A stretch of DNA of 55,829 nucleotides, taken from assembly GCA_036557285.1 (NCBI GenBank), contig DATBHW010000082.1, forward strand, positions 1 to 55,829, in the 5' to 3' direction. The stretch comes from Ktedonobacterales bacterium (GTDB lineage: Bacteria; Chloroflexota; Ktedonobacteria; Ktedonobacterales; DATBGS01). The notes under the pieces were generated by a model. That model saw only the letters and a program-made list of their open reading frames with translations. It was not told where the DNA came from and ran no database searches. The first letter of the stretch is position 1; each line of letters begins with the position of its first letter. This document shows, in pieces, positions 1-55,829 of this stretch. A program made the translations under genes and the position numbers.

Positions 1-717
1 CTCCCAGGCGAGGGGAAGGAGCAGCAGGATGCCGGTGGGGCGGGTCAGCATGCCCAACGCCGCCAATCCGCTTGCCTGCCAGAGTCGGCCCGCGCGGGCG
101 CGCTCGATAGCCCCCAGGCTCAGCAGCAGGAAGAGTGACTCACTGTAGGGCGCGAAACTGAAGAAGCTAACAGGGGAGCAGACCAGGCAGAGCAGGGCAA
201 AGCGGGCGACAGGTTCGCCATACTCGCGTTGGGCCAGACGGAAGAACCAGAGATAGCTGCCCCAGGCGCCCAGCCAGGAGACGAGCAGCGCGGCCAGCGT
301 GAAGTGCCCGCCGAGCGGCCAGGCGAGGAGCCGGATGAGCAGGGGGTAGAGGGGGAAGAAAGCGCCCAGTCCTTGATCGGTGTAGCCCTGCTGAGCGATG
401 TGCAGGAAGAAGGCGCTGTCGAACCGCGCCCAGGAGGCGGCGAAGCCGCTGCTCCAGTCGGCCAGCGGCGGCGCGTCAGATGGCGTTGGCTGGCTGCCAG
501 GAATGCCAGCCAGCCAGAGATGCAGCGTGGTGAGCGCCAGATAGAAGGCCAACGCCAGTAGAAAGACCAGGGAGGGAAAACTGCTCAGCAAGACGCCTGC
601 GCGCGATTGCCGCAGGCGTTGGAGCCAGGTAGGAGAAACGAGGCCGCCGCCCTGCTCATGCAGGACAGCAGGCGCAGTCGTTGTTCGATCTTCAGAAACG
701 GTGGTCAGGTGTTCCAT
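1..717 (-). CDS. PIG-V-like membrane mannosyltransferase (C-terminus cut by window edge)
   Basis: 239 codons run in frame from an ATG at 717 to the window edge, so the C-terminal part is missing. Family signatures are visible: WARFDSAFFLHIAQQGY (residues about 96-112), a conserved W-x2-D-x3-F-x4-A-x2-GY segment, followed by AFFPLYPLLIRL, then PYSESLFLLL and TRPTG. These match the PIG-V / GPI-mannosyltransferase-2-like family. Bacterial members are multi-pass membrane enzymes expected to use polyprenyl-phosphate mannose as donor. Residues about 45-65 form the first hydrophobic segment. The acceptor substrate cannot be inferred. The gene is read leftward and stands alone, followed upstream by a 2-hydroxyacid oxidase. 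Confidence 0.75.
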   Translation of the reverse strand, partial: MEHLTTVSEDRTTTAPAVLHEQGGGLVSPTWLQRLRQSRAGVLLSSFPSLVFLLALAFYLALTTLHLWLAGIPGSQPTPSDAPPLADWSSGFAASWARFDSAFFLHIAQQGYTDQGLGAFFPLYPLLIRLLAWPLGGHFTLAALLVSWLGAWGSYLWFFRLAQREYGEPVARFALLCLVCSPVSFFSFAPYSESLFLLLSLGAIERARAGRLWQASGLAALGMLTRPTGILLLLPLAWE

Positions 718-800
718 GCAGCCGGCCAATAATCCTTCTCTCAACTTCCCCTTGCTAAAAACGAGACTGGCGCGTGGCCGGTCACAGGGAACGCGCTGCT

Positions 801-1883
801 TCAGGGGTTGAGGGAGAGCAGACTGTTATCAATGCTGGCAATGGTGGGGCGGCCCGCCAGCAGCATCACCTCTTCCAGTTCATGGCGCAGCATCTCAAGC
901 ACGCGCTGCACCCCATCGGCTCCATCGAGGGCCAGACCCCAGAGGATGGGGCGGCCAATCAAGACGGCTCGCGCGCCCAATGCCAGGGCTTTCAGCACAT
1001 CGGTCCCCCGGCGCACACCGCCATCCAGATAGACTTCGGCGCGCCCATCTGCCGCTTCAACCACTTCCGGCAGCGCCCGAATGGCTGCGATGGCGGTATC
1101 AAGCTGACGCCCGCCGTGGTTGGAAACGACGATGCCATCCGCGCCATATTCCACCGCCAGCCGCGCATCCTCGGCGGTGAGAATGCCCTTGACGAGAATG
1201 GGCATCTCTGCGATGGACCGGAACCAGGCGACATCCTTCCAGGCGAGGGTGAGGTCCATCATCCTGGCAACGTAGGTAGGCAGCGCGGAGCCGCTGTCCT
1301 GCCGGGGCATCATAGACATCTCCGGGCCGGAAAAGTTGGCAAGCTGGACCTCTGGCGGCAGCGCAAAGTGGTTGCGCACATCGCGTTCGCGTCGGCCAGA
1401 ATGCGGCGCGTCTACCGTCAGGCAGAGCGCCTGGTAGCCAGCGGCTTTAGCGCGCTGCACCAGGGCGCGCGTGATCTCGCGGTCCTTGTTGACATAAAGC
1501 TGGAACCAGAGCGGGCCGCTGGCGGCGGCGGCCACGTCTTCCAGCGTGGTTGTGGCGAGCGTACTGACGGCCATAAGCGTTTCTGCCGCGCCCGCGCCGC
1601 GCACCGTGGCAAGCTCCCCTTCGGGATGGCCCAAGCGGTGCATCGCTGTCGGCGCAACCAGGATGGGCGCGGCTACCCGCTGGCCCAGCACCGTTGTGCT
1701 GGTATCTATGGCGCTGACATCCACCAGCATGCGCGGGCGCAGGGCAATGCGCTCGAACACGGCGCGGTTTTCGCGCAGGGTTACTTCGTCCTCGGCCCCG
1801 CCCGCGTAGTAATCGTAAACCATACCTGGCATGCGCTGCTGTGCCAGTGTCTCAAGTTCCAACAGGTTCACCCATTCTGCCAT
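801..1883 (-). CDS. FMN-dependent alpha-hydroxy-acid oxidase/dehydrogenase
   Basis: The predicted 360-residue protein belongs to the glycolate oxidase / L-lactate dehydrogenase / lactate monooxygenase family of TIM-barrel flavoenzymes, which oxidise (S)-2-hydroxyacids to 2-oxoacids. Visible signatures are DYYAGGA (24-30), WFQLYV (126-131), the FMN-contacting VKGI (231-234), SNHGGRQ (254-260) holding the catalytic His256 and substrate-binding Arg259, and DGGVRRGTD (287-295). Full length is usual for the family. I chose the ATG at 1883 over one eight codons upstream because GGAGG lies about 8 nt before it. The sequence does not decide between oxidase and dehydrogenase, or between glycolate, lactate and other substrates. 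Confidence 0.88.
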   Translation of the reverse strand: MAEWVNLLELETLAQQRMPGMVYDYYAGGAEDEVTLRENRAVFERIALRPRMLVDVSAIDTSTTVLGQRVAAPILVAPTAMHRLGHPEGELATVRGAGAAETLMAVSTLATTTLEDVAAAASGPLWFQLYVNKDREITRALVQRAKAAGYQALCLTVDAPHSGRRERDVRNHFALPPEVQLANFSGPEMSMMPRQDSGSALPTYVARMMDLTLAWKDVAWFRSIAEMPILVKGILTAEDARLAVEYGADGIVVSNHGGRQLDTAIAAIRALPEVVEAADGRAEVYLDGGVRRGTDVLKALALGARAVLIGRPILWGLALDGADGVQRVLEMLRHELEEVMLLAGRPTIASIDNSLLSLNP

Positions 1884-1906
1884 TGATCGCTTGCCTCCAA
1901 AAATCA

Positions 1907-2629
1907 CTAGTATGACTGGCGTGTCGCGTGGATCACGATGAAGCTAGGTACAGAGACATCTCTTTCGTTGCCGATCTGCTGCGCTAATTCCTGGCTAAGC
2001 TGCGGTTCCACCATCTGGCGGAGCACGCAGCCCTCTTGAATCACCAGATTGATATAGCTGCTCAGTGGGCGATGAAAGAGGTAGCCGAAGGTCTGTGGCC
2101 TCACGTACTCGTGCAGATACTCGCGCACTTCGACATAGCCCTTACGCAGCCATTCGGCCCCTGGCTCCTCGAAGCAGGGATGAAGCAGGGAGAAGATGAA
2201 ATCTCCCCCTCCCTTGAGGGCATGGATGCAGTTTCGTATAGCCGCTTTGTAGTCAGCAATGTCCATCAAGACCATATTCGCAATGACCACATCAAAGGAG
2301 TTTTCCAGGTCGGTGCAGGTGGAGAGATCGGCCTGAACGTAGGTAACGCCCCGTCGCTCGGCTTCCTCACGCTGAAGCGCGTAGCGATACAAGCCCTCGG
2401 CTGGCTCGATGCCGGTCACACTAGCCCCTTTTTGCGCGAGCAGCCGACAGAGATAGCCCTGGCCGCAGCCAGCATCCAGTATGCGCTTGTCCGTGACATC
2501 TCCCAGGAGCGCAAAGATCACCGGATTCAAGAGATGCTGGCGAGCGAAATCGCCCTCCTCGCCAAACGTCTCTGCCTGGTCGTAGGTTGCCCAGGAGCGA
2601 ATCGCCTCGCTATTGCTTATGTCGGGCAT
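1907..2629 (-). CDS. class I SAM-dependent methyltransferase
   Basis: A Rossmann-fold methyltransferase of about 240 residues. Motif I is ILDAGCGQGYL (50-60), followed by the acidic loop VTGIEPAEG and a post-motif DVVIANMVLMDI. The C-terminal half carries LHPCFEEPG, common in small-molecule methyltransferases of the Methyltransf_11/25 type. The substrate is unknown. An ATG at 2629 is preferred because GAAGGA precedes it by about 11 nt. The in-frame ATG at 2677 has no ribosome site and would place the N-terminus inside a palindromic operator-like region. The gene ends 23 bp before the start of the hydroxyacid oxidase on the same strand, so the two are probably co-transcribed. Confidence 0.8.
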   Translation of the reverse strand: MPDISNSEAIRSWATYDQAETFGEEGDFARQHLLNPVIFALLGDVTDKRILDAGCGQGYLCRLLAQKGASVTGIEPAEGLYRYALQREEAERRGVTYVQADLSTCTDLENSFDVVIANMVLMDIADYKAAIRNCIHALKGGGDFIFSLLHPCFEEPGAEWLRKGYVEVREYLHEYVRPQTFGYLFHRPLSSYINLVIQEGCVLRQMVEPQLSQELAQQIGNERDVSVPSFIVIHATRQSY

Positions 2630-2653
2630 AGAGATGATGTTCCTTCGGGTACC

Positions 2654-2767
2654 TTGTCTGGATGTTCTAACCATCATTCATGTTATTGACAGTTAGCATG
2701 TCCAGACAACGTTGTCCAGATATGCTAACCGCCATTCGGGTTATTGATGGTTAGTATATCGGGGCAA
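2654..2767. promoter_or_regulatory. two tandem 56-bp inverted-repeat units upstream of the methyltransferase
   Basis: Unit 1 (2654-2709) is bounded by perfect 9-bp arms TTGTCTGGA and TCCAGACAA. Unit 2 (2712-2767) is bounded by near-perfect 19-bp arms, TTGTCCAGATATGCTAACC at 2712 and its imperfect complement ending at 2767. Each unit holds a CTAACC box facing a (G)GTTAG box (2667/2692 and 2725/2749). A fifth CTAACC is at 2779. The units are separated by 2 bp, and across the junction the perfect palindrome GACAACGTTGTC is formed at 2705-2716. The position just upstream of the preferred methyltransferase start suggests operators for a dimeric repressor. A miniature mobile element is the alternative. 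Confidence 0.55.
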
Positions 2768-2862
2768 GGCGCTCTATCCTAACCATCAATACCCTGAACG
2801 CGCGGCCACTTCTGCGTGATCTGTTTGGAGCGCAGCCGCTGCTGAAATTGCTCGCTGGTCAG

Positions 2863-3237
2863 CTACCTCTTTGCTTTGCGGCCAGCCAGCGTCAGCAGCA
2901 GGCCGCCCAGCAGGCCAAGGTTTTTGGCAAACTGGATTTGCTGCGCCTTGCGCCCGGCTTCGGTCTCTTCTTTCCAGAAGGCGTGGCCCGCGATGGTCGT
3001 TGGAATCAAGGCGAGGAAGAGGCCCGCTGCGGCCATCCTGGGCAGAATCCCCAGGCCGAGCATAGCGCCGCCCGCCATCATGGACACGCCGTTGATTTTC
3101 ACGGCCAGTTCTGGCTCTGGAATGCCAAGATCGGCCACCTGCTTGACGCGGTTGCCTGGCTGGGAATACGCCCGATAGCCCCCCAGAATGAAAATGATTG
3201 AGAGCAAGAGATACGCCAGTTGTTTGATGTTCGCCAT
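2863..3237 (-). CDS. DoxX-family small membrane protein
   Basis: A 124-residue protein with four hydrophobic segments (about 6-22, 46-64, 67-85 and 104-118). The C-terminal FAKNLGLLGGLLLTLAG is the typical last DoxX helix. DoxX relatives are integral membrane proteins linked to quinone or redox roles, but most have no assigned function. AGAGGG lies about 6 nt before the ATG. It starts 14 bp downstream of the dnaE stop on the same strand, so read-through from dnaE is possible. Confidence 0.75.
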   Translation of the reverse strand: MANIKQLAYLLLSIIFILGGYRAYSQPGNRVKQVADLGIPEPELAVKINGVSMMAGGAMLGLGILPRMAAAGLFLALIPTTIAGHAFWKEETEAGRKAQQIQFAKNLGLLGGLLLTLAGRKAKR

Positions 3238-3250
3238 ACATACCCTCTTT

Positions 3251-6200
3251 TCACTGATATTCGGCTGCGCCTTCGGCGCCGGGCCGCTGCTGGCGCCCCG
3301 TCATCTCGCTCCCGTTGGTTTCGCGCGCGCCAGCCAGCGCCGGTTCTTTTTCGGTGAATACCGAAACCTGCACAGACCCCGGCCCCAGCGCCTCCTCCAG
3401 CGCCTGATGCAGTTCGGCGCAGTAGCCCACATGATTATCGTCTGGCGCGAGCCGCGCCTGCCAGAAGCCGTTGCGCACCAGCAGTTCGTACTGGTCGCCG
3501 CCGGAGTGACGCTGGATATGGCGATAGGCGTCCTGCACCTTGATCTTGTCAACCAGATCGTTGCCGGTGCGCGTGACGGTGATGCGCAGGAGATATTTCG
3601 GGCGGCTCATCTCCTCATCCGAGACCTCGAAGCGTTCCGCGCCATCGGCGATGATCTTGGGCTGATCGTCGCGCATCTCTACTTTGCCGGTGATGAGCAA
3701 GATGTTATCATCCTGCCAGAGATTGGCGGTCTGCTCGTAGGTGCGCGGAAAGATGGTCACTTCCACCTGGCCGTGCAGGTCTTCGACGATGGCCGCCGCC
3801 ATCGTGTCGCCCTTCTTGGTGGTGATGCGCCGCGCCTCGATGATGCGCCCGCCAATGGTGATCTTCTGGCCCGCCCACTCTTCGTTCAACCTGGCGGTGG
3901 GAACCGCGCCCCGTTTTTCCAGCGCCTCAGCGACCCGCGCCAGGGGATGCGCGGAAAGATAGATGCTCAGCAGTTCTTTCTCCCAGGCCAGCCAGGTCTG
4001 GCGCGGAATCTGTGGGGCGTCGCGCAGCTTGAAGTCCTTGACGGGATCATGCCCATCTATCGCGCCAAAAAGGCTGTCCTGGCCGATCTCCTGCATCTTG
4101 CGGTGCTGCTGCCCGATGCTGATGGCGTGGTCCAGCGACTCCAGCAGTTGATGGCGCGGCCCAAGCTCATCCAGCGCGCCGACTTTGATCAGGCATTCCA
4201 GGGCGCTGCGCGTGACGGCGCGGCTGTCCACGCGGGCGCAGAGGTCGGCCAGCGAGACAAAGGGGCCGTCGGTCTTTCGCGCCGCCAGTATCTCTTCGAT
4301 GGGCCGCGAGCCAACATTTTTGATCGCCAGCAGACCAAAGCGCACCTTGCCCTCTTCGACGGTGAAGCCGATGTCGCTCTTGTTGATATGCGGGGCCAGC
4401 ACTTCTACGCCCATGCGGCGGCATTCAGCGACGGCGGCCATCACCTTTTTGGCGTCGCTGGCCTCGGTGGTGAGGGTGGCGGCCATAAACTCCGGCGTAT
4501 AGTTGGCCTTGAGATAAGCGGTGATGTAGGCTACCCAGGCATATGAACAGGCGTGCGCCTTGTTGAAGCCGTAGCCGCCAAACGGCTCGATCAGCGTAAA
4601 AATCTCGTCGGCGATCTTCTCATTGATGCCATGCTTGACGCAGCCCTGGATAAACTTGCTGCGGTATTTGATCAACTCTTCGGGAATCTTCTTGCCCATC
4701 GCCTTGCGAAAAGCGTCTACTTCGCCCCAGGTGAAGCCCGCCAGTTCGACAGCGATATACAACACCTGATCTTGATAGACCAGGACGCCATAGGACTCTT
4801 TCAGAAACGGCTCCAGATCGGGATGCAGATACTTGATCTGGATTTCCCCATGCTTGGCTTTAATAAAGGTCGGGATGCTGTCCATCGGGCCGGGGCGATA
4901 GAGCGCAACCATAGCGGTCAGGTCTTCAATGCTGGTGGGTTTCAGTTCTTTGATGTGCTGGCGCATGGCCCCCGACTCAAGCTGGAAGATGCCCGTTGTT
5001 TCGCCGCTGCTGAGCAGTTCGTAGGCTTTGGCGTCATCGGTTGGGATGTGGTCCAGGTCCAGGTCAACGCCATGTACTTCTTTGATGAACTTGACGCTGT
5101 TCTGCAAGATGGTCAGGTTGGAAAGGCCCAGGAAGTCAAACTTGAGCAGCCCCAACTCTTCCAGATAGGCTTGCTCGTACTGGCTGACCAGCCAGCTTTT
5201 GGGGTCTTTGGCGTCGCGCAGTTGGAGCGGCACTGAATCCATCAGCGGCTCGCGCGAGATGACGACGCCCGCCGCGTGGATGCCAACGCTGCGAATGGTC
5301 CCCTCCAGCGCCAGCGCCTTGTCCAGAATGGTTTTGGTCGTTTCGCTGTTCTCGTAACGCTGCTGGAGGTCTTTGATCGTCTCCAGGGAGCCGCGCAGCG
5401 TGACCTTGGGGCCGGTGGGGATGAGCCGGGCGATGGTGTCGGCCTCGCTCTGGAGGCTCAGGACGCGCCCAACGTCGCGCACCGCTGCTTTGGCGGCCAT
5501 CGTGTTGAAGGTCACGATCTGCGCCACTTTGTCCCAGCCGTATTTTTCAGCGACGTAGATCACCATTTCCTCACGCCGGTCATCGGGGAAGTCGGTGTCA
5601 ATGTCGGGCATGCTCTTGCGTTCCGGGTTCAGGAATCGCTCAAACAGCAAGCGATACTGAAGCGGGTCTACGTTGGTGATGCCCAGCACGTAGCCGATCA
5701 GGCTGCCCGCCGCCGAACCGCGCGCCGAGCAGCGGATGCCGCGCTTGCGCGCCTCGTTATAGAAGTCCCAGACGATCAGGAAGTAAGCAACAAAGCCTTT
5801 CTGGCTGATAATCGTGAACTCGTAATTCAGCCGGTCCTTGATCTCGTCGGTCATCTTGTCGTAACGCTCCTCGACGCCTTTGACGCAGAGATCATAAAGG
5901 TACGCATCCGCGTCGCGGTAGCCAGCCGGAATGGGGAAATCGGGGAGCAGCGCCTGCCCGAACGTCAGGTCAATATGGCACATTTCTGCGATGCGCATGG
6001 TGTTTTTGAGCGCGTCGGGTACGTCGCCAAAGAGCGCGGCCATCTCGTCGGCGGTCTTCAGGTAGTAGTGCTGGCTGTCGAACTTCATGCGTTTGGGGTC
6101 GTCAATGCCTTTGCCTGTCTGCACGCAGAGCAGAATATCCTGCGTCTGCGCGTCTTCGGCGCGAACGTAGTGCAGGTCGTTGGTGGCAACCAGCGGCAGG

Positions 6201-6799
6201 CCCGTCTCTTTATGCAGGTCGTAGAGCATCTGGTTGACGCGCACCACCTCCGATTCTGGGGCCAGGTGATCTTGAACTTCCAGAAAGAAGCGGTCAGGGC
6301 CAAACACGTCACGATACCAGTTGATGACCTGGCGCGCGCCGTTGATGTCGCCTTTGAGCAGCAGCGAGGGGATTTCGCCGGAGATACAGGTACTGGTGGC
6401 GATCAGCCCTTCGGCGTGCGCGGCCAGGGTCTTTTTATCAATGCGCGGGCGCAGGTGATACCCTTTGGTATGAGCCAGCGTCGTCAGCCGCAGCAGGTTG
6501 CGATAGCCGACCTCGTTCTGAGCCAGCAGCAGCAGATGATAGTAATCGTATTTGCCGCTGTGGTCTTCAATGGCGTTGGGGGTGAGATAGCTTTCCACGC
6601 CGATGATCGGATTGACCCCGGCGTCTTTGCAGGCTTTATAGAAGTCAATGACACCATACATCGCGCCGTGATCGGTGATGGCAAGGCTTTTCATCCCATA
6701 GCTTTTGGCCTGAAACACCAGATCGGTAATGCGCGACAAACCATCCAGCAACGAGTATTCACTATGAACATGCAGGTGGGTGAACTCACTCGCGCTCAT
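3251..6799 (-). CDS. dnaE: DNA polymerase III alpha subunit (replicative polymerase)
   Basis: The 1182-residue protein is the normal DnaE1 length. The N-terminal PHP domain keeps the metal ligands HLHVH (8-12), TDH (42-44) and NDLH (207-210), so it may retain PHP-linked phosphatase or proofreading activity. The polymerase catalytic aspartates sit in PDIDTDFPDD (D401, D403) and in LLKFDFLG (D555), which are the same numbers as in E. coli DnaE. A tandem HhH region follows, and an OB fold lies near 990-1070 (KITIGGRI ... VEVTIFPRTYE). The protein extends the nascent strand with the beta clamp. No other holoenzyme gene is adjacent. An 89-bp palindromic repeat lies 75 bp upstream of the start. Confidence 0.98.
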   Translation of the reverse strand: MSASEFTHLHVHSEYSLLDGLSRITDLVFQAKSYGMKSLAITDHGAMYGVIDFYKACKDAGVNPIIGVESYLTPNAIEDHSGKYDYYHLLLLAQNEVGYRNLLRLTTLAHTKGYHLRPRIDKKTLAAHAEGLIATSTCISGEIPSLLLKGDINGARQVINWYRDVFGPDRFFLEVQDHLAPESEVVRVNQMLYDLHKETGLPLVATNDLHYVRAEDAQTQDILLCVQTGKGIDDPKRMKFDSQHYYLKTADEMAALFGDVPDALKNTMRIAEMCHIDLTFGQALLPDFPIPAGYRDADAYLYDLCVKGVEERYDKMTDEIKDRLNYEFTIISQKGFVAYFLIVWDFYNEARKRGIRCSARGSAAGSLIGYVLGITNVDPLQYRLLFERFLNPERKSMPDIDTDFPDDRREEMVIYVAEKYGWDKVAQIVTFNTMAAKAAVRDVGRVLSLQSEADTIARLIPTGPKVTLRGSLETIKDLQQRYENSETTKTILDKALALEGTIRSVGIHAAGVVISREPLMDSVPLQLRDAKDPKSWLVSQYEQAYLEELGLLKFDFLGLSNLTILQNSVKFIKEVHGVDLDLDHIPTDDAKAYELLSSGETTGIFQLESGAMRQHIKELKPTSIEDLTAMVALYRPGPMDSIPTFIKAKHGEIQIKYLHPDLEPFLKESYGVLVYQDQVLYIAVELAGFTWGEVDAFRKAMGKKIPEELIKYRSKFIQGCVKHGINEKIADEIFTLIEPFGGYGFNKAHACSYAWVAYITAYLKANYTPEFMAATLTTEASDAKKVMAAVAECRRMGVEVLAPHINKSDIGFTVEEGKVRFGLLAIKNVGSRPIEEILAARKTDGPFVSLADLCARVDSRAVTRSALECLIKVGALDELGPRHQLLESLDHAISIGQQHRKMQEIGQDSLFGAIDGHDPVKDFKLRDAPQIPRQTWLAWEKELLSIYLSAHPLARVAEALEKRGAVPTARLNEEWAGQKITIGGRIIEARRITTKKGDTMAAAIVEDLHGQVEVTIFPRTYEQTANLWQDDNILLITGKVEMRDDQPKIIADGAERFEVSDEEMSRPKYLLRITVTRTGNDLVDKIKVQDAYRHIQRHSGGDQYELLVRNGFWQARLAPDDNHVGYCAELHQALEEALGPGSVQVSVFTEKEPALAGARETNGSEMTGRQQRPGAEGAAEYQ

Positions 6800-6873
6800 T
6801 GGCCGCTCCTTCGATAGATACCAGGCAGTAATCCATATTCATGATGCTCACTCTTCAGTAATACTTAAGAATG

Positions 6874-6962
6874 CCTCACACAACCGACGGTTGGCCCCAC
6901 CCCTGCCGCCTGGAAGGACGGCGCTACAACCCCATCCCTGCTCGTGCGGAGGTTGTGTGAGG
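6874..6962. repeat. 89-bp palindromic mini-element, copy A
   Basis: Terminal inverted repeats CCTCACACAACC / GGTTGTGTGAGG enclose an interior nearly identical to copies at 13057 and 24181. All three copies are exactly 89 bp. The element is flanked on both sides by TAAGAA in direct orientation, which could be a target duplication or part of the element. The interior holds a CCGCC-TGGAAGGA-CGGCG hairpin seen in other repeat families of this window. It encodes no protein and behaves like a MITE. It lies 75 bp upstream of the dnaE start. Confidence 0.85.
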
Positions 6963-7149
6963 CGCTCTAAGAACGTTTGCGACAGCCCTGGTACTATTTG
7001 GCCGGTCAGGAACTGCCTCAAGCATAGGAGAAAAAGGCTGTTTCAGTATACCGTAGCTGAGGAAAGGGAGCAAGAGAATAACACGCGAGATAGACGCTAT
7101 GATATGATGTCAACGCGGCGCAGGCGCTGCGCATAGCAAGGAGCGTTGG

Positions 7150-7602
7150 ATGCGAATCGCCAGTAAAAAGGGGCTGCTCACGATGGCTCAGCACTTCCTC
7201 CAACCGACAGAGCGCACTATTTTGGTCATTGAAAATGATTGGAACAATCGTATTTTGATGGAGAATCTGCTGCGTATGGGGGGCTATGGGGTTGTGTCTG
7301 CAATGAATGGGCAAGAGGCGCTGGAGCTTTTGGATCGCGGCGTGCAGGTGCATCTGGTGCTGACCGATCTTTCGATGCCGGTGCTGGACGGCTATCAAGC
7401 CGCCCAGATGATTCGAGAGAAGGCTGGCTACAAAGAGCTTCCGATTGTTGCCGTCACCGGCTATGCCATGAGTGAGGATAAAGAATCGGCTCTGGCGGCG
7501 GGCTGCGACGAGTATCTGACGAAGCCATTTCGCCAGAGTGAATTGTTGGAGATAGTGGCGCGGCTCTTGCCTGCCTGCCCGGCTCCGAGGGCAGGCGGCT
7601 AA
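7150..7602 (+). CDS. single-domain response regulator (CheY-like receiver)
   Basis: A 150-residue protein made almost only of a receiver domain. The predicted phosphoacceptor is D73 in LTDLSMP, the switch Thr is T103 in AVTGYA, and the conserved Lys is K125 in LTKPF. The acidic pocket near the N-terminus reads VIENDWNNR rather than the usual E-D, so the second acid is replaced by N29 with D30 next to it. There is no output domain, so it must act by protein contact. GGAG lies 6 nt before the ATG. It is followed 22 bp later by prmA on the same strand. No histidine kinase is nearby. Confidence 0.88.
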   Translation: MRIASKKGLLTMAQHFLQPTERTILVIENDWNNRILMENLLRMGGYGVVSAMNGQEALELLDRGVQVHLVLTDLSMPVLDGYQAAQMIREKAGYKELPIVAVTGYAMSEDKESALAAGCDEYLTKPFRQSELLEIVARLLPACPAPRAGG

Positions 7603-7623
7603 AACCGCTCGCACAGGAAATCT

Positions 7624-8526
7624 ATGCGTTGGCTGGAATTGACGGTCTCTGCGCACCGTGAAGCCGTCGAGGCGATCAGCGAGCTGCTCAGCCGCTACGC
7701 GCCCGGCGGCGTTGCTATCGAAGAACCCATTGCCTTGCTGGATGATGGGCAGGAGTATCGTATCCTGCCCGATGGTGCGGCGCTGGCGCGCGCCTATCTG
7801 CCGGTGGATGGCTCTGAGGAAGAGAAGCGCCAGCAGATTGAGCAGGGGTTGTGGCATCTGGGGCAGATTGGGCCAGACTTTGTGGGCGAACTCACGGCGC
7901 GCCTGGTGGCTGAGGAGGACTGGGCCAACGCCTGGAAAGCGTATTACCATGTCCTGCGCCTGGGAAGGCGCGTTGTGATCAAACCGTCCTGGCGCGACTA
8001 TACGCCCAGACCAGGCGAAATAGTGGTGGAATTGGACCCCGGTATGGCCTTTGGCACGGGGCTGCACCCCACAACACGCATGTGCCTGGAACTGCTGGAG
8101 CAGCGTGTGCAGCCGGGTATGCGCGCGCTGGATGTGGGGACGGGTTCGGGGATTCTGGCGCTGGCGACGGCGAAACTTGGCGCGGCCAGCGTGCTGGCGC
8201 TGGATGTGAGCAGTGTGGCCGTCGAATCCGCGCAGGCCAACGCGCGCGCAAACGGTTTGGGAGAGCGCGTCACCGTCAAACTCGGCTCCATCGAGGAGGC
8301 GTCGGGCGGACGCTATGATCTGGTGATCGCCAATATCATTGCTCGCGTGATTGCCGATCTGGCTCCCGCGCTGGTGGGGGCGCTGGCCCCTGGCGGCTTG
8401 CTCATTGCCAGCGGCATCATTGACGAGCGTTTGCCCCTGGCTGAAGACGCGCTGCGCGCCGCTGGCCTGACTCAGATCGAGCAGGTGCGCGATGGCGATT
8501 GGGTGTCGCTGGTGGGGCGGCGGTAG
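7624..8526 (+). CDS. prmA: ribosomal protein L11 methyltransferase
   Basis: A 300-residue protein. The N-terminal substrate-recognition domain opens with MRWLELTV. The catalytic domain carries GMAFGTGLHPTT (140-151), the PrmA hallmark, then ALDVGTGSGILAL (motif I, about 168-180) and LVIANIIARVI, the N-[IV]-x-A-R motif of this family. PrmA trimethylates lysines and the N-terminus of ribosomal protein L11 in the cytoplasm. AGGAAAT precedes the ATG. It lies just behind the receiver gene and probably shares its transcript. The usual partners dnaJ and rsmE are not present. Confidence 0.93.
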   Translation: MRWLELTVSAHREAVEAISELLSRYAPGGVAIEEPIALLDDGQEYRILPDGAALARAYLPVDGSEEEKRQQIEQGLWHLGQIGPDFVGELTARLVAEEDWANAWKAYYHVLRLGRRVVIKPSWRDYTPRPGEIVVELDPGMAFGTGLHPTTRMCLELLEQRVQPGMRALDVGTGSGILALATAKLGAASVLALDVSSVAVESAQANARANGLGERVTVKLGSIEEASGGRYDLVIANIIARVIADLAPALVGALAPGGLLIASGIIDERLPLAEDALRAAGLTQIEQVRDGDWVSLVGRR

Positions 8527-8546
8527 GGCTGTGCAGGTGATCCGTT

Positions 8547-8867
8547 TTATCCGCTTGCGCGCTTTTTCTGCTCCCGATTTTGTAGATGCTCAAGCAGGAC
8601 TATGCGGGCTAGTGTTGATGGGCCAATGCCGCGCTCTCTGGCCTCGCTGCTGAGCGCCTCAAAAGAATTCTCCTCAAGCCGCACCGTGAGCGATTTTTTC
8701 TGACGAGCTTTTACGAATTTCACATCTGTAACCAACTCAAGCTCGTCAGCAAACTCCTCAATGGAATGTGTATCCCAGAACGCTGCTTCTTCCTCAATAG
8801 TATTGAATGTTGGTATGTGGCTTTTTCCCGGCTCTTCTTTTTGCTCTGGTTGTTTTTTTTCTGCCAT
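8547..8867 (-). CDS. BrnA/CopG-like antitoxin
   Basis: A 106-residue basic and acidic protein. The segment FNTIEEEAAFWDTHSIEEF (about 21-39) is typical of CopG/BrnA antitoxins. The later segment KKSLTVRLEENSFEALSSEA looks like a ribbon-helix-helix DNA-binding region. It starts 6 bp after the stop of the BrnT-like toxin gene, in the usual toxin-first order of brnTA loci. It is expected to neutralise the toxin and autoregulate the operon. Assignment rests on context plus short motifs. Confidence 0.72.
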   Translation of the reverse strand: MAEKKQPEQKEEPGKSHIPTFNTIEEEAAFWDTHSIEEFADELELVTDVKFVKARQKKSLTVRLEENSFEALSSEARERGIGPSTLARIVLLEHLQNREQKKRASG

Positions 8868-8873
8868 CAGTGC

Positions 8874-9146
8874 TTAGCGCCTTCTGTGTTGCTGATAGGC
8901 TCGCCGTTCTGCGTCGTCTGCTTCTCGCGCGGTAACGAGAGCGTAGATGTCTCGGCCTCTTGGAGCGACAAACACAGCTACATATCTACCTGCCTCGGTT
9001 TGTCCAATGATGAGATAGCGCCCTTCTCTTGCCTTACGTATGAAAGGGTTCCCGAAAACGATTTGGTTCACCTCTTCAATACTGACATGATGGCGGGCGA
9101 TATGTTCTTCACGATCAGGCTCAAAAATCAATTCAACGATTTTCAC
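8874..9146 (-). CDS. brnT: BrnT-family toxin (RelE-like RNase)
   Basis: A 90-residue protein with the family pattern: FEPDREEHIARHHVSIEEV at the N-terminus, YLIIGQTEAGRYVAVFVAP in the middle, and the C-terminal TAREADDAERRAY. BrnT toxins are ribosome-independent ribonucleases of the RelE fold and are held inactive by BrnA. Length is normal. It is first in a two-gene minus-strand operon with the antitoxin 6 bp downstream. It is the first of three toxin-antitoxin-type loci between 8.5 and 19.2 kb. Confidence 0.8.
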   Translation of the reverse strand: MKIVELIFEPDREEHIARHHVSIEEVNQIVFGNPFIRKAREGRYLIIGQTEAGRYVAVFVAPRGRDIYALVTAREADDAERRAYQQHRRR

Positions 9147-9258
9147 AAATCAAGCATCTTTTTGCCTCTCATTATAGTATCCAGGGTCTTTGCTGGCAAG
9201 GAGCCAACTGGGTTCAGGGGCGCGTTCATACGCGGTCGGGTGCAAAGAGCTATTTAAT

Positions 9259-10104
9259 TTACAGGGTCAGAAACATTTCGTGCTGGCTGAAGAACTCGGT
9301 GAAGCCGAGATCGCGGCAGCGCGCCAGAAATGGGCTGTCCTCCGGTTCGTTGTAGACCTGAATCCCGGCGGCATCGCCCGCAGCGGCCCGCAGGAGCGCG
9401 GCAAGGTCGGCGTTCGTCAGGTCGCTCTGGAGGATGGCCGCCTGAATCTGTATCTTCTCGTTGTTGGCTCCCCTGCCGCCGGGCCTGAAGATCAGGCCGT
9501 TAAGCTGCCCATCCGCGCCCGCAGCAGCGACAGCTTCGGCGCGCATGGTCATGAGGCTGGGAAGTTCGCGCTCCCAGTCCGGCTGATAGCCTTCGTATAG
9601 CCCTGGAAAAAGGGTAGCGGGCGCAACAGCCTTCACCTGAAGCGATGGGAAGGCATCCGGCAAGGCAGCGGTGTCTACCTCAATCCCGATCAGCCGCCGC
9701 GCAGCGACAAAACCGGCGCGCTCGTACAGCTTGATCGCTTTGATGTTCTGCGTCAGCACTTCCAGTTGCAGCGTGGTCAGGCCGCTCTCGCGCGCTACCT
9801 GTATCATCTGCGCGGCGAGCAGCCTGCTGGCTCCCGTACCGCGAAACTCCGGCGTGATGCCAAAGCCACCACACCAGCCGCGCGCGCCGCGAACGCCCAT
9901 GCGCGCCATGCCGACAAACGCGCCTTGCTCATCGTGCATGACGACGGAGCAGTTCGCGTCAATCTGATAGACGCGCGCGAAACCGGCGCTCATCTCGGCG
10001 GTCAGCGCCATCGGAAAATAGTAGCCGCTGAAGCTGGCGTTGAACATCTCCGCAAGCTGTGGCTGCGTGTAGCCTAAAGTGTTGGAAAAGCGATACGTAG
10101 TCAT
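9259..10104 (-). CDS. GNAT-family N-acetyltransferase
   Basis: A 281-residue protein. The acetyl-CoA-binding motif A is seen in FGITPEFRGTGASRLL (81-96), followed by LQLEVLTQNIKAIKLYERAGF, the motif B region that closes a GNAT core. About 130 residues follow the core and may be a second, degenerate GNAT-like lobe (AAILQSDLTNADLAALLRAA and following), which is known for GNATs of this length. The substrate is unknown. The ribosome site is weak, so the start could be slightly different. It stands between the BrnT locus and a gene-poor stretch. Confidence 0.82.
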   Translation of the reverse strand: MTTYRFSNTLGYTQPQLAEMFNASFSGYYFPMALTAEMSAGFARVYQIDANCSVVMHDEQGAFVGMARMGVRGARGWCGGFGITPEFRGTGASRLLAAQMIQVARESGLTTLQLEVLTQNIKAIKLYERAGFVAARRLIGIEVDTAALPDAFPSLQVKAVAPATLFPGLYEGYQPDWERELPSLMTMRAEAVAAAGADGQLNGLIFRPGGRGANNEKIQIQAAILQSDLTNADLAALLRAAAGDAAGIQVYNEPEDSPFLARCRDLGFTEFFSQHEMFLTL

Positions 10105-10117
10105 TGTGGGGCCTGGC

Positions 10118-10267
10118 CTAAACTAATTTGTCGTAATCCTGGTGAGAGCCAATCCATTGCCAGAGAAATGGGAAATTATCCAAACGAAGGGTTATTCCAC
10201 TTTCTGCACGAGTCCCACCGCTTCTTGAGGGACATTTAGGACTCCAACGGAGATATATCTGAATCTC
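10118..10267 (-). pseudogene. possible remnant of a small toxin-like protein
   Basis: On the minus strand an open stretch of 49 codons without a start codon ends in LDNFPFLWQWIGSHQDYDKLV followed by a stop. The WIGSHxxYDKL ending resembles the C-terminus of small RelE/HigB-type proteins. Upstream, the frame is closed by a stop, and the neighbouring frame holds only a 30-codon ORF, so the gene seems decayed or frameshifted. The rest of the 10105-10363 interval shows no clear gene. The assignment is tentative. Confidence 0.3.
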
Positions 10268-10363
10268 TCACCGGAGGATGTCATTCGAGAGTTTCACAGC
10301 AAGTGGTGATCTACATGGCGGCTGGTGACAGCAGTGTTGTAACTCCCCCTAGTAGCTATTCTT

Positions 10364-10801
10364 TCACTGGTCTTTTGTGTACATTATATCAAAGTCTTTC
10401 CGCCACGTTTTCCCCTGGTCCTCAGAAGCTTCCGCGACCGCAGCAATGGTGTCGCCGTTAATCTGTGCGGTAAACCGCTGGTAGAAATCCGGATCCTGTC
10501 TCAACATGCTCCAGTGCTTGCCATCAAAGCTCATGTCGAAAATTCTCGATACACCTCGGTTGTCGTAATAAAACACTTCGAACCGCTCCGTCGGGCTGCT
10601 ATAGCCGATCACGTTGACCGCTTCCGGCACGTCACTGGTACCGAGCTTGTCGCGCCAAAGGACAAAGGCATGGTCAATCCATTCAAAACTGGCTGTGCCG
10701 ACGACTTTGGTCTCCAGGCTGTCCAGAAACCAGGCGTTGGACATCGCCCAATTCCAGTTGCCTATCAAGACCTCTAGGTCTTTTAACTGTGGTTTGTTCA
10801 T
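10364..10801 (-). CDS. conserved hypothetical protein, possibly a lipocalin-like DUF1579-type fold
   Basis: A 145-residue soluble protein with no signal peptide. It opens with LKDLEVLIGNWNWAMS, and its alternating beta pattern (TKVVGTASFEWID, FEVFYYDNRGVSRIFDMSFDGKHW, FTAQINGDTIAAVAEASEDQGKTW) resembles small calycin-like or DUF1579-type barrels that measure the effect of an additive on a sample-like ligand pocket. I do not recognise a specific function. It is preceded by the decayed stretch and is not in an operon with its neighbours. Confidence 0.6.
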   Translation of the reverse strand: MNKPQLKDLEVLIGNWNWAMSNAWFLDSLETKVVGTASFEWIDHAFVLWRDKLGTSDVPEAVNVIGYSSPTERFEVFYYDNRGVSRIFDMSFDGKHWSMLRQDPDFYQRFTAQINGDTIAAVAEASEDQGKTWRKDFDIMYTKDQ

Positions 10802-11009
10802 GACTTTAGTATACCATACAACCCCCGTATTGAAGGGTTCAAGTTAGTCGCTGCGCGAGGCGCCTGTAAGTGATGTTATGGGATTCCCCTCACAATTAAG
10901 GGGCTTTTTCAACGCCCTGAGTAAGCGTGAGACGTGGTGTTTCGACGCTGTGCTATCATGAGGTGGAAAGTGGATACCGATGTCAGAGGCAGAAAGAGAG
11001 GATAGCTGG

Positions 11010-11270
11010 ATGTCTCATACGTTGACGATCTCGGATCGGGCTTATGAAACGCTTCAGGCGCTTGCAAGCAAGCAGGGGAAAACGCTAGAGGCATTCCTTG
11101 AATCATGGGCCGAACAGCACGAGCCAATATTGCAAGGCGTGGAGCGCAACCCCTATACTGACCCGCGCTATCAGACTTTTGAGGAGTTTTTCCATGAACT
11201 GGGTGTGAGTGAAGAGCGTCTTCGCCGCCTGGAGGAAGAGGCTGAGGCTGAGGACGATGCCAACGTATGA
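11010..11270 (+). CDS. putative antitoxin of a RelE/ParE-like pair
   Basis: An 86-residue protein, MSHTLTISDRAYETLQALAS..., whose N-terminus is a beta strand plus helix typical of ribbon-helix-helix antitoxins (TLTISDRAYETLQALASKQG). The C-terminus is acidic and coiled (EERLRRLEEEAEAEDD), suited to binding a basic toxin. I chose the ATG at 11010 because GAGAGG precedes it by about 9 nt. An ATG at 10980 is also in frame. The stop overlaps the start of the next gene by 14 bp, which indicates translational coupling. TGC-TATCAT at 10951-10959 could be an extended -10 element. Confidence 0.6.
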   Translation: MSHTLTISDRAYETLQALASKQGKTLEAFLESWAEQHEPILQGVERNPYTDPRYQTFEEFFHELGVSEERLRRLEEEAEAEDDANV

Positions 11271-11550
11271 TAGGGATGAGTCATTCAAGCACGATTGGGA
11301 GCGGTTATCCATTGTTGAACAAGATCGCTTCATCAAGACAGTGAAAAAGATGGTCTATGACCTTAAATCTGGTCAGGGCTTCCGCAAGGGCTTGCGTGTG
11401 AAGGGCGTTGAGGGATATGAGGGTATCTATGAGATGACCTGGGCGCCAGACGGACGGGCGACCTTCATCTTTGGCTCGTCACCGCATGAGGGCGATGTTC
11501 ATGTTATCTGGCGAAGAATTGGCAGCCACGATATTTTGCTGAAGCCCTGA
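11257..11550 (+). CDS. putative RelE/ParE-type toxin
   Basis: A 97-residue protein with the small basic alpha/beta layout of this superfamily: DESFKHDWERLSIVEQDRFIKTVKKMV (two helices), then LRVKGVEGYEGIYEMTW, ATFIFGSS and VHVIWRRIGSHDIL (the beta sheet). The ATG at 11257 lies inside the end of the antitoxin gene and starts in the +1 frame, a common arrangement for such pairs. The catalytic residues are not clearly identifiable, so mRNA cleavage versus gyrase inhibition cannot be told apart. Confidence 0.68.
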   Translation: MPTYDRDESFKHDWERLSIVEQDRFIKTVKKMVYDLKSGQGFRKGLRVKGVEGYEGIYEMTWAPDGRATFIFGSSPHEGDVHVIWRRIGSHDILLKP

Positions 11551-11917
11551 GTATACGCCATGTATGCTTGACACGAGTGGCAGCCATGCGGTAGGATGGC
11601 TGCATCAGGCGGCCCGCTGTCGGCGGGGGTCTGATCCGCGTCCCAATTGGGGGCGCTGGAGTTGTTCGACGCAGAGATGGCTGGCGCGGCAAGTGTATAA
11701 AGCACCCACCGCGCCATACCCCAGCCCTGGACAGACCAGGAGATGGAGCTATGAGGATTGTATCGTATTCTGAGGTTTCTCTCCTCCTGGCGGCCACCTT
11801 TTGGAAACACTGCGCTTGCTGTGCAGTTCTCCGGGGGTAGCCGCTTTGCTTTTGGCGCGCGGGCGGGAAGCGTGGCTTTCCGGTCCAGGGTGTTGCGCCC
11901 GGCCCAGGAGGAGACTC
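11551..11917. other. 367-bp intergenic stretch with a hairpin and a tiny ORF
   Basis: Just after the toxin, 11580-11603 forms a perfect 8-bp stem (GCAGCCAT / ATGGCTGC) with an 8-nt loop. It has no T-run, so it is a weak terminator at best. At 11751-11840 a 29-codon ORF (MRIVSYSEVSLLLAATF...) follows GGAG at a good distance and ends 77 bp before the next gene. It contains two close Cys pairs (CACC) and a short hydrophobic stretch. It may be a leader peptide or chance. Nothing else was recognised. Confidence 0.35.
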
Positions 11918-12484
11918 ATGAGTCTCGTATCGCGGTATCGTTTGTCGTTTCTCAGCGCCTGGCTGGCGGTGGACGCCAGAACGCGGGCGCAGGTGTCGCC
12001 GCGCCAGATGGCGGGAATAGTGGGGCGGCTGGGACAGGCGCGTGCGGTGCAGGAGTGGCTCCAGCCCTGGCTGGTGGCGGTGTTGAGCCGACGCGAGCGG
12101 CTGGGGTGGACGCTGCATCCGCCGGTGTGGCGTGGGCGGCTGGCTGGGCAGATGGCGGAGGCGCTGACGCGGGAGCCATTTGGGGTAGGGGAACTGGACC
12201 GCTGGCAGACGGGGTGGATGCGGTATCTGTTGGAGGGGGAACTGGCGCGGCTGGTATGGCTGCTGGAGGCGCCGTGTGTGGCGCTGGGGTGTGCGGGGTG
12301 GGAGCGGTGGGAGGGGGTGGGCTGGGCGCTGGCGGGGAGTCTGGCGCGCGTGGGGCAGGTGGCGCGTGCGCTGGAGGAGCGGGAGGGGGTGTGGGTCGGG
12401 CAGGGAGGGACGCAGGCGGCGCTGGAGGCGGTCTGGAGGCGGCTCACGCGGGCGCAGGGGCCGGGTGTGGCCGCCGGACAGTAG
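11918..12484 (+). CDS. tryptophan-rich hypothetical protein
   Basis: I do not recognise this 188-residue protein. It has 13 Trp (about 7%), many Arg, Leu and Gly, and no Asn, Ile being rare. A helical amphipathic pattern runs through (RQMAGIVGRLGQARAVQEWL, MRYLLEGELARLVWLLEA). The ATG is chosen because AGGAGGAGACTC precedes it, one of the best ribosome sites in the window. Long frames also exist on the opposite strand and in another + frame here because the DNA is very G-rich, but they are Arg/Pro/Ala runs without ribosome sites. It is probably a real gene, possibly a lineage-specific one. Confidence 0.5.
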   Translation: MSLVSRYRLSFLSAWLAVDARTRAQVSPRQMAGIVGRLGQARAVQEWLQPWLVAVLSRRERLGWTLHPPVWRGRLAGQMAEALTREPFGVGELDRWQTGWMRYLLEGELARLVWLLEAPCVALGCAGWERWEGVGWALAGSLARVGQVARALEEREGVWVGQGGTQAALEAVWRRLTRAQGPGVAAGQ

Positions 12485-12504
12485 GCGCTGGCCCAGCCCA
12501 TTTT

Positions 12505-12618
12505 GTACCGCCAGCCTGCGTGCTGGCGCAGCGGTGAGCCGCCGAGACGGCGGCGGTACGGAGGCTGGCGGGACCGGCAAGAGTCTGCCGCGTGTCCCGC
12601 CAGCCTGTGTGCTGGCGA
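12505..12618. repeat. nested palindromic repeat cluster
   Basis: CCGCCAGCCTG(C/T)GTGCTGGCG occurs at 12508-12528 and 12597-12617, and its complement AGGCTGGCGG occurs at 12562-12571. The centre has the hairpin GCCGCCGAGACGGCGGC at 12538-12554. The segment lies between convergent genes (the Trp-rich protein and the cupin) and may serve as a bidirectional terminator or be a REP-like element. It is related in design to the other CCGCC...GGCGG repeats here. Confidence 0.6.
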
Positions 12619-12633
12619 GGGTGGGGGGTGGCC

Positions 12634-13038
12634 TCACTCGCTGGCCGGGTCGTAGGGGATGACGTGTTCCTGCTCGTTGGCATCATTGCGCGCGACGATG
12701 GCGATGGCCGGTTCGGTCTCGCTGAGGTTGCGCGGTTGGTGGGGGACGTTGGCAGGGATATAGACGAACTCGCCAGGGCCGTTGATGATTGATTCGCGCA
12801 GGCCGGGGCCATAGTGTGTTTCCACGCGGCCCTGCACGATGTAGATGGCCGTCTCATAGCCCAGGTGGATATGGGCTTTGGCTGCGCCGCCCGGCGGGAT
12901 GACGGTGCGCTGCATCGAAATACCGCGCGCGCCGGTGGTGCGGGCGGAGACACCCACAAAGTAGGGGATTTCCTGTTTGGCCTCGATAGCAACGCCCTCT
13001 TTGACGACGATGATGCCTGCTGGCTGCTGGTCACTCAT
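12634..13038 (-). CDS. single-domain cupin protein
   Basis: A 134-residue beta-barrel protein. The first cupin motif is seen in PPGGAAKAHIHLGYETAIYIVQG (about 48-70), with metal ligands H57, H59 and E63. The second is in GEFVYIPANVPHQPRN, with a His. Small cupins of this type bind a metal and act as isomerases, dioxygenases or sensors. The substrate is unknown. The ATG at 13038 is preceded by AAGGAG. Longer in-frame starts would run into an 89-bp repeat and are rejected. The ribosome site directly abuts the edge of that repeat. Confidence 0.8.
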   Translation of the reverse strand: MSDQQPAGIIVVKEGVAIEAKQEIPYFVGVSARTTGARGISMQRTVIPPGGAAKAHIHLGYETAIYIVQGRVETHYGPGLRESIINGPGEFVYIPANVPHQPRNLSETEPAIAIVARNDANEQEHVIPYDPASE

Positions 13039-13056
13039 AAAACGCTCCTTAGAATG

Positions 13057-13145
13057 CCTCACACAACCGACGGTTGGCCCCACCCCTGCCGCCTGGAAGG
13101 ACGGCGCTACAACCCCGCCCCTGCTCGTGCGGAGGTTGTGTGAGG
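13057..13145. repeat. 89-bp palindromic mini-element, copy B
   Basis: Same length and ends (CCTCACACAACC / GGTTGTGTGAGG) as copies A and C, with only a few substitutions. It is flanked by CCTTAGA on both sides in direct orientation. It lies 18 bp upstream of the cupin start codon, so the left edge contributes to or borders the cupin ribosome site (CTAAGGAGCG read on the minus strand). This position suggests it is transcribed as the 5' leader of the gene. Confidence 0.85.
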
Positions 13146-13192
13146 CGCCCTTAGATGCGCTGTTGGGCGCTGGCGGCTGAAGTCGCCAGCCA

Positions 13193-14425
13193 CTAGCCGG
13201 TGTAGGTGATACGGTAAATGACGCCGTTCAGGTCATCGCTCACATAGAGCGATCCATCTGGCCCCACCGCCAGCCCAACCGGACGCCCCAACACCTGGCT
13301 CTGGTTGTTGAGCCAGCCAGTGGCGAAGTCCTGGGGAGCGCCAGCTACCTGGCCTTGCGCGTTCAGCGGAACGAAAATCACTTTGTAGCCGGTAGGCACG
13401 CTGCGATTCCAGGAGCCGTGAAAGGCGATGAAGAGGCCGCGATAGGCTGGCGGGAACGCGGAGGCGCCGGAAGCGTTATAGAACGCGAGGCCCAGCGGAG
13501 CCGAGTGCGCCTGCATCTTGACGAGCGGCTGCGCTATGCCATTACAATCGCCCGTATGCCCAAGGTCGGGGTCAATGATGGCGCCTGCGTGGCAGACGGG
13601 CCAGCCATAGTCGCTGCCGTCTTGCAGGGCATAGACCGTTTCAGGAGGCGTATTATCACCCAGCAGGTCGCGGCCCATGTCTGTGACCCAGATTTGCTGA
13701 TTCCAGGGATTGATCGCCATGCCAACCGCGTTGCGCAGCCCGCGCGCGTAGAGCCGCCCGCCGCTGCCATCAATGTTATAAACCCAGACGCTGGCGCGCA
13801 TCGGATCGGATTCAACACAGTCGTTGCAGGTGGAGCCGATGGAGACATATAAGCGGTTATCGGGGCCGATCAACACTGTGCGCGTGACGTGGTTGCCGCC
13901 AGTGGGCAGGTGCGGCACGATCACCTGTTTACTGGTTGCTTTCAGGTCTGGCCCCAAGGTGAAGCGCGTGACACGCGAGGCTTCGCCAACATAAAGGCTG
14001 CCATCGCGCCCGAAGTCCAGGCTGGTGGGATCGTTGAGGTCGCTGGCAACGACTACTGGCCCGGTGGTCTGGCCGTTGTGCTGGGGGTCAGGAAAGGCCA
14101 GGATGCGCCCGCTCCCGCGCTCGGCTACCAGCAGCGTGCCGTCGGGGCTGAAGGTGATGAAGCGAGAGCCTTGCAGGCCGCTGGTGAAGGCTGTGGCCTG
14201 GAAACCTGCTGGCAGGCGCAGATAGGAAAGCGGCGTCAGCGCGGCCCCAGGGGTCGAAGGAGGAGGGGGCAGCGGCGGCGTGACCGCTGTGGGCTGATTG
14301 ACGGTTTGCAAGCCACAGGCGCTTTCCAACAGCAGCACGATGAGCGCCAGCACTACAATGAGCGCCTTCCCGCGCTTGCCTGGCAGCGGAAGATGGGCGC
14401 TGGTGGCATAGCGTCTCTGTTTCAC
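13193..14425 (-). CDS. lipoprotein of the PQQ-dependent sugar dehydrogenase (six-bladed propeller) family
   Basis: A 410-residue protein with a lipoprotein signal peptide: positively charged N-terminus, hydrophobic core ALIVVLALIVLLL (21-33) and lipobox LESAC with Cys37. A Pro/Thr-rich linker follows. The propeller then shows LPAGFQATAFTSGLQGSRFITFSPDGTLLVAE split over repeats, YARGLRNAVGMAINP, GSDYGWPVCHAG and FIAFHGSWNRSVPTGYKV. Such motifs are shared by glucose/sorbosone dehydrogenases that bind PQQ and calcium. It should act outside the cell membrane on sugars or aldoses. No PQQ biosynthesis gene is present in the window. A second small His-poor region makes true PQQ use unproven. Confidence 0.85.
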   Translation of the reverse strand: MKQRRYATSAHLPLPGKRGKALIVVLALIVLLLESACGLQTVNQPTAVTPPLPPPPSTPGAALTPLSYLRLPAGFQATAFTSGLQGSRFITFSPDGTLLVAERGSGRILAFPDPQHNGQTTGPVVVASDLNDPTSLDFGRDGSLYVGEASRVTRFTLGPDLKATSKQVIVPHLPTGGNHVTRTVLIGPDNRLYVSIGSTCNDCVESDPMRASVWVYNIDGSGGRLYARGLRNAVGMAINPWNQQIWVTDMGRDLLGDNTPPETVYALQDGSDYGWPVCHAGAIIDPDLGHTGDCNGIAQPLVKMQAHSAPLGLAFYNASGASAFPPAYRGLFIAFHGSWNRSVPTGYKVIFVPLNAQGQVAGAPQDFATGWLNNQSQVLGRPVGLAVGPDGSLYVSDDLNGVIYRITYTG

Positions 14426-14470
14426 GAGGAAGCCCTGCCTGCCTAGATCGAAAGGGGATGCTGCTTATCC

Positions 14471-14857
14471 CTAATTTACCCACTCATCGCTGCCGTTGAT
14501 CACCCGCACGCGCCCCTTGCCAGCGCCCACTTTTTGCCGCTTGTCTCCAGCGTTTGCCTCTGACTCTTTCGGCTTGCGATCTACCCAGGAAGGGAGCAAG
14601 AGCGTCAGGAAGAGGAAGACGCCCAGGGCGATAAAAGCGTTGCCGGTGCTGCTCAGGCCCAGGTTGGTCATCAGGTGCAGCGAGAAGGCCCGCGACAGGA
14701 GGAATGCCATCAGCGGCGCTAAGCTGACCGCCCCCGCGAGCAGGCGCGCGGGCAAGACCCAGGGTCGGCTGCGGTGCAGCAGACCCAGCCCTACGTTAAT
14801 CAGGCACGCGCAAACGCTGATGATATTGAGTGTGATAATAAATGCCCCTGTTGACAC
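14471..14857 (-). CDS. small membrane protein of unknown function
   Basis: I do not recognise the family. There are three hydrophobic segments: IITLNIISVCACLINVGLGL, PARLLAGAVSLAPLMAFLL, and FIALGVFLFLTLLLP, followed by a basic cytoplasmic tail (KPKESEANAGDKRQK). The GTG at 14857 is preferred over a TTG six codons upstream because GAGGGAGG sits about 6 nt before it. The gene stands alone upstream of the sugar dehydrogenase on the same strand. 14876-15095 shows no gene. Confidence 0.55.
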   Translation of the reverse strand: MSTGAFIITLNIISVCACLINVGLGLLHRSRPWVLPARLLAGAVSLAPLMAFLLSRAFSLHLMTNLGLSSTGNAFIALGVFLFLTLLLPSWVDRKPKESEANAGDKRQKVGAGKGRVRVINGSDEWVN

Positions 14858-15095
14858 GATGGCCCTCCCTCGCAAATGCTTGACGCGCGCTTCGATGACC
14901 AGCGGCGCAACGCTTTCGTCGCGCGGCGGTAGTTTCTCATGCTACGCCTGTCAGACGCTTTCCGTCAAAAGCGGCCACAGGCTATCGTGGATAAGAGTCT
15001 ACCACAAGAAGCGCCACAGCGGTAAAAAAACGGTACTATTTGGCTGAACTTGTGACCAAAAGAACCTGCCGCCGCAAGCCATGCCAAACACTGCC

Positions 15096-15740
15096 CTACA
15101 AGACCCGGCCCAACCCTGACGGGCCAGCAGGCCCGACCTGGCGCAGATGGGCCAGGTATTCGGCGGCTAATCCCAGGAGCAGCAGACCCAGCCCTATGAA
15201 CCAGAGATACAGGCCAATAGTCACAGGTTCGCCAGCCAGCGGCGCATCAAGGAACTGCTGCCGAGCGAACAGAAAGACCAGCCCCAGCGCGGCGGCCAGC
15301 AGCAAGAGCGTCACGAGCAGGCCAGCAAAGAAGGTCAGCACCGGAATGTTCATCACCCGATTCAAGACGATCAGCAGGAGCAGAAAGACCAGCAGGCCAC
15401 CGGCCAGGCTCACCGAAGGGATGTCGAGATAGACCACGCGAAAAATGTAGAGGCCATCGCGCAGCAGATCGAGGAGCAAGCCTTGCTGAACGAGAGCAAC
15501 GGGGGAGCCGTATTTCGCGGGCGCGGACCAGGGCAGCGCCAGCCCCAGGAAGAAGATGAGCAGGCCCAGCAGCGCCAGGGTGTGCGCGAAGCCCGCGCCG
15601 CTGCGGCGCGCGGTTTTGCTGGCGGGCGGCTTTTCCTGCGCCCAGATGGGGCCAGCCGCTGCAAAAGGATTGCGTTCGCTGCGTTCAAGCGAACCCTCCA
15701 AGCCCTGCGGTTTCTCGTCTTTTGGTTTGCCTGATTTCAC
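15096..15740 (-). CDS. four-helix membrane protein of unknown function
   Basis: A 214-residue protein. A charged Lys-rich N-terminus of about 50 residues is followed by four long hydrophobic segments: LALLGLLIFFLGLALPW, VSLAGGLLVFLLLLIVL, VLTFFAGLLVTLLLLAAALGLVFLF and VTIGLYLWFIGLGLLLLGLAAEYL. The start is a GTG at 15740 with GAGGAA about 11 nt before. Homology is not recognised. It lies 51 bp before the alpha/alpha-repeat protein gene and in the same orientation. The two may be one transcript. Confidence 0.6.
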   Translation of the reverse strand: MKSGKPKDEKPQGLEGSLERSERNPFAAAGPIWAQEKPPASKTARRSGAGFAHTLALLGLLIFFLGLALPWSAPAKYGSPVALVQQGLLLDLLRDGLYIFRVVYLDIPSVSLAGGLLVFLLLLIVLNRVMNIPVLTFFAGLLVTLLLLAAALGLVFLFARQQFLDAPLAGEPVTIGLYLWFIGLGLLLLGLAAEYLAHLRQVGPAGPSGLGRVL

Positions 15741-15791
15741 GGGTCTTTTTCCTCTGCCTGCCAGGCATCGAGCGCCTGGCCTGACGCGCTG

Positions 15792-16592
15792 CTACACCAC
15801 GCCTGCTGCCTGAAGGGCGCGCACCGCCTGAATGGTGACATCCAACGTAAAGGGGTCGCCATCATCGCTGGCGAAACTGCCGTTCGAGTGCTGCGCGCTT
15901 TCCAGCAGGGCGCGCGCGTGGGCGAGCAAGGGGGTGGATGGCGCGATGCCCGCGTTGAGATACGTGTTCAACAGCCAGGCCAGCGCGCCCGCGTCCCACT
16001 GGCTGTCCAGGCGCGCCTCCAGGTAGTCGCGCGTCGCCTGGGCCACTTCCGACGCTTCGCCTTCGGCGATGGTGAAGAGCGCGCCCATGATCCAGATGGT
16101 CTGCGGATATTGCTCTTCCAGTTCAAGCTGATAGAGGTAGTTGCAGGCGCGGGTCACGGCGTCCAACTGCGAATCGCGGCCCACCGCCAGATGATAGGCG
16201 GAATCGGCGGTGAGATAGGCGTTTGCCATCTCGTTTTCAGGCGACATCCAATGCGGCGGATTCAACTGAAGAATCTGTTCGCTTTCGCGCCAGCTTCCAT
16301 CGGGCTGCTGGGCGCTGAGCAGAAAGTCTAGCCCGCGCTGCACAATGGGATCGCTGCGCGGACCCAACTCGGCCAGCCAGGTCAGCGCGTGATGCGTTGC
16401 CGCCAGGCTGCTCGGTTCGCCTTCTTGCTGGCGATAGGGCCAGCCTCCATCGGGATTCTGAAGCGCGCCGACCTGCTGGCGCGCTTCCTCAATTGCTGTT
16501 TTCTCGCCCAGCGCGGCATGCAGCCGGGCCAGTTCAAGGGGGCTGCCATGCTGGCGGATGTAGGCAATTGCTTGCTCAAGGTTGGCTTGCAT
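15792..16592 (-). CDS. prenyltransferase/squalene-cyclase-like alpha/alpha repeat protein
   Basis: A 266-residue protein with QW-like repeats: QNPDGGWPY (45-53), AQQPDGSW (94-101) and AQHSNGSFASDDGD (near 232-245). These fit the alpha/alpha-toroid repeat fold of terpene cyclases and prenyltransferase beta subunits. It is far shorter than a squalene-hopene cyclase (about 630 residues) and lacks the DxDD catalytic motif, so it is probably a non-cyclase member. Such short toroid proteins are common in Chloroflexota and Actinobacteria and are mostly uncharacterised. There is no signal peptide, so it should be cytoplasmic. Confidence 0.75.
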   Translation of the reverse strand: MQANLEQAIAYIRQHGSPLELARLHAALGEKTAIEEARQQVGALQNPDGGWPYRQQEGEPSSLAATHHALTWLAELGPRSDPIVQRGLDFLLSAQQPDGSWRESEQILQLNPPHWMSPENEMANAYLTADSAYHLAVGRDSQLDAVTRACNYLYQLELEEQYPQTIWIMGALFTIAEGEASEVAQATRDYLEARLDSQWDAGALAWLLNTYLNAGIAPSTPLLAHARALLESAQHSNGSFASDDGDPFTLDVTIQAVRALQAAGVV

Positions 16593-16652
16593 CTCGCTCT
16601 TTTCCTATACCTGATCGTTGAGAACGTCTGAAAGTTGCCTGAACGCCTGACA

Positions 16653-16712
16653 ACAAGAGACCGCGCGCATCATCTGCATGCCTGCTGAAAGCAACTCAGC
16701 AACGTCTCTTGT
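16653..16712. promoter_or_regulatory. inverted repeat in a divergent promoter region
   Basis: ACAAGAGAC at 16653-16661 and GTCTCTTGT at 16704-16712 are perfect 9-bp complements separated by 42 nt. They lie in the 295-bp region between divergently transcribed genes starting at 16592 (minus) and 16888 (plus). They could be paired operator half-sites or the stem of a leader RNA. Confidence 0.35.
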
Positions 16713-16799
16713 CAGCATTGTAACATAGGCAATCTGGGAAGCACAATTGCCACCGCCAGCGGATTGATCGGTTAGCTTCTTCTGCTCTCGCTGCCAGAC

Positions 16800-16828
16800 T
16801 TGGCGACAGCTTCATCGGATGCTATACT
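16800..16828 (+). promoter_or_regulatory. sigma-70-like promoter for the membrane protein at 16888
   Basis: TTGGCG at 16800-16805, a 17-bp spacer, and TATACT at 16823-16828. The predicted start of transcription is near 16835, giving a leader of about 50 nt to the ATG at 16888. Confidence 0.6.
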
Positions 16829-16887
16829 GGCGCGCGTAGAGTTAACGCTCGCGCGCAATCTGCCAGACTTGACCAGGAGTGACGGTG

Positions 16888-17685
16888 ATGCTTGAACAGG
16901 GAGTGTCCGTTCAGCGTGTGAAGATATGGAGCCTGGGTTTTACTGCACTCTTTGTGCTACTTGTGTTTCTGGCGGTGCTGTTCATATCTCATTTATCTGA
17001 AGGGACTCTTCGTTTCTTTTTTTACCCGGTTCAAGCGGACCGTAATCAATTGAACTATCATATTTGCTCTGAATTCGGCGCTCAATCTACGGAGTGTCTC
17101 GATGTCCAGGGCGAGTCCATATTTATATATCCCGACGCATTTCTCCTTTTGCTCTATGCTCTGGGGCTGGTGGTCCTTATTTGCCTGGCGGGACTCTTTA
17201 TAACTGGATCGAAGCTGATGCGACTTGGCGTATTTCCTTTGCAACTCCTCTCGGTGATAGGCGCGGGCATCCTTGTGGTCAGCGGAACTCCTCTGATAAT
17301 CCATCAGGTCGTATATGAGGCAGAGCGGATTATTCGCCCTCTCAGCTTCATCATGCTTGGTCTTAACCATTTCAGCATGCTCTTGCTTTCCTATCGAATC
17401 AGGCCCTGGAAGAAGAGATGGTGGTCTTTGTTTGGGGTGATTCCTGTTCTTGTAGGTATAGTAACTCCGGTACTCTTACTCTTGTTCCGCCCATCGGGCT
17501 GGAAGTGGCGTCCTGAAGCCCTTCCACTGCTCATCCTGGGTGAAGCGGCCTTCTTCCTCACCTTTGGCTTTTCTGTTGAGAGCGAGCTTTCTACAGGTTT
17601 CTTCATCTCCACCTACCTGCCCCTTGGCCTGGCCTTCCTGTTGATTGTGCGGACCGAGCAAATGATAAAGAATGAGCTGGGGTAG
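16888..17685 (+). CDS. polytopic membrane protein of unknown function
   Basis: A 265-residue protein with about seven hydrophobic segments (for example FTALFVLLVFLAVLFI, AFLLLLYALGLVVLICLAGLFI, LQLLSVIGAGILVVSGTPLII, VIPVLVGIVTPVLLLLF, LGLAFLLIV). Between helices 1 and 2 lies an extracytoplasmic loop with two Cys. No catalytic motif was recognised. The ATG at 16888 is preferred to a GTG at 16879 because AGGAG lies 8 nt before it. AT content is higher than in neighbours, which could mean transfer or merely an extracytoplasmic/membrane codon bias. Confidence 0.6.
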   Translation: MLEQGVSVQRVKIWSLGFTALFVLLVFLAVLFISHLSEGTLRFFFYPVQADRNQLNYHICSEFGAQSTECLDVQGESIFIYPDAFLLLLYALGLVVLICLAGLFITGSKLMRLGVFPLQLLSVIGAGILVVSGTPLIIHQVVYEAERIIRPLSFIMLGLNHFSMLLLSYRIRPWKKRWWSLFGVIPVLVGIVTPVLLLLFRPSGWKWRPEALPLLILGEAAFFLTFGFSVESELSTGFFISTYLPLGLAFLLIVRTEQMIKNELG

Positions 17686-17691
17686 GCCGCG

Positions 17692-17700
17692 TGATACAAT
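17692..17700 (+). promoter_or_regulatory. extended -10 element before the Uma2 gene
   Basis: TG-A-TACAAT at 17692-17700 forms an extended -10 box. No good -35 lies 17 bp upstream. A transcript would start near 17707 and reach the ATG at 17744. Confidence 0.4.
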
Positions 17701-17743
17701 ACCAGTGTGAGAGGCGTTTCTACCCTGACGAGGAGGCCGCACA

Positions 17744-18358
17744 ATGGCGATCACCAAACGGTATCGTATGCTCATTCATGAGCCGGGCGATTTGCTGACG
17801 GTTGCTGAGTTTGCGCAACTGCCAGAGGACCAGGATGGCTGGCGCACAGAATTGATACGAGGGGTGGTGCATCGCATGCCGCCAGTGAAAGATCCACGCC
17901 ATGATTGGATACTCTTTAACCTGGCAACGGCGCTGGGCGCCTACCTTAAGACGAGCCAGTTGGGAGGGCGTGCCTCCTTAGAGCAAGTTGGTTACGCGCT
18001 GACCGCTGCTGATGCGCCCGGTGGCACAGCCGTTGCGCCTGATCTGGCGTTTGTGGCGGCGGAACGCTTGCCGCAGGTGCAAGAAGCGCGGCAGCGCAAG
18101 GAATATGTTCGGCTGGCGCCCGATCTGGTGGCAGAAATTGTTAGCCCTTCGCAGGCGACTGACCGGGAAATGGAAGAGCGCGCGCAGATGTGGCTGGAAG
18201 CGGGGACACGCCTGGTGTGGAACATCTGGCCGGATGAGCAGCGCGTTGACGTGTGGATGCCAGATGAATCGCTGCGCACGCTCGGCGGGCATGACGCGCT
18301 GGATGGGCGAGACGTTGTGCCTGGCTTTACGATGGTGGTTGCTGACTTGTTTGCTTAG
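17744..18358 (+). CDS. Uma2-family (DUF820) PD-(D/E)xK nuclease-like protein
   Basis: A 204-residue protein. LTVAEFAQLPEDQDGWRTELIRGVVHRMPP (about 12-41) holds the first conserved Glu of the fold. The segment VAPDLAFVA (about 96-104) holds the Asp of the catalytic pair, and APDLVAEIVSPS (about 124-135) holds the E-x-hydrophobic-S-P signature. These are the Uma2 hallmarks. The family is amplified in cyanobacteria and Chloroflexota. Endonuclease activity is predicted from the fold but not proven for most members. GAGGAGG precedes the ATG. Confidence 0.85.
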   Translation: MAITKRYRMLIHEPGDLLTVAEFAQLPEDQDGWRTELIRGVVHRMPPVKDPRHDWILFNLATALGAYLKTSQLGGRASLEQVGYALTAADAPGGTAVAPDLAFVAAERLPQVQEARQRKEYVRLAPDLVAEIVSPSQATDREMEERAQMWLEAGTRLVWNIWPDEQRVDVWMPDESLRTLGGHDALDGRDVVPGFTMVVADLFA

Positions 18359-18447
18359 AGTATCCCATCTGCACTTCATGCGTCAGCAAACCCTGGACGG
18401 AGTAGTCTGAAAAGGCAGCCAGGGGTGCTGGTTGGGCAGAGGCTGGC

Positions 18448-18795
18448 TCAGCGCCACTTGCAGTAAACAAGGGTATTGCGCATGCTCTCAGGACTGGTCG
18501 TGAGGGCCAGAAGTTCCAGGTACTCGATATATTCACCGATGCTTAATTCCTGCTGAAGCAAGACAACTCCGGCGTGTGGCTGCTGATCGTGCGCCAGCCT
18601 GATATAGTGACGGTCACTCGTGACCATGACCAGCCCCTGCGCAGCCGCGTAGGCTAGCTGGTCATCATCATGAATGCCCTGATGGGCGCGCCCGGCTTCC
18701 TGAGTTGTCAGGACAAAGACGCCGCGCGCGCGCAAGCCTCTGGCGAGAGCTGAGCGCATATGCTCGTCAAAATAGTAGCGCAGCGCCTCACCCAT
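18448..18795 (-). CDS. DUF5615 PIN-like toxin
   Basis: A 115-residue protein. The start YYFDEHMRSALARGLRARGV holds the first acidic site (D10/E11) of PIN-like proteins, followed by DDDQLAYAAAQGLVMVTSDRHY, which matches the D-x-x-x-L-x-x-A and T-x-D-x-D/H-F pattern of DUF5615. The start codon overlaps the stop of the DUF433 gene by 8 bp. The DUF433-DUF5615 combination is a recurrent VapBC-like toxin-antitoxin pair. RNase activity is inferred. Confidence 0.8.
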   Translation of the reverse strand: MGEALRYYFDEHMRSALARGLRARGVFVLTTQEAGRAHQGIHDDDQLAYAAAQGLVMVTSDRHYIRLAHDQQPHAGVVLLQQELSIGEYIEYLELLALTTSPESMRNTLVYCKWR

Positions 18796-19123
18796 GCGCC
18801 GCGCGCCTCTGCTTTTCAGCGAGCAGTTGACGCATTCGCTCAGCTATCGGCGAAGTATCGGCATCGGCGCGTTCAGCAATGAACGTGTCGTGTTCCTTAA
18901 TCTCGTCGTCTATCTCGTCTTTATGATCATAATAATAGGTCAGCGCAGCATGGACCTCGGCCAGCGTCAACTGGAAGTCGCGCGCGATCTCGTCGGGCGT
19001 CTCACCCTGCCAGGTCCAGACAGCGATGTCATGTACTGAAATCTTGTGGCCTTCAATGCAGGGTCTGCCCTCGTAAAATCCAGGGGTGCGCACAATATGC
19101 TTGTATCCCGTCTCCACCGTCAT
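18788..19123 (-). CDS. DUF433 antitoxin-like protein
   Basis: A 111-residue protein. TPGFYEGRPCIEGHKISVHDIAVW (about 11-34) and ETPDEIARDFQLTLAEVHAALTYYYDHKDEID are the diagnostic DUF433 segments: a beta strand and helix-turn-helix-like region, then a DNA-binding-type helix pair. I chose the ATG at 19123 because GAGGAG lies about 9 nt before it. A longer version would be unlike the family. It overlaps the PIN-like gene downstream, giving translational coupling. Confidence 0.85.
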   Translation of the reverse strand: MTVETGYKHIVRTPGFYEGRPCIEGHKISVHDIAVWTWQGETPDEIARDFQLTLAEVHAALTYYYDHKDEIDDEIKEHDTFIAERADADTSPIAERMRQLLAEKQRRAAHG

Positions 19124-19234
19124 AGGGGGGTCTCCTCTCTGCCTGCATACGGAGGGCTTCTCCCTGTAGTATAGCATAGCGAGAGGGCGGGGGTACAAGG
19201 CCCACCTTCTGTCTGGACTCCCGGCCACTGCTTT

Positions 19235-20599
19235 TTATTCTCCTTCAGCCTGGCGGGCATCAGCGCCTGCCAATGCTTGCTTGCGGCGCTTGTCCATGCG
19301 GGGGTCGGGTACGCGCAGGCGATAGAAGAGGGCGGCGATTATCCCCAGCGCGGCGGCCAGCAGGAAGGGCGGGCCATAGCCCAGGTGGTCGGCCAGCCAG
19401 CCGCCCACGAGGGGCGCAAAGGTGGCGCCGGGCGCGTAGCAGAGCGAGGAGAGCGCAATATACGTCGGGCGCGCCTCCGGTGGGCCGAACTCGATGACGA
19501 ACGAGAAGGACGCCAGCAGCGTGGCCGAGAGGCTGACCCCGGTGAGCAGAAAAATGCCTGCATAGAGGAACGGCCCATGCGCCAGCAGAGCCAGCAGGCC
19601 GGCCAGCGCGCCCGCCAGCGCGCCAATTTCCAGCACCAGCCGATGACCATAGCGATCACCCACCAGGCCAAGGATGAAGTAGCTGGCTGTGGAGGAAGCG
19701 ATCAGGACGGTGTTCTGGATGCTCACCTGCGCGTCGGTCAGATGCGCTTCGTTTTTGGCCGAGAAGGCGTAAAGGCCAGTCGCCAGGGCTGACGCGCCAG
19801 CGATGGCGTTGGCGATCAGCAGCAAACGAAAGCCGCCGTCTTGTCGCAGGATGCGCAGCCAGCCGCGCGGGCCGTTTGCGCCAGCGGCCTTGCGCGCGGC
19901 TTTTTCGGCGGGCGGGTGCGGAATGCGACGTGGCTCGCGGGTGAGCGCCAGCCAGATAAACGAGATGATCATCATGCCAAAGGTCAGCGAGAAGCAGAGG
20001 GCAAAGTTTGCCGGGTAGCCGATGGTTGGGGACGAGAGGATCAGCGTTGCCAGCGCCGCGCCACCAATACCCAGGAGGCCGCCCAGGCTTGTGGAGAGGC
20101 CAAAGAATCGCCCGCGCCAGTTGTCCGGGATGGCGCGCGCTACCAGATCGAGCCAGGGCGTCATGGACAGGCCGCTTCCAAACGTCTGCATGAGGATGAG
20201 GAGAAAGAAGAGGGCCAGCAGCCAGAACGGATGTGACTCGGCCAGCAGCAGCGCCGCGCCAGCCAGGACGAGATACGGCAGGCGCTCGAAGGTTGTGACG
20301 ATCAGCAGGATCGGTTTGGTGCGGCGCAGCCCTTCGACGTAGCCCGCCAGAATCAGTTGTGTGCCAAAGATGCCCAGCGCGCGTATCGCTGGCGCCAGCG
20401 CGGCAGCAATGTTGGAACTGGAGAGATGATGCACGAAGAGGGGCAGCACGACATATGCCGAGCTAATATTCATCCCTAACGTGAAAAAGGCGATGTCGAA
20501 ACCCATCATGGCGAAGTTCCAGCGGAAATGGCGGTCACGCTCGGCAACGCTGGCCGCCATTTCCGCCGCAATCTCCGGCGGGGTCTCCTGGGTTAACAT
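19235..20599 (-). CDS. major facilitator superfamily transporter
   Basis: A 454-residue protein with about 12 hydrophobic segments in two halves, separated by a basic loop (LTREPRRIPHPPAEKAARKAA). LVGDRYGHRLVLEIGALAGALAG in the second half corresponds to the MFS motif A region (G-D-R-x-G-R/H-R). The substrate is unknown. The ATG at 20599 is chosen because GAGGAG lies 5 nt before it. There is no operon partner. A DAO-type oxidase lies 102 bp upstream in the same orientation. Confidence 0.85.
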   Translation of the reverse strand: MLTQETPPEIAAEMAASVAERDRHFRWNFAMMGFDIAFFTLGMNISSAYVVLPLFVHHLSSSNIAAALAPAIRALGIFGTQLILAGYVEGLRRTKPILLIVTTFERLPYLVLAGAALLLAESHPFWLLALFFLLILMQTFGSGLSMTPWLDLVARAIPDNWRGRFFGLSTSLGGLLGIGGAALATLILSSPTIGYPANFALCFSLTFGMMIISFIWLALTREPRRIPHPPAEKAARKAAGANGPRGWLRILRQDGGFRLLLIANAIAGASALATGLYAFSAKNEAHLTDAQVSIQNTVLIASSTASYFILGLVGDRYGHRLVLEIGALAGALAGLLALLAHGPFLYAGIFLLTGVSLSATLLASFSFVIEFGPPEARPTYIALSSLCYAPGATFAPLVGGWLADHLGYGPPFLLAAALGIIAALFYRLRVPDPRMDKRRKQALAGADARQAEGE

Positions 20600-20700
20600 A
20601 GGACTCCTCTCAACTTCCAATCCCACAGAAGGTACTTGCTATCTCTTGCCTCCTCCTGGTGAGCAAGAGAGCTAGAGCGGCTCAGCAGAGCGCGCTTGCT

Positions 20701-21990
20701 CTACAGCGGCTTCTTTGTGTGTTCGGGTGTGAACAAATCAGCTTCGGTGTTTGGCAAGCCGCAGGCGAGGTCAGCGACCAGCCGGGCGCAGCGCACAGCC
20801 ATAGCGTTGCCATGCCCGGTATAGCCGCCGCAGAACAGGATATGCTGCCTGCCAGGGGCCAGGCCGACCAGCGGCAGGCTATTGGGGGTGAAGGCCATCA
20901 GCCCCGCCCAGCGGTGGGTAATGGCCGTCGTGGCGGGCAGCCCCAGGGTCTCGTAGACAAAGCGATCAAGATGCTGTTGCACCGCGTCGGTAGGAACCTG
21001 GGTCGGGGTGCGCTGGTCGTGGTCGGGCGCGTGATCGCGCCAGCCGCCAACGACCAGCCGCCCGTTCTGCAACTGCCGCCAGTATTGATAGCCGTAATGC
21101 GCGTAGATGGGGCAATCGAACAGCCGCTCCTCGACAGGCGTGGTTGCCAGCATCTGGCCGCGTGTGGGTGTGACGACACGCCCATCGGGGCGCGCTTCTG
21201 GCGCTGGCTGGGCGTCGGCGCTGGCTGCTGATTCCGGCTGAGCAGACAGCAGATCGTCGAGCCAGGCATTGGTGGCAAGGATAGCTTTCTGGGCATGGAC
21301 CGCGCCAGCCGGGGTTTCGATCACGACGCCATCGGCGCTCTCCCGAAGGCTGAGCGCGGGCGTTTGTTCGTGGATGATCGCGCCTGCCTCCTGGGCAAGT
21401 CTTACCAATCCAGCGACCAGCCGCGCTGGCTGGACTTCGCCGTCGCTGGGGTGATAGGAGCCGCCCATATAGTGTTTGCGCAATCGTTTTGGCAGGCGGG
21501 TTTCGTCGAAGACTTCGGTGGCCCAGCCATCTTCGGTCAGCAGCCGCGCCGCCGCGCGCACCTCGACCAGTTCTTCTGGCGCATCGGCCAGGCGCAGGCT
21601 GCCGGTATGGCGATAGCCGGTAGGCCAGCGGCGCGCCTCTAGCTCATCAATCAATGCCCGCACCATCACATTGTTGGCGACGCTGAAGGCATAGAAGCGC
21701 CGCGCGCGCGTGTGACCGTAGAGGGCAATGGCCCGGTCATAGGTTTCAACCGTTCCGGCGAGCAAAAAACCGCCGTTGCGCCCGCTCGCGCCGTGTGCCA
21801 CCGTTTCGCGTTCCAGAAGGATGACACGTCGGTCATCGCGCGCCAGCCAGAGCGCGCAGGCCGCGCCGGTGATGCCGCCGCCGATCACGGCGACATCTGC
21901 GTGGACCGGGCCTTCCAGGGCGCTGTAACGCGAGGCGCTCTGCGCCTCGTCCTGCCAGAATGAGAGGCTATCCCCTTCGAGCCGTCGCAT
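20701..21990 (-). CDS. FAD-dependent oxidoreductase, DAO family (glycine/gamma-glutamylputrescine oxidase-like)
   Basis: A 429-residue protein. The FAD Rossmann motif is VIGGGITG (35-42), and SGRNGGFLLAG follows about 35 residues later, a signature of amine/amino-acid oxidases of the PuuB type. HRWAGLMAFTPNSLPLVG and FCGGYTGHGNAMAV close the FAD-binding domain. These enzymes oxidise primary or secondary amines to imines with peroxide release. The ATG at 21990 is chosen because GGAGG lies 6 nt before it. The PuuB-like role is inferred from motifs only, and no putrescine operon is present. Confidence 0.82.
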   Translation of the reverse strand: MRRLEGDSLSFWQDEAQSASRYSALEGPVHADVAVIGGGITGAACALWLARDDRRVILLERETVAHGASGRNGGFLLAGTVETYDRAIALYGHTRARRFYAFSVANNVMVRALIDELEARRWPTGYRHTGSLRLADAPEELVEVRAAARLLTEDGWATEVFDETRLPKRLRKHYMGGSYHPSDGEVQPARLVAGLVRLAQEAGAIIHEQTPALSLRESADGVVIETPAGAVHAQKAILATNAWLDDLLSAQPESAASADAQPAPEARPDGRVVTPTRGQMLATTPVEERLFDCPIYAHYGYQYWRQLQNGRLVVGGWRDHAPDHDQRTPTQVPTDAVQQHLDRFVYETLGLPATTAITHRWAGLMAFTPNSLPLVGLAPGRQHILFCGGYTGHGNAMAVRCARLVADLACGLPNTEADLFTPEHTKKPL

Positions 21991-22071
21991 AGTCATCCTC
22001 CACAAGAGAAACAAAAGTACCTTCTATTATAGCTCATCAGGCGCTCTCAGGCAAAGCGAGGCATATACCTG

Positions 22072-22173
22072 GGTTTCTACCAAACATGAGGTGTTGGCAA
22101 GCGAGGTACGATACCTGTAGCGCCGCCTTCCAGGCGGCGCTACAGGTAATAGCCCTCAGTTTTGGAGAGAACC
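22072..22173. repeat. GGTTCYACCAA-type mini-element (diverged copy)
   Basis: The left end reads GGTTTCTACCAAAC and is followed by TGAGGTGTTGGCAAGCGAGG, as in the copy at 38023. The centre is a TGTAGCGCCGCC...GGCGGCGCTACA hairpin. The right end GTTTTGGAGAGAACC is a degenerate complement of the left end. The 3' end of the membrane protein gene (stop at 22156) lies inside the right part of this element. Confidence 0.6.
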
Positions 22174-23037
22174 CTTCTGCTGCGGGCGCGCCCTCTGGAT
22201 GAGCAAAAGCAAGCCAAGGACAAACAGCGTGGCGCCGACGAGGCCAATTCCGCTGGATACCTGGAGCATGTGGGCCGCAGAGGCGGGAGGGGAGAAGAGA
22301 CGAGAGAGGACATTCCCGAAAAGAAGAGATGCGGTTGCCCCAGCAGTAAGACAGAGCACAATGAGTGGGCTTGCTTTCCAACACGCTGGCCGGAACAGCA
22401 GGCACGCTATTCCCGCTATTTCAAGGAAAGGGCCGGTAACAACCCAGAGCAAAAAAGCCGTATCGGAAATGGGGGGAATGGAGGCGCTCCAGAGGATCAC
22501 AACCCCTGGCCCAAGCGTGAGCAGCACCTGGAGCCAGATAAACACGTTGTCTGACGGCTGCCAACGAGCCAAACCATAGGAAAGTCTGAGCTGGCTGATC
22601 ACAGCAAGCGCGTTCATCAGGGACAGGAACCAGGGCGACAAAAAGAGGAGATCGCTCAACGCCAGCAGCAGGGGGCTGCGTACCAGCCCTAAAAGCGTCA
22701 GCGAGCTAACAATGGCGCTTATTTCTACGACGGCTCGCAAGAGGAACCCGGCGCGCAGCGGCTTGCTGCTGACAGCCCGTAGCCCGATCAGACACACAAC
22801 GGTAAGCCCACCTCTTAGTATCAGTGATGCCTGGTTGGCTGATAGGAGTACGTTATACGGGCTGTTTCCAAGCGGGCTTCCTGAAACGCCCAAGAGGGTA
22901 GCTGCGCCCCCTGAGAGGGCAACAAGCGCGAAAATCAGGATAAATCGTGGTGTCCAGACCTGCGGCTGTTCTGGCGGCGCCGTCTCCGATTCATTGCCCA
23001 GCTTCTGAGCAGAAAGCGGCTCCGGTTCGACGGTCAA
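22156..23037 (-). CDS. polytopic membrane protein of unknown function
   Basis: A 293-residue protein with about eight hydrophobic segments (such as FILIFALVALSGGAATLLGVSG, LTVVCLIGLRAV, VFIWLQVLLTLGPGVVILW, GIGLVGATLFVLGLLLLI). The start is a TTG at 23037, chosen because GAGGAGGAGCG precedes it. The last few residues (about KGSLQN) are encoded within the degenerate right end of the mini-element at 22072, so the C-terminus may have been remodelled by insertion. No family is recognised. Confidence 0.6.
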   Translation of the reverse strand: MTVEPEPLSAQKLGNESETAPPEQPQVWTPRFILIFALVALSGGAATLLGVSGSPLGNSPYNVLLSANQASLILRGGLTVVCLIGLRAVSSKPLRAGFLLRAVVEISAIVSSLTLLGLVRSPLLLALSDLLFLSPWFLSLMNALAVISQLRLSYGLARWQPSDNVFIWLQVLLTLGPGVVILWSASIPPISDTAFLLWVVTGPFLEIAGIACLLFRPACWKASPLIVLCLTAGATASLLFGNVLSRLFSPPASAAHMLQVSSGIGLVGATLFVLGLLLLIQRARPQQKGSLQN

Positions 23038-23160
23038 CGCGCTCCTCCTCGCTGGTCTGTGAAGTCATCCTTCACGAACGTCTGCTAAGCGAGCGTCAGT
23101 ATAGCAGAGGGCAGGCGAGATGTATAGAGGTATCGGGCGCTCCAGGAAAGCGCGCGATAA

Positions 23161-23414
23161 ACATGAGACATCCCGAATTTTATCCTGCTATAGCGTGTGC
23201 TGGTAGGGCAAGCGAACGCCTCGTGCGCAGCGCCGCCGGGACGGCGGCCCATCGCTGGCAAGCCGAGCCGCTCACGGTGAGCGTGATCGCTGGCGGAGCG
23301 TTCAGCCGCCGGGACGGCGGCGCTGCGCAGGGGACGCTCCCGCTGCTCGCCAGCGGCGCCACCAGCCAGCAGCGTTGCCGAGCCGCATCTCATAACATTC
23401 GGGATGACTCATGT
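23161..23414. mobile_element. 254-bp non-coding element with 22-bp imperfect terminal inverted repeats
   Basis: The left end ACATGAGACATCCCGAAT (23161-) and the complement of the right end, ACATGAGTCATCCCGAAT, match at 17 of 18 positions and the match continues less perfectly for several bases. The interior contains two CCGCCGGGACGGCGG hairpins and no gene. It occupies nearly the whole 386-bp gap between the membrane protein gene (23037) and the sdhB stop at 23424. No target duplication was visible. It resembles a MITE. Confidence 0.65.
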
Positions 23415-23423
23415 CAGCGGCGC

Positions 23424-24131
23424 TTATTTGGTTTCGGTATCGCCATAGATGAGGGCGCGCTTGACTTCTTCGATGGTAGCGGTGACGGGAATGTCGCGCG
23501 GGCAAGCCTGGGTGCAGTTGAAGATAGTGCGGCAGCGCCAGACACCCAGCCGGTCACTCAGAATGTTCAGCCGCTCGGCAGCGCCCTTGTCGCGGCTGTC
23601 GAAGATGAAGCGATGGGCGTTGACAATTGAGGCCGGGCCGACCCAATCCGGGTTGGCCCAGGTCGAAGGACACGATCCGGTGCAGGCTCCGCAAAGAATG
23701 CACTTGGTACTCTCGTCGTAGCGCGCGCGCTGCTCTGGGCTTTGCAGCCGCTCGGTGTGGGGCGCTGGCTCGTCGTTGATGAGATAGGGCCTGATCTTCT
23801 CGTAGGACGCCATGAAGGGGTCCATATCCACGACCAGGTCTTTGATCACCGGGAAGCCCAGCATCGGCTCGACAGTGATTTTAGCGCCCAGGTCTTGTAC
23901 CAGCGTTTTGCAGGCCAGCATGTTGCGCCCGTTGAGACGCATGGAATCGGAGCCGCAGACGCCATGTATGCAGGAGCGGCGGAAGGTGAGCGTGCCGTCT
24001 TGCCGCCACTTGATTTCGTTCAGTACATCAACGAACCGATCCATCGGGTCGGCGTCGATCTGGTAGGTTTCCCAGTGCGGCTTTTTATCCACGTCGGGAT
24101 TGAACCGCTTGATTTTTACGGTAAGATTCAT
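23424..24131 (-). CDS. sdhB: succinate dehydrogenase iron-sulfur subunit
   Basis: A 235-residue protein. The [2Fe-2S] ligands are in SCIHGVCGSDSM (C54, C59, with Asp62 as in E. coli SdhB) and C74. The [4Fe-4S] site is CILCGACTGSCP, and the [3Fe-4S] site is CRTIFNCTQACP. It passes electrons from SdhA to quinone in the membrane-bound complex II. It is separated from sdhA by a cupin gene and two palindromic repeats (24181-24370), so its expression may be partly uncoupled. GAGGAG lies before the ATG. The 254-bp element begins 10 bp after its stop. Confidence 0.96.
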   Translation of the reverse strand: MNLTVKIKRFNPDVDKKPHWETYQIDADPMDRFVDVLNEIKWRQDGTLTFRRSCIHGVCGSDSMRLNGRNMLACKTLVQDLGAKITVEPMLGFPVIKDLVVDMDPFMASYEKIRPYLINDEPAPHTERLQSPEQRARYDESTKCILCGACTGSCPSTWANPDWVGPASIVNAHRFIFDSRDKGAAERLNILSDRLGVWRCRTIFNCTQACPRDIPVTATIEEVKRALIYGDTETK

Positions 24132-24180
24132 CTCTATGCTCCTCAGAAGGGGCTGGCGGCTGACGCCGCGCCTAAGAATA

Positions 24181-24269
24181 CCTCACACAACCGACGGTTG
24201 GCCCCACCCCTGCCGCCTGGAAGGACGGCGCTACAACCCCGCCCCTGCTCGTGCGGAGGTTGTGTGAGG
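24181..24269. repeat. 89-bp palindromic mini-element, copy C
   Basis: Almost identical to copies A and B, with CCTCACACAACC / GGTTGTGTGAGG ends, flanked by CCTAAGA in direct orientation. It lies 49 bp upstream of the sdhB start, on the transcribed leader side, as do the other copies relative to dnaE and the cupin. Confidence 0.85.
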
Positions 24270-24282
24270 CGTCCTAAGAGTC

Positions 24283-24370
24283 CCGCACAAAACCGGCGAT
24301 TGCCCCACCCCAGAAAGCCTGGACGCTGGCGCTACAACCCCACCCGCAAGGGTGGACCGTTTTTGTGAGG
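24283..24370. repeat. diverged mini-element, copy D, head-to-tail with copy C
   Basis: The right end reads in complement CTTAGAATGCCTCACAAA, matching the left ends of copies A and B, and the left end is CCGCACAAAACC. The interior keeps GCGCTACAACCCCACCC but not the rest. It is 88 bp long and separated from copy C by about 13 bp that include CTAAGAG. It seems an older copy of the same family. Confidence 0.7.
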
Positions 24371-24410
24371 CATTCTAAGAGTGAAAGGTGGGAACGATCT
24401 TCTTCCACGA

Positions 24411-24806
24411 TCAGCCCTGGTACTGTTCGTCGCCGACCTGTTCCATCCAGTCGGCGGTCTTGCCGTCAAGCTGTTCCTGAATGGCGATGTGCGTCATGGC
24501 CGTAGTTGGCGTGGCGCCGTGCCAATGTTTCTCCCCTGGCGGGAACCAGATCACGTCACCCGGACGAATGTCCTCGATTGAACCTCCCCAGCGTTGCGCC
24601 CGGCCACAGCCAGCCGTCACGATCAGGGTCTGGCCCAGCGGGTGGCTGTGCCAGGCGGTCCGAGCGCCAGGCTCGAACGTGACACTGGCGCCGACCGCGC
24701 GGGCCGGATCGGGCGCCTGGAACAGGGGGTCAATGCGGACCGCGCCAGTAAAATACTCGGCTGATCCTTTGCCAGAAGGCTGTGAGCCACTGCGTTTGAT
24801 GTCCAT
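24411..24806 (-). CDS. cupin-domain protein inside the sdh locus
   Basis: A 131-residue protein. Cupin motif 1 is [18 protein letters not shown] (about 51-68), with H52 and H54, and motif 2 is [15 protein letters not shown] (about 83-97), with H94 and H96. The type is that of small Mn/Fe cupins often linked to carboxymuconolactone decarboxylase-like genes or to (R)-mandelonitrile-lyase-like proteins. The ATG at 24806 has GGAGG 11 nt before it. It lies between sdhA (35 bp away) and sdhB. Its role in the operon is unknown. Confidence 0.8.
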
Positions 24807-24841
24807 GTGCTTAATGCCTCCGCTGTGCCTGCCCCAAATAC

Positions 24842-26572
24842 CTAGTATTTTCTTTCTTGCGGCTCAAAAGTGCCAAGGGCCACCGGCTTGTAGCGCAGTT
24901 CGATCTCGTTCATTTCTCGATAGGCGAGCGTGTGCTTCAGGAAGTTGGCGTCGTCGCGCTTGGGGAAATCTTCGCGGTAGTGCGCGCCCCGGCTCTCTTT
25001 GCGCGCCAGCGCCCCCGCAATCGTCGCCTCGGAGCAATCGAGCAGGAAGCCAAGTTCAATCACTTCCATCATTTCGGTATTGAACGTGTGGCCTTTGTCC
25101 TGAATGGCGACCTGTTGGAAGCGTTCTTTCAGTTCGACAAGCTTCCTCTGCGCGTGCAGCAGTTTCTGCTCGTCGCGCACGACGCCGACGTTCTCCATCA
25201 TCTCATCGCGCAGTTCATTGCGGATGTTGATCTGCGCTTCGCCTTTGTCCCTGGCGCGCAGGCGCTCCACCATATCGCGGGCAAATGCCTCTGGCTCTTT
25301 GGGCAGCGGCAGGAAATCCCACTCGTTGATAAAGCGGGCGATATGCTTGCCCGCGCGGCGGCCAAAGACGATGAGATCAACCAGCGAATTCGTACCCAGG
25401 CGATTCGCGCCATGCACCGAGACGCAGGCCACCTCGCCCGCCGCGTAGAAGCCAGGCACGACGGTCTTGTGTTCATCCCTAATCACCCGGCCCTCGATGT
25501 CGGTGGGGATGCCGCCCATTGCGTAGTGCGCCGTTGGCTGGATAGGCACCGGCTCGTTAATCGGCTCGATGGTCAGATAGGTGCGGGCAAAGTCGGTCAC
25601 ATCGGGCAATTTCGCGTCAATCAGTTCTTTGCCCAGGTGGGTCAGGTCAATATAGACGGCATCTTTGGTGGGCGTGACGCCGCGCCCCTCTTTGATCTCC
25701 TGGATGATAGCCCGCGAAACCATATCGCGCGGGGCCAGGTCTTTGAGCGTGGGTGTGTAACGCTCCATGAATCGCTCGCCTGTGCTGTTGCGCAGGATGC
25801 CGCCTTCGCCGCGCGCCGCCTCGCTGAGCAGCACGCCGATGCGATACAGGCCGGTGGGATGAAACTGGTACATCTCCATGTCTTCCAGGGGGATACCCCG
25901 GCGATAGGCGATTGCCATGCCGTCGCCCATGCAGGCCAGGGCGTTGCTGGTGATGCGCCAGGCGCGGCCATAGCCGCCTGTAGCAAACAGGACTACTTTA
26001 GCATGGAAGGTGTGCATCTCGCCGTCGCGCAGGTCCAGCGCCACGACGCCTGTTACCGCGCCATCGCTCATCAACAGGTCCAGCGCCAGATATTCGTTGA
26101 AGAAACGCACCTGATTTTTGATGGATTGCTGAAACATGGTCTGGAGGATCATGTGCCCGGTGCGGTCAGCGGCATAGCAGGTGCGCATGACCGGCCCTTC
26201 GCCAAAGTTGCGCGTGTGTCCACCAAAGCGGCGCTGGTCAATGCGGCCATCGGGCATGCGGTTGAAGGGCAGGCCCCAATGCTCCAGGTCATACACCGCG
26301 TCAATGGCTTCGTGGGCCAGCACTTCGGCGGCGTCCTGGTCGGTGAGATAGTCGCCGCCCTTCACGGTGTCGAACATGTGCCATTTCCAGTGGTCTTCTT
26401 CTCGGTTGCCCAGCGCGGCGGCAACCCCACCCTGGGCGGCGCCGGTGTGCGAGCGCGTGGGATAGAGCTTGGAGATGACGGCCACGCTGGTATTGCCCGC
26501 AAGCTGGCATGCCGCCATCAGCCCCGCCCCTCCAGCGCCGACAATCACCACGTCGAACTTATGATAGGCCAT
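24842..26572 (-). CDS. sdhA: succinate dehydrogenase flavoprotein subunit
   Basis: A 576-residue protein. The FAD-binding motif is [14 protein letters not shown] (8-21), and SHTGAAQGG (41-49) contains His42, to which FAD is covalently bound. [28 protein letters not shown] and [18 protein letters not shown] hold the substrate and cofactor contacts. The C-terminal capping domain with [15 protein letters not shown] is present. It oxidises succinate to fumarate at the cytoplasmic face of the membrane. It follows sdhC and sdhD by 23 bp. Confidence 0.97.
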
Positions 26573-26595
26573 GAGTTCCTCCCCCCAGCGGGCGC

Positions 26596-27066
26596 TTATT
26601 TCAGCAGCCCAAAGAAATTCGAGATGCCGCCGGTGACGCCTGGATGGAAGGTGATGATGGTCATCGTTCCCATCAGCCAGAAGACCAGGGCAATCGTCCA
26701 GACGGTGGACTGGGCCAGCAGCCGCCAGGCGCGCGCCCGCACGTTGTCGTCAATGACGATGCGCAGGCCGTTCAACCCATGCAGCAGGGCCAGGGTCAGC
26801 AGGACCAGATCATAAACGCGCCAGAACGGGTTAGCGTAGCGTTCGGCCACGTAATCATACACCGTCTTGGAAACGTCAGTGGTGATATGATTGAGAATCA
26901 GGTGAATAATCACCAGAAAGATTAAGATCACGCCGGAAATACGGAAGAAATACCAGGAAAAGAGTTCAAAGCCGCCGTTCGGCCTGGAGGCTGCGCCATA
27001 GGTTGCGGGTTTGCTGGTCGCGCTGCGCGCCCTGGCTGGCGCGTCTTCAGTGGTTGATTTTGCCAT
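26596..27066 (-). CDS. sdhD: succinate dehydrogenase membrane anchor subunit
   Basis: A 156-residue protein with three hydrophobic segments: [45 protein letters not shown] and [18 protein letters not shown]. The arrangement R-x-S-G and H-G-L-N-G-x-R is shared by heme b and quinone-binding anchors. The N-terminal 40 residues are Ala/Lys-rich and hydrophilic. It follows the sdhC gene, 35 bp downstream. Confidence 0.85.
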
Positions 27067-27101
27067 CGTCGTTTGCTCCTCTCAACAGACACGCAGCAGA
27101 T

Positions 27102-27476
27102 TTAGCTGCCACACGCGCCGCCTGGCTGAAAGCAAGGCCCGACGATAAAGTAGACCAGGGGCGCCCAGGAGGCGATGGTTGCCACCAGCACGACGTAGAA
27201 CATGGCTTGCTGGTATTTTGTGCCGATTGCGGGCCAGAAATCAACCAGGATGATGCGCACGCCGTTATAGGCATGATAAAAGACGGCGGCAATCAAGAAG
27301 AGCGTGGCGACGCGCACGTACCAGGTGCTGAAGATGGTGAGCGCGTCGTTGTAGACCTTGGGGCCAAAGCCAAGCAGGGTGATGTCCACGATATGCAGCA
27401 GCAGGAAGAGCAGGATGCCCAGCCCGCTGATGCGGTGGAACAACCAGGAAAACATGCCCGACTGACCTCTGTACAT
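27102..27476 (-). CDS. sdhC: succinate dehydrogenase cytochrome b556 subunit
   Basis: A 124-residue protein. SWLFHRISGLGILLFLLLHIVD (10-31) carries the conserved H-R-x-S-G, and the His in HIVD and in YHAYNGVRIILVD are likely heme ligands. Three transmembrane segments are present. It is the first gene of the sdh operon on the minus strand, with GGAGACACTTCC before the ATG. No good promoter was found in the first 100 bp upstream, although the 27477-28011 region is intergenic. Confidence 0.88.
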   Translation of the reverse strand: MYRGQSGMFSWLFHRISGLGILLFLLLHIVDITLLGFGPKVYNDALTIFSTWYVRVATLFLIAAVFYHAYNGVRIILVDFWPAIGTKYQQAMFYVVLVATIASWAPLVYFIVGPCFQPGGACGS

Positions 27477-28011
27477 GGAAGTGTCTCCTTACCGACAAGA
27501 TACGTTCGCCTCTAGGAACAACATGGAATCGTATGAGCAGCCTGCCGCGAGGGGCGGGGAGGGAGAAAGCATGGCCGACGCCTCTTTTCTCTCTGATTGT
27601 GCGAAAGGGTACGCTGGGGCGAGCGGGAGAAGCCTTGTGTGACGCCCAGCCGGGCCACCCGGCGCAGCCTCTGGTGAGGCAGAGTTGAAGCGGAGCGGCT
27701 TCTTCGACGCCCCATGTAGTCTTCATTATACGGCAAAGGAGGCGCGGCTGCAAACCTGTTTCGGTTTGTGCCGGTCGGTTTCTTTCTGGACACGGCGCTT
27801 TTCTGGGGGTATACTGTGTCTGTTGCACCAAGTTGTCTTGCCCTCCATTGTCCAGGCGCCTGTTTTTGCTCCTGCGCCATGAAGAGTTGCGCGTGACCGC
27901 TCTGTGCTGCTTGTTTTGCACACTGCTCATGGAAGTCGTCGCACTTGCTGCCCTCGCTCTCATGAGCTGCTTCGCAGCTATGGCTGTAAGAAAGGTTTTG
28001 AAGAAGGTTCG
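27477..28011. other. 535-bp divergent intergenic region between sdhC and the RRM gene
   Basis: It contains the plus-strand promoter at 27787-27815 and the presumed sdh promoter. Frames on either strand are Arg-rich and without ribosome sites, and I see no gene. About 190 nt between the predicted transcription start and the RRM start codon would be an untranslated leader. Confidence 0.6.
27787..27815 (+). promoter_or_regulatory. sigma-70-like promoter for the RRM protein gene
   Basis: TGGACA at 27787-27792, a 17-bp spacer, and TATACT at 27810-27815. The start of transcription would be near 27822, leaving about 190 nt of leader before the ATG at 28012. Long leaders are a known trait of cold-inducible RNA-binding protein mRNAs. 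Confidence 0.6.
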
Positions 28012-28404
28012 ATGGGCAACAATCTTTTTGTTGGTAATCTCCCCTATGATGTTGACGATGCCCAGCTCTCGGAGATTTTTTCGCAGGCTGGCACGGTCAC
28101 GTCCGCGCATGTGGTGACAGATAAGTTCTCTGGTCAAAGCCGGGGCTATGGCTTTGTTGAGATGAGCAGCGACGCCGAGGCCGCCCAGGCCGTGACCATG
28201 CTCAATGGGCAGGATTTGCGGGGTCGTCCCATGACCGTCAACGAGGCGCGCCCGCGCGAGGAGCGCGGCGGCTATCGCGGCGGTGGTGGCGGACGCAGCG
28301 GTGGCGGCTATGGCGGCTATGGGGACCGGCGCGGCGGTGGCGGCTACGGCGGTGGTCGTGGCGGAGACCGGCGCGGCGGCAATGGCGGCAGGGGCCGCTA
28401 CTAG
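28012..28404 (+). CDS. glycine-rich RRM RNA-binding protein
   Basis: A 130-residue protein. RNP2 is LFVGNL (5-10) and RNP1 is RGYGFVEM (about 44-51), giving one RRM domain of about 80 residues. A Gly/Arg-rich tail (GGYRGGGGGRSGGGYGGYGDR type repeats) follows to the end. The design is that of cyanobacterial Rbp and eukaryotic GRP proteins, which are often cold-induced RNA chaperones. I chose the ATG at 28012 because AAGG lies before it and the RRM begins at once. It has its own promoter and terminator. Confidence 0.92.
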   Translation: MGNNLFVGNLPYDVDDAQLSEIFSQAGTVTSAHVVTDKFSGQSRGYGFVEMSSDAEAAQAVTMLNGQDLRGRPMTVNEARPREERGGYRGGGGGRSGGGYGGYGDRRGGGGYGGGRGGDRRGGNGGRGRY

Positions 28405-28454
28405 CCTTCGCTGGCCTGGCGCTTCACCGCGCCAGCTTCACCATCAGGCTTGTT

Positions 28455-28488
28455 CAGCAACGGGAAGGGCGCGCCCTTCCCGTTGCTG
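28455..28488 (+). terminator. intrinsic terminator after the RRM gene
   Basis: A perfect 34-nt palindrome with CAGCAACGGGAAGGGCG as left arm, followed by TTTGGG. It lies 50 bp after the RRM stop. Confidence 0.75.
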
Positions 28489-28644
28489 TTTGGGCGGAAT
28501 ACAGCATATTGCCGATGGCCTGACAGCCGAGGCCATGTATACTTCTTGCTAAGAGAGGCCAGGAGGCTTTGCTGTTCTTTGGGGGGGTGATAATTAAATC
28601 CTGATTTTGTTGTATAGTATCCACTTTTGTGGTATACTATGCCT

Positions 28645-29220
28645 ATGAAGTTGAGCGACTATGCCAAACAGGTCGGCGTGACCTATAAGACCGCCTGGAA
28701 ATGGTGGCAAGCTGGGCAACTGGATGCCTACCAGTTGCCCACTGGCACGGTCATTGTGCGCGAACCCCGTCCCGCTCCGTCTGGTGTGGCGCTCTATGCC
28801 CGCGTTTCGTCTGCGGACCAGAAGGCGGATGCCACTCGTCAGATGGAGCGCCTACGGGGGTACGCAGCCGCGCGAGGCTATCAGGTGACCGTGGAAGTGA
28901 CCGAGATTGCTTCTGGCCTCAACGATGACCGCCCCAAGCTGAAGAAGTTACTCACCAGTCCCAAGATTAGCGTGCTGGTGGTGGACCATCGAGACCGACT
29001 CACCCGCTTTGGCTATGGCTACATTACCACCCTCTTGGAGCAGCAGGGCCGTCGGGTAGAAGCCATCTCTCCGAGTGATACCGGAGATGATCTGGTAGAC
29101 GACTTCGTGGCGGTGATTACCAGCATGGCGGCGCGTATCTATGGCCGCCGGAACAGCAAACGTCGGGCAGAACAGATTAAAGCCTGCATTGAGCAGGCCA
29201 TGCAAAGCGAGGATGTCTGA
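28645..29220 (+). CDS. tnpA: IS607-family serine recombinase (TnpA)
   Basis: A 191-residue protein. The N-terminus MKLSDYAKQVGVTYKTAWKW is a MerR-like helix-turn-helix. The resolvase catalytic domain follows: YARVSSADQ (51-59) with nucleophile Ser55, then a later VLVVDHRDRLTRFGY segment with the conserved Arg residues. Its order (DNA-binding domain first, catalytic domain second) is the IS607 arrangement. An ATG at 28639 lies two codons upstream. No strong ribosome site is visible. Confidence 0.93.
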   Translation: MKLSDYAKQVGVTYKTAWKWWQAGQLDAYQLPTGTVIVREPRPAPSGVALYARVSSADQKADATRQMERLRGYAAARGYQVTVEVTEIASGLNDDRPKLKKLLTSPKISVLVVDHRDRLTRFGYGYITTLLEQQGRRVEAISPSDTGDDLVDDFVAVITSMAARIYGRRNSKRRAEQIKACIEQAMQSEDV

Positions 29221-30452
29221 TGCTGGTCACGCGGGCCTACAAGACCGAACTCGACTTAAATAACGAGCAAGTGACTGCCTGCAAACAGCATGCCGGGGCA
29301 GCGCGGTACGCTTACAACTGGGGCTTGAAGGTGAAACAGGCACACTACCAAGCCACTGGCAAAAGCCCCTACGCCATCGAACTGCACCGGGAACTGAACG
29401 CGCTGAAGAAAACCGACGTACCCTGGATGTATGCGGTCTCCAAATGCGCGCCCCAGGAAGCCTTGCGCAACCTGGACAGCGCCTTTGCCCACTTCTTCCG
29501 GCGTTGCCAACTCAAGAAAGAGGGCAAGCGGCGCGGCAAGGTCGGCTATCCACGCTTCAAGAGCAAGAAGCGCGGGCTGGGCAGCTTCCGCCTGACCGGC
29601 TCCATTGTCGTCTATCGAAATGCCATCCAGTTGCCGCGCCTGGGACGGCTGCGCTTGAAAGAGCGCGGCTATCTGCCTCCATCGGGCGTCAAGGTGCTGT
29701 CGGCCACCGTGAGCGAGCAGGCGGGGCATTGGTATGTCAGCATCCAGGTGGAGCAAGAGCAGGCGGCGTCTGAGAATGCTGGCCCCGTTGTGGGTGTGGA
29801 TCTGGGTGTGAAGGCGCTTGCCACCTTCTCAGACGGAACCGTCATTCCCAACCCGCGCCACCTCAAGCGCCGTCTGAAAAAGATCAAGCGCTTCCATCGG
29901 GCGGTGTCCCGCAAGGTGAAAGGCTCCAAGAAGCGCAAGAAGGCGACAAAACGGCTGGCAAACCTCTACCGAAAAGTTGCCAATCAGCGTCAGAACACGT
30001 TGCATCAGTTGACTACAATGCTAGCGAAAACCAAGCAAACCATTGTGATCGAAGACCTGCATGTGACGGGTATGCTGAAGAACCATCACCTGGCGCAAGC
30101 CATAGCCGATGTGGGCTTTGGCGAGTTCCGACGCCAACTGATCTACAAAGCGGCCTGGTACGGCAGTACCGTGTTGCTCGCCAGCCGTTGGGAACCATCG
30201 AGCAAGACTTGCTCCGGCTGTGGCTGGATGGATGAAGGCTTAATGTTGGCAGATCGGACCTTTCATTGCCAGGCATGTGGCCTGGTCCTTGACCGCGATC
30301 TGAACGCGGCGATCAATTTAGCGAAGCTGGCCGGTAGTTTGTCGGACAGCTTAAACGCCTGTGGAGAGGAACGCTCTGGCACGCCTCGGAAGAAGCGTGT
30401 GAAACGGTCCCCGATGAAGCAGGAACAAGAGTCGTCTTATGCTTCGGCATAA
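29220..30452 (+). CDS. tnpB: TnpB RNA-guided nuclease of the IS607 element
   Basis: A 410-residue protein. The RuvC-like active site is complete: D194 in VGVDLG, E278 in IVIEDL, and D360 in LDRDLNAAINL. The zinc finger is CSGCG (331-335) and CQACG (350-354). The N-terminal HTH and WED-type regions are present. TnpB proteins cut DNA guided by an omega RNA encoded at the 3' end of the gene and the element's right end. Here only 28 bp separate the stop from the next gene, so the guide scaffold must overlap the tnpB 3' region and its guide part would read into the glucoamylase 5' end. The nuclease looks active. Confidence 0.95.
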   Translation: MLVTRAYKTELDLNNEQVTACKQHAGAARYAYNWGLKVKQAHYQATGKSPYAIELHRELNALKKTDVPWMYAVSKCAPQEALRNLDSAFAHFFRRCQLKKEGKRRGKVGYPRFKSKKRGLGSFRLTGSIVVYRNAIQLPRLGRLRLKERGYLPPSGVKVLSATVSEQAGHWYVSIQVEQEQAASENAGPVVGVDLGVKALATFSDGTVIPNPRHLKRRLKKIKRFHRAVSRKVKGSKKRKKATKRLANLYRKVANQRQNTLHQLTTMLAKTKQTIVIEDLHVTGMLKNHHLAQAIADVGFGEFRRQLIYKAAWYGSTVLLASRWEPSSKTCSGCGWMDEGLMLADRTFHCQACGLVLDRDLNAAINLAKLAGSLSDSLNACGEERSGTPRKKRVKRSPMKQEQESSYASA

Positions 30453-30480
30453 AACGCCAGATTCTTGAGAACGGTGAGCT

Positions 30481-32559
30481 ATGCCACGCGATCTGCCGGT
30501 TGGAAACGGGCGCCTGCTGATCACCTTCGATCAGCGTTATGTCTTGCGCGATGTCTATTATCCGCGCGTCGGGCATTCCAATCAGACGATTGGACACCCG
30601 AATCGCTTTGGCGTCTGGGTGGCCGAGGCCGACGGGGCCGATCCCCGCTTTGCCTGGTCGGGCGATGACTGCTGGGAGCGGCGGCTGGATTATTGGGGCG
30701 ATACGCTGGTTACGGATGTGGCCCTCAGCAGCGAGGCGCTGGGCCTGCGGCTGCGCTGCCACGATGCCGTCACGCCGGATGATGATACCTATCTGAAGCA
30801 GATCGAGATCACCAACCTGGCAGGCCGCGAGCGGCTGGTGCGGCTGTTCTTTCACCACGACTTTCATATCGAAGAGTCGGGCGTGGGCGATACCGCCTAT
30901 TATGAACCCTATAATGAGGCGCTGCTGCACTATCGCGGGCGGCGCTATTTTCTGATTGATATGGCGAACGAGCAGCGCGAGCGTATCGCTCAGTACGCCA
31001 CTGGAACGAAGGAATACGGCGGCCTGGAGGGCGCCTGGCGCGACGCCGAAGATGGTCTGCTGAGCGGCAACCCTATCGCGCAGGGCTTTGTGGATTCAGT
31101 CGCGGGGATGGAGATGCGCCTGCCAGCGGGCGGGACGGTCACGGCGCATTACTGGATGGTCGCGGGGCGCGATTTCTTTGAGGTGCGTGACCGCAACCGG
31201 CGCGTCCGCGAGGTGGGCGTGCCTGCCTTGCTGGAGCGCACCCGCCGCCATTGGCGAGGCTGGCTGAAACCGGCGAAAGCCCGCGATTTCGCCGATCTGC
31301 CCGACGCGCTCATCCAACTCTATCGCCGCAGCCTGTTGATTATCGCCACGCAGTGCGATGCAGGCGGGGCGATCATCGCCGCGAACGATGGCGACAGCGC
31401 CCTGTCTAACGCCGATACCTACTCGTATATGTGGCCGCGCGATGGCGCGCTGGTGGCCCACGCCCTGGATGGCGCGGGCTATCCCGCGATTCCGCGCGCC
31501 TTCCACGCGTTTTGCGCCCGGCTGATCGCGCCAACGACGTATTATCACGGCGGCTATCTGCTGCATAAATACCACGCCGATGGCTCGCTGGGTAGTTCCT
31601 GGCATCCCTGGGTGCGCGATGGCCGCCCAACCCTTCCGGTGCAGGAAGACGAGACCGCGCTGGTTTTGTGGGAACTGTGGGGTCACGTCGAACGTTACCC
31701 CGACTATCCGGGCCTGGAACAGCTTTATGAGCAGATGGTGCGTCCGGCGGCGGAGTTTCTGCTGTATTATCGGCTGGAGGATGGATCGCTGCCGCGCGAA
31801 TCCTATGACCTCTGGGAAGAACGCTATGGCATCTATACCTTTACGACCGCCGCGACTATCGCGGGGCTGAAGGCGGCGGCATGCTTTGCCCGGCGCTTTG
31901 GCGATGACGAGGCTGCCGGGCGCTTCGCTGAGGGCGCGGCGGCGCTGCGCGCTGGCCTGGACCAGCATCTGTATGACGCGGAGCGCGGCTATTTTCTGCG
32001 CGGCGTTACGTTGCAGCCAGGGGCGGGCGCGCGAGCCGCAGGCGAAGAATCGCCAGCCCTCTGCCCGGACGCAACGCTGGACAGCAGCGTGCTGGCCGCG
32101 CTGAGCTTTGGTGTGCTGCCAGCGGATGATCCCCGCGTGGTCTCGACGGCGCGGGCCATCGAGGAACGGCTCTGGGTGCGCACCGAGGTAGGCGGCATCG
32201 CGCGCTATGAAGGGGATCGCTTCCGCTACGAGGGGCGCGGCGAGCCGGAGGTTCCGGGGAATCCCTGGTTCATCTGCACGCTCTGGCTGGCGGAATGGTA
32301 TACTGAGGCGGCGGCGCGGCCCGAAGACCTGACGCGGGCGCGCGCTCTGCTGGAATGGTGCGCCCGCTGGAGAAGCTCAAGCGGTGTGCTTACCGAGCAG
32401 TTGAACCCCTACAGCGGGCGTCCGGCGCATGTTTCGCCGCTGACCTGGAGCCACGCGGCCTATGTCCACGCCGTTGATGGCTATTGCCGCCGCGCCGCCG
32501 AACTGGCAGCAGCGCAGGCGCCGCAGGTCGCAGCCGTTGCAGAGGATGCTGGCGTGTAA
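30481..32559 (+). CDS. GH15 glucoamylase-like glycoside hydrolase
   Basis: A 692-residue protein. An N-terminal beta-sandwich domain (about 1-260) opens with MPRDLPVGNGRLLITFD. The catalytic (alpha/alpha)6 barrel has SYMWPRDGALVAHAL (about 315-329), SYDLWEERYG (441-450) with the likely general acid E446, and LTEQLNP (637-643) with the likely base E639. There is no signal peptide, so it should be cytoplasmic. Substrates of the family include alpha-glucans and trehalose. Its 5' end sits directly behind the IS607 element, so the native promoter was probably displaced. GGTGAG precedes the ATG. Confidence 0.9.
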   Translation: MPRDLPVGNGRLLITFDQRYVLRDVYYPRVGHSNQTIGHPNRFGVWVAEADGADPRFAWSGDDCWERRLDYWGDTLVTDVALSSEALGLRLRCHDAVTPDDDTYLKQIEITNLAGRERLVRLFFHHDFHIEESGVGDTAYYEPYNEALLHYRGRRYFLIDMANEQRERIAQYATGTKEYGGLEGAWRDAEDGLLSGNPIAQGFVDSVAGMEMRLPAGGTVTAHYWMVAGRDFFEVRDRNRRVREVGVPALLERTRRHWRGWLKPAKARDFADLPDALIQLYRRSLLIIATQCDAGGAIIAANDGDSALSNADTYSYMWPRDGALVAHALDGAGYPAIPRAFHAFCARLIAPTTYYHGGYLLHKYHADGSLGSSWHPWVRDGRPTLPVQEDETALVLWELWGHVERYPDYPGLEQLYEQMVRPAAEFLLYYRLEDGSLPRESYDLWEERYGIYTFTTAATIAGLKAAACFARRFGDDEAAGRFAEGAAALRAGLDQHLYDAERGYFLRGVTLQPGAGARAAGEESPALCPDATLDSSVLAALSFGVLPADDPRVVSTARAIEERLWVRTEVGGIARYEGDRFRYEGRGEPEVPGNPWFICTLWLAEWYTEAAARPEDLTRARALLEWCARWRSSSGVLTEQLNPYSGRPAHVSPLTWSHAAYVHAVDGYCRRAAELAAAQAPQVAAVAEDAGV

Positions 32560-32613
32560 AATCTACAGGATTTACAGAAGCTACGGTACTGGCCTATTGG
32601 CGAGGGCGACGGA

Positions 32614-32841
32614 ATGTTTGGCTTGCACCTGCTCGATCTTTCGATCATTCTGCTGATCGTTTTGCTCTGGCTGCTGCCTGCCCTGATCGTTCTGCGCGAT
32701 GCGGCGCGGCGTCCACCTGCGGGGCGACAGCTTGGCCGCCGCTGCGCGCTCTTTGGCCTGCCGGGCGCGCTGGTCTATTTTGGTTTGCTGCGCATCCATC
32801 ATCGGTTGCAAGCGCAGAAACAGCGGCGGCCCCTGCGGTAA
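32614..32841 (+). CDS. small membrane protein
   Basis: A 75-residue protein with two hydrophobic segments (LDLSIILLIVLLWLLPALIVL and ALFGLPGALVYFGLLRIHH) and basic ends. No family recognised. It starts 54 bp after the glucoamylase gene and reads the same way. The ribosome site is weak. It is followed by convergently transcribed lipoprotein genes. Confidence 0.45.
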   Translation: MFGLHLLDLSIILLIVLLWLLPALIVLRDAARRPPAGRQLGRRCALFGLPGALVYFGLLRIHHRLQAQKQRRPLR

Positions 32842-32862
32842 AAGCTGCCTGCGCGGCTGGCT

Positions 32863-33519
32863 CTAACCGCAGGGATGGGTATTAGGGACGGGCGGGCCTG
32901 GCACAAACGAGTTCAGGATGTGCTGCCAGATCGCGCCATAGCGCGTTCGCAGGGTGCCAGTTGGCGGGTTAGCAAAGAGGCTGATCTCTAGATAGACCCC
33001 TCCCGTTACCACATTGACATCAAGCCCCTGTGGGCCGCTCGCGCCACCACCAGGAGCAGGCGTGGGGTAATTTGGGTTATCATCTTCGTAGGCCGTCACG
33101 CCCGAACCAATCGTGATGCGCCTCCCCACCGTGCAAGGGTTGGGGTTCCCGCCAGTCAGTGTATCGGTTGCATGGTATCCAACGGTTATTTCTGCAAACA
33201 GCGCCTGGCCTGAAGGTGGCGGACCTTTCGAGGGATCATACTGCCAGGAGACATATGAGTCGTCTGGACCACTGGGTGCGACAGGAAAGGAGATAGAGAG
33301 GAGGGCTGGTACGTCCAGGTGGAAACCGTATTTTGGGTCGGTATAGGTCTGCCAATCGCCGTGAATAGAGGGTGTTGGCGAGGCTGACGCCTCCGTTGTG
33401 GCAGTGGCCGTTGGAGAGGGCTGCGCGCTGGTCGTGCCGAGGGCATCACAGCCCGCCAGGAATAAGGTCGCCAGGAGCAGCGCCAGCGCGCCGTCTGGCA
33501 GGTGGTTCTTCACGCGCAT
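32863..33519 (-). CDS. lipoprotein paralogue 1 of unknown function
   Basis: A 218-residue lipoprotein with lipobox LAGC (Cys24) after ALALLLATLF. A Ser/Thr/Pro-rich linker follows the Cys, then a domain with a single beta-rich fold (DWQTYTDPKYGFHLDVPALLSISFPV ...). The C-terminus is IWQHILNSFVPGPPVPNTHPCG. Its N-terminal 45 and C-terminal 30 residues are almost identical to those of the gene at 34059, while the middles differ. Surface function unknown. Confidence 0.7.
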   Translation of the reverse strand: MRVKNHLPDGALALLLATLFLAGCDALGTTSAQPSPTATATTEASASPTPSIHGDWQTYTDPKYGFHLDVPALLSISFPVAPSGPDDSYVSWQYDPSKGPPPSGQALFAEITVGYHATDTLTGGNPNPCTVGRRITIGSGVTAYEDDNPNYPTPAPGGGASGPQGLDVNVVTGGVYLEISLFANPPTGTLRTRYGAIWQHILNSFVPGPPVPNTHPCG

Positions 33520-33546
33520 TGATCTCTTGCCTCCTTACAATGCTGT

Positions 33547-33999
33547 TCAGTTGGAAAGGGGGTCTGGAAACAGGTCAGCTTCCGATACGCCCAGCGTTTG
33601 GGCGAACAGGGACCAGAACGCCTTATTAGTCATGCGCATGTCCGAGTCGCTCAGCGTGACGCCACGACACCCTGTGCCAGCCACAGTGATTGGCTGCTTC
33701 GGTACGCCTGGCAGCGCAAAGGTCAGCTCATACGCCAAACCATCATCATTCGCACAAGCATAGACGCCTTGAAAATGAGGCAGCGCCTGGATGGCATCAT
33801 ACAGCCTGTTAACACCGGCGGAATCATCGCTCGTTTTCACAAAAGGAGGAAAGCGATTCCCAGCGGGCCATTGGCTGCGGGTGACGGTCAGCGCATGAGG
33901 CGCTGGCGTTGCTGCTGCCAGATTCGCTCCACAACCGGCAAGGAAGGGCAAGAGGCAGATCAGCCCGATCAACGAGCGATGCCAGCCTTTCGTTTTCAT
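33547..33999 (-). CDS. lipoprotein of unknown function between two paralogues
   Basis: A 150-residue protein with signal IGLICLLPFLAGC (lipobox LAGC, Cys23). The mature part contains SDDSAGVNRLYDAIQALPHF and a Cys in YACANDDG, with a second Cys in GTGCRG. The ATG at 33999 is chosen because CAGGAGGAGCT precedes it. It lies within the tandem paralogue pair and probably forms a three-gene operon with them. Confidence 0.7.
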   Translation of the reverse strand: MKTKGWHRSLIGLICLLPFLAGCGANLAAATPAPHALTVTRSQWPAGNRFPPFVKTSDDSAGVNRLYDAIQALPHFQGVYACANDDGLAYELTFALPGVPKQPITVAGTGCRGVTLSDSDMRMTNKAFWSLFAQTLGVSEADLFPDPLSN

Positions 34000-34058
34000 A
34001 GCTCCTCCTGTATCTGGTTGCTCTGGCTGCTGCGCGCCGATTGGCGGCACGGCTGGCT

Positions 34059-34709
34059 CTAACCGCAGGGATGGGTATTAGGGACGGGCGGGCCTGGCAC
34101 GAACGAGTTCAGGATGTGCTGCCAGATCGCGCCATAGCGCGCCCGAAAGGCGGCATGGCTGAGCGGGGTTCCTGATGTGGCAATCAAATTCATATGGAAA
34201 TAGACTCCACCAGCCTCCCAGTTGGCATCCAGTCCCCCTGGGCCTCTGGCGCCATCGCCAGGAGGGGGAGTAGGAGCATCCAGGCTATCATCTTCGTAGG
34301 CCGTTACTCCCGAACCAATCGTGATGGGTTTCCCCTGGGTACAGGGATGCCCGCCTGTTATCGAGGCAAAGAGCGTCAGACTCACTTCCGTAAAGAGCGC
34401 CTGATCTTTTGGCGGCAGCCCCGCGCCGAAATTATACGCCCAGGAGGCCATATGATTATCGCCAGTGTCAGGTGGAAGGGTCGTTTGGAGAATCGCAGGC
34501 ACGTCCACGCGAAAGCCGTAGGTGGCATCCGTATACGTTCGCCAATCACTCTGAGGGGGAGTCGTTGGGCTGCCCGATGCCCCTGTTGTGGCAATGGCCG
34601 TTGGGGAGGGCTGCGCGCTGGTCGTGCCGAGGGCATCACAGCCCGCCAGGAGTAGGGTCGCCAGGAGCAGCGCCAGCGCGCCGTCTGGCAGGTGGTTCTT
34701 CACGCGCAT
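34059..34709 (-). CDS. lipoprotein paralogue 2 of unknown function
   Basis: A 216-residue lipoprotein, lipobox LAGC (Cys24). It shares MRVKNHLPDGALALLLATL with the gene at 32863 and ends in the same NSFVPGPPVPNTHPCG. The middle differs by many substitutions (GFRVDVPAILQTTLPPDTGDN here) although the beta-strand pattern is kept. It is the first gene of the three on the minus strand. Confidence 0.7.
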   Translation of the reverse strand: MRVKNHLPDGALALLLATLLLAGCDALGTTSAQPSPTAIATTGASGSPTTPPQSDWRTYTDATYGFRVDVPAILQTTLPPDTGDNHMASWAYNFGAGLPPKDQALFTEVSLTLFASITGGHPCTQGKPITIGSGVTAYEDDSLDAPTPPPGDGARGPGGLDANWEAGGVYFHMNLIATSGTPLSHAAFRARYGAIWQHILNSFVPGPPVPNTHPCG

Positions 34710-34802
34710 TGGTCTCTTGCCTCCTTACATATGTCGATCTCTTGCCTCCTTGTTGATTATACCAACTTTGCCTGCCTTGTCAAGCAGCGGCATGGATTCG
34801 GT

Positions 34803-34929
34803 GGTTCCACCAACTATCGAGGGTTGCCACTTGTAGCGCCGCCGTACCAGCAGGCCAGCGTTGAGCCGCCTGGAAGGCGGCGCTACAAGTAATACGCCTC
34901 GCTTGCTAACATCTCATGTTGGTGGAACC
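34803..34929. mobile_element. GGTTCCACCAAC-type mini-element, 127 bp
   Basis: Perfect 12-bp terminal inverted repeats GGTTCCACCAAC / GTTGGTGGAACC. The right half carries ACGCCTCGCTTGCTAACATC, the complement of the left half of the 38023 copy, so the two are in opposite orientation. The interior has a TGTAGCGCCGCC...GGCGGCGCTACA hairpin. No target duplication was found. Confidence 0.75.
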
Positions 34930-34971
34930 GGGCGGTTTTGCGCGCTCATGCGGGCATAGGATGTGACGTTG

Positions 34972-35000
34972 TTAACATCTGTGCATGCCAAACGTAGTAT
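34972..35000 (+). promoter_or_regulatory. sigma-70-like promoter for the D,D-carboxypeptidase gene
   Basis: TTAACA at 34972-34977, a 17-bp spacer, and TAGTAT at 34995-35000. The start would be near 35007, with the ATG at 35050. Confidence 0.5.
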
Positions 35001-35049
35001 ATGATTGGACGTAAAGAACTCAGCAAGTAGGATGCAGGAGCGAGAGCCG

Positions 35050-36042
35050 ATGTGGATACCACCCTGGGCGCGATCTGAAGCCTATCAGCGTTGGAGACGA
35101 CGCCAACGGCGTTTAATTATCTTACTGGCGGTGCTGGTTTTGTTGGAGATCGGGTTGGTCACACGCGGCATTATGCTGCTCCAACCGGATAATGCGCTCG
35201 CGCTCATCCCCACCTCTACTGCTGCGCTGACGCCGACCCCTACGGCGACCAGCGCCCCGACGCCCATCCCGACGCCGACCACGCCTGCTCCAGCGATTGA
35301 GGCAAATGCCGCGATGCTGGTTGATGCGGAGACGGGTACGGTCTTCTTCACCCTGAACGCCAATAGGAAACTGGCGATGGCAAGCACCACGAAGATCATG
35401 ACGGTTTTGCTGGCGCTGGAGTATGGGCATCTCGATGAACTGGTGACGATTGGCGCGGATGCTGTCAAGGAAGGCTCAGGAGACGCCAGCCGCATGGGGG
35501 TGCGCGAGGGCGAAGTGCTGACGATTCAGCAATTGCTGTACGGATTGATGCTGCCATCGGGGGATGACGCGGCGGTGGCTGTCGCGGATGCGATTGGCAA
35601 AGACCTGGGGAAAAACTTTGTCGATCTGATGAATAGTCAGGCGCGTTTCCTGGGCCTGACGCATACCCATTTTGTGAACCCTGATGGGCTGGACGCGCCT
35701 GGGCATTATACTTCTGCGGGCGATCTGGTTGCAATGACACGCTATGCTCTGATGCTGCCTATGTTTGCTTCCATCGTAGATACCTATGAGTATACCATCC
35801 CCGCTACCAGCCAGCACCAAAAATATCATCTCAAAAATACCAATCAGCTTCTCTGGCCGAACAGCGGCTATCCCGGCGCGGATGGCATCAAGACCGGCAC
35901 GACGGGCAACGCTGGCGATTGCCTGGTTTTTTCGGCGACACGCAAGGGGCATCAGCTTCTAGGGGTGATTCTGGGCGCGCCGAGCGATTTCGCTCGCTTT
36001 CGTGATGCGCGCTTGCTGCTGGATTGGGGCTTCACGGCATAG
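35050..36042 (+). CDS. D-alanyl-D-alanine carboxypeptidase (penicillin-binding, peptidase S11)
   Basis: A 330-residue protein. A membrane anchor (21-40, IILLAVLVLLEIGLV) and a Pro/Thr-rich linker (TPTPTATSAPTPIPTPTT) lead to the S11 domain. The catalytic triad motifs are STTK (112-115; nucleophile Ser112), SGD (170-172, in place of the usual SxN) and KTG (281-283). It trims the terminal D-Ala of peptidoglycan pentapeptides outside the membrane. AGGAG lies about 9 nt before the ATG. Its product is typical for a monoderm with a single-pass anchor. The 3' flank is a repeat cluster. Confidence 0.88.
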   Translation: MWIPPWARSEAYQRWRRRQRRLIILLAVLVLLEIGLVTRGIMLLQPDNALALIPTSTAALTPTPTATSAPTPIPTPTTPAPAIEANAAMLVDAETGTVFFTLNANRKLAMASTTKIMTVLLALEYGHLDELVTIGADAVKEGSGDASRMGVREGEVLTIQQLLYGLMLPSGDDAAVAVADAIGKDLGKNFVDLMNSQARFLGLTHTHFVNPDGLDAPGHYTSAGDLVAMTRYALMLPMFASIVDTYEYTIPATSQHQKYHLKNTNQLLWPNSGYPGADGIKTGTTGNAGDCLVFSATRKGHQLLGVILGAPSDFARFRDARLLLDWGFTA

Positions 36043-36053
36043 ATGCTGCATGC

Positions 36054-36250
36054 TACTATATCCGCGCGCAGCGCCGCCGCGACTTCCGGCGAAACGATAA
36101 GCCGCCTGGAAGGCGGCGCTCCAGGTGGCAGCGTGCGCCCTGGCGCAGCGTTGCGCCGCCAGGGACGGCGGCGGTACACGCCCCCTCAGCCCCCCTGCCG
36201 CCTTCCAGGCGGCGCTGCAAGTGGGTTCGCTGCCAGGGACGGCGCTGCAC
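36054..36250. repeat. cluster of GCCGCC...GGCGGC hairpins
   Basis: Three hairpins follow each other: AGCCGCCTGGAAGGCGGCGCT near 36101, CGCCGCCAGGGACGGCGGCGG near 36152, and TGCCGCCTTCCAGGCGGCG near 36197. They lie between the carboxypeptidase stop and the small gene at 36307. They may be remnants of the mini-element cores and may act as a terminator or mRNA stabiliser. Confidence 0.6.
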
Positions 36251-36306
36251 GCGAGGCGCGATCCTTCAAGGGGATGTCGTATCATCTGGTGATAAGGAGC
36301 AACCGC

Positions 36307-36555
36307 ATGCAGACGCTTGAGGGGACTCTTGTGGAGAAAGAGGCGGGCCTGCGCGCCAGCTTTCAAGGCGCAGAGCGCCCCTATGTTCGCGCCACCATTG
36401 CCCGGCTGGATGCCCCCGAAGTGATGCGACACGCGCGCATCTACGATGTGGAGCAGATTGCGCAGCAGGTGGGCGATCAGATCAGCCTGGAAGTCTTGCG
36501 CGTGACAACTGATCGCAAGACGGGTACGGTCTGGTTTGATTGCAAGCTGCCCTGA
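36307..36555 (+). CDS. small hypothetical protein
   Basis: An 82-residue soluble protein, MQTLEGTLVEKEAGLRASFQ..., with a mixed alpha/beta layout and no recognised motif. The ATG at 36307 is supported by AAGGAG 8 nt before. Longer in-frame versions would run through the repeat cluster and are rejected. It converges with moaDE (7 bp between the stops). Confidence 0.55.
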   Translation: MQTLEGTLVEKEAGLRASFQGAERPYVRATIARLDAPEVMRHARIYDVEQIAQQVGDQISLEVLRVTTDRKTGTVWFDCKLP

Positions 36556-36561
36556 GCGCCC

Positions 36562-37227
36562 CTAGCCTTCGACCCATTCTTCCCCGTCCTCGGCCACCTC
36601 TTTTTTCCAGATGGGTACCGTGGTTTTCAGCGTGTCAATGGCGTAGCGACACGCCTCGAACGCCTGGGCGCGGTGCGGCGTTGCCACGACAACGATGACG
36701 CTGGCCTCGCCAATCTCCAGCCGACCAATGCGATGCCAGATGGCGATGCGGGCTGGCCCCCAACGCTCTTGCGCTTCGGCGGCGATGCGCGCAAATTGTT
36801 CCTCGGCCATTTCAGGATAGGCGTCGTATTCCAGGTAGCGAATCTGCTTGCCGCGCGCGTGGTTGCGCACGACGCCCTCGAAGGTGACGATGCCGCCCGC
36901 TTCAGGGTGCGCGACAGCCGCGATGATGGCGTCGCGGTCCAATGGCTCGCGGGTAATCTTGATGAGTGGGATCATTGACGCGGCGCCTCCTCCCATTGGC
37001 GGGATAAAGACCAGTTCGTCGCCTTCCCGCAGGGGTGTGTCGGCAGGCACGTACTGCCGGTTGACGGCGTAGATCGAGCGCGGCAGCAGTTCTGCCAGAT
37101 CGGGATAGCGAGCGATAAGCGCCTGACCTGCCTGGGCGACGGTCGCGCCATCTTCCAGGGCGAATGGCTCGGTGTTTCGCCCGGCGATTTCTCGATAGCG
37201 GGCAAAGTAGCGGATGGTAATGTTCAT
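36562..37227 (-). CDS. moaDE: MoaD-MoaE fusion: molybdopterin synthase
   Basis: A 221-residue protein. Residues 1-81 are MoaD (ubiquitin-like, starting MNITIRYFARYREIAG) and end in PPMGGG at 76-81. Residues 86-221 are MoaE (RNHARGK at 121-127, HRIGRLEIGE at 165-174, WKKE at 207-210). The two subunits normally form a heterotetramer, where MoaD's free C-terminal Gly-Gly carries a thiocarboxylate that converts precursor Z to molybdopterin. Here the Gly-Gly is internal, so cleavage after the Gly triad is expected, as known for mycobacterial MoaX. Its start overlaps the hydrolase stop by ATGA. Confidence 0.9.
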   Translation of the reverse strand: MNITIRYFARYREIAGRNTEPFALEDGATVAQAGQALIARYPDLAELLPRSIYAVNRQYVPADTPLREGDELVFIPPMGGGAASMIPLIKITREPLDRDAIIAAVAHPEAGGIVTFEGVVRNHARGKQIRYLEYDAYPEMAEEQFARIAAEAQERWGPARIAIWHRIGRLEIGEASVIVVVATPHRAQAFEACRYAIDTLKTTVPIWKKEVAEDGEEWVEG

Positions 37228-37889
37228 GATGCCTTCAGGAAATCCAACACAAGCCGGTTGAATCGCTCAGGATTCAACCGATGGGGCCAGTGACAATGAT
37301 AGTTCTGCTGCTCTGGCGCGGGACGATCAATCCCCGAAAGGAGTTCAAAGCGGCTCCCAGGAATCAGGGCGGCCAGCGCCCGGCCATCTTCAACGGGGCT
37401 GACCTCATCGCCTTCTTGCCAGATCAGCAGGGTCGGTGAACGAATCTCGCTGGCGTGCCTGCGCAGTAATTCATTCTTTGCGGCATTGCTATCCACCAGC
37501 GCCAGCCGTCGCACCAGCGCGGGATTATTGGCCGCCGCCAGCAAGCTCGCGCCGCCTCCGGCAGAGGAGCCGATGAGGGTCGCCGGGCCGATGCGCAGTT
37601 CGGCGACAAAATCCACCAGCGTCATGGCAAAGTGTTCATAGGGATAGGGGTCCAGCGATACCCCTTCGTGCCGCGCCGATTGCCCATAGCCAGGCATATC
37701 CAGCGCAAACACTTGCAGCGTTTCAGCCAATCCGCCGATGTTCTGATCCCAGACTTTCCACGTAAGCGAAGGATGGGCGCCATGTACCAGGAGGACTGCC
37801 GGATGGTCTTGTCGTCCGGCTACCGCGTAATGCAACTTTCGTCCGTTCAGGGTCACAAACTGCTCTTCAATTTGCGGGTGCTGCGCCAC
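37224..37889 (-). CDS. alpha/beta hydrolase
   Basis: A 221-residue protein. The oxyanion-hole HG (36-37, in LLVHGAHP), nucleophile motif GSSAGG (107-112; Ser109), acid loop in WQEGDEVSPVEDG, and a C-terminal His in HCHWPH complete the fold. The start is a GTG at 37889, chosen because AGGAGG lies 6 nt before it. A longer ATG-initiated reading at 38033 has no ribosome site. Its stop overlaps the moaDE start by ATGA, so the two are translationally coupled. The substrate is unknown. There is no evident link to molybdenum cofactor. Confidence 0.8.
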   Translation of the reverse strand: MAQHPQIEEQFVTLNGRKLHYAVAGRQDHPAVLLVHGAHPSLTWKVWDQNIGGLAETLQVFALDMPGYGQSARHEGVSLDPYPYEHFAMTLVDFVAELRIGPATLIGSSAGGGASLLAAANNPALVRRLALVDSNAAKNELLRRHASEIRSPTLLIWQEGDEVSPVEDGRALAALIPGSRFELLSGIDRPAPEQQNYHCHWPHRLNPERFNRLVLDFLKAS

Positions 37890-38022
37890 AAAAATCCTCC
37901 TGCTGCCTGGCTCGGCTGATCGTCTGGAATGCCAGGCGCGCTTTTCTCTAGCAAAACGACGCTGAGGTGTACTTTCAATGATACCCGAAAAGCGCCCGGG
38001 ATGCCAGTCTGTCTTTATGACT

Positions 38023-38197
38023 GGTTCTACCAAATCTGAGGTGTTGGCAAGCGAGGCGTGTTACTGGTAGCGCCGCCATCCTGGCGGCCAACGCTGCGCC
38101 AAGGCGAGCGTGCGCCCTCCAGGCTATCGGACCAGCAGGCCAACGCTGGCCGCCAAGATGGCGGCGCTACAAGTGACCCCCGATAATTGGTGGAACC
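38023..38197. mobile_element. GGTTCTACCAA-type mini-element, 175 bp, with 9-bp target duplication
   Basis: The ends are GGTTCTACCAA and TTGGTGGAACC. The direct repeat TTTATGACT flanks both sides (38014-38022 and 38198-38206), a perfect 9-bp target-site duplication, which shows recent transposition. The interior has CGCCGCC...GGCGGCG and a second imperfect hairpin. No gene is present, so it must be moved by a transposase encoded elsewhere. The right duplication overlaps the ComB-like stop codon. Confidence 0.88.
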
Positions 38198-38198
38198 T

Positions 38199-38933
38199 TT
38201 ATGACTCCATTGGTGATATGCCTACTCGCTGCACATGAATGTAGGCTATCTGGTTCCATTGCTCGCGCACACCGATCATAGCGAAATGAAAGCGATCTGC
38301 GGCCAGGAAGGCGGCAATGTCCTCGACGGGAAAATCGGAGGAGCCGCTCTCAAAAATAGCGAATCGTCCTGACGCGCGGAGCCGCGCGATGCCAGCGGCC
38401 AGAACCGCTGGCGGATCGGCTTGCCCGGTGAGCAGCGCCTCCAGATAATCGGCGCAGAGCTGGTCTTCCATCGGCTGCACGCCCTCGCTCCCTCTGGTTT
38501 CCGTCGGCATCAAGGTAATGAGTCCGTCGGTGGATGTTGCTAGCTGGCGCGCATAAGCTGCTGTGGCGCGGGCATTGACGAGCGAGCAAGGCAGCAGATG
38601 GGTCGCGTTGATGGCGCCGACGGCTCCCTGTGTTCCCGCGCCTGTGCGCTGAATGAGCAGCCGCCCCTGGATACGCGCCTGGGCCATCTGCGACGGGGAG
38701 TTGTTGAAGTCGAAGCCGGGGATGAGCCGCCCGCCAACCTCGCCCGCCAGCAAGGCTTCTGGTTCTCGCTGGCGCAGCGCCAGGGCATCTTCTACTGCGC
38801 GCACCAGCCAGAGCGCCCGCGCGCCGCCTGCGAGGGCATAGGCCGCCACGCTAAAGGCGCGGATAACGTCAATGACGATGACGACGCCGCGCGCCTGCGC
38901 GGCTTCCATCCGATGGACGCGCTGAATCTCCAT
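38199..38933 (-). CDS. ComB-like 2-phosphosulfolactate phosphatase family protein
   Basis: A 244-residue protein. VIVIDVIRAFSVAAYAL at the N-terminus, FDFNNSPSQM (about 74-83), and RTGAGTQGAVGA (96-107) match the ComB family. Family members hydrolyse 2-phosphosulfolactate in coenzyme M synthesis, but bacterial homologues occur without it and their substrate is unknown. There is no other CoM gene here. AAGGACGCT lies before the ATG. The stop codon TAA lies within the target duplication of the downstream mini-element. Confidence 0.78.
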   Translation of the reverse strand: MEIQRVHRMEAAQARGVVIVIDVIRAFSVAAYALAGGARALWLVRAVEDALALRQREPEALLAGEVGGRLIPGFDFNNSPSQMAQARIQGRLLIQRTGAGTQGAVGAINATHLLPCSLVNARATAAYARQLATSTDGLITLMPTETRGSEGVQPMEDQLCADYLEALLTGQADPPAVLAAGIARLRASGRFAIFESGSSDFPVEDIAAFLAADRFHFAMIGVREQWNQIAYIHVQRVGISPMES

Positions 38934-39127
38934 AGCGTCCTTTCTCGTGTTGCTAGCGGTGCTGCGCTCCGGCGCGCTGGCGCTGCCAGCCTTCAGCTAG
39001 CAGGAACGCGCCAATCAGGTTAACTCTCCCGTGAACGTACAACGGCTGACCGCCAACGACGTAACACCAGTAGAATCACGCTAGCCTGCCTGAAACGGCT
39101 GAAGAGGGAGAACCGGTTTTCGGCTGC

Positions 39128-39156
39128 TTGCCAGGGCGCGCCTGATCTGGTATAAT
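39128..39156 (+). promoter_or_regulatory. ruvB promoter
   Basis: TTGCCA at 39128-39133, a 17-bp spacer, and TATAAT at 39151-39156, with a TG one base upstream of the -10 (extended -10). It gives a short leader of about 40 nt to the GTG at 39204. Confidence 0.75.
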
Positions 39157-39203
39157 GGGGGCCAGCAGTTAGAACACCAGTTTCAGTCAGAAGGAGCCGC
39201 GTC

Positions 39204-40232
39204 GTGGCTGACCGCATCCTTTCCCCGCAGGTGAGCGAGGAAGAAGCCGTCCTTGATGGCAGTCTGCGCCCGCGCAGACTGGAAGAATATATCGGCCAGG
39301 AGAAAGTCAAGGCGAATCTGCGCATCCTGATTGATGCCGCCAGGGGGCGCGATGAGTGTATTGATCATGTGCTGCTCTATGGGCCGCCGGGGCTGGGGAA
39401 GACGACGCTGAGCATGATCATTGCTTCGGAGATGGGTGTCAACCTCAAGACGACCTCCGGTCCGGCGATTGAGCATGCCGGAGACCTGGCCTCGATTCTG
39501 ACGGCCTTGCAGCCTGGGGATGTGCTGTTCATTGATGAGATTCATCGGCTGAGCCGGGTGGTCGAAGAGCGGCTGTATTCAGCTATGGAGGACTTCGCGC
39601 TGGACCTGATGATCGGCAAAGGCCCCAGCGCCCGCAGCCTGCGCCTCAGTCTGCCGCACTTTACGGTGGTGGGCGCGACGACGCGCGTAGGCGCGCTGAC
39701 CGCGCCGCTGCGTGATCGCTTCGGGGCGATCTACCGATTGGATTTCTATGATCCTGAAGCGCTTCAGCAGATTCTGCGGCGCTCGGCGGGCATCTTGCGC
39801 GTGCCGATGGATGAGGAGGGCGTGGGGGAGATTGCCCATCGGGCGCGCGGTACCCCACGCATTGCCAATCGCCTGCTGAAGCGCGTGCGCGATTACGCGC
39901 AGGTCAAGGCCGATGGCAAGATCAATGGGCCGCTGGCCGAGGAGGCGCTGGCCGCGCTGGAAGTTGATAAAAAAGGACTGGACCAGAGCGACCGCACGCT
40001 GCTGCTGACCATCATTCAGAAGTTCGATGGCGGGCCGGTGGGGCTGGAGACGCTGGCGGCCAGCACCAGCGAGGAGAGCGAGACTATCGAGGATGTCTAC
40101 GAGCCATATTTGTTGCAGCTTGGCTTTCTGGCGCGCACGCCGCGCGGGCGCATTGCCACGCGCCTGGCCTATGAGCATCTGGGCCTGCCTGTGCCGAACA
40201 ACCCGGCGCAGGGCAGCCTGTGGACCATCTGA
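39204..40232 (+). CDS. ruvB: Holliday junction branch-migration helicase
   Basis: A 342-residue protein. Walker A is GPPGLGKTT (60-68), Walker B is DEIH (111-114), and the sensor/arginine-finger segment [18 protein letters not shown] follows. The C-terminal winged helix contains [18 protein letters not shown]. It drives branch migration with RuvA. Neither ruvA nor ruvC is in the window. The start is a GTG at 39204, with AAGGAG 7 nt before it. A strong promoter lies directly upstream, and a hairpin follows. Confidence 0.97.
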
Positions 40233-40250
40233 AGCTGCACACGCGCGCAC

Positions 40251-40297
40251 GCAGCAGAACCGGCACATGGCTTCAAGCCATGTGCCGGTTCTGCTGC
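40251..40297. terminator. perfect 23-bp stem hairpin between convergent genes
   Basis: GCAGCAGAACCGGCACATGG opens the left arm, and the right arm is its perfect complement with a 1-nt centre. It lies 18 bp after the ruvB stop and 52 bp from the stop of the minus-strand zinc-ribbon gene. There is no long T-run. A bidirectional terminator or mRNA end-stabilising hairpin is likely. Confidence 0.65.
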
Positions 40298-40349
40298 GTG
40301 TTGTCTGCGGTCCCGGCCTGGCCGGGTCGGCCTACGTCTTCGATACTGT

Positions 40350-41816
40350 TCAGTTGTTTGCGCATGACGCGGGCGGGCCTTGCACCGCAAATTCAATGGT
40401 CTGAGAGAGCTGGTTGTTCCAATAGAGTTCGGCTTTGCCCATCCCACTCGTAGGATAGCACAGGGCGAAGCGGCCATTGAAGGGGCCAGCCTTGGGGAAT
40501 TTCTGCTGGGTATTGAGCGTGTTGTTGGTGGTCACGGCGCTGTCGCCTTGATACCAGATCACCGAGATGACATCGTTGGCCTTCGCGTTCTTCACTTTCC
40601 ACAGGACATTGACGTTCTGGCCTGTCTGGAACGTTCTGGTCGGATTGATGGGATCAAAGCTGCTGCTGTAGTGCAGCGCCGTAGTGACGTTTGTAATGGC
40701 CTTGGCAGCCGGGTTGTCAGAGGGAGTCGCCTGCGGTGTGCCAGTAAGCGCGGGCACCGGGGTCTGCTGGAAGGAGGGAGGGCGCGCTGCGAGCGGTGAG
40801 GAGCCTAAGATGCGCTCGGCCAGCCCGCTGTGGACCCCCAGGAAGGCCAGCCCACCGACGACAGCCATCAAGACCAGGGCAAGGCTGATCGTTCCGCTGA
40901 TAACCCGGTAGCGGCTGAGCCGATAGGGGCGGCGCGGGCGTGTGGCGGGAATAAAGGCGGGCGCCTTGCGGCCAGGGGCAAGCTGATAGAGCATGGAATC
41001 GTCCATCATAGGGAATGCCATGCTGTTCTGCATGCCCATTGGCGCGGGTAAATTGGTGGAACTACCGCCCTCTACATCTAGTTCGCCGTATTCGGCAGAC
41101 TGATTCCAGGATCGGCGTCCGCCCTGGTAGGGAACTGGCAGCATGGAACCGGAGCGGAAGCGCCCTGATGCCTGGGGGGGCATGTCTTCTTCCTGCTCGT
41201 CGTTCTGATAGCCATCCTGCTCGTCGTATTCGGCTTCGTCCATCTGATGCGAGAAGCCGCTGCCTCCAGTCGCGCCTTGATTGCGCCACTTCCAGGATGT
41301 GGAAGTATTACCTGCCTCGCTGCCTGGGTTTCGGCTGAGCATGCCGCTGTTGCGACCAGGATTGCTCAGTGGGCCGCTGGTTCGGCCCGGCGGTGGCGGG
41401 GTGGGGGCCGTTGCGCGCTGCCATAAGGACGATGAAAGGCTGCCCGACTTGCGCCCGGGCGGCATCGTCCCAGGCGGGGGCGTCAGCGGGCCTGAGAGGC
41501 GGCTGCCAGAGGTGGATCTGGGAGGAATGGAACTGGAGGGCGATTCATTGCCCCAGTCGGGGTTGGATTGTCCTTGCCCTGATGTCAGCGGCCCACTGGT
41601 CCGGCCTGGGAACTGGCGGGAATTGCCTATACCTGATGCTCCTGGTGAGATGCCAGGTAGCTGCCCCGTTTGATAACGCTGTTTCCATTGGCGCAGCGAT
41701 GTGCCGCTTCCTGCGCGTTTTCCCCCGGCAGAGGCCGGAGCATCCGCTCCACAAGAAGGGCAGGGGTCGGCGCTGGCTGGACGCAGTATACCGCACTCAG
41801 GACATTGGATACGCAT
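40350..41816 (-). CDS. zinc-ribbon, single-pass membrane protein with GRxSGxL repeats
   Basis: A 488-residue protein I cannot assign. The N-terminus is a zinc ribbon (CPEC at 5-8, CPSC at 19-22). A low-complexity Ser/Pro/Gly region holds repeated short motifs: GRTSGPL (71-77), SRLSGPL (105-111), GRKSGSL (121-127), GRTSGPL (144-150) and GRNSGML (154-160). A single membrane segment lies at about 307-328, followed by a linker and a beta-rich C-terminal domain of about 120 residues (FQTGQNVNVLWKVKNAKAND and following) that may be outside the cell. AGGAGG lies before the ATG. It is divergent from the LPxWL operon, and both carry SGPL motifs. Confidence 0.8.
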   Translation of the reverse strand: MRIQCPECGILRPASADPCPSCGADAPASAGGKRAGSGTSLRQWKQRYQTGQLPGISPGASGIGNSRQFPGRTSGPLTSGQGQSNPDWGNESPSSSIPPRSTSGSRLSGPLTPPPGTMPPGRKSGSLSSSLWQRATAPTPPPPGRTSGPLSNPGRNSGMLSRNPGSEAGNTSTSWKWRNQGATGGSGFSHQMDEAEYDEQDGYQNDEQEEDMPPQASGRFRSGSMLPVPYQGGRRSWNQSAEYGELDVEGGSSTNLPAPMGMQNSMAFPMMDDSMLYQLAPGRKAPAFIPATRPRRPYRLSRYRVISGTISLALVLMAVVGGLAFLGVHSGLAERILGSSPLAARPPSFQQTPVPALTGTPQATPSDNPAAKAITNVTTALHYSSSFDPINPTRTFQTGQNVNVLWKVKNAKANDVISVIWYQGDSAVTTNNTLNTQQKFPKAGPFNGRFALCYPTSGMGKAELYWNNQLSQTIEFAVQGPPASCANN

Positions 41817-42087
41817 CAGAGACCTCCTGCTAACCTTACGCTACCTTCCCTGGTAGAGAGTCATCACCTATCAGGCGCTTGAGGCATCCATGCGTCGCCA
41901 GGGCCACCCGGCTCTGGCGAGCAAAGATTGGTCCGCGCTCGGTGTTGAGTGGGCTGCTCTCAGGCGACCCAGGCGAGCATCAGAGCCACGTACTCAGCCA
42001 CAGACCCCTCTTTTGGGGGGCGGGCTGAGACCTTACGAGGGTGATGATAGCATTGCCTTTTGAGCAGGGTCAAGAAATGGGGCCAAG

Positions 42088-42105
42088 ATAGGCCATTTGG
42101 CCTAT
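42088..42105. promoter_or_regulatory. perfect palindrome ATAGGCCA-TT-TGGCCTAT
   Basis: 18 bp, arms of 8. It lies 200 bp upstream of the LPxWL operon. It has the size of a dimeric regulator's operator. Confidence 0.5.
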
Positions 42106-42140
42106 GTGTATGTTGCCAAGGTGAACAAAGGGTGATAGAC

Positions 42141-42161
42141 TTGGGTATGTTGCAATACCAA
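42141..42161. promoter_or_regulatory. imperfect palindrome TTGGGTAT-N6-ATACCAA
   Basis: It begins 35 bp after the first palindrome ends and lies in the same divergent region. The arms pair with one bulge. Confidence 0.4.
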
Positions 42162-42287
42162 AGAGCACGCGCAATCTGAGCGGGGCCGTTACCCAGGCTT
42201 CTCTGCCCGGCTGAACGACGAGAGTATGCGGGGGTGGGGTGTTTGATCCGCCTCTCGATTTTAGGAGAGCGAAAGTGAGGAGCGCTC

Positions 42288-45200
42288 GTGACCACTTGTA
42301 ATCGTTGTGGTAGTGTGCTGCCGGCAACGGCAACTGTCTGCCACCACTGTGGCACTCCGGTGATGAATATCGTGCCTGGAAGTAGCGCCGCTGGATCAAT
42401 GGGAGCGCGCCAACGCGCCCAGGAGAAGCGGGATTCTTCTCTGCTGCCACCACTGCCCGGCCCACTTTCCGGGTTTCCGCCCCCTCCATCATCTGGTCCT
42501 GCCAATCCGAACCAGCCATCCTGGCCGTTCAATTCGGGGCCATCAGTTCCCCCCTCCAATTGGCGGGCGCCTTCTTTGATTGACCCCGCGCAGCTTCCTG
42601 ACTGGTTGAATCCTTCAATGCCGGGGCCTGCTCCGCGTGGGGGGCGGGGAGGTGGGCGCTTTCCACGACCATCAGGCAATGCGCCCAGAGACGCCTGGCC
42701 GGGCGCTGCTGCGCCCGGCGCGCCAAGCCAGCCAACTTCGCCCAGGTCGCCGACCTCTGGTCCCTCACCCTATCTTGCTGGTGGCAGGCGCGCGACAGAT
42801 GACCTGTTTTCCTCCTCTTCACTCCTCGATCAAGGGCAGTTGCCAGATTGGCTCTCGCAGCGCCCGCCTCGGACGCCTCGGCCTGCCGCGCCCCCGCCGG
42901 GAGGCAGCGGCCCGGCCTCTCTCAGTGGGCCGCGAGCCAATCCTGGCCGTGGGCAGGACTCTGGACACGATGCGCATCTCCCCGATTGGCTGCGCGCTAT
43001 GGACCCTGGAGCGCCGCCTGATCTGAGTCACTTGAACACCGGGGCTTTACGCTCCGGGAGAAGATTTCCGGCAGGCTCTTACCGCCCGCCAACGCCTGAT
43101 AGGCGCGACCCTTCCGGCGGCTCCGCCCCAGGAACAGACCCTTTTAGCGTCAGCCGTGTGGATGCCGCTTTGCCCCCGCTGGAGGGATTTGACTTTGGCG
43201 GCAGCGCGCGCCAGCCCAATACCGGGAACCAGAACCCGTTTGCGCCCCGTTCGCCTTTTGACCAGCAGCCCAGGCACACTGATCCCTTCCCAGGAATGCA
43301 GCGGAGCCAGGGTTTTCCTCCAGCGGGCGCGCAACGGGCTGGCGAGGCAGGAGCGCCGGAGGCATGGCGTTCCGAAGGTGGTCAGCCTGCTTCTCCCTTC
43401 GCCCAGCCTGCCGGTGGCCTTTCCGCTGGCTCGTTGGTGGATAAAGATGCGCTGCCAGAGTGGCTGCGCCGGGCGGACCAGGGCGGAGACGCGCCCGCCA
43501 GCCCATCACCGTCGAATCCCCAGGCTGCCGCGCGCCCGGCCACGAGCGATTCCTCCTCTCTGGCTCCGTCACCGTCCTCACCTTTTGATGGCGCGTCGCT
43601 GATTGATGAGTCATCGCTTCCCGATTGGCTGCGCAGCAGGGGCGAGACGGAGCCGCTGCCCCTGCCATTCACGGTTTCAGATTCAGTGAGGGCCGGAAAT
43701 ATCGGCGCTGAACGTGGTAGGAAACAATCAGCCGCCGCTTCTGATGAAGGCGCAGCCGATGATGAGGCGCTGCCAGAGTGGCTTCAGCAGGTGTATGCCG
43801 ATGCCAATGTGCCGCCGCTTTATGCAGAAGGGGCGTCGGCTGGCTCTGGCCCGCCGAAGCTCTCAGGTTCGGATCTGCTTGATAAACGCTCTATACCTAC
43901 CTGGATTCAGGAAGCGACTCAGACATCGCCGCTTCCCAGTATCGGGGATATACTCTCGTCCCCTCCACTTGCTGCCCAGCCAGAGGCGCGCGCCAGCCTG
44001 GGATTCGAGCAAGCGCCATTTTCGTCAGCCAGCGGAGGCGCTGCTGAGCCGATTTCGGGGAATTCGCTGATTGATGAAGCGCATTTGCCCGAGTGGCTGC
44101 GTGATCTGGACGATGGAGGGGCGCCCGCGACGGCAAAAGACGTGTTCTCCCCTGCATTTGAGGGCGGGGCAGACCGCGAAGGCGGCGCGTCGGGGGCTTT
44201 TTCAGCGGCGGAACTGGTGGATACGCAGGCGCTGCCCACCTGGCTCAAGGACCAGGGGCCGCAGTTGGGGTCAGAGATGACCGCCGGAGCGATGGAGCCG
44301 CCTGACGAGCCAGGCGGCGCTTCAGAGGGCTTTTCAGCGGCGGAACTGGTGGATACATACGCTTTACCTGCCTGGCTGAAGAATCAGGAGCCGCAGCGGC
44401 TGTCAGATCAGTTCCCTGGACCAGATCAAGCCGGTCCATCGGGGGGCGGCTCCGGCCTGTTCTCAGCGGCAGAATTAGTGGATACGCAGGCGCTGCCTAC
44501 CTGGTTGAAGGATCAGGAACCTACGTTGGGTTCTGGCATGGCCTCTGACTCGCCTGGGCAGGACGCGCCCCTGGGCGGCGCGTCGGGGGCTTTTTCAGCG
44601 GCAGAACTGGTGGATACGCAGGCGCTGCCCACCTGGCTCAAGGCGCAGGAACCGGGCGCGAGTCAGTCCCCAGGAGCTTCGGCAGCGCCGTCGGCTCCAG
44701 AGATGCGCCCGCCAAGCTCGAAGATCACCCCTATCCCTGCTGGATTTTCCAAACAGCAGACGGGCGAGTTTTCTGCCATTGATCTGGTGGATACTGGCGC
44801 ATTGCCTGTCTGGCTGAAAGGCGCTGAAAACGCTGGCGCGGGCGTCAGCGGTCCTGGCGCGCCTGCTGGCTTTGGGCCTGATACCGGGCGCCCGGCCTTC
44901 GGAGGCCCTTCCTCATCCGACCCATCCTCAGATCAGACGGGCGGTTTTTCTGCCGCCAGCCTGATTGACTCTGACGCGCTGCCCGACTGGCTGCGACCAG
45001 CCCAGAGCGGCGCGCTCCCTCCCCACCCGGAGATGAGCGCGGGTGGGTCTGAGGCGGATTGGAGTCGTGGCGATCCTGACGAGGGTGGCTTTTCGGCGGC
45101 GTCGCTGATCAATCCCAGCGATCTCCCGGAATGGATGCGCAGCCAGGAAGGCGTTCAGCGGCCTGGCTCTCAGCCGATGGAAGGCGGCCAGGAAGAGGGG

Positions 45201-45842
45201 CCGCAGGCGCGCGTGCCTCGTCGCCCACGCCTGCCAACCGAGCCAGATCGCGCTCCCAGTCAGGCAGCGGCCAGTGTCTTCTCGTCGGTGCTTGGTCCTA
45301 CTGCTGGCGAAGATCAACGAAGCCAGCCCCAGGGCAGGCGCCCTTCGCGCGAGATGCCAGCGGTAGATAGAAGCGGCCCCCTGGGTCAGCGCAGTGGCCC
45401 GCTCCAGGGGCAGGAGTGGGGAGGCGGCGAGATGGGCGGTTGGAATCAGCCGCCGATGTCGGGCTATCCCAACCAGCCACAGAGCGCCTTTGCGGGTGAA
45501 CAGGAGTGGGGAGGCGATCAGAGCGGCGGCCCGCGCGCTGCTGGCAGTTGGCCGGGTGGTTTTGAGGGGAGAGGGGTGGCCGAGGCTCCGCGAGAGTACA
45601 GAGAACCTGGCTCTGGCATCACCGGGGGCCGCGAACAGGCTCCCTCTGGTGGGCGCGGGTATGGGGATTACCCTGGAGGCCCGCAGGGGCGCGGAGCGCC
45701 ACAGAACTACGGGTATCGCCCAGAAGATGAAGGCTGGGAGGGCGGTCCAGGGTATGAGCAGGGCTATGAGGATGATGAGGTCGGACCGCCGAGTGGGATG
45801 TTTGCAAAGCTAAAGCGAATGCTGGGATTTGGCGGCTCATGA
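42288..45842 (+). CDS. 1184-residue zinc-ribbon scaffold with fifteen LPxWL motifs
   Basis: I do not recognise a described family. A zinc ribbon opens the protein (C4, C7, C18, C21). The rest is a disordered Pro/Ser/Gly/Ala-rich chain with fifteen short motifs of type [S/E]-L-[IV]-D-x3-[LI]-P-x-W-[LIM]. The LPxWL cores are at about 103, 185, 231, 389, 444, 495, 536, 600, 649, 693, 736, 780, 839, 898 and 946, mostly 41-64 residues apart. Residues 640-790 hold four nearly identical FSAAELVDTQALPTWLKDQ blocks. DRSGPL and QRSGPL (1027-1039) echo the divergent gene. The tail, SGMFAKLKRMLGFGGS, is a basic amphipathic helix that could touch the membrane. The start is a GTG with GAGGAG 5 nt before. 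Its stop overlaps the next gene's start. Confidence 0.85.
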   Translation: MTTCNRCGSVLPATATVCHHCGTPVMNIVPGSSAAGSMGARQRAQEKRDSSLLPPLPGPLSGFPPPPSSGPANPNQPSWPFNSGPSVPPSNWRAPSLIDPAQLPDWLNPSMPGPAPRGGRGGGRFPRPSGNAPRDAWPGAAAPGAPSQPTSPRSPTSGPSPYLAGGRRATDDLFSSSSLLDQGQLPDWLSQRPPRTPRPAAPPPGGSGPASLSGPRANPGRGQDSGHDAHLPDWLRAMDPGAPPDLSHLNTGALRSGRRFPAGSYRPPTPDRRDPSGGSAPGTDPFSVSRVDAALPPLEGFDFGGSARQPNTGNQNPFAPRSPFDQQPRHTDPFPGMQRSQGFPPAGAQRAGEAGAPEAWRSEGGQPASPFAQPAGGLSAGSLVDKDALPEWLRRADQGGDAPASPSPSNPQAAARPATSDSSSLAPSPSSPFDGASLIDESSLPDWLRSRGETEPLPLPFTVSDSVRAGNIGAERGRKQSAAASDEGAADDEALPEWLQQVYADANVPPLYAEGASAGSGPPKLSGSDLLDKRSIPTWIQEATQTSPLPSIGDILSSPPLAAQPEARASLGFEQAPFSSASGGAAEPISGNSLIDEAHLPEWLRDLDDGGAPATAKDVFSPAFEGGADREGGASGAFSAAELVDTQALPTWLKDQGPQLGSEMTAGAMEPPDEPGGASEGFSAAELVDTYALPAWLKNQEPQRLSDQFPGPDQAGPSGGGSGLFSAAELVDTQALPTWLKDQEPTLGSGMASDSPGQDAPLGGASGAFSAAELVDTQALPTWLKAQEPGASQSPGASAAPSAPEMRPPSSKITPIPAGFSKQQTGEFSAIDLVDTGALPVWLKGAENAGAGVSGPGAPAGFGPDTGRPAFGGPSSSDPSSDQTGGFSAASLIDSDALPDWLRPAQSGALPPHPEMSAGGSEADWSRGDPDEGGFSAASLINPSDLPEWMRSQEGVQRPGSQPMEGGQEEGPQARVPRRPRLPTEPDRAPSQAAASVFSSVLGPTAGEDQRSQPQGRRPSREMPAVDRSGPLGQRSGPLQGQEWGGGEMGGWNQPPMSGYPNQPQSAFAGEQEWGGDQSGGPRAAGSWPGGFEGRGVAEAPREYREPGSGITGGREQAPSGGRGYGDYPGGPQGRGAPQNYGYRPEDEGWEGGPGYEQGYEDDEVGPPSGMFAKLKRMLGFGGS

Positions 45843-47770
45843 GCATCCAATCATCGGAACAGAGAGTCAGAAAACCGCCCGCGCCTGGCGGCCAGTCCGT
45901 GTTGAGCGCCGCCCTTGGCGTTCGAGGGGCTGTTTCGCGTTCGATTCTCGCGGCTGACTGCGGCTCGGTGTTTACCAAAGTGGCGCTGCTGGGAGTGGTC
46001 GAAGGGCAATATCGCTTGCTGGCGCGCGCGGAGACGCCAACAACTGCTTTTCCCCCCTACCGTGATATTACCGTTGGTTTGTTGCAGGCCATCTATGAAC
46101 TGGAACGCATCACTGGCCGCAGAATCGCCAGCCGGGGCCAGATCATCACCCCGGAGCAAACCGATGGCGATGGCGTGGATGCCTTTGTCGTGGCGCTCAG
46201 CGCCGGTGGCCCGCTGACGGTGGCGATGATTGCCTCAGTTTCCACCAGCGCGCGCGGCGCGGTAAGCAAAGATGAGCAGGCGCTGGCCGAAACCGCCCAA
46301 CAGGCGGTTGCTGGCGTCTACGCGGATGTGGAGCTTGTGCAGCTTCCCCCTGCGGAGCGCGCCAGCTCTGGTCTCAACGGTGGCCCGGATTTGCAGTGGC
46401 TCTTGCAGGTCGAGCAGCTTCGCCGCCTGAATCCCCGCGCTATCCTGCTGGCAGAGTCGGGCGCGGCGCGCGGACAGGGTATCTCTTCGGCAACCGCCCA
46501 GGCGCTGGCGCTGGCCTTGAAAGAGGTATTGAGCGCGCAAAGCGAGAACCCCAATGTTCCGGGCGTCTCTTTCGCGCATGCCACCGCCAAAATCCCTGTC
46601 CTGCACCCGATGGAGCGCATGCCGGTCATTTACACCGGCAGCCCGCAGCACTATGAGCGCCTGCGCCGGGAACTGGGGCCGCAGGCCGATGTACGCCAGG
46701 CAGAGCCGTTTACGCCGCACAACCTGCGCCCGCTCGGCGTGGCGGTCAGTTCGCTGCACGAGCGCCAGATCCTCAGTTCCATTCCAGGGTATCATCGCCT
46801 TAACGGCTGGATGTCTTCGCCGCCGATGGCGACGGCCACTTCATTCAGCAGCCTGGTTCGCTTTCTGGCGCAGCATTATGGCATGAATGTCGTGGGGGTT
46901 GACGTGGGGGCCAGCGCCACCTCGGTGATGGTTGCGGGCGAACACGGCGAGTTCTTGCCATCGGTGCATGCCAACGCGGGCGTGGCTTCGGGACTGGGCG
47001 TGGTGCTGCGCTCGGTGGGCTATGAGCGTATCGCGCGCTGGCTGACGTTTGAGATCAGCGAGGCGGAACTGCGTCAGTTTGTGCTGGAAAAGATGATTCA
47101 ACCCCGCTTGCTGCCCTATACCGCGCGCGAGTTGGAGATCGAGCATGCTCTGACCCGCGAGGCCGTCTTCCTGGCGCTGCAACAGCCCGGCGCAGAACTG
47201 GGTACGCTGCCCCATCTGGACCTGATCCTGGGGGCAGGTGGTGTGCTGGCGCATGTGCCTCGCTATGGGCAGGCCGCGCTGATGCTGCTCGATACCATTC
47301 AGCCGCGCAGCGTCTCTTCGCTGGTGCTGGATACCGTCGCGCTGGCTCCGCAGCTTGGGGTCGTGGCGACGGTGGACCCGGTGGCCGCCGTACAGGCGAC
47401 AGAAAACGATGCCGTGTTGCAGCGGCTGGGTACAGTCGTATCGCCCTTTGGCAAGGCCGAAGATGGGGAACCGGCACTGAAATTGCAGGTGGACTATATG
47501 GATGGCCGCAAGAAAACGTTGGAAGTGGCCTACGGCTCCATCGAGGTCGTTCCCCTGGCGGCAAATGAGCAGGCTATGCTTACCCTCTTTCCGGCCCGTA
47601 CCATTGATGTTGGTCTGGGACCAGGCGAGCAGGCTCGTGCTGGTGAAGCCATCGAGGGCGGCATCATTGGGCTGATTATTGATGCGCGTGGTCGGCCTCT
47701 CTCGTTGTCTCCTCAGCCTGCCTATCGCCGGGCAAAATTAGCCCAGTGGAGGCAGGCAATCGGAGGCTGA
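45839..47770 (+). CDS. MutL-family ASKHA ATPase (annotated elsewhere as glutamate mutase L)
   Basis: A 643-residue protein. Two ASKHA phosphate-binding segments are visible, AADCGSVFTKVALLG (38-52) and VVGVDVGASATSVMVA (351-366), each with the D-x-G-(S/A) pattern. The N-terminal 30 residues are disordered. MutL proteins were named for a link to cobalamin-dependent glutamate mutase, as reactivase-type chaperones. No mutase subunit is nearby, so the name is unlikely to describe its job. It overlaps the preceding scaffold gene by ATGA, giving strong coupling. A role as an actin-like partner of the scaffold, as in PilM/FtsA systems, is speculation. Confidence 0.8.
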   Translation: MSIQSSEQRVRKPPAPGGQSVLSAALGVRGAVSRSILAADCGSVFTKVALLGVVEGQYRLLARAETPTTAFPPYRDITVGLLQAIYELERITGRRIASRGQIITPEQTDGDGVDAFVVALSAGGPLTVAMIASVSTSARGAVSKDEQALAETAQQAVAGVYADVELVQLPPAERASSGLNGGPDLQWLLQVEQLRRLNPRAILLAESGAARGQGISSATAQALALALKEVLSAQSENPNVPGVSFAHATAKIPVLHPMERMPVIYTGSPQHYERLRRELGPQADVRQAEPFTPHNLRPLGVAVSSLHERQILSSIPGYHRLNGWMSSPPMATATSFSSLVRFLAQHYGMNVVGVDVGASATSVMVAGEHGEFLPSVHANAGVASGLGVVLRSVGYERIARWLTFEISEAELRQFVLEKMIQPRLLPYTARELEIEHALTREAVFLALQQPGAELGTLPHLDLILGAGGVLAHVPRYGQAALMLLDTIQPRSVSSLVLDTVALAPQLGVVATVDPVAAVQATENDAVLQRLGTVVSPFGKAEDGEPALKLQVDYMDGRKKTLEVAYGSIEVVPLAANEQAMLTLFPARTIDVGLGPGEQARAGEAIEGGIIGLIIDARGRPLSLSPQPAYRRAKLAQWRQAIGG

Positions 47771-47808
47771 ACCCCAACGATGGCACGCGCGCAGGCGGAG
47801 GAGAGCGA

Positions 47809-48735
47809 ATGAACTACCCCCTTGGATGGCCGGTTATTCCAGGGATTACGGTGCGGCGCGAGCGGCGCATGGACCGCCCCGGATTGACGCTGGTGGAAGT
47901 CGGCCAGGAAGTCCAGGCCGACCAGACGATTGCTCGCCTGAATCCGGTAGGTACGGCGGGCAGCGCGCCGTTTGCTCCTCACCGATTTGGCGCTCAGACG
48001 CTCCGCGCTGGTCTGCGTGGGCAGGTGTTGGAGGCCAACGCGCGCGGCGTCACCATCGAGGGGCTGGTAGCGGTGGTACAGGGGTTGATCGGGGTAGGTG
48101 AACAGGCCGTCGGTGAGTTGAATATTCTCTCGAAAGAGGCGCTGAAAGTGCCTGCGGACATGATTCCCCTGACGCGCGGTGTCATTCTGGTGGCGCCAGG
48201 ACCGCTGACACGCGATCTGCTGGAACACGCGACCAAAGCCGAGGTCGTCGGGCTGGTGGCAAGCAGCATGGCAGTTGCGGACCTGGAGGCCGCGCTGGGG
48301 CTGGACCTGACCGCTTTGCTGGATGGCCTGCCAGTGCCTGAGAGTCCACGCCCGCTGCCGACGCTGCTCTTTACTGAAGGGCTGGGCAGCCATCCGATGG
48401 CAAGCTCGACGCTGGCGCTGCTGCGCCAGCATGGCGGCGACTATGCTCTGCTGAGCGGGACAACAAATCCACGTCGCAACCGTCGCCCTGAGCTATTGAT
48501 TTCGCTGCCGCCAGGGGCGCGCCCGCCTGCGGTGAAGGCCGACCCACGCATTATGAACAACGCTATTGTCCGGGTGAGCAGCGGTGAATACGCGGGGGAG
48601 ATCGGCCAGGTTGTGCAAACGTTTCAGCGCCCCCAACTGCTCCCCTCTGGGGTTCACGCGCGGGCCGTTTACGTGCGCCTGGAACGAGGGGTGAAAGTCA
48701 CGCTGCCCATTTATAATCTGGAACGCATCTCATAG
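47809..48735 (+). CDS. barrel/KOW-like protein of unknown function
   Basis: A 308-residue protein. The N-terminal PLGWPVIPGITVRRERR and LTLVEVGQEVQADQTIARL resemble lipoyl/biotinyl-like beta barrels, and a second VTIEGLVAVV...VGEQAV segment repeats the pattern. The C-terminal VRVSSGEYAGEIGQVVQTF is KOW-like. The middle has two Rossmann-like strands (GVILVAPGPLTRDLL). The ATG is supported by GGAGGAGAG. It begins 38 bp after the MutL-like stop. It may serve as an adaptor or membrane-fusion-like domain, but the evidence is weak. Confidence 0.6.
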   Translation: MNYPLGWPVIPGITVRRERRMDRPGLTLVEVGQEVQADQTIARLNPVGTAGSAPFAPHRFGAQTLRAGLRGQVLEANARGVTIEGLVAVVQGLIGVGEQAVGELNILSKEALKVPADMIPLTRGVILVAPGPLTRDLLEHATKAEVVGLVASSMAVADLEAALGLDLTALLDGLPVPESPRPLPTLLFTEGLGSHPMASSTLALLRQHGGDYALLSGTTNPRRNRRPELLISLPPGARPPAVKADPRIMNNAIVRVSSGEYAGEIGQVVQTFQRPQLLPSGVHARAVYVRLERGVKVTLPIYNLERIS

Positions 48736-48790
48736 CAGTATCCGAGTATTCTCTGAAAACTATCTGGCCCTCTCTGGAGCGGAGGCAATC

Positions 48791-49552
48791 GTGGAACGCT
48801 ACGGTGAACACCATTTCCCAGGGCGGCTGTTTGTCGTTGAGGGGGTGGATGGGTCGGGCAAAAGCACGCAAATTGCCCTCCTGCGCCAGTGGCTGGTGAG
48901 CGAGGGCTACCCCGTCTTCTTTAGCGAGTGGAACTCTTCGCCGCTCGTCCAGCGCACCACCAGGCGCGGCAAGAAAAAGCAACTGCTGACCCCCACTACC
49001 TTTAGTCTGCTGCACGCCACCGACTTCGCTGATCGCACCGAACAGGAGATTATCCCGCCGCTGAAAGCGGGCGCGATTGTGCTGGCCGACCGCTATATTT
49101 ATACGGCGTTTGCCCGCGATGTGGCGCGCGGCGTGCATCCGCAGTGGGTGCGCCATCTCTATCAATTTGCCGTGAAGCCAACTATCGCCTTTTATTTTCG
49201 CGTCCCGCTGGATGAATCGCTCAAGCGGATTTTAGGCAGCCGGGCGGAACTCAAATATTATGAAGCGGGGATGGACCTGAACCTCTCAACGGACCCCACC
49301 CGAAGCTTTAAGATGTTCCAGAAACGCATTGTCACCGAATATGAAAAAATGGTTGATGAGTTTGGCCTGACGGTTCTGGATGCCTTGCAGCCCATCACCG
49401 AGCAGCAACTGCACATCCGCGACATGGTGCGGCCCTTCCTGCGTGGCCTGCATCGTGACCGCCAGAATCATGCAGGCCGGTGGCAGATGGGCGCTGCTGC
49501 CAACGGCGGCGAGAGTGTCGGGCGCAAGCGCAAAACGGAGCAGCTTCTATGA
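48791..49552 (+). CDS. thymidylate kinase-like protein, paralogue 1
   Basis: A 253-residue protein of the thymidylate kinase fold. The P-loop is EGVDGSGKSTQ (17-27) with Lys24, and the DR(Y) motif is LADRYIYT. The usual enzyme (about 210 residues) phosphorylates dTMP to dTDP. This one adds about 35 residues at the C-terminus (basic, GRKRKTEQLL). The lid-type Arg-rich segment is unlike the classic enzyme. It may have a non-housekeeping role. The start is a GTG with GGAGG before it. Its stop overlaps the next gene by ATGA. Confidence 0.8.
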   Translation: MERYGEHHFPGRLFVVEGVDGSGKSTQIALLRQWLVSEGYPVFFSEWNSSPLVQRTTRRGKKKQLLTPTTFSLLHATDFADRTEQEIIPPLKAGAIVLADRYIYTAFARDVARGVHPQWVRHLYQFAVKPTIAFYFRVPLDESLKRILGSRAELKYYEAGMDLNLSTDPTRSFKMFQKRIVTEYEKMVDEFGLTVLDALQPITEQQLHIRDMVRPFLRGLHRDRQNHAGRWQMGAAANGGESVGRKRKTEQLL

Positions 49553-50244
49553 CGCAGGTGGCTTTCTATGGCATTGATACCGTGCGCGTGCGCTCGGAAG
49601 AGGGGCTGCTCCCCGGCAGGCTCTTTGCCATCGAGGGAACAGATGGCGTCGGACGTTCGACGCAGATTCAGCACCTGCGCACCTGGCTGGAGAGCAGCGG
49701 CTACGCGGTGATTGATACCGGCCAGCGCCGCTCTGCGCTGGCCGGGCGCGGAATTGATGAGGCCAAGCAAGGCCATACGCTCGGCCCGCTGACGATGGAC
49801 CTCTTCTATGCCACTGATTTTGTGGACCGCTTTGAGAATCAGATCCTGCCTGCCTTGCGCGCCGGTTTTATTGTGCTAACGGACCGCTATATCTATTCGC
49901 TGATGGCGCGGGCCATCGTGCGCGGGGCCGACCGCGAGTGGGTGAAGCAGGTGTATGGGCTGGCCTTGAGGCCCGACGCCATTTTTTACCTGGATATTGA
50001 CCTGGACCCGCTGATCCGGCGTATCCTGCGGCGGGGGCGCTTCGATTATTGGGAGTCGGGCATGGATATGCGCCTGGGGCCGGACCTGTATGAAAGCTTC
50101 ATCATCTATCAGGGGATGATACTCACAGAGTTTCGGCAGATGGCGCCTGAATATAGCTTCCAGGTGATTGACGCCATGCGCCCGATCCCCAGGGTTCTGG
50201 CCGACATCCAGGCGCGCATGGAGCCGCTGCTCCCCGCCGGATAA
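49549..50244 (+). CDS. thymidylate kinase-like protein, paralogue 2, with altered P-loop
   Basis: A 231-residue protein. The P-loop reads EGTDGVGRSTQ (29-39), with Arg36 where nearly all P-loop kinases have Lys. The LTDRYIYS motif is kept. It aligns to paralogue 1 over its whole length (FYATDFVDRFENQILPALRAG matches LLHATDFADRTEQEIIPPLKAG). Loss of the Walker Lys usually abolishes or greatly reduces phosphoryl transfer, so a regulatory or heterodimer role is possible. The ATG overlaps paralogue 1's stop, so the two proteins are probably made in equal amounts. Confidence 0.82.
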   Translation: MTQVAFYGIDTVRVRSEEGLLPGRLFAIEGTDGVGRSTQIQHLRTWLESSGYAVIDTGQRRSALAGRGIDEAKQGHTLGPLTMDLFYATDFVDRFENQILPALRAGFIVLTDRYIYSLMARAIVRGADREWVKQVYGLALRPDAIFYLDIDLDPLIRRILRRGRFDYWESGMDMRLGPDLYESFIIYQGMILTEFRQMAPEYSFQVIDAMRPIPRVLADIQARMEPLLPAG

Positions 50245-50267
50245 TATCAGCATCCTTGAATGGACTT

Positions 50268-50648
50268 ATGAAATCAATGAGCGACGCAGAAAATCAGGCA
50301 CAACTGGAAACACGATCAGCGGGTACTTCTTCGCTTTCTTCACAAAACGACCATGCTGGTCGCCGCATCGCCTGGCTCTTGGGATGGGCGCTCGTGTTGG
50401 GTCTCATGGGCGCATGGCTTGTTGGATTTGAGACGCAAGTCACCAGATTTGCCTACCCGATCACGTGTGGCCTTGGTAATCCCCCCTGCTCATCATCCTC
50501 TACTTCTCTCAGTGTAACTTCCGGCCCGGAGATGATTCATCCGTGTACCGTTGTCGGGCTGCTCGTTATCGCCTGCGGCGTGATTTGCCTTTTACGCTGC
50601 CTGATGATCTGGTACAGAGACCACAAAGACAAAGTTGAGATGCTCTGA
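50268..50648 (+). CDS. small two-helix membrane protein
   Basis: About 126 residues, with two hydrophobic segments (IAWLLGWALVLGLMGAWLVGF and VVGLLVIACGVICLLRCLMIW) joined by a loop with two Cys-containing stretches (FAYPITCGLGNPPCSSSS). No family recognised. The start is uncertain: ATGs at 50268 and 50277 are both in frame, neither with a good ribosome site. It starts 24 bp after the kinase operon and may belong to it. Confidence 0.45.
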   Translation: MKSMSDAENQAQLETRSAGTSSLSSQNDHAGRRIAWLLGWALVLGLMGAWLVGFETQVTRFAYPITCGLGNPPCSSSSTSLSVTSGPEMIHPCTVVGLLVIACGVICLLRCLMIWYRDHKDKVEML

Positions 50649-50661
50649 TTCAGGGAGGCTG

Positions 50662-51291
50662 CTATTCTGCCCGCTTTTCCAGAAAACGCGCCTGGCATTT
50701 GTATGCTTTCTCAAAGAGATCGGCCTTCTGGCGGGCACGATCAAGCTCCACGTCGGCGTGCAAGCCATGCTGCGGGATGATGAAGAAGCGCACAGCGTCT
50801 TGCTCGATCTCGCCGCTGATATATTCCACGCGGCCATCGTGGCCGTAATCGAGCGCGTCGGCAATGCGTATCAATGCAGCAAGCTGGTTCACCCGCTTGC
50901 GCGCCGCTTTATCCAACTGCGCGTACTCCGGGTGGCTCTTTTTGGGCAGGGCGCGGCGGTGATAGCGCGCAATGCAGGCGATCTCGTGGCGCTCCTCCTG
51001 GGAGACATCGGGCAGGGGCGTTTTGCTAATCAGCGCAAATGAATGCTTGTGATGCGCTGTTGGCGAAATGAGCATGCCCGCGTTGTGCAGCAGCGCGCCC
51101 CGCTCCAACAGCAGGGCGGCGCGCTGGTCGAGCGCGTGCAGCGGCTGCGTCGCCTTGAAGAGCATCAGCGACAGCCGGGCAACCTGCCGGGCGTGCGGCC
51201 AGTCTTCGACCTCCAGACCCCCACAGAGCATCGTTTCTTTTGGGGTGGGGTTGGGGCTGAGGTTGCGAGTTGGGTAATGATTGAGCGCCAT
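50662..51291 (-). CDS. HD-domain protein resembling the exopolyphosphatase C-terminal half
   Basis: A 209-residue protein. HARQVARLSLMLFKATQPLH, LLHNAGMLI and IACIARYHRRALPKKSHPEY, then LAALIRIADALDYGH, follow the Ppx/GppA C-terminal HD layout (the classical HD reads HN here). This half normally binds ppGpp or polyphosphate in Ppx. The ATG at 51291 is chosen because GGAAGGCAGGT precedes it. It follows the CHAD gene by 28 bp. A split Ppx, with the N-terminal part in the Ppx-CHAD protein at 52849, is plausible. Confidence 0.8.
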   Translation of the reverse strand: MALNHYPTRNLSPNPTPKETMLCGGLEVEDWPHARQVARLSLMLFKATQPLHALDQRAALLLERGALLHNAGMLISPTAHHKHSFALISKTPLPDVSQEERHEIACIARYHRRALPKKSHPEYAQLDKAARKRVNQLAALIRIADALDYGHDGRVEYISGEIEQDAVRFFIIPQHGLHADVELDRARQKADLFEKAYKCQARFLEKRAE

Positions 51292-51319
51292 ACCTGCCTT
51301 CCCCTTTATCATTTGCTGT

Positions 51320-52117
51320 TTATAGCTGCTGCGCTGGCTTGAGCGCATCATGGGCTGCAACGGGACGAGCCTGGAAGCGGCCTGTTGTCTCGGCCCCCTC
51401 CACGAGATGAAGGATGGCTGCGCGATTTTCGCGCTCTTCCATTTTGTCCCAACGCTTTACAAACTGCCGATAGAGGCTCTCACGTTCGCGCGCTTTGGCG
51501 ATCAAGAAGTGTTCCAGAGCCGCTCGCTGCTCGTCGTTGGGGCGCGCTGGCGAGCGCGCCTCTTCGGCCAGCATGATCGCGCGTTTTCTCCGGCCCATTT
51601 TCGTCTGTTTTCGAGCCTGCTTGTGCGCGTTTGGGCGTTTCTTCGCTGGTGCGTCCTTGCTCTGTTTTCCTTTCTTCCGCTTCCCGGACGACCTGGAGGA
51701 CAAGCCATCCAGGCGCGTCGGCTGACCCAGCGCCTCCAGCAGCGCGGGGGGCAGGTCTTGCGCTTCGGGGACCACCGCAAACAGGGCGGTCTCCTCATCG
51801 GGCGCGAACGAGGCGCTGCGCAGGATGGCGATGAGAACATCGCAATCATGGAGCAGACCCAGCACGTCCTGTACCCCTTTCAAGGCTTTGATACAATCGC
51901 CAGCCTGTTCAGGCAAGAAATCGCGGAAGAGTTCCAGCGTGTAGCGCAGCCGTTTGGCGGCAATACGCATCTGGTGCTGCTCGCGGACCCGGCTCTCGTC
52001 GTGCGCATACTGCGCCCAGACGTAGAGTTCCGCCAGCCGCGCGCGCAAAATGCGCCGAGCATTTTCAGTGACGGTCCCATAGGGCCGAATATGCGCTTGT
52101 ATCCTGGCGTTTGCCAT
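51320..52117 (-). CDS. CHAD-domain polyphosphate-binding protein
   Basis: A 265-residue protein. The CHAD pattern is visible in VREQHQMRIAAKRLRYTLELFRDFLP (His and Arg/Lys-rich helix) and LKGVQDVLGLLHDCDVLI. A very basic insert (KRKKGKQSKDAPAKKRP) lies in the middle. CHAD folds bind polyphosphate with their conserved His and basic residues. Upstream of its start the minus strand carries TATAAT (52206-52211) as a possible -10. It shares an operon with the HD protein. Confidence 0.85.
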   Translation of the reverse strand: MANARIQAHIRPYGTVTENARRILRARLAELYVWAQYAHDESRVREQHQMRIAAKRLRYTLELFRDFLPEQAGDCIKALKGVQDVLGLLHDCDVLIAILRSASFAPDEETALFAVVPEAQDLPPALLEALGQPTRLDGLSSRSSGKRKKGKQSKDAPAKKRPNAHKQARKQTKMGRRKRAIMLAEEARSPARPNDEQRAALEHFLIAKARERESLYRQFVKRWDKMEERENRAAILHLVEGAETTGRFQARPVAAHDALKPAQQL

Positions 52118-52234
52118 CGCTGATCCTTGCTGCGAGATGAACGCAGATTTGGGCGAACAGGGGTGTTTATCCATACTTTCTCGCAGAAGATGCGCCCACC
52201 TTTTATTATACCCCCAATCACTGCGTTCTCAGGA

Positions 52235-52263
52235 TTGACAATAAAGAACATTTGTGCTACTTT
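52235..52263 (+). promoter_or_regulatory. promoter for the DinB-like gene
   Basis: TTGACA at 52235-52240, a 17-bp spacer, and a weak TACTTT at 52258-52263. It points to the start at 52302. It is back-to-back with the CHAD gene promoter. Confidence 0.5.
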
Positions 52264-52301
52264 TGTGGCGAATGATTGGCTGTATAGCTGGAGGTCTGCT
52301 T

Positions 52302-52817
52302 ATGCTGCATCCCCTCGTCCTGCAACTGCGCTTTACGCGCAGCGAGTTTCAACGCGCGCTCGCGGGCCTTACCGATGAGGACGCGCGGCGGCGCGTCATG
52401 CCGATGAATTGCATCAGTTGGAACATTGGGCATCTCGCCTGGCAAGAGCAACGCTACTGGCTCTGGCGCGCCCAGGGGCAGATGCTTTTGCCACACGTCA
52501 ATGATCTGTTTGCCTCTGGCGGACCGGCCAGCACGCCCGCGCTCGATGCAGCCTGGGCGGCCTGGCAGACGATTACTCAGGCCGCCGATCCCTGGCTGGA
52601 TATGCTGACCACTGAAAAACTGCAAGAACACGTGATCATAGATGGTCAGCCCAGCGGCATCACCTTTGGAAACCTGCTTCAGCGCGTCATTTATCATTAT
52701 TGGTATCATACCGGTGAAAACATAGCGATCCGGCAAGTGCTGGGGCATACGTCGCTGCCAGATTTCGTTGGTAATATTGATGACGAGGCCCCGTATCGCC
52801 CGGAGCATCAGGCGTAG
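52302..52817 (+). CDS. DinB-family protein
   Basis: A 171-residue four-helix protein. NIGHLAWQEQRYW (about 42-54) and VIYHYWYHTGENIAIRQVLGH (about 129-149) hold the His residues expected to bind a metal. DinB proteins are stress-linked or thiol S-transferases, and their substrates vary. The ATG at 52302 is supported by GGAGG 8 nt before. It is on the opposite strand to its polyphosphate-module neighbours and is probably unrelated to them. Confidence 0.78.
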   Translation: MLHPLVLQLRFTRSEFQRALAGLTDEDARRRVMPMNCISWNIGHLAWQEQRYWLWRAQGQMLLPHVNDLFASGGPASTPALDAAWAAWQTITQAADPWLDMLTTEKLQEHVIIDGQPSGITFGNLLQRVIYHYWYHTGENIAIRQVLGHTSLPDFVGNIDDEAPYRPEHQA

Positions 52818-52848
52818 CGCGCGCCAGGATGGCGCTGCTGCGCTCAAG

Positions 52849-54369
52849 CTACGATGTGGGGACAGCGCGCGGCGTTTGTCCCTGCAACGCCAGAAAAGCG
52901 GCCTCCATGCCTTCGATTTTCGATTCGCGGAGCTGGCTGCGCAGGTTCTGGAATTGTTCGGCGCGATAGACCCTGACGCGCTCGATGAGCCAGGCGATGC
53001 CTTCGCGCTGGTCGTCGGGCGCGTCGGCCAGGTCGGTGGTCAGCCGCTCCAGCAAGACATCGGTATCGCGCACCTGGCCCAAGGCGCGCAGCAGCCCTTT
53101 CACCTGTTTGTTGAATGCCTGAAAGGGCGCGTGTGGATAGCAGGCGGCAAAGGTATCCAGCGCGGTGCGCAGTCGGCGCGCCGTCACGCGCATATCGTGC
53201 AGTGCTTCCGGGTCTTCGTCGGCCAGTACGGCGGCGCGGAAGGTAATCATCTGCTCGAAACGCTGCGCCAGCGTGTCGTGGCCCACTTCGCGGAAGCTGC
53301 CGGATACCCCCGGCAGTTGCGGGGTGTAGCGCGATGAGAAGCCCAGCGCCCTCATGGTCCGCGTTGTCAGGCTCAGTCTGCCGGTGGGGGCGCTGCCGGT
53401 GCGCAAAGAGGCGCGCAAGCGCCGCTGAAACTCGGACGAGCGCGCATCGGTCAGCCAGTTGTCGCCATAGCGCGCGTAGGAGAGGATGATGCCCTCGCGG
53501 ATACCATGCGGCGTGATCTCCACCTGCACGACACCCAGGCGCAGCATTAGCGCCAGCACGACCATTGCGCCCACGCCCAGCACGCGCGCGCGCTCGACGC
53601 GCAGATCATAGCGCCGGGCAATCGTCTCCGCCGGGCTGGTCTGGAGCAAGAGCAGCGCGTCTTCCAGGTCATCGGGAGTCAGCGAGGTATGGCTGATCTC
53701 GATGTTGCGCGCCCGCTGAATCAGCCGCAGCAGCGCGTTGACTGTGCCGCCCGCGAAGATAAGCTGCTGGGGGCGCGCCGGAATGGCAAGGTGCGCCAGA
53801 TAGGTGTTGAGGAAGTAGTGCAGCGCCGCCAGTTCTGCGCGCTGCGGCGGGTCGGCGGGCGCGTATCGCTCGCGCAGGAACGATCCGCCCAGCGGCAAAG
53901 AGACGCTCCAGGGCATCTGGCCGATTTCGGCAATGAGCAGTTCCAGGCTGCCGCCGCCCAGATCAGCGACGGCAACAGTTGCCGCCAGATTCCGCCCGTG
54001 TGTGGCCCCCAGGAAGGTGAAAGCCGCTTCGTTCATCCCGGAGATGACCTGTACCTCGATCCCGATCCCGCTGCGGATGGCTTCCAGAAACGGTTCGCTG
54101 TTGCGCGCCGCTCGCACAGCCTCTGTAGCGACCACGATCAGCGTTTCGGCGTGAAGCTCCTCGCTGAGCGCCTTGAAGCGGCGCAGCGCCTCCACGCTCT
54201 GCTTCACTCTGGCGTCGGGGATGCGACCGGATGCCGCCACGTCCTGGCCCAGTTGCAGCATTTCCGATTCGTCGCAGAGCAGCGTCAGTTCCTCGCCATC
54301 GGAGGCGCCAACGGCAAGGTGGATGGTGTTGCTGCCAATATCAATTGTTGCAATCGTTTTCTGGCTCAT
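52849..54369 (-). CDS. ppx: Ppx/GppA phosphatase fused to a CHAD domain
   Basis: A 506-residue protein. The Ppx N-terminal ASKHA fold shows ATIDIGSNTIHLAVG (7-21), IVVATEAVRAARN (about 80-92) and VADLGGGSLELLI (about 135-147), followed by LPLGGSFLRERY. A CHAD domain fills residues about 350-500 (HDMRVTARRLRTALDTFAACYP). Ppx removes phosphate from polyphosphate chains or from pppGpp, and the CHAD domain would hold the polyphosphate. The classic Ppx C-terminal HD half is replaced by the CHAD domain. A separate HD gene lies at 50662. Confidence 0.92.
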   Translation of the reverse strand: MSQKTIATIDIGSNTIHLAVGASDGEELTLLCDESEMLQLGQDVAASGRIPDARVKQSVEALRRFKALSEELHAETLIVVATEAVRAARNSEPFLEAIRSGIGIEVQVISGMNEAAFTFLGATHGRNLAATVAVADLGGGSLELLIAEIGQMPWSVSLPLGGSFLRERYAPADPPQRAELAALHYFLNTYLAHLAIPARPQQLIFAGGTVNALLRLIQRARNIEISHTSLTPDDLEDALLLLQTSPAETIARRYDLRVERARVLGVGAMVVLALMLRLGVVQVEITPHGIREGIILSYARYGDNWLTDARSSEFQRRLRASLRTGSAPTGRLSLTTRTMRALGFSSRYTPQLPGVSGSFREVGHDTLAQRFEQMITFRAAVLADEDPEALHDMRVTARRLRTALDTFAACYPHAPFQAFNKQVKGLLRALGQVRDTDVLLERLTTDLADAPDDQREGIAWLIERVRVYRAEQFQNLRSQLRESKIEGMEAAFLALQGQTPRAVPTS

Positions 54370-54465
54370 TGTGCGCGCTGGTAGGGAGAAGATATAGGCT
54401 GGTCCGCAGGTTCCATCGTACCATGCGCACTATGGGAGCCGCAAACGGGAGTCAGTGGCCCCTGC

Positions 54466-55047
54466 TCAGACAGAAACTGAAGGAAGGCGGATACTCTTGC
54501 CCATCTCTCTGCCGCCGCCCAGGACCATGCGCACCGTAGCAACCAGGGTGGAAGGCAGGAACGGTTTGTAGATCAGGCCGGCAAAGCCTGCGCTGCGCGC
54601 CATGGCGGGGGTCACTTCCATATAGGTTGTGCAGAGAATGACCGGCAGGGGCGAACGCTGCTCCTGGGCCACCTCCAGAACGGGCCGCAGGCTCCCCAGG
54701 TCTTCAGCCGAGGGCGCGCCCTTGATGGCGGGGACTTCGGCCACCACCAGATCGGGCGCCCAGCGACGGAAGAGGCTGGGGATGAGCCTGGGGCCTGGCA
54801 CAGAGACGGCCTGAATGCCCAGCTCGAAATCGAGGAGATAGGCGATCAGTTCGGCGATTTTGCGATGGGGTTCTACGATGAGCGCCCAGCGGCGTTCGCG
54901 CCCCAGGTGTTCACCATACCATCGCCCCAGGCGCTCGGCATTGGGCGCCAGCAGGGAAGAAAAATCCAGCGGTCCAGAAGGGGAGGCAGCGGGTGCGTGG
55001 AGCAGGCCGCTTACGTCTGCTGGCAGAGATTCGGAAGAGATGTGCAT
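54466..55047 (-). CDS. degenerate receiver-domain protein
   Basis: A 193-residue protein. A variable N-terminal region (about 50 residues) leads to a receiver fold: WALIVEPHRK (54-63), VVAEVPAIKG (101-110), ILCTTYME (137-144) and LIYKPFLP (158-165) with the conserved K161. The phosphoacceptor Asp is replaced by E104, and the acidic pair is reduced to E59. Glu in this position often mimics the phosphorylated state. AGGTGA precedes the ATG. There is no output domain. Confidence 0.7.
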   Translation of the reverse strand: MHISSESLPADVSGLLHAPAASPSGPLDFSSLLAPNAERLGRWYGEHLGRERRWALIVEPHRKIAELIAYLLDFELGIQAVSVPGPRLIPSLFRRWAPDLVVAEVPAIKGAPSAEDLGSLRPVLEVAQEQRSPLPVILCTTYMEVTPAMARSAGFAGLIYKPFLPSTLVATVRMVLGGGREMGKSIRLPSVSV

Positions 55048-55133
55048 CGGGATTCACCTGCTTTCTGAGAGGTGCTGTGTCCTGCGCCGCCGGATGACCG
55101 CTCTTCCTTTCGCAATTTTTGTACCGAAGCAGG

Positions 55134-55394
55134 CTATGTGAGCCGATGCGCCTCTACTTTGTGCTGATAGGCTTTGCGGGTATTGACTCGCTCTTCGTAC
55201 ACGCCGCGCAGGGCGCTGAGGCTCTGCTTATCATTCTTGCCATCGGGACGATATTGGAGCCAGGCCAGATAGGCTTCGTTTTCTGCCTTGAGGAGCGCCT
55301 GGTAGGTTGGATCGTCGGTAGGAGGGGGTGTTTCGGCCTGCTGGGGAAGCGGTATTTCATTGCGGGCGGAACGTGCTGGTTGACGGCGTGGCAT
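55134..55394 (-). CDS. small hypothetical protein
   Basis: An 86-residue hydrophilic protein (MPRRQPARSARNEIPLPQQ...) with a mid-region helix (TYQALLKAENEAYLAWLQY). No known domain was recognised. The ATG at 55394 is chosen because GGA lies 9 nt before it. An in-frame ATG at 55421 is also possible. It lies between the degenerate receiver and the 16S gene, all on the minus strand. Confidence 0.5.
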   Translation of the reverse strand: MPRRQPARSARNEIPLPQQAETPPPTDDPTYQALLKAENEAYLAWLQYRPDGKNDKQSLSALRGVYEERVNTRKAYQHKVEAHRLT

Positions 55395-55485
55395 GATGAG
55401 AGTTCCTTTCCTTGCTTCCATGCGGGTACTTGAGAGCGCCGCATTTTCGGCGCTTTTCCAGAAAGAACAACGGATGAGAAATGCA

Positions 55486-55521
55486 GCGCGGTGGCCTCTC
55501 CATTTGGAAAGGCCACCGCGC
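55486..55521 (-). terminator. hairpin after the 16S gene
   Basis: Perfect 12-bp arms GCGCGGTGGCCT / AGGCCACCGCGC with a 12-nt loop. On the minus strand it is followed by TGCATTTCTC, a weak T-run. It lies about 175 bp beyond the 16S 3' end and could end a 16S-only transcript or serve as a processing stem. A second hairpin, AGCGCCG/CGGCGCT, lies at 55435-55454. Confidence 0.45.
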
Positions 55522-55693
55522 GTCGCTACTGTACACCTTGACCGCTGAAGAGTGGCAGGCAAAGAGCAGGCGACTAACCACGTTTCGGGATTCGGAACAA
55601 CGCTCTGGCGGACAAGAACAGGAGATCAGGAAACCTTGCGATTTCCCGTTCGACCTGGGATCTTCCCACCGCGACGGGCGGGAAGAGACTCCC

Positions 55694-55829
<136 letters not shown>

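Follow-up and report, generated by a model that had tools for sequence, protein, structure and literature searches.

An array of LPxWL peptides as a putative membrane-tethered multivalent scaffold for a MutL-family ATPase in Chloroflexota

Introduction

What might a bacterium do with a protein of 1184 residues that presents the same short peptide fifteen times along an otherwise disordered chain? The question is raised by a gene in a stretch of 55,829 nucleotides from a Ktedonobacterales bacterium (Chloroflexota, class Ktedonobacteria; GenBank assembly GCA_036557285.1, contig DATBHW010000082.1), which is hereafter called the window. An earlier note, made from the letters of the window alone, had proposed that the peptides are docking sites for a partner present in many copies, that one end of the chain reaches the membrane, that the array is still expanding, and that the MutL-like or kinase-like proteins of the same operon are the candidate partners. 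Having compared the locus with its relatives across the phylum, we retain the scaffold logic and the membrane anchor of that proposal and discard the continuing expansion and the kinase-like partners. The reading that we favour, with a probability of roughly 0.45, is that the protein is a cytoplasmic, membrane-tethered multivalent scaffold that clusters a partner, most likely the adjacent ATPase of the MutL family.

Architecture and age of the motif array

The scaffold gene (42288..45842, forward strand, as are all features of the window given below) opens with a GTG start codon, 5 nt downstream of a Shine-Dalgarno-like AGGAG (42278..42282). At the N-terminus of its product lies a Cys4 zinc ribbon, CNRC...CHHC, spanning residues 4-25 with its cysteines at 4-21 (42297..42362), which matches Pfam Zn_Ribbon_1 with an E-value of 2e-4, under the curated Pfam cut-off. 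It is followed by an array (42561..45152) of 15 motifs of the form [LI]PxW[LIM] between residues 103 and 946, which start at residues 103, 185, 231, 389, 444, 495, 536, 600, 649, 693, 736, 780, 839, 898 and 946 and are thus spaced by 41-64 residues, apart from two intervals of 82 and 158. Motif counts vary with the pattern used; nevertheless, the motifs in 2000 residue shuffles of the protein averaged 0.03 and reached 2 at most. A motif scan of the 5.1-Mb genome found its sole LPxWL cluster in this gene, and the longer form of the motif is absent from all 30 other pattern matches examined there. The chain is composed of 81% disorder-promoting residues, and the array of a relative is predicted by AlphaFold2 with pLDDT < 50. 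It ends in a basic amphipathic segment, MFAKLKRMLGFGGS (45798..45839), a putative membrane anchor. Each of these elements, from the zinc ribbon through the fifteen LPxWL peptides and their prevailing spacing to the disorder and the C-terminal helix, had been described in the earlier note and is present. That note had also given the repeated unit as LVDxxxLPxWL; the short motif is indeed found in 15 of 15 copies, whereas the longer form, L[VIL]DxxxLPxW, is confined to 12 of them, being absent in copies 3 and 6 and reading LIN in copy 15.

The four most alike motif cores, those of copies 9-12 (residues 638 to ~790; 44199..44671), had been taken for almost identical blocks and hence for the mark of an array that is still growing. 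Their likeness is real in the 20-residue cores, which share 77-92% DNA identity, but does not extend to the linkers, which are unrelated (33-48%). Of the 17 codons that the cores share, as many as 8 differ silently, and no tandem repeat in the gene is reported by Tandem Repeats Finder. The unrelated linkers, the silent differences and the lack of a tandem repeat together indicate that the copies are old and that their cores have been kept alike by selection. The expansion of the window array is, on these counts, real solely relative to its relatives in the class (15 motifs versus 4-11). Fresh arrays do occur in other lineages, as at locus L102, where a 48-bp unit recurs 17.7 times with 95% match.

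Constraint on the motifs is also seen between relatives. Seven pairwise comparisons of close relatives show motif residues to vary about 2-5 times less than linker residues, and silent change among conserved residues is comparable in motifs and linkers. To judge by sequence, this contrast marks short motifs under constraint within a disordered chain that is otherwise free to vary, and it bears out the reading of the peptides as the constrained elements of a scaffold.

Linkage to a MutL-family ATPase and a KOW protein

The stop codon of the scaffold gene overlaps the start of the next gene (ATGA), an arrangement that suggests translational coupling. This second gene (45839..47770) encodes a 643-residue ATPase of the MutL family (PF13941; E = 3e-40, 138.8 bits against a gathering score of 27), and the same Pfam match was obtained for 18 of 18 rows of our ATPase alignment (A1). 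Foldseek, run on a fused model of a relative, assigns the protein an ASKHA fold, with matches to carboxylases, hydantoinases, Hsp70, glycerol kinases, PilM and FtsA; the E-values to PilM (5eq6, 9e-6) and FtsA (4a2b, 2e-5) are equalled by those to Hsp70 and glycerol kinases. At the sequence level, none of the 18 rows matched the FtsA or PilM Pfam families at E-values up to 0.1, and a PDB sequence search with the ATPase yielded no match. At L080, L085 and L104, PxWL motifs occur in the ATPase itself, on a C-terminal extension that also has a basic aromatic tail.

The third gene (47746..48735) overlaps that of the ATPase and encodes 329 residues with a barrel-sandwich-like domain and a C-terminal KOW domain. 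The model of this protein is well folded (pLDDT 84.7) and its fold modular, with partial KOW and PA-like matches and no match overall. Homologues were found in 13 of 14 genomes tested.

Conservation across the class and the phylum

A lack of the motifs in close relatives that keep the operon had been named in the earlier note as an outcome that would refute its proposal. Of 47 class genomes, 45 have the ATPase. We sampled 40 of its loci, of which four (L050, L053, L056, L057) were left out for a contig end just upstream of the ATPase; in all 36 with upstream DNA the motifs are kept, and the scaffold layout lies directly 5' of the ATPase gene. It consists of a zinc ribbon, 4-11 motifs (median 7) with a median spacing of about 50 residues that is kept across the class, and a basic aromatic or amphipathic C-terminus. 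The N-terminal Cys4 is found in 32 of the 36, the others being cut by contig ends (L047, L060) or of doubtful start (L059, L064). At L069 the array is split over two frames. A KOW gene follows the ATPase in most class loci, but RuvB, the two thymidylate-kinase-like genes and the other neighbours in the window are not conserved near the gene pair in class relatives. The thymidylate-kinase-like proteins can therefore be set aside as partners.

Beyond the class, a profile search of a phylum-wide sample of 350 genomes found the ATPase in 195. Of 41 out-of-class loci (L002 and 40 others), 27 encode an array protein with at least two motifs no more than two genes upstream of the ATPase, a proportion that is not a frequency, since these loci were chosen to spread over families. 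The occurrence of the pair in these loci and in every class locus with upstream DNA rules out an oddity of one genome or of recent origin. The motif copy number ranges from 2 to 63 outside the class, which is compatible with a tuning of valency. The gene order in most of these loci is DUF6754 (PF20539), a small membrane protein, the array protein, a membrane protein of 200-300 residues, the ATPase and the KOW protein; a search of the window genome for DUF6754 gave no match in a run whose control likewise gave no signal. Among the genomes concerned are G143, G185 and G136, which we take to be Chloroflexus aurantiacus, a Roseiflexus and a Herpetosiphon, respectively.

The wider comparison also bears on the membrane end of the chain. 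All 27 out-of-class array proteins have transmembrane segments after the last motif, about 70-270 residues downstream of it, and in 25 of the 27 the array would be cytoplasmic by the positive-inside rule. By contrast, neither the window protein nor any of 35 class scaffolds has a transmembrane segment, and a basic aromatic tail stands in its place. The anchor thus appears to have been swapped, its function conserved and its structure exchanged, to go by predicted topology. The best argument for reading the C-terminal helix of the window protein as an anchor is this replacement by transmembrane segments, which strongly backs the earlier placing of that end at the membrane.

Candidate receptors of the motif

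From the layout, conservation, constraint, linkage and predicted topology set out above, we infer docking, a partner and its clustering as follows. The C-terminus, an amphipathic helix in the window and transmembrane segments elsewhere, would tether the chain to the cytoplasmic side of the membrane, with the zinc ribbon capping the opposite end. The disordered string of LPxW(L/M)(R/K) peptides between them would offer near-identical docking sites and so concentrate a partner at the membrane in many copies. Most likely, this partner would be the ATPase of the overlapping gene, held by peptide capture of the kind seen in PilM-PilN and FtsA-FtsN, and its ATP state could switch its binding or its assembly. 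In both FtsA and PilM, the IA-IC cleft receives a short cytoplasmic peptide from a membrane protein (PMC7613929), which serves as a precedent for such docking and not as proof of it. The likeness lies in an ASKHA protein beside a membrane-anchored protein with short cytoplasmic peptides; the differences are the lack of a family match, the 2-63 peptides in place of one and the LPxWL sequence of the peptides, whose docking here would be by analogy.

The ATPase is favoured by linkage and by dependence, and linkage makes it the best candidate partner. No clustered motifs were detected in 19 sampled genomes that lack the ATPase, using a degenerate pattern that may have overlooked small arrays, since among known ones it recovered about half of the motifs in G208 and a single one of the three in G328. 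Conversely, one clade of ATPases (families f11, f21, f49 and f69) retains the ATPase and KOW genes with no adjacent array, and no motif cluster was found elsewhere in seven genomes of this clade. The array is hence not essential to the ATPase and KOW proteins, and the dependence between array and ATPase is one-way.

The same scaffold logic could, however, serve another receptor, be it a TPR protein, a divisome-like hub or some further protein, with the ATPase recruited by other means. In four families (L191-L195), a TPR protein encoded elsewhere in the genome bears 7-17 PxWL motifs in a disordered tail, and its counterparts in two class genomes (L202, L203) bear 2-3. The same motif on two scaffolds suggests a shared receptor, with the ATPase as one possibility; as the second scaffold is separately encoded, the receptor need not be the ATPase. 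Structural prediction also gives this alternative some room. A single stop codon is all that separates the in-frame scaffold and ATPase genes of six class loci, so that reading through it gives a product native to the locus. The AlphaFold2 model of one such product (L045; 1114 residues, 24 alignment rows) resolves the zinc ribbon (pLDDT ~89) and the ATPase (~90) and leaves the array disordered, with its motifs at ~30-45 and no confident docking; it is a weak test of docking, being a single chain with long linkers, a shallow alignment (six rows over the array) and contacts not given. On the other side, PxWL is missing from the TPR homologues in the window genome and in several Chloroflexia-like ones, the array stays beside the ATPase, and array clusters were not seen in the sampled genomes without it. 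We regard a receptor other than the ATPase as possible, if on the unlikely side. The KOW protein may likewise be proposed as the sole receptor, but its gene, although encoded in the lineages with the largest arrays, is unlinked to the array there.

A further alternative dispenses with a folded receptor, the motifs being stickers whose association with one another or with the membrane drives a condensate. Repetitive, evenly spaced aromatic motifs in a disordered chain, with a median spacing of about 50 residues maintained, are what such a view would expect. Yet in the class copies the flanking L, [VI], D and [RK] are strongly preferred beyond the LPxW core, a specificity greater than stickers need, and the 25-mers are net negative (mean -1.8 to -4.1), which suits them poorly to acidic membranes. 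This makes a purely sticker-like array improbable in our view.

Comparison with known systems

The motif also recalls the C-terminal peptide of FtsZ, which it might mimic so as to bring FtsA or another division protein to the membrane. The FtsZ1 tails in the same genomes are DIPAFLRKR-like (IEIPAFLRRR in the window genome), and the two kinds of peptide share the core [IL]Px(F/W)L[RK]. FtsZ, however, retains Phe and the arrays retain Trp; where the FtsZ peptide is a [IL]PxF[LI][RK] at the end of a tubulin homologue, the arrays are tandem copies on a non-tubulin carrier at a separate locus, and their neighbours are not division genes. The window genome has its canonical ftsA and ftsZ together at another site, ftsA being a separate gene at G000:C11:47650-48765, which rules out a replacement of FtsA by the linked ATPase and leaves mimicry of FtsZ very doubtful.

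The least probable of the alternatives, and one that we hardly credit, is that the ATPase reactivates a B12-dependent mutase as GlmL does, with the scaffold holding the enzyme pair: the Pfam assignment to the GlmL-related MutL family speaks for it, but the window ATPase scores 19.9 bits against an NCBIfam GlmL cut-off of 475, and no mutase is found among the annotated neighbours. The out-of-class ATPases behave similarly (56-95 bits against cut-offs of 475-600), and neither glutamate nor ornithine mutase genes occur among the annotated neighbours, those in the window belonging to other families and the conserved ones being the array and KOW genes. What the linked ATPase has in common with the GlmL/MutL accessory ATPases (PF13941, NF040745, NF040744) is the sequence family and the ASKHA fold. 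It differs in its scores, in an extra C-terminal beta-rich domain, in the missing mutase and in its pairing with a motif-array scaffold and a KOW protein.

As a principle, an anchored disordered chain with repeated constrained motifs is already known from multivalent scaffolds of short linear motifs. The particular combination of a zinc ribbon, an LPxWL array and a membrane anchor matched no described bacterial family in searches of Pfam, NCBIfam, PADLOC and open-access literature, in agreement with the earlier note. We define a motif-array scaffold by its ribbon, at least two PxWL motifs, an anchor and a position 5' of the ATPase; the window gene has all of these, its anchoring being predicted. 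The system of scaffold and ATPase is phylum-wide and undescribed, and stands outside the families nearest to it.

Implications

Returning to the favoured reading of a scaffold that gathers the ATPase at the membrane, we tentatively extend it to the phylum as a whole, as a membrane system in which as many as 63 near-identical docking peptides on a tethered disordered chain gather an ASKHA ATPase into clusters and in which valency evolves through free changes in copy number, with the TPR protein as a second scaffold for the same receptor. If true, this would be a conserved membrane machine in a phylum with little-known cell biology. The system is inferred to be present in cultivated Chloroflexus, Roseiflexus and Herpetosiphon, and would hence be accessible to experiment. 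The natural series of 2 to 63 copies of one putative docking peptide would allow a direct measurement of how valency acts in a bacterial scaffold. The system would also provide a function to seek for a large group of proteins that are filed solely as 'MutL protein' and DUF6754.

Neighbouring genes

Downstream in the window lie two thymidylate-kinase-fold genes (48791-49552 and 49480-50244, both +), side by side and overlapping, which score slightly below the NCBIfam dTMP kinase cut-off of 83.25 bits (79.4 and 74.9 bits, respectively) and are both weakly matched by PADLOC PDC-M51B. No such genes adjoin the scaffold-ATPase gene pair in the loci of relatives. The HD/Ppx-GppA-domain III, CHAD-like and Ppx-CHAD genes further downstream (50662-54369, -) suggest a polyphosphate cluster. 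The divergent neighbour of the scaffold gene (40350-41816, -) encodes a protein that likewise begins with a zinc ribbon at its N-terminus; tetrapeptides of the SGPL/SGSL type recur along it, and it probably has a transmembrane segment. It and the scaffold are different proteins.

In most loci of Chloroflexota outside the class, a DUF6754 membrane protein gene (e.g., L077:4105-4881, +, with matching genes in other such loci) is positioned two genes 5' of the array gene; the family goes unmentioned in the open-access literature searched. At loci L186-L189, the KOW gene lies away from the ATPase gene and has response-regulator-like or F1Fo ATP synthase genes nearby instead.

Variant ATPases and a second scaffold

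In family f2, the phosphate-2 motif DVG of the MutL-like ATPases (L055:1969-209, -; L056:443-2167, +) is replaced by NVG or SVG, and these versions may therefore lack ATP hydrolysis. Chloroflexia-like ATPases (e.g., L080, L085 and L104) carry a C-terminal extension with a basic aromatic end of the KRGFFRRK type, which in some also contains PxWL motifs; this extension could possibly mediate self-recruitment or self-inhibition.

The PxWL motif of the scaffold array also recurs, in 7-17 copies, in the disordered tail of TPR proteins from several families (L190:1775-3, -; L191-L195). The tail of a TPR homologue at L198, presumably from Chloroflexus, instead repeats LxPFSLEELGLSPEEIAQLEG. The PxWL-tailed TPR protein is a second scaffold, a candidate user of the same receptor as the scaffold array.
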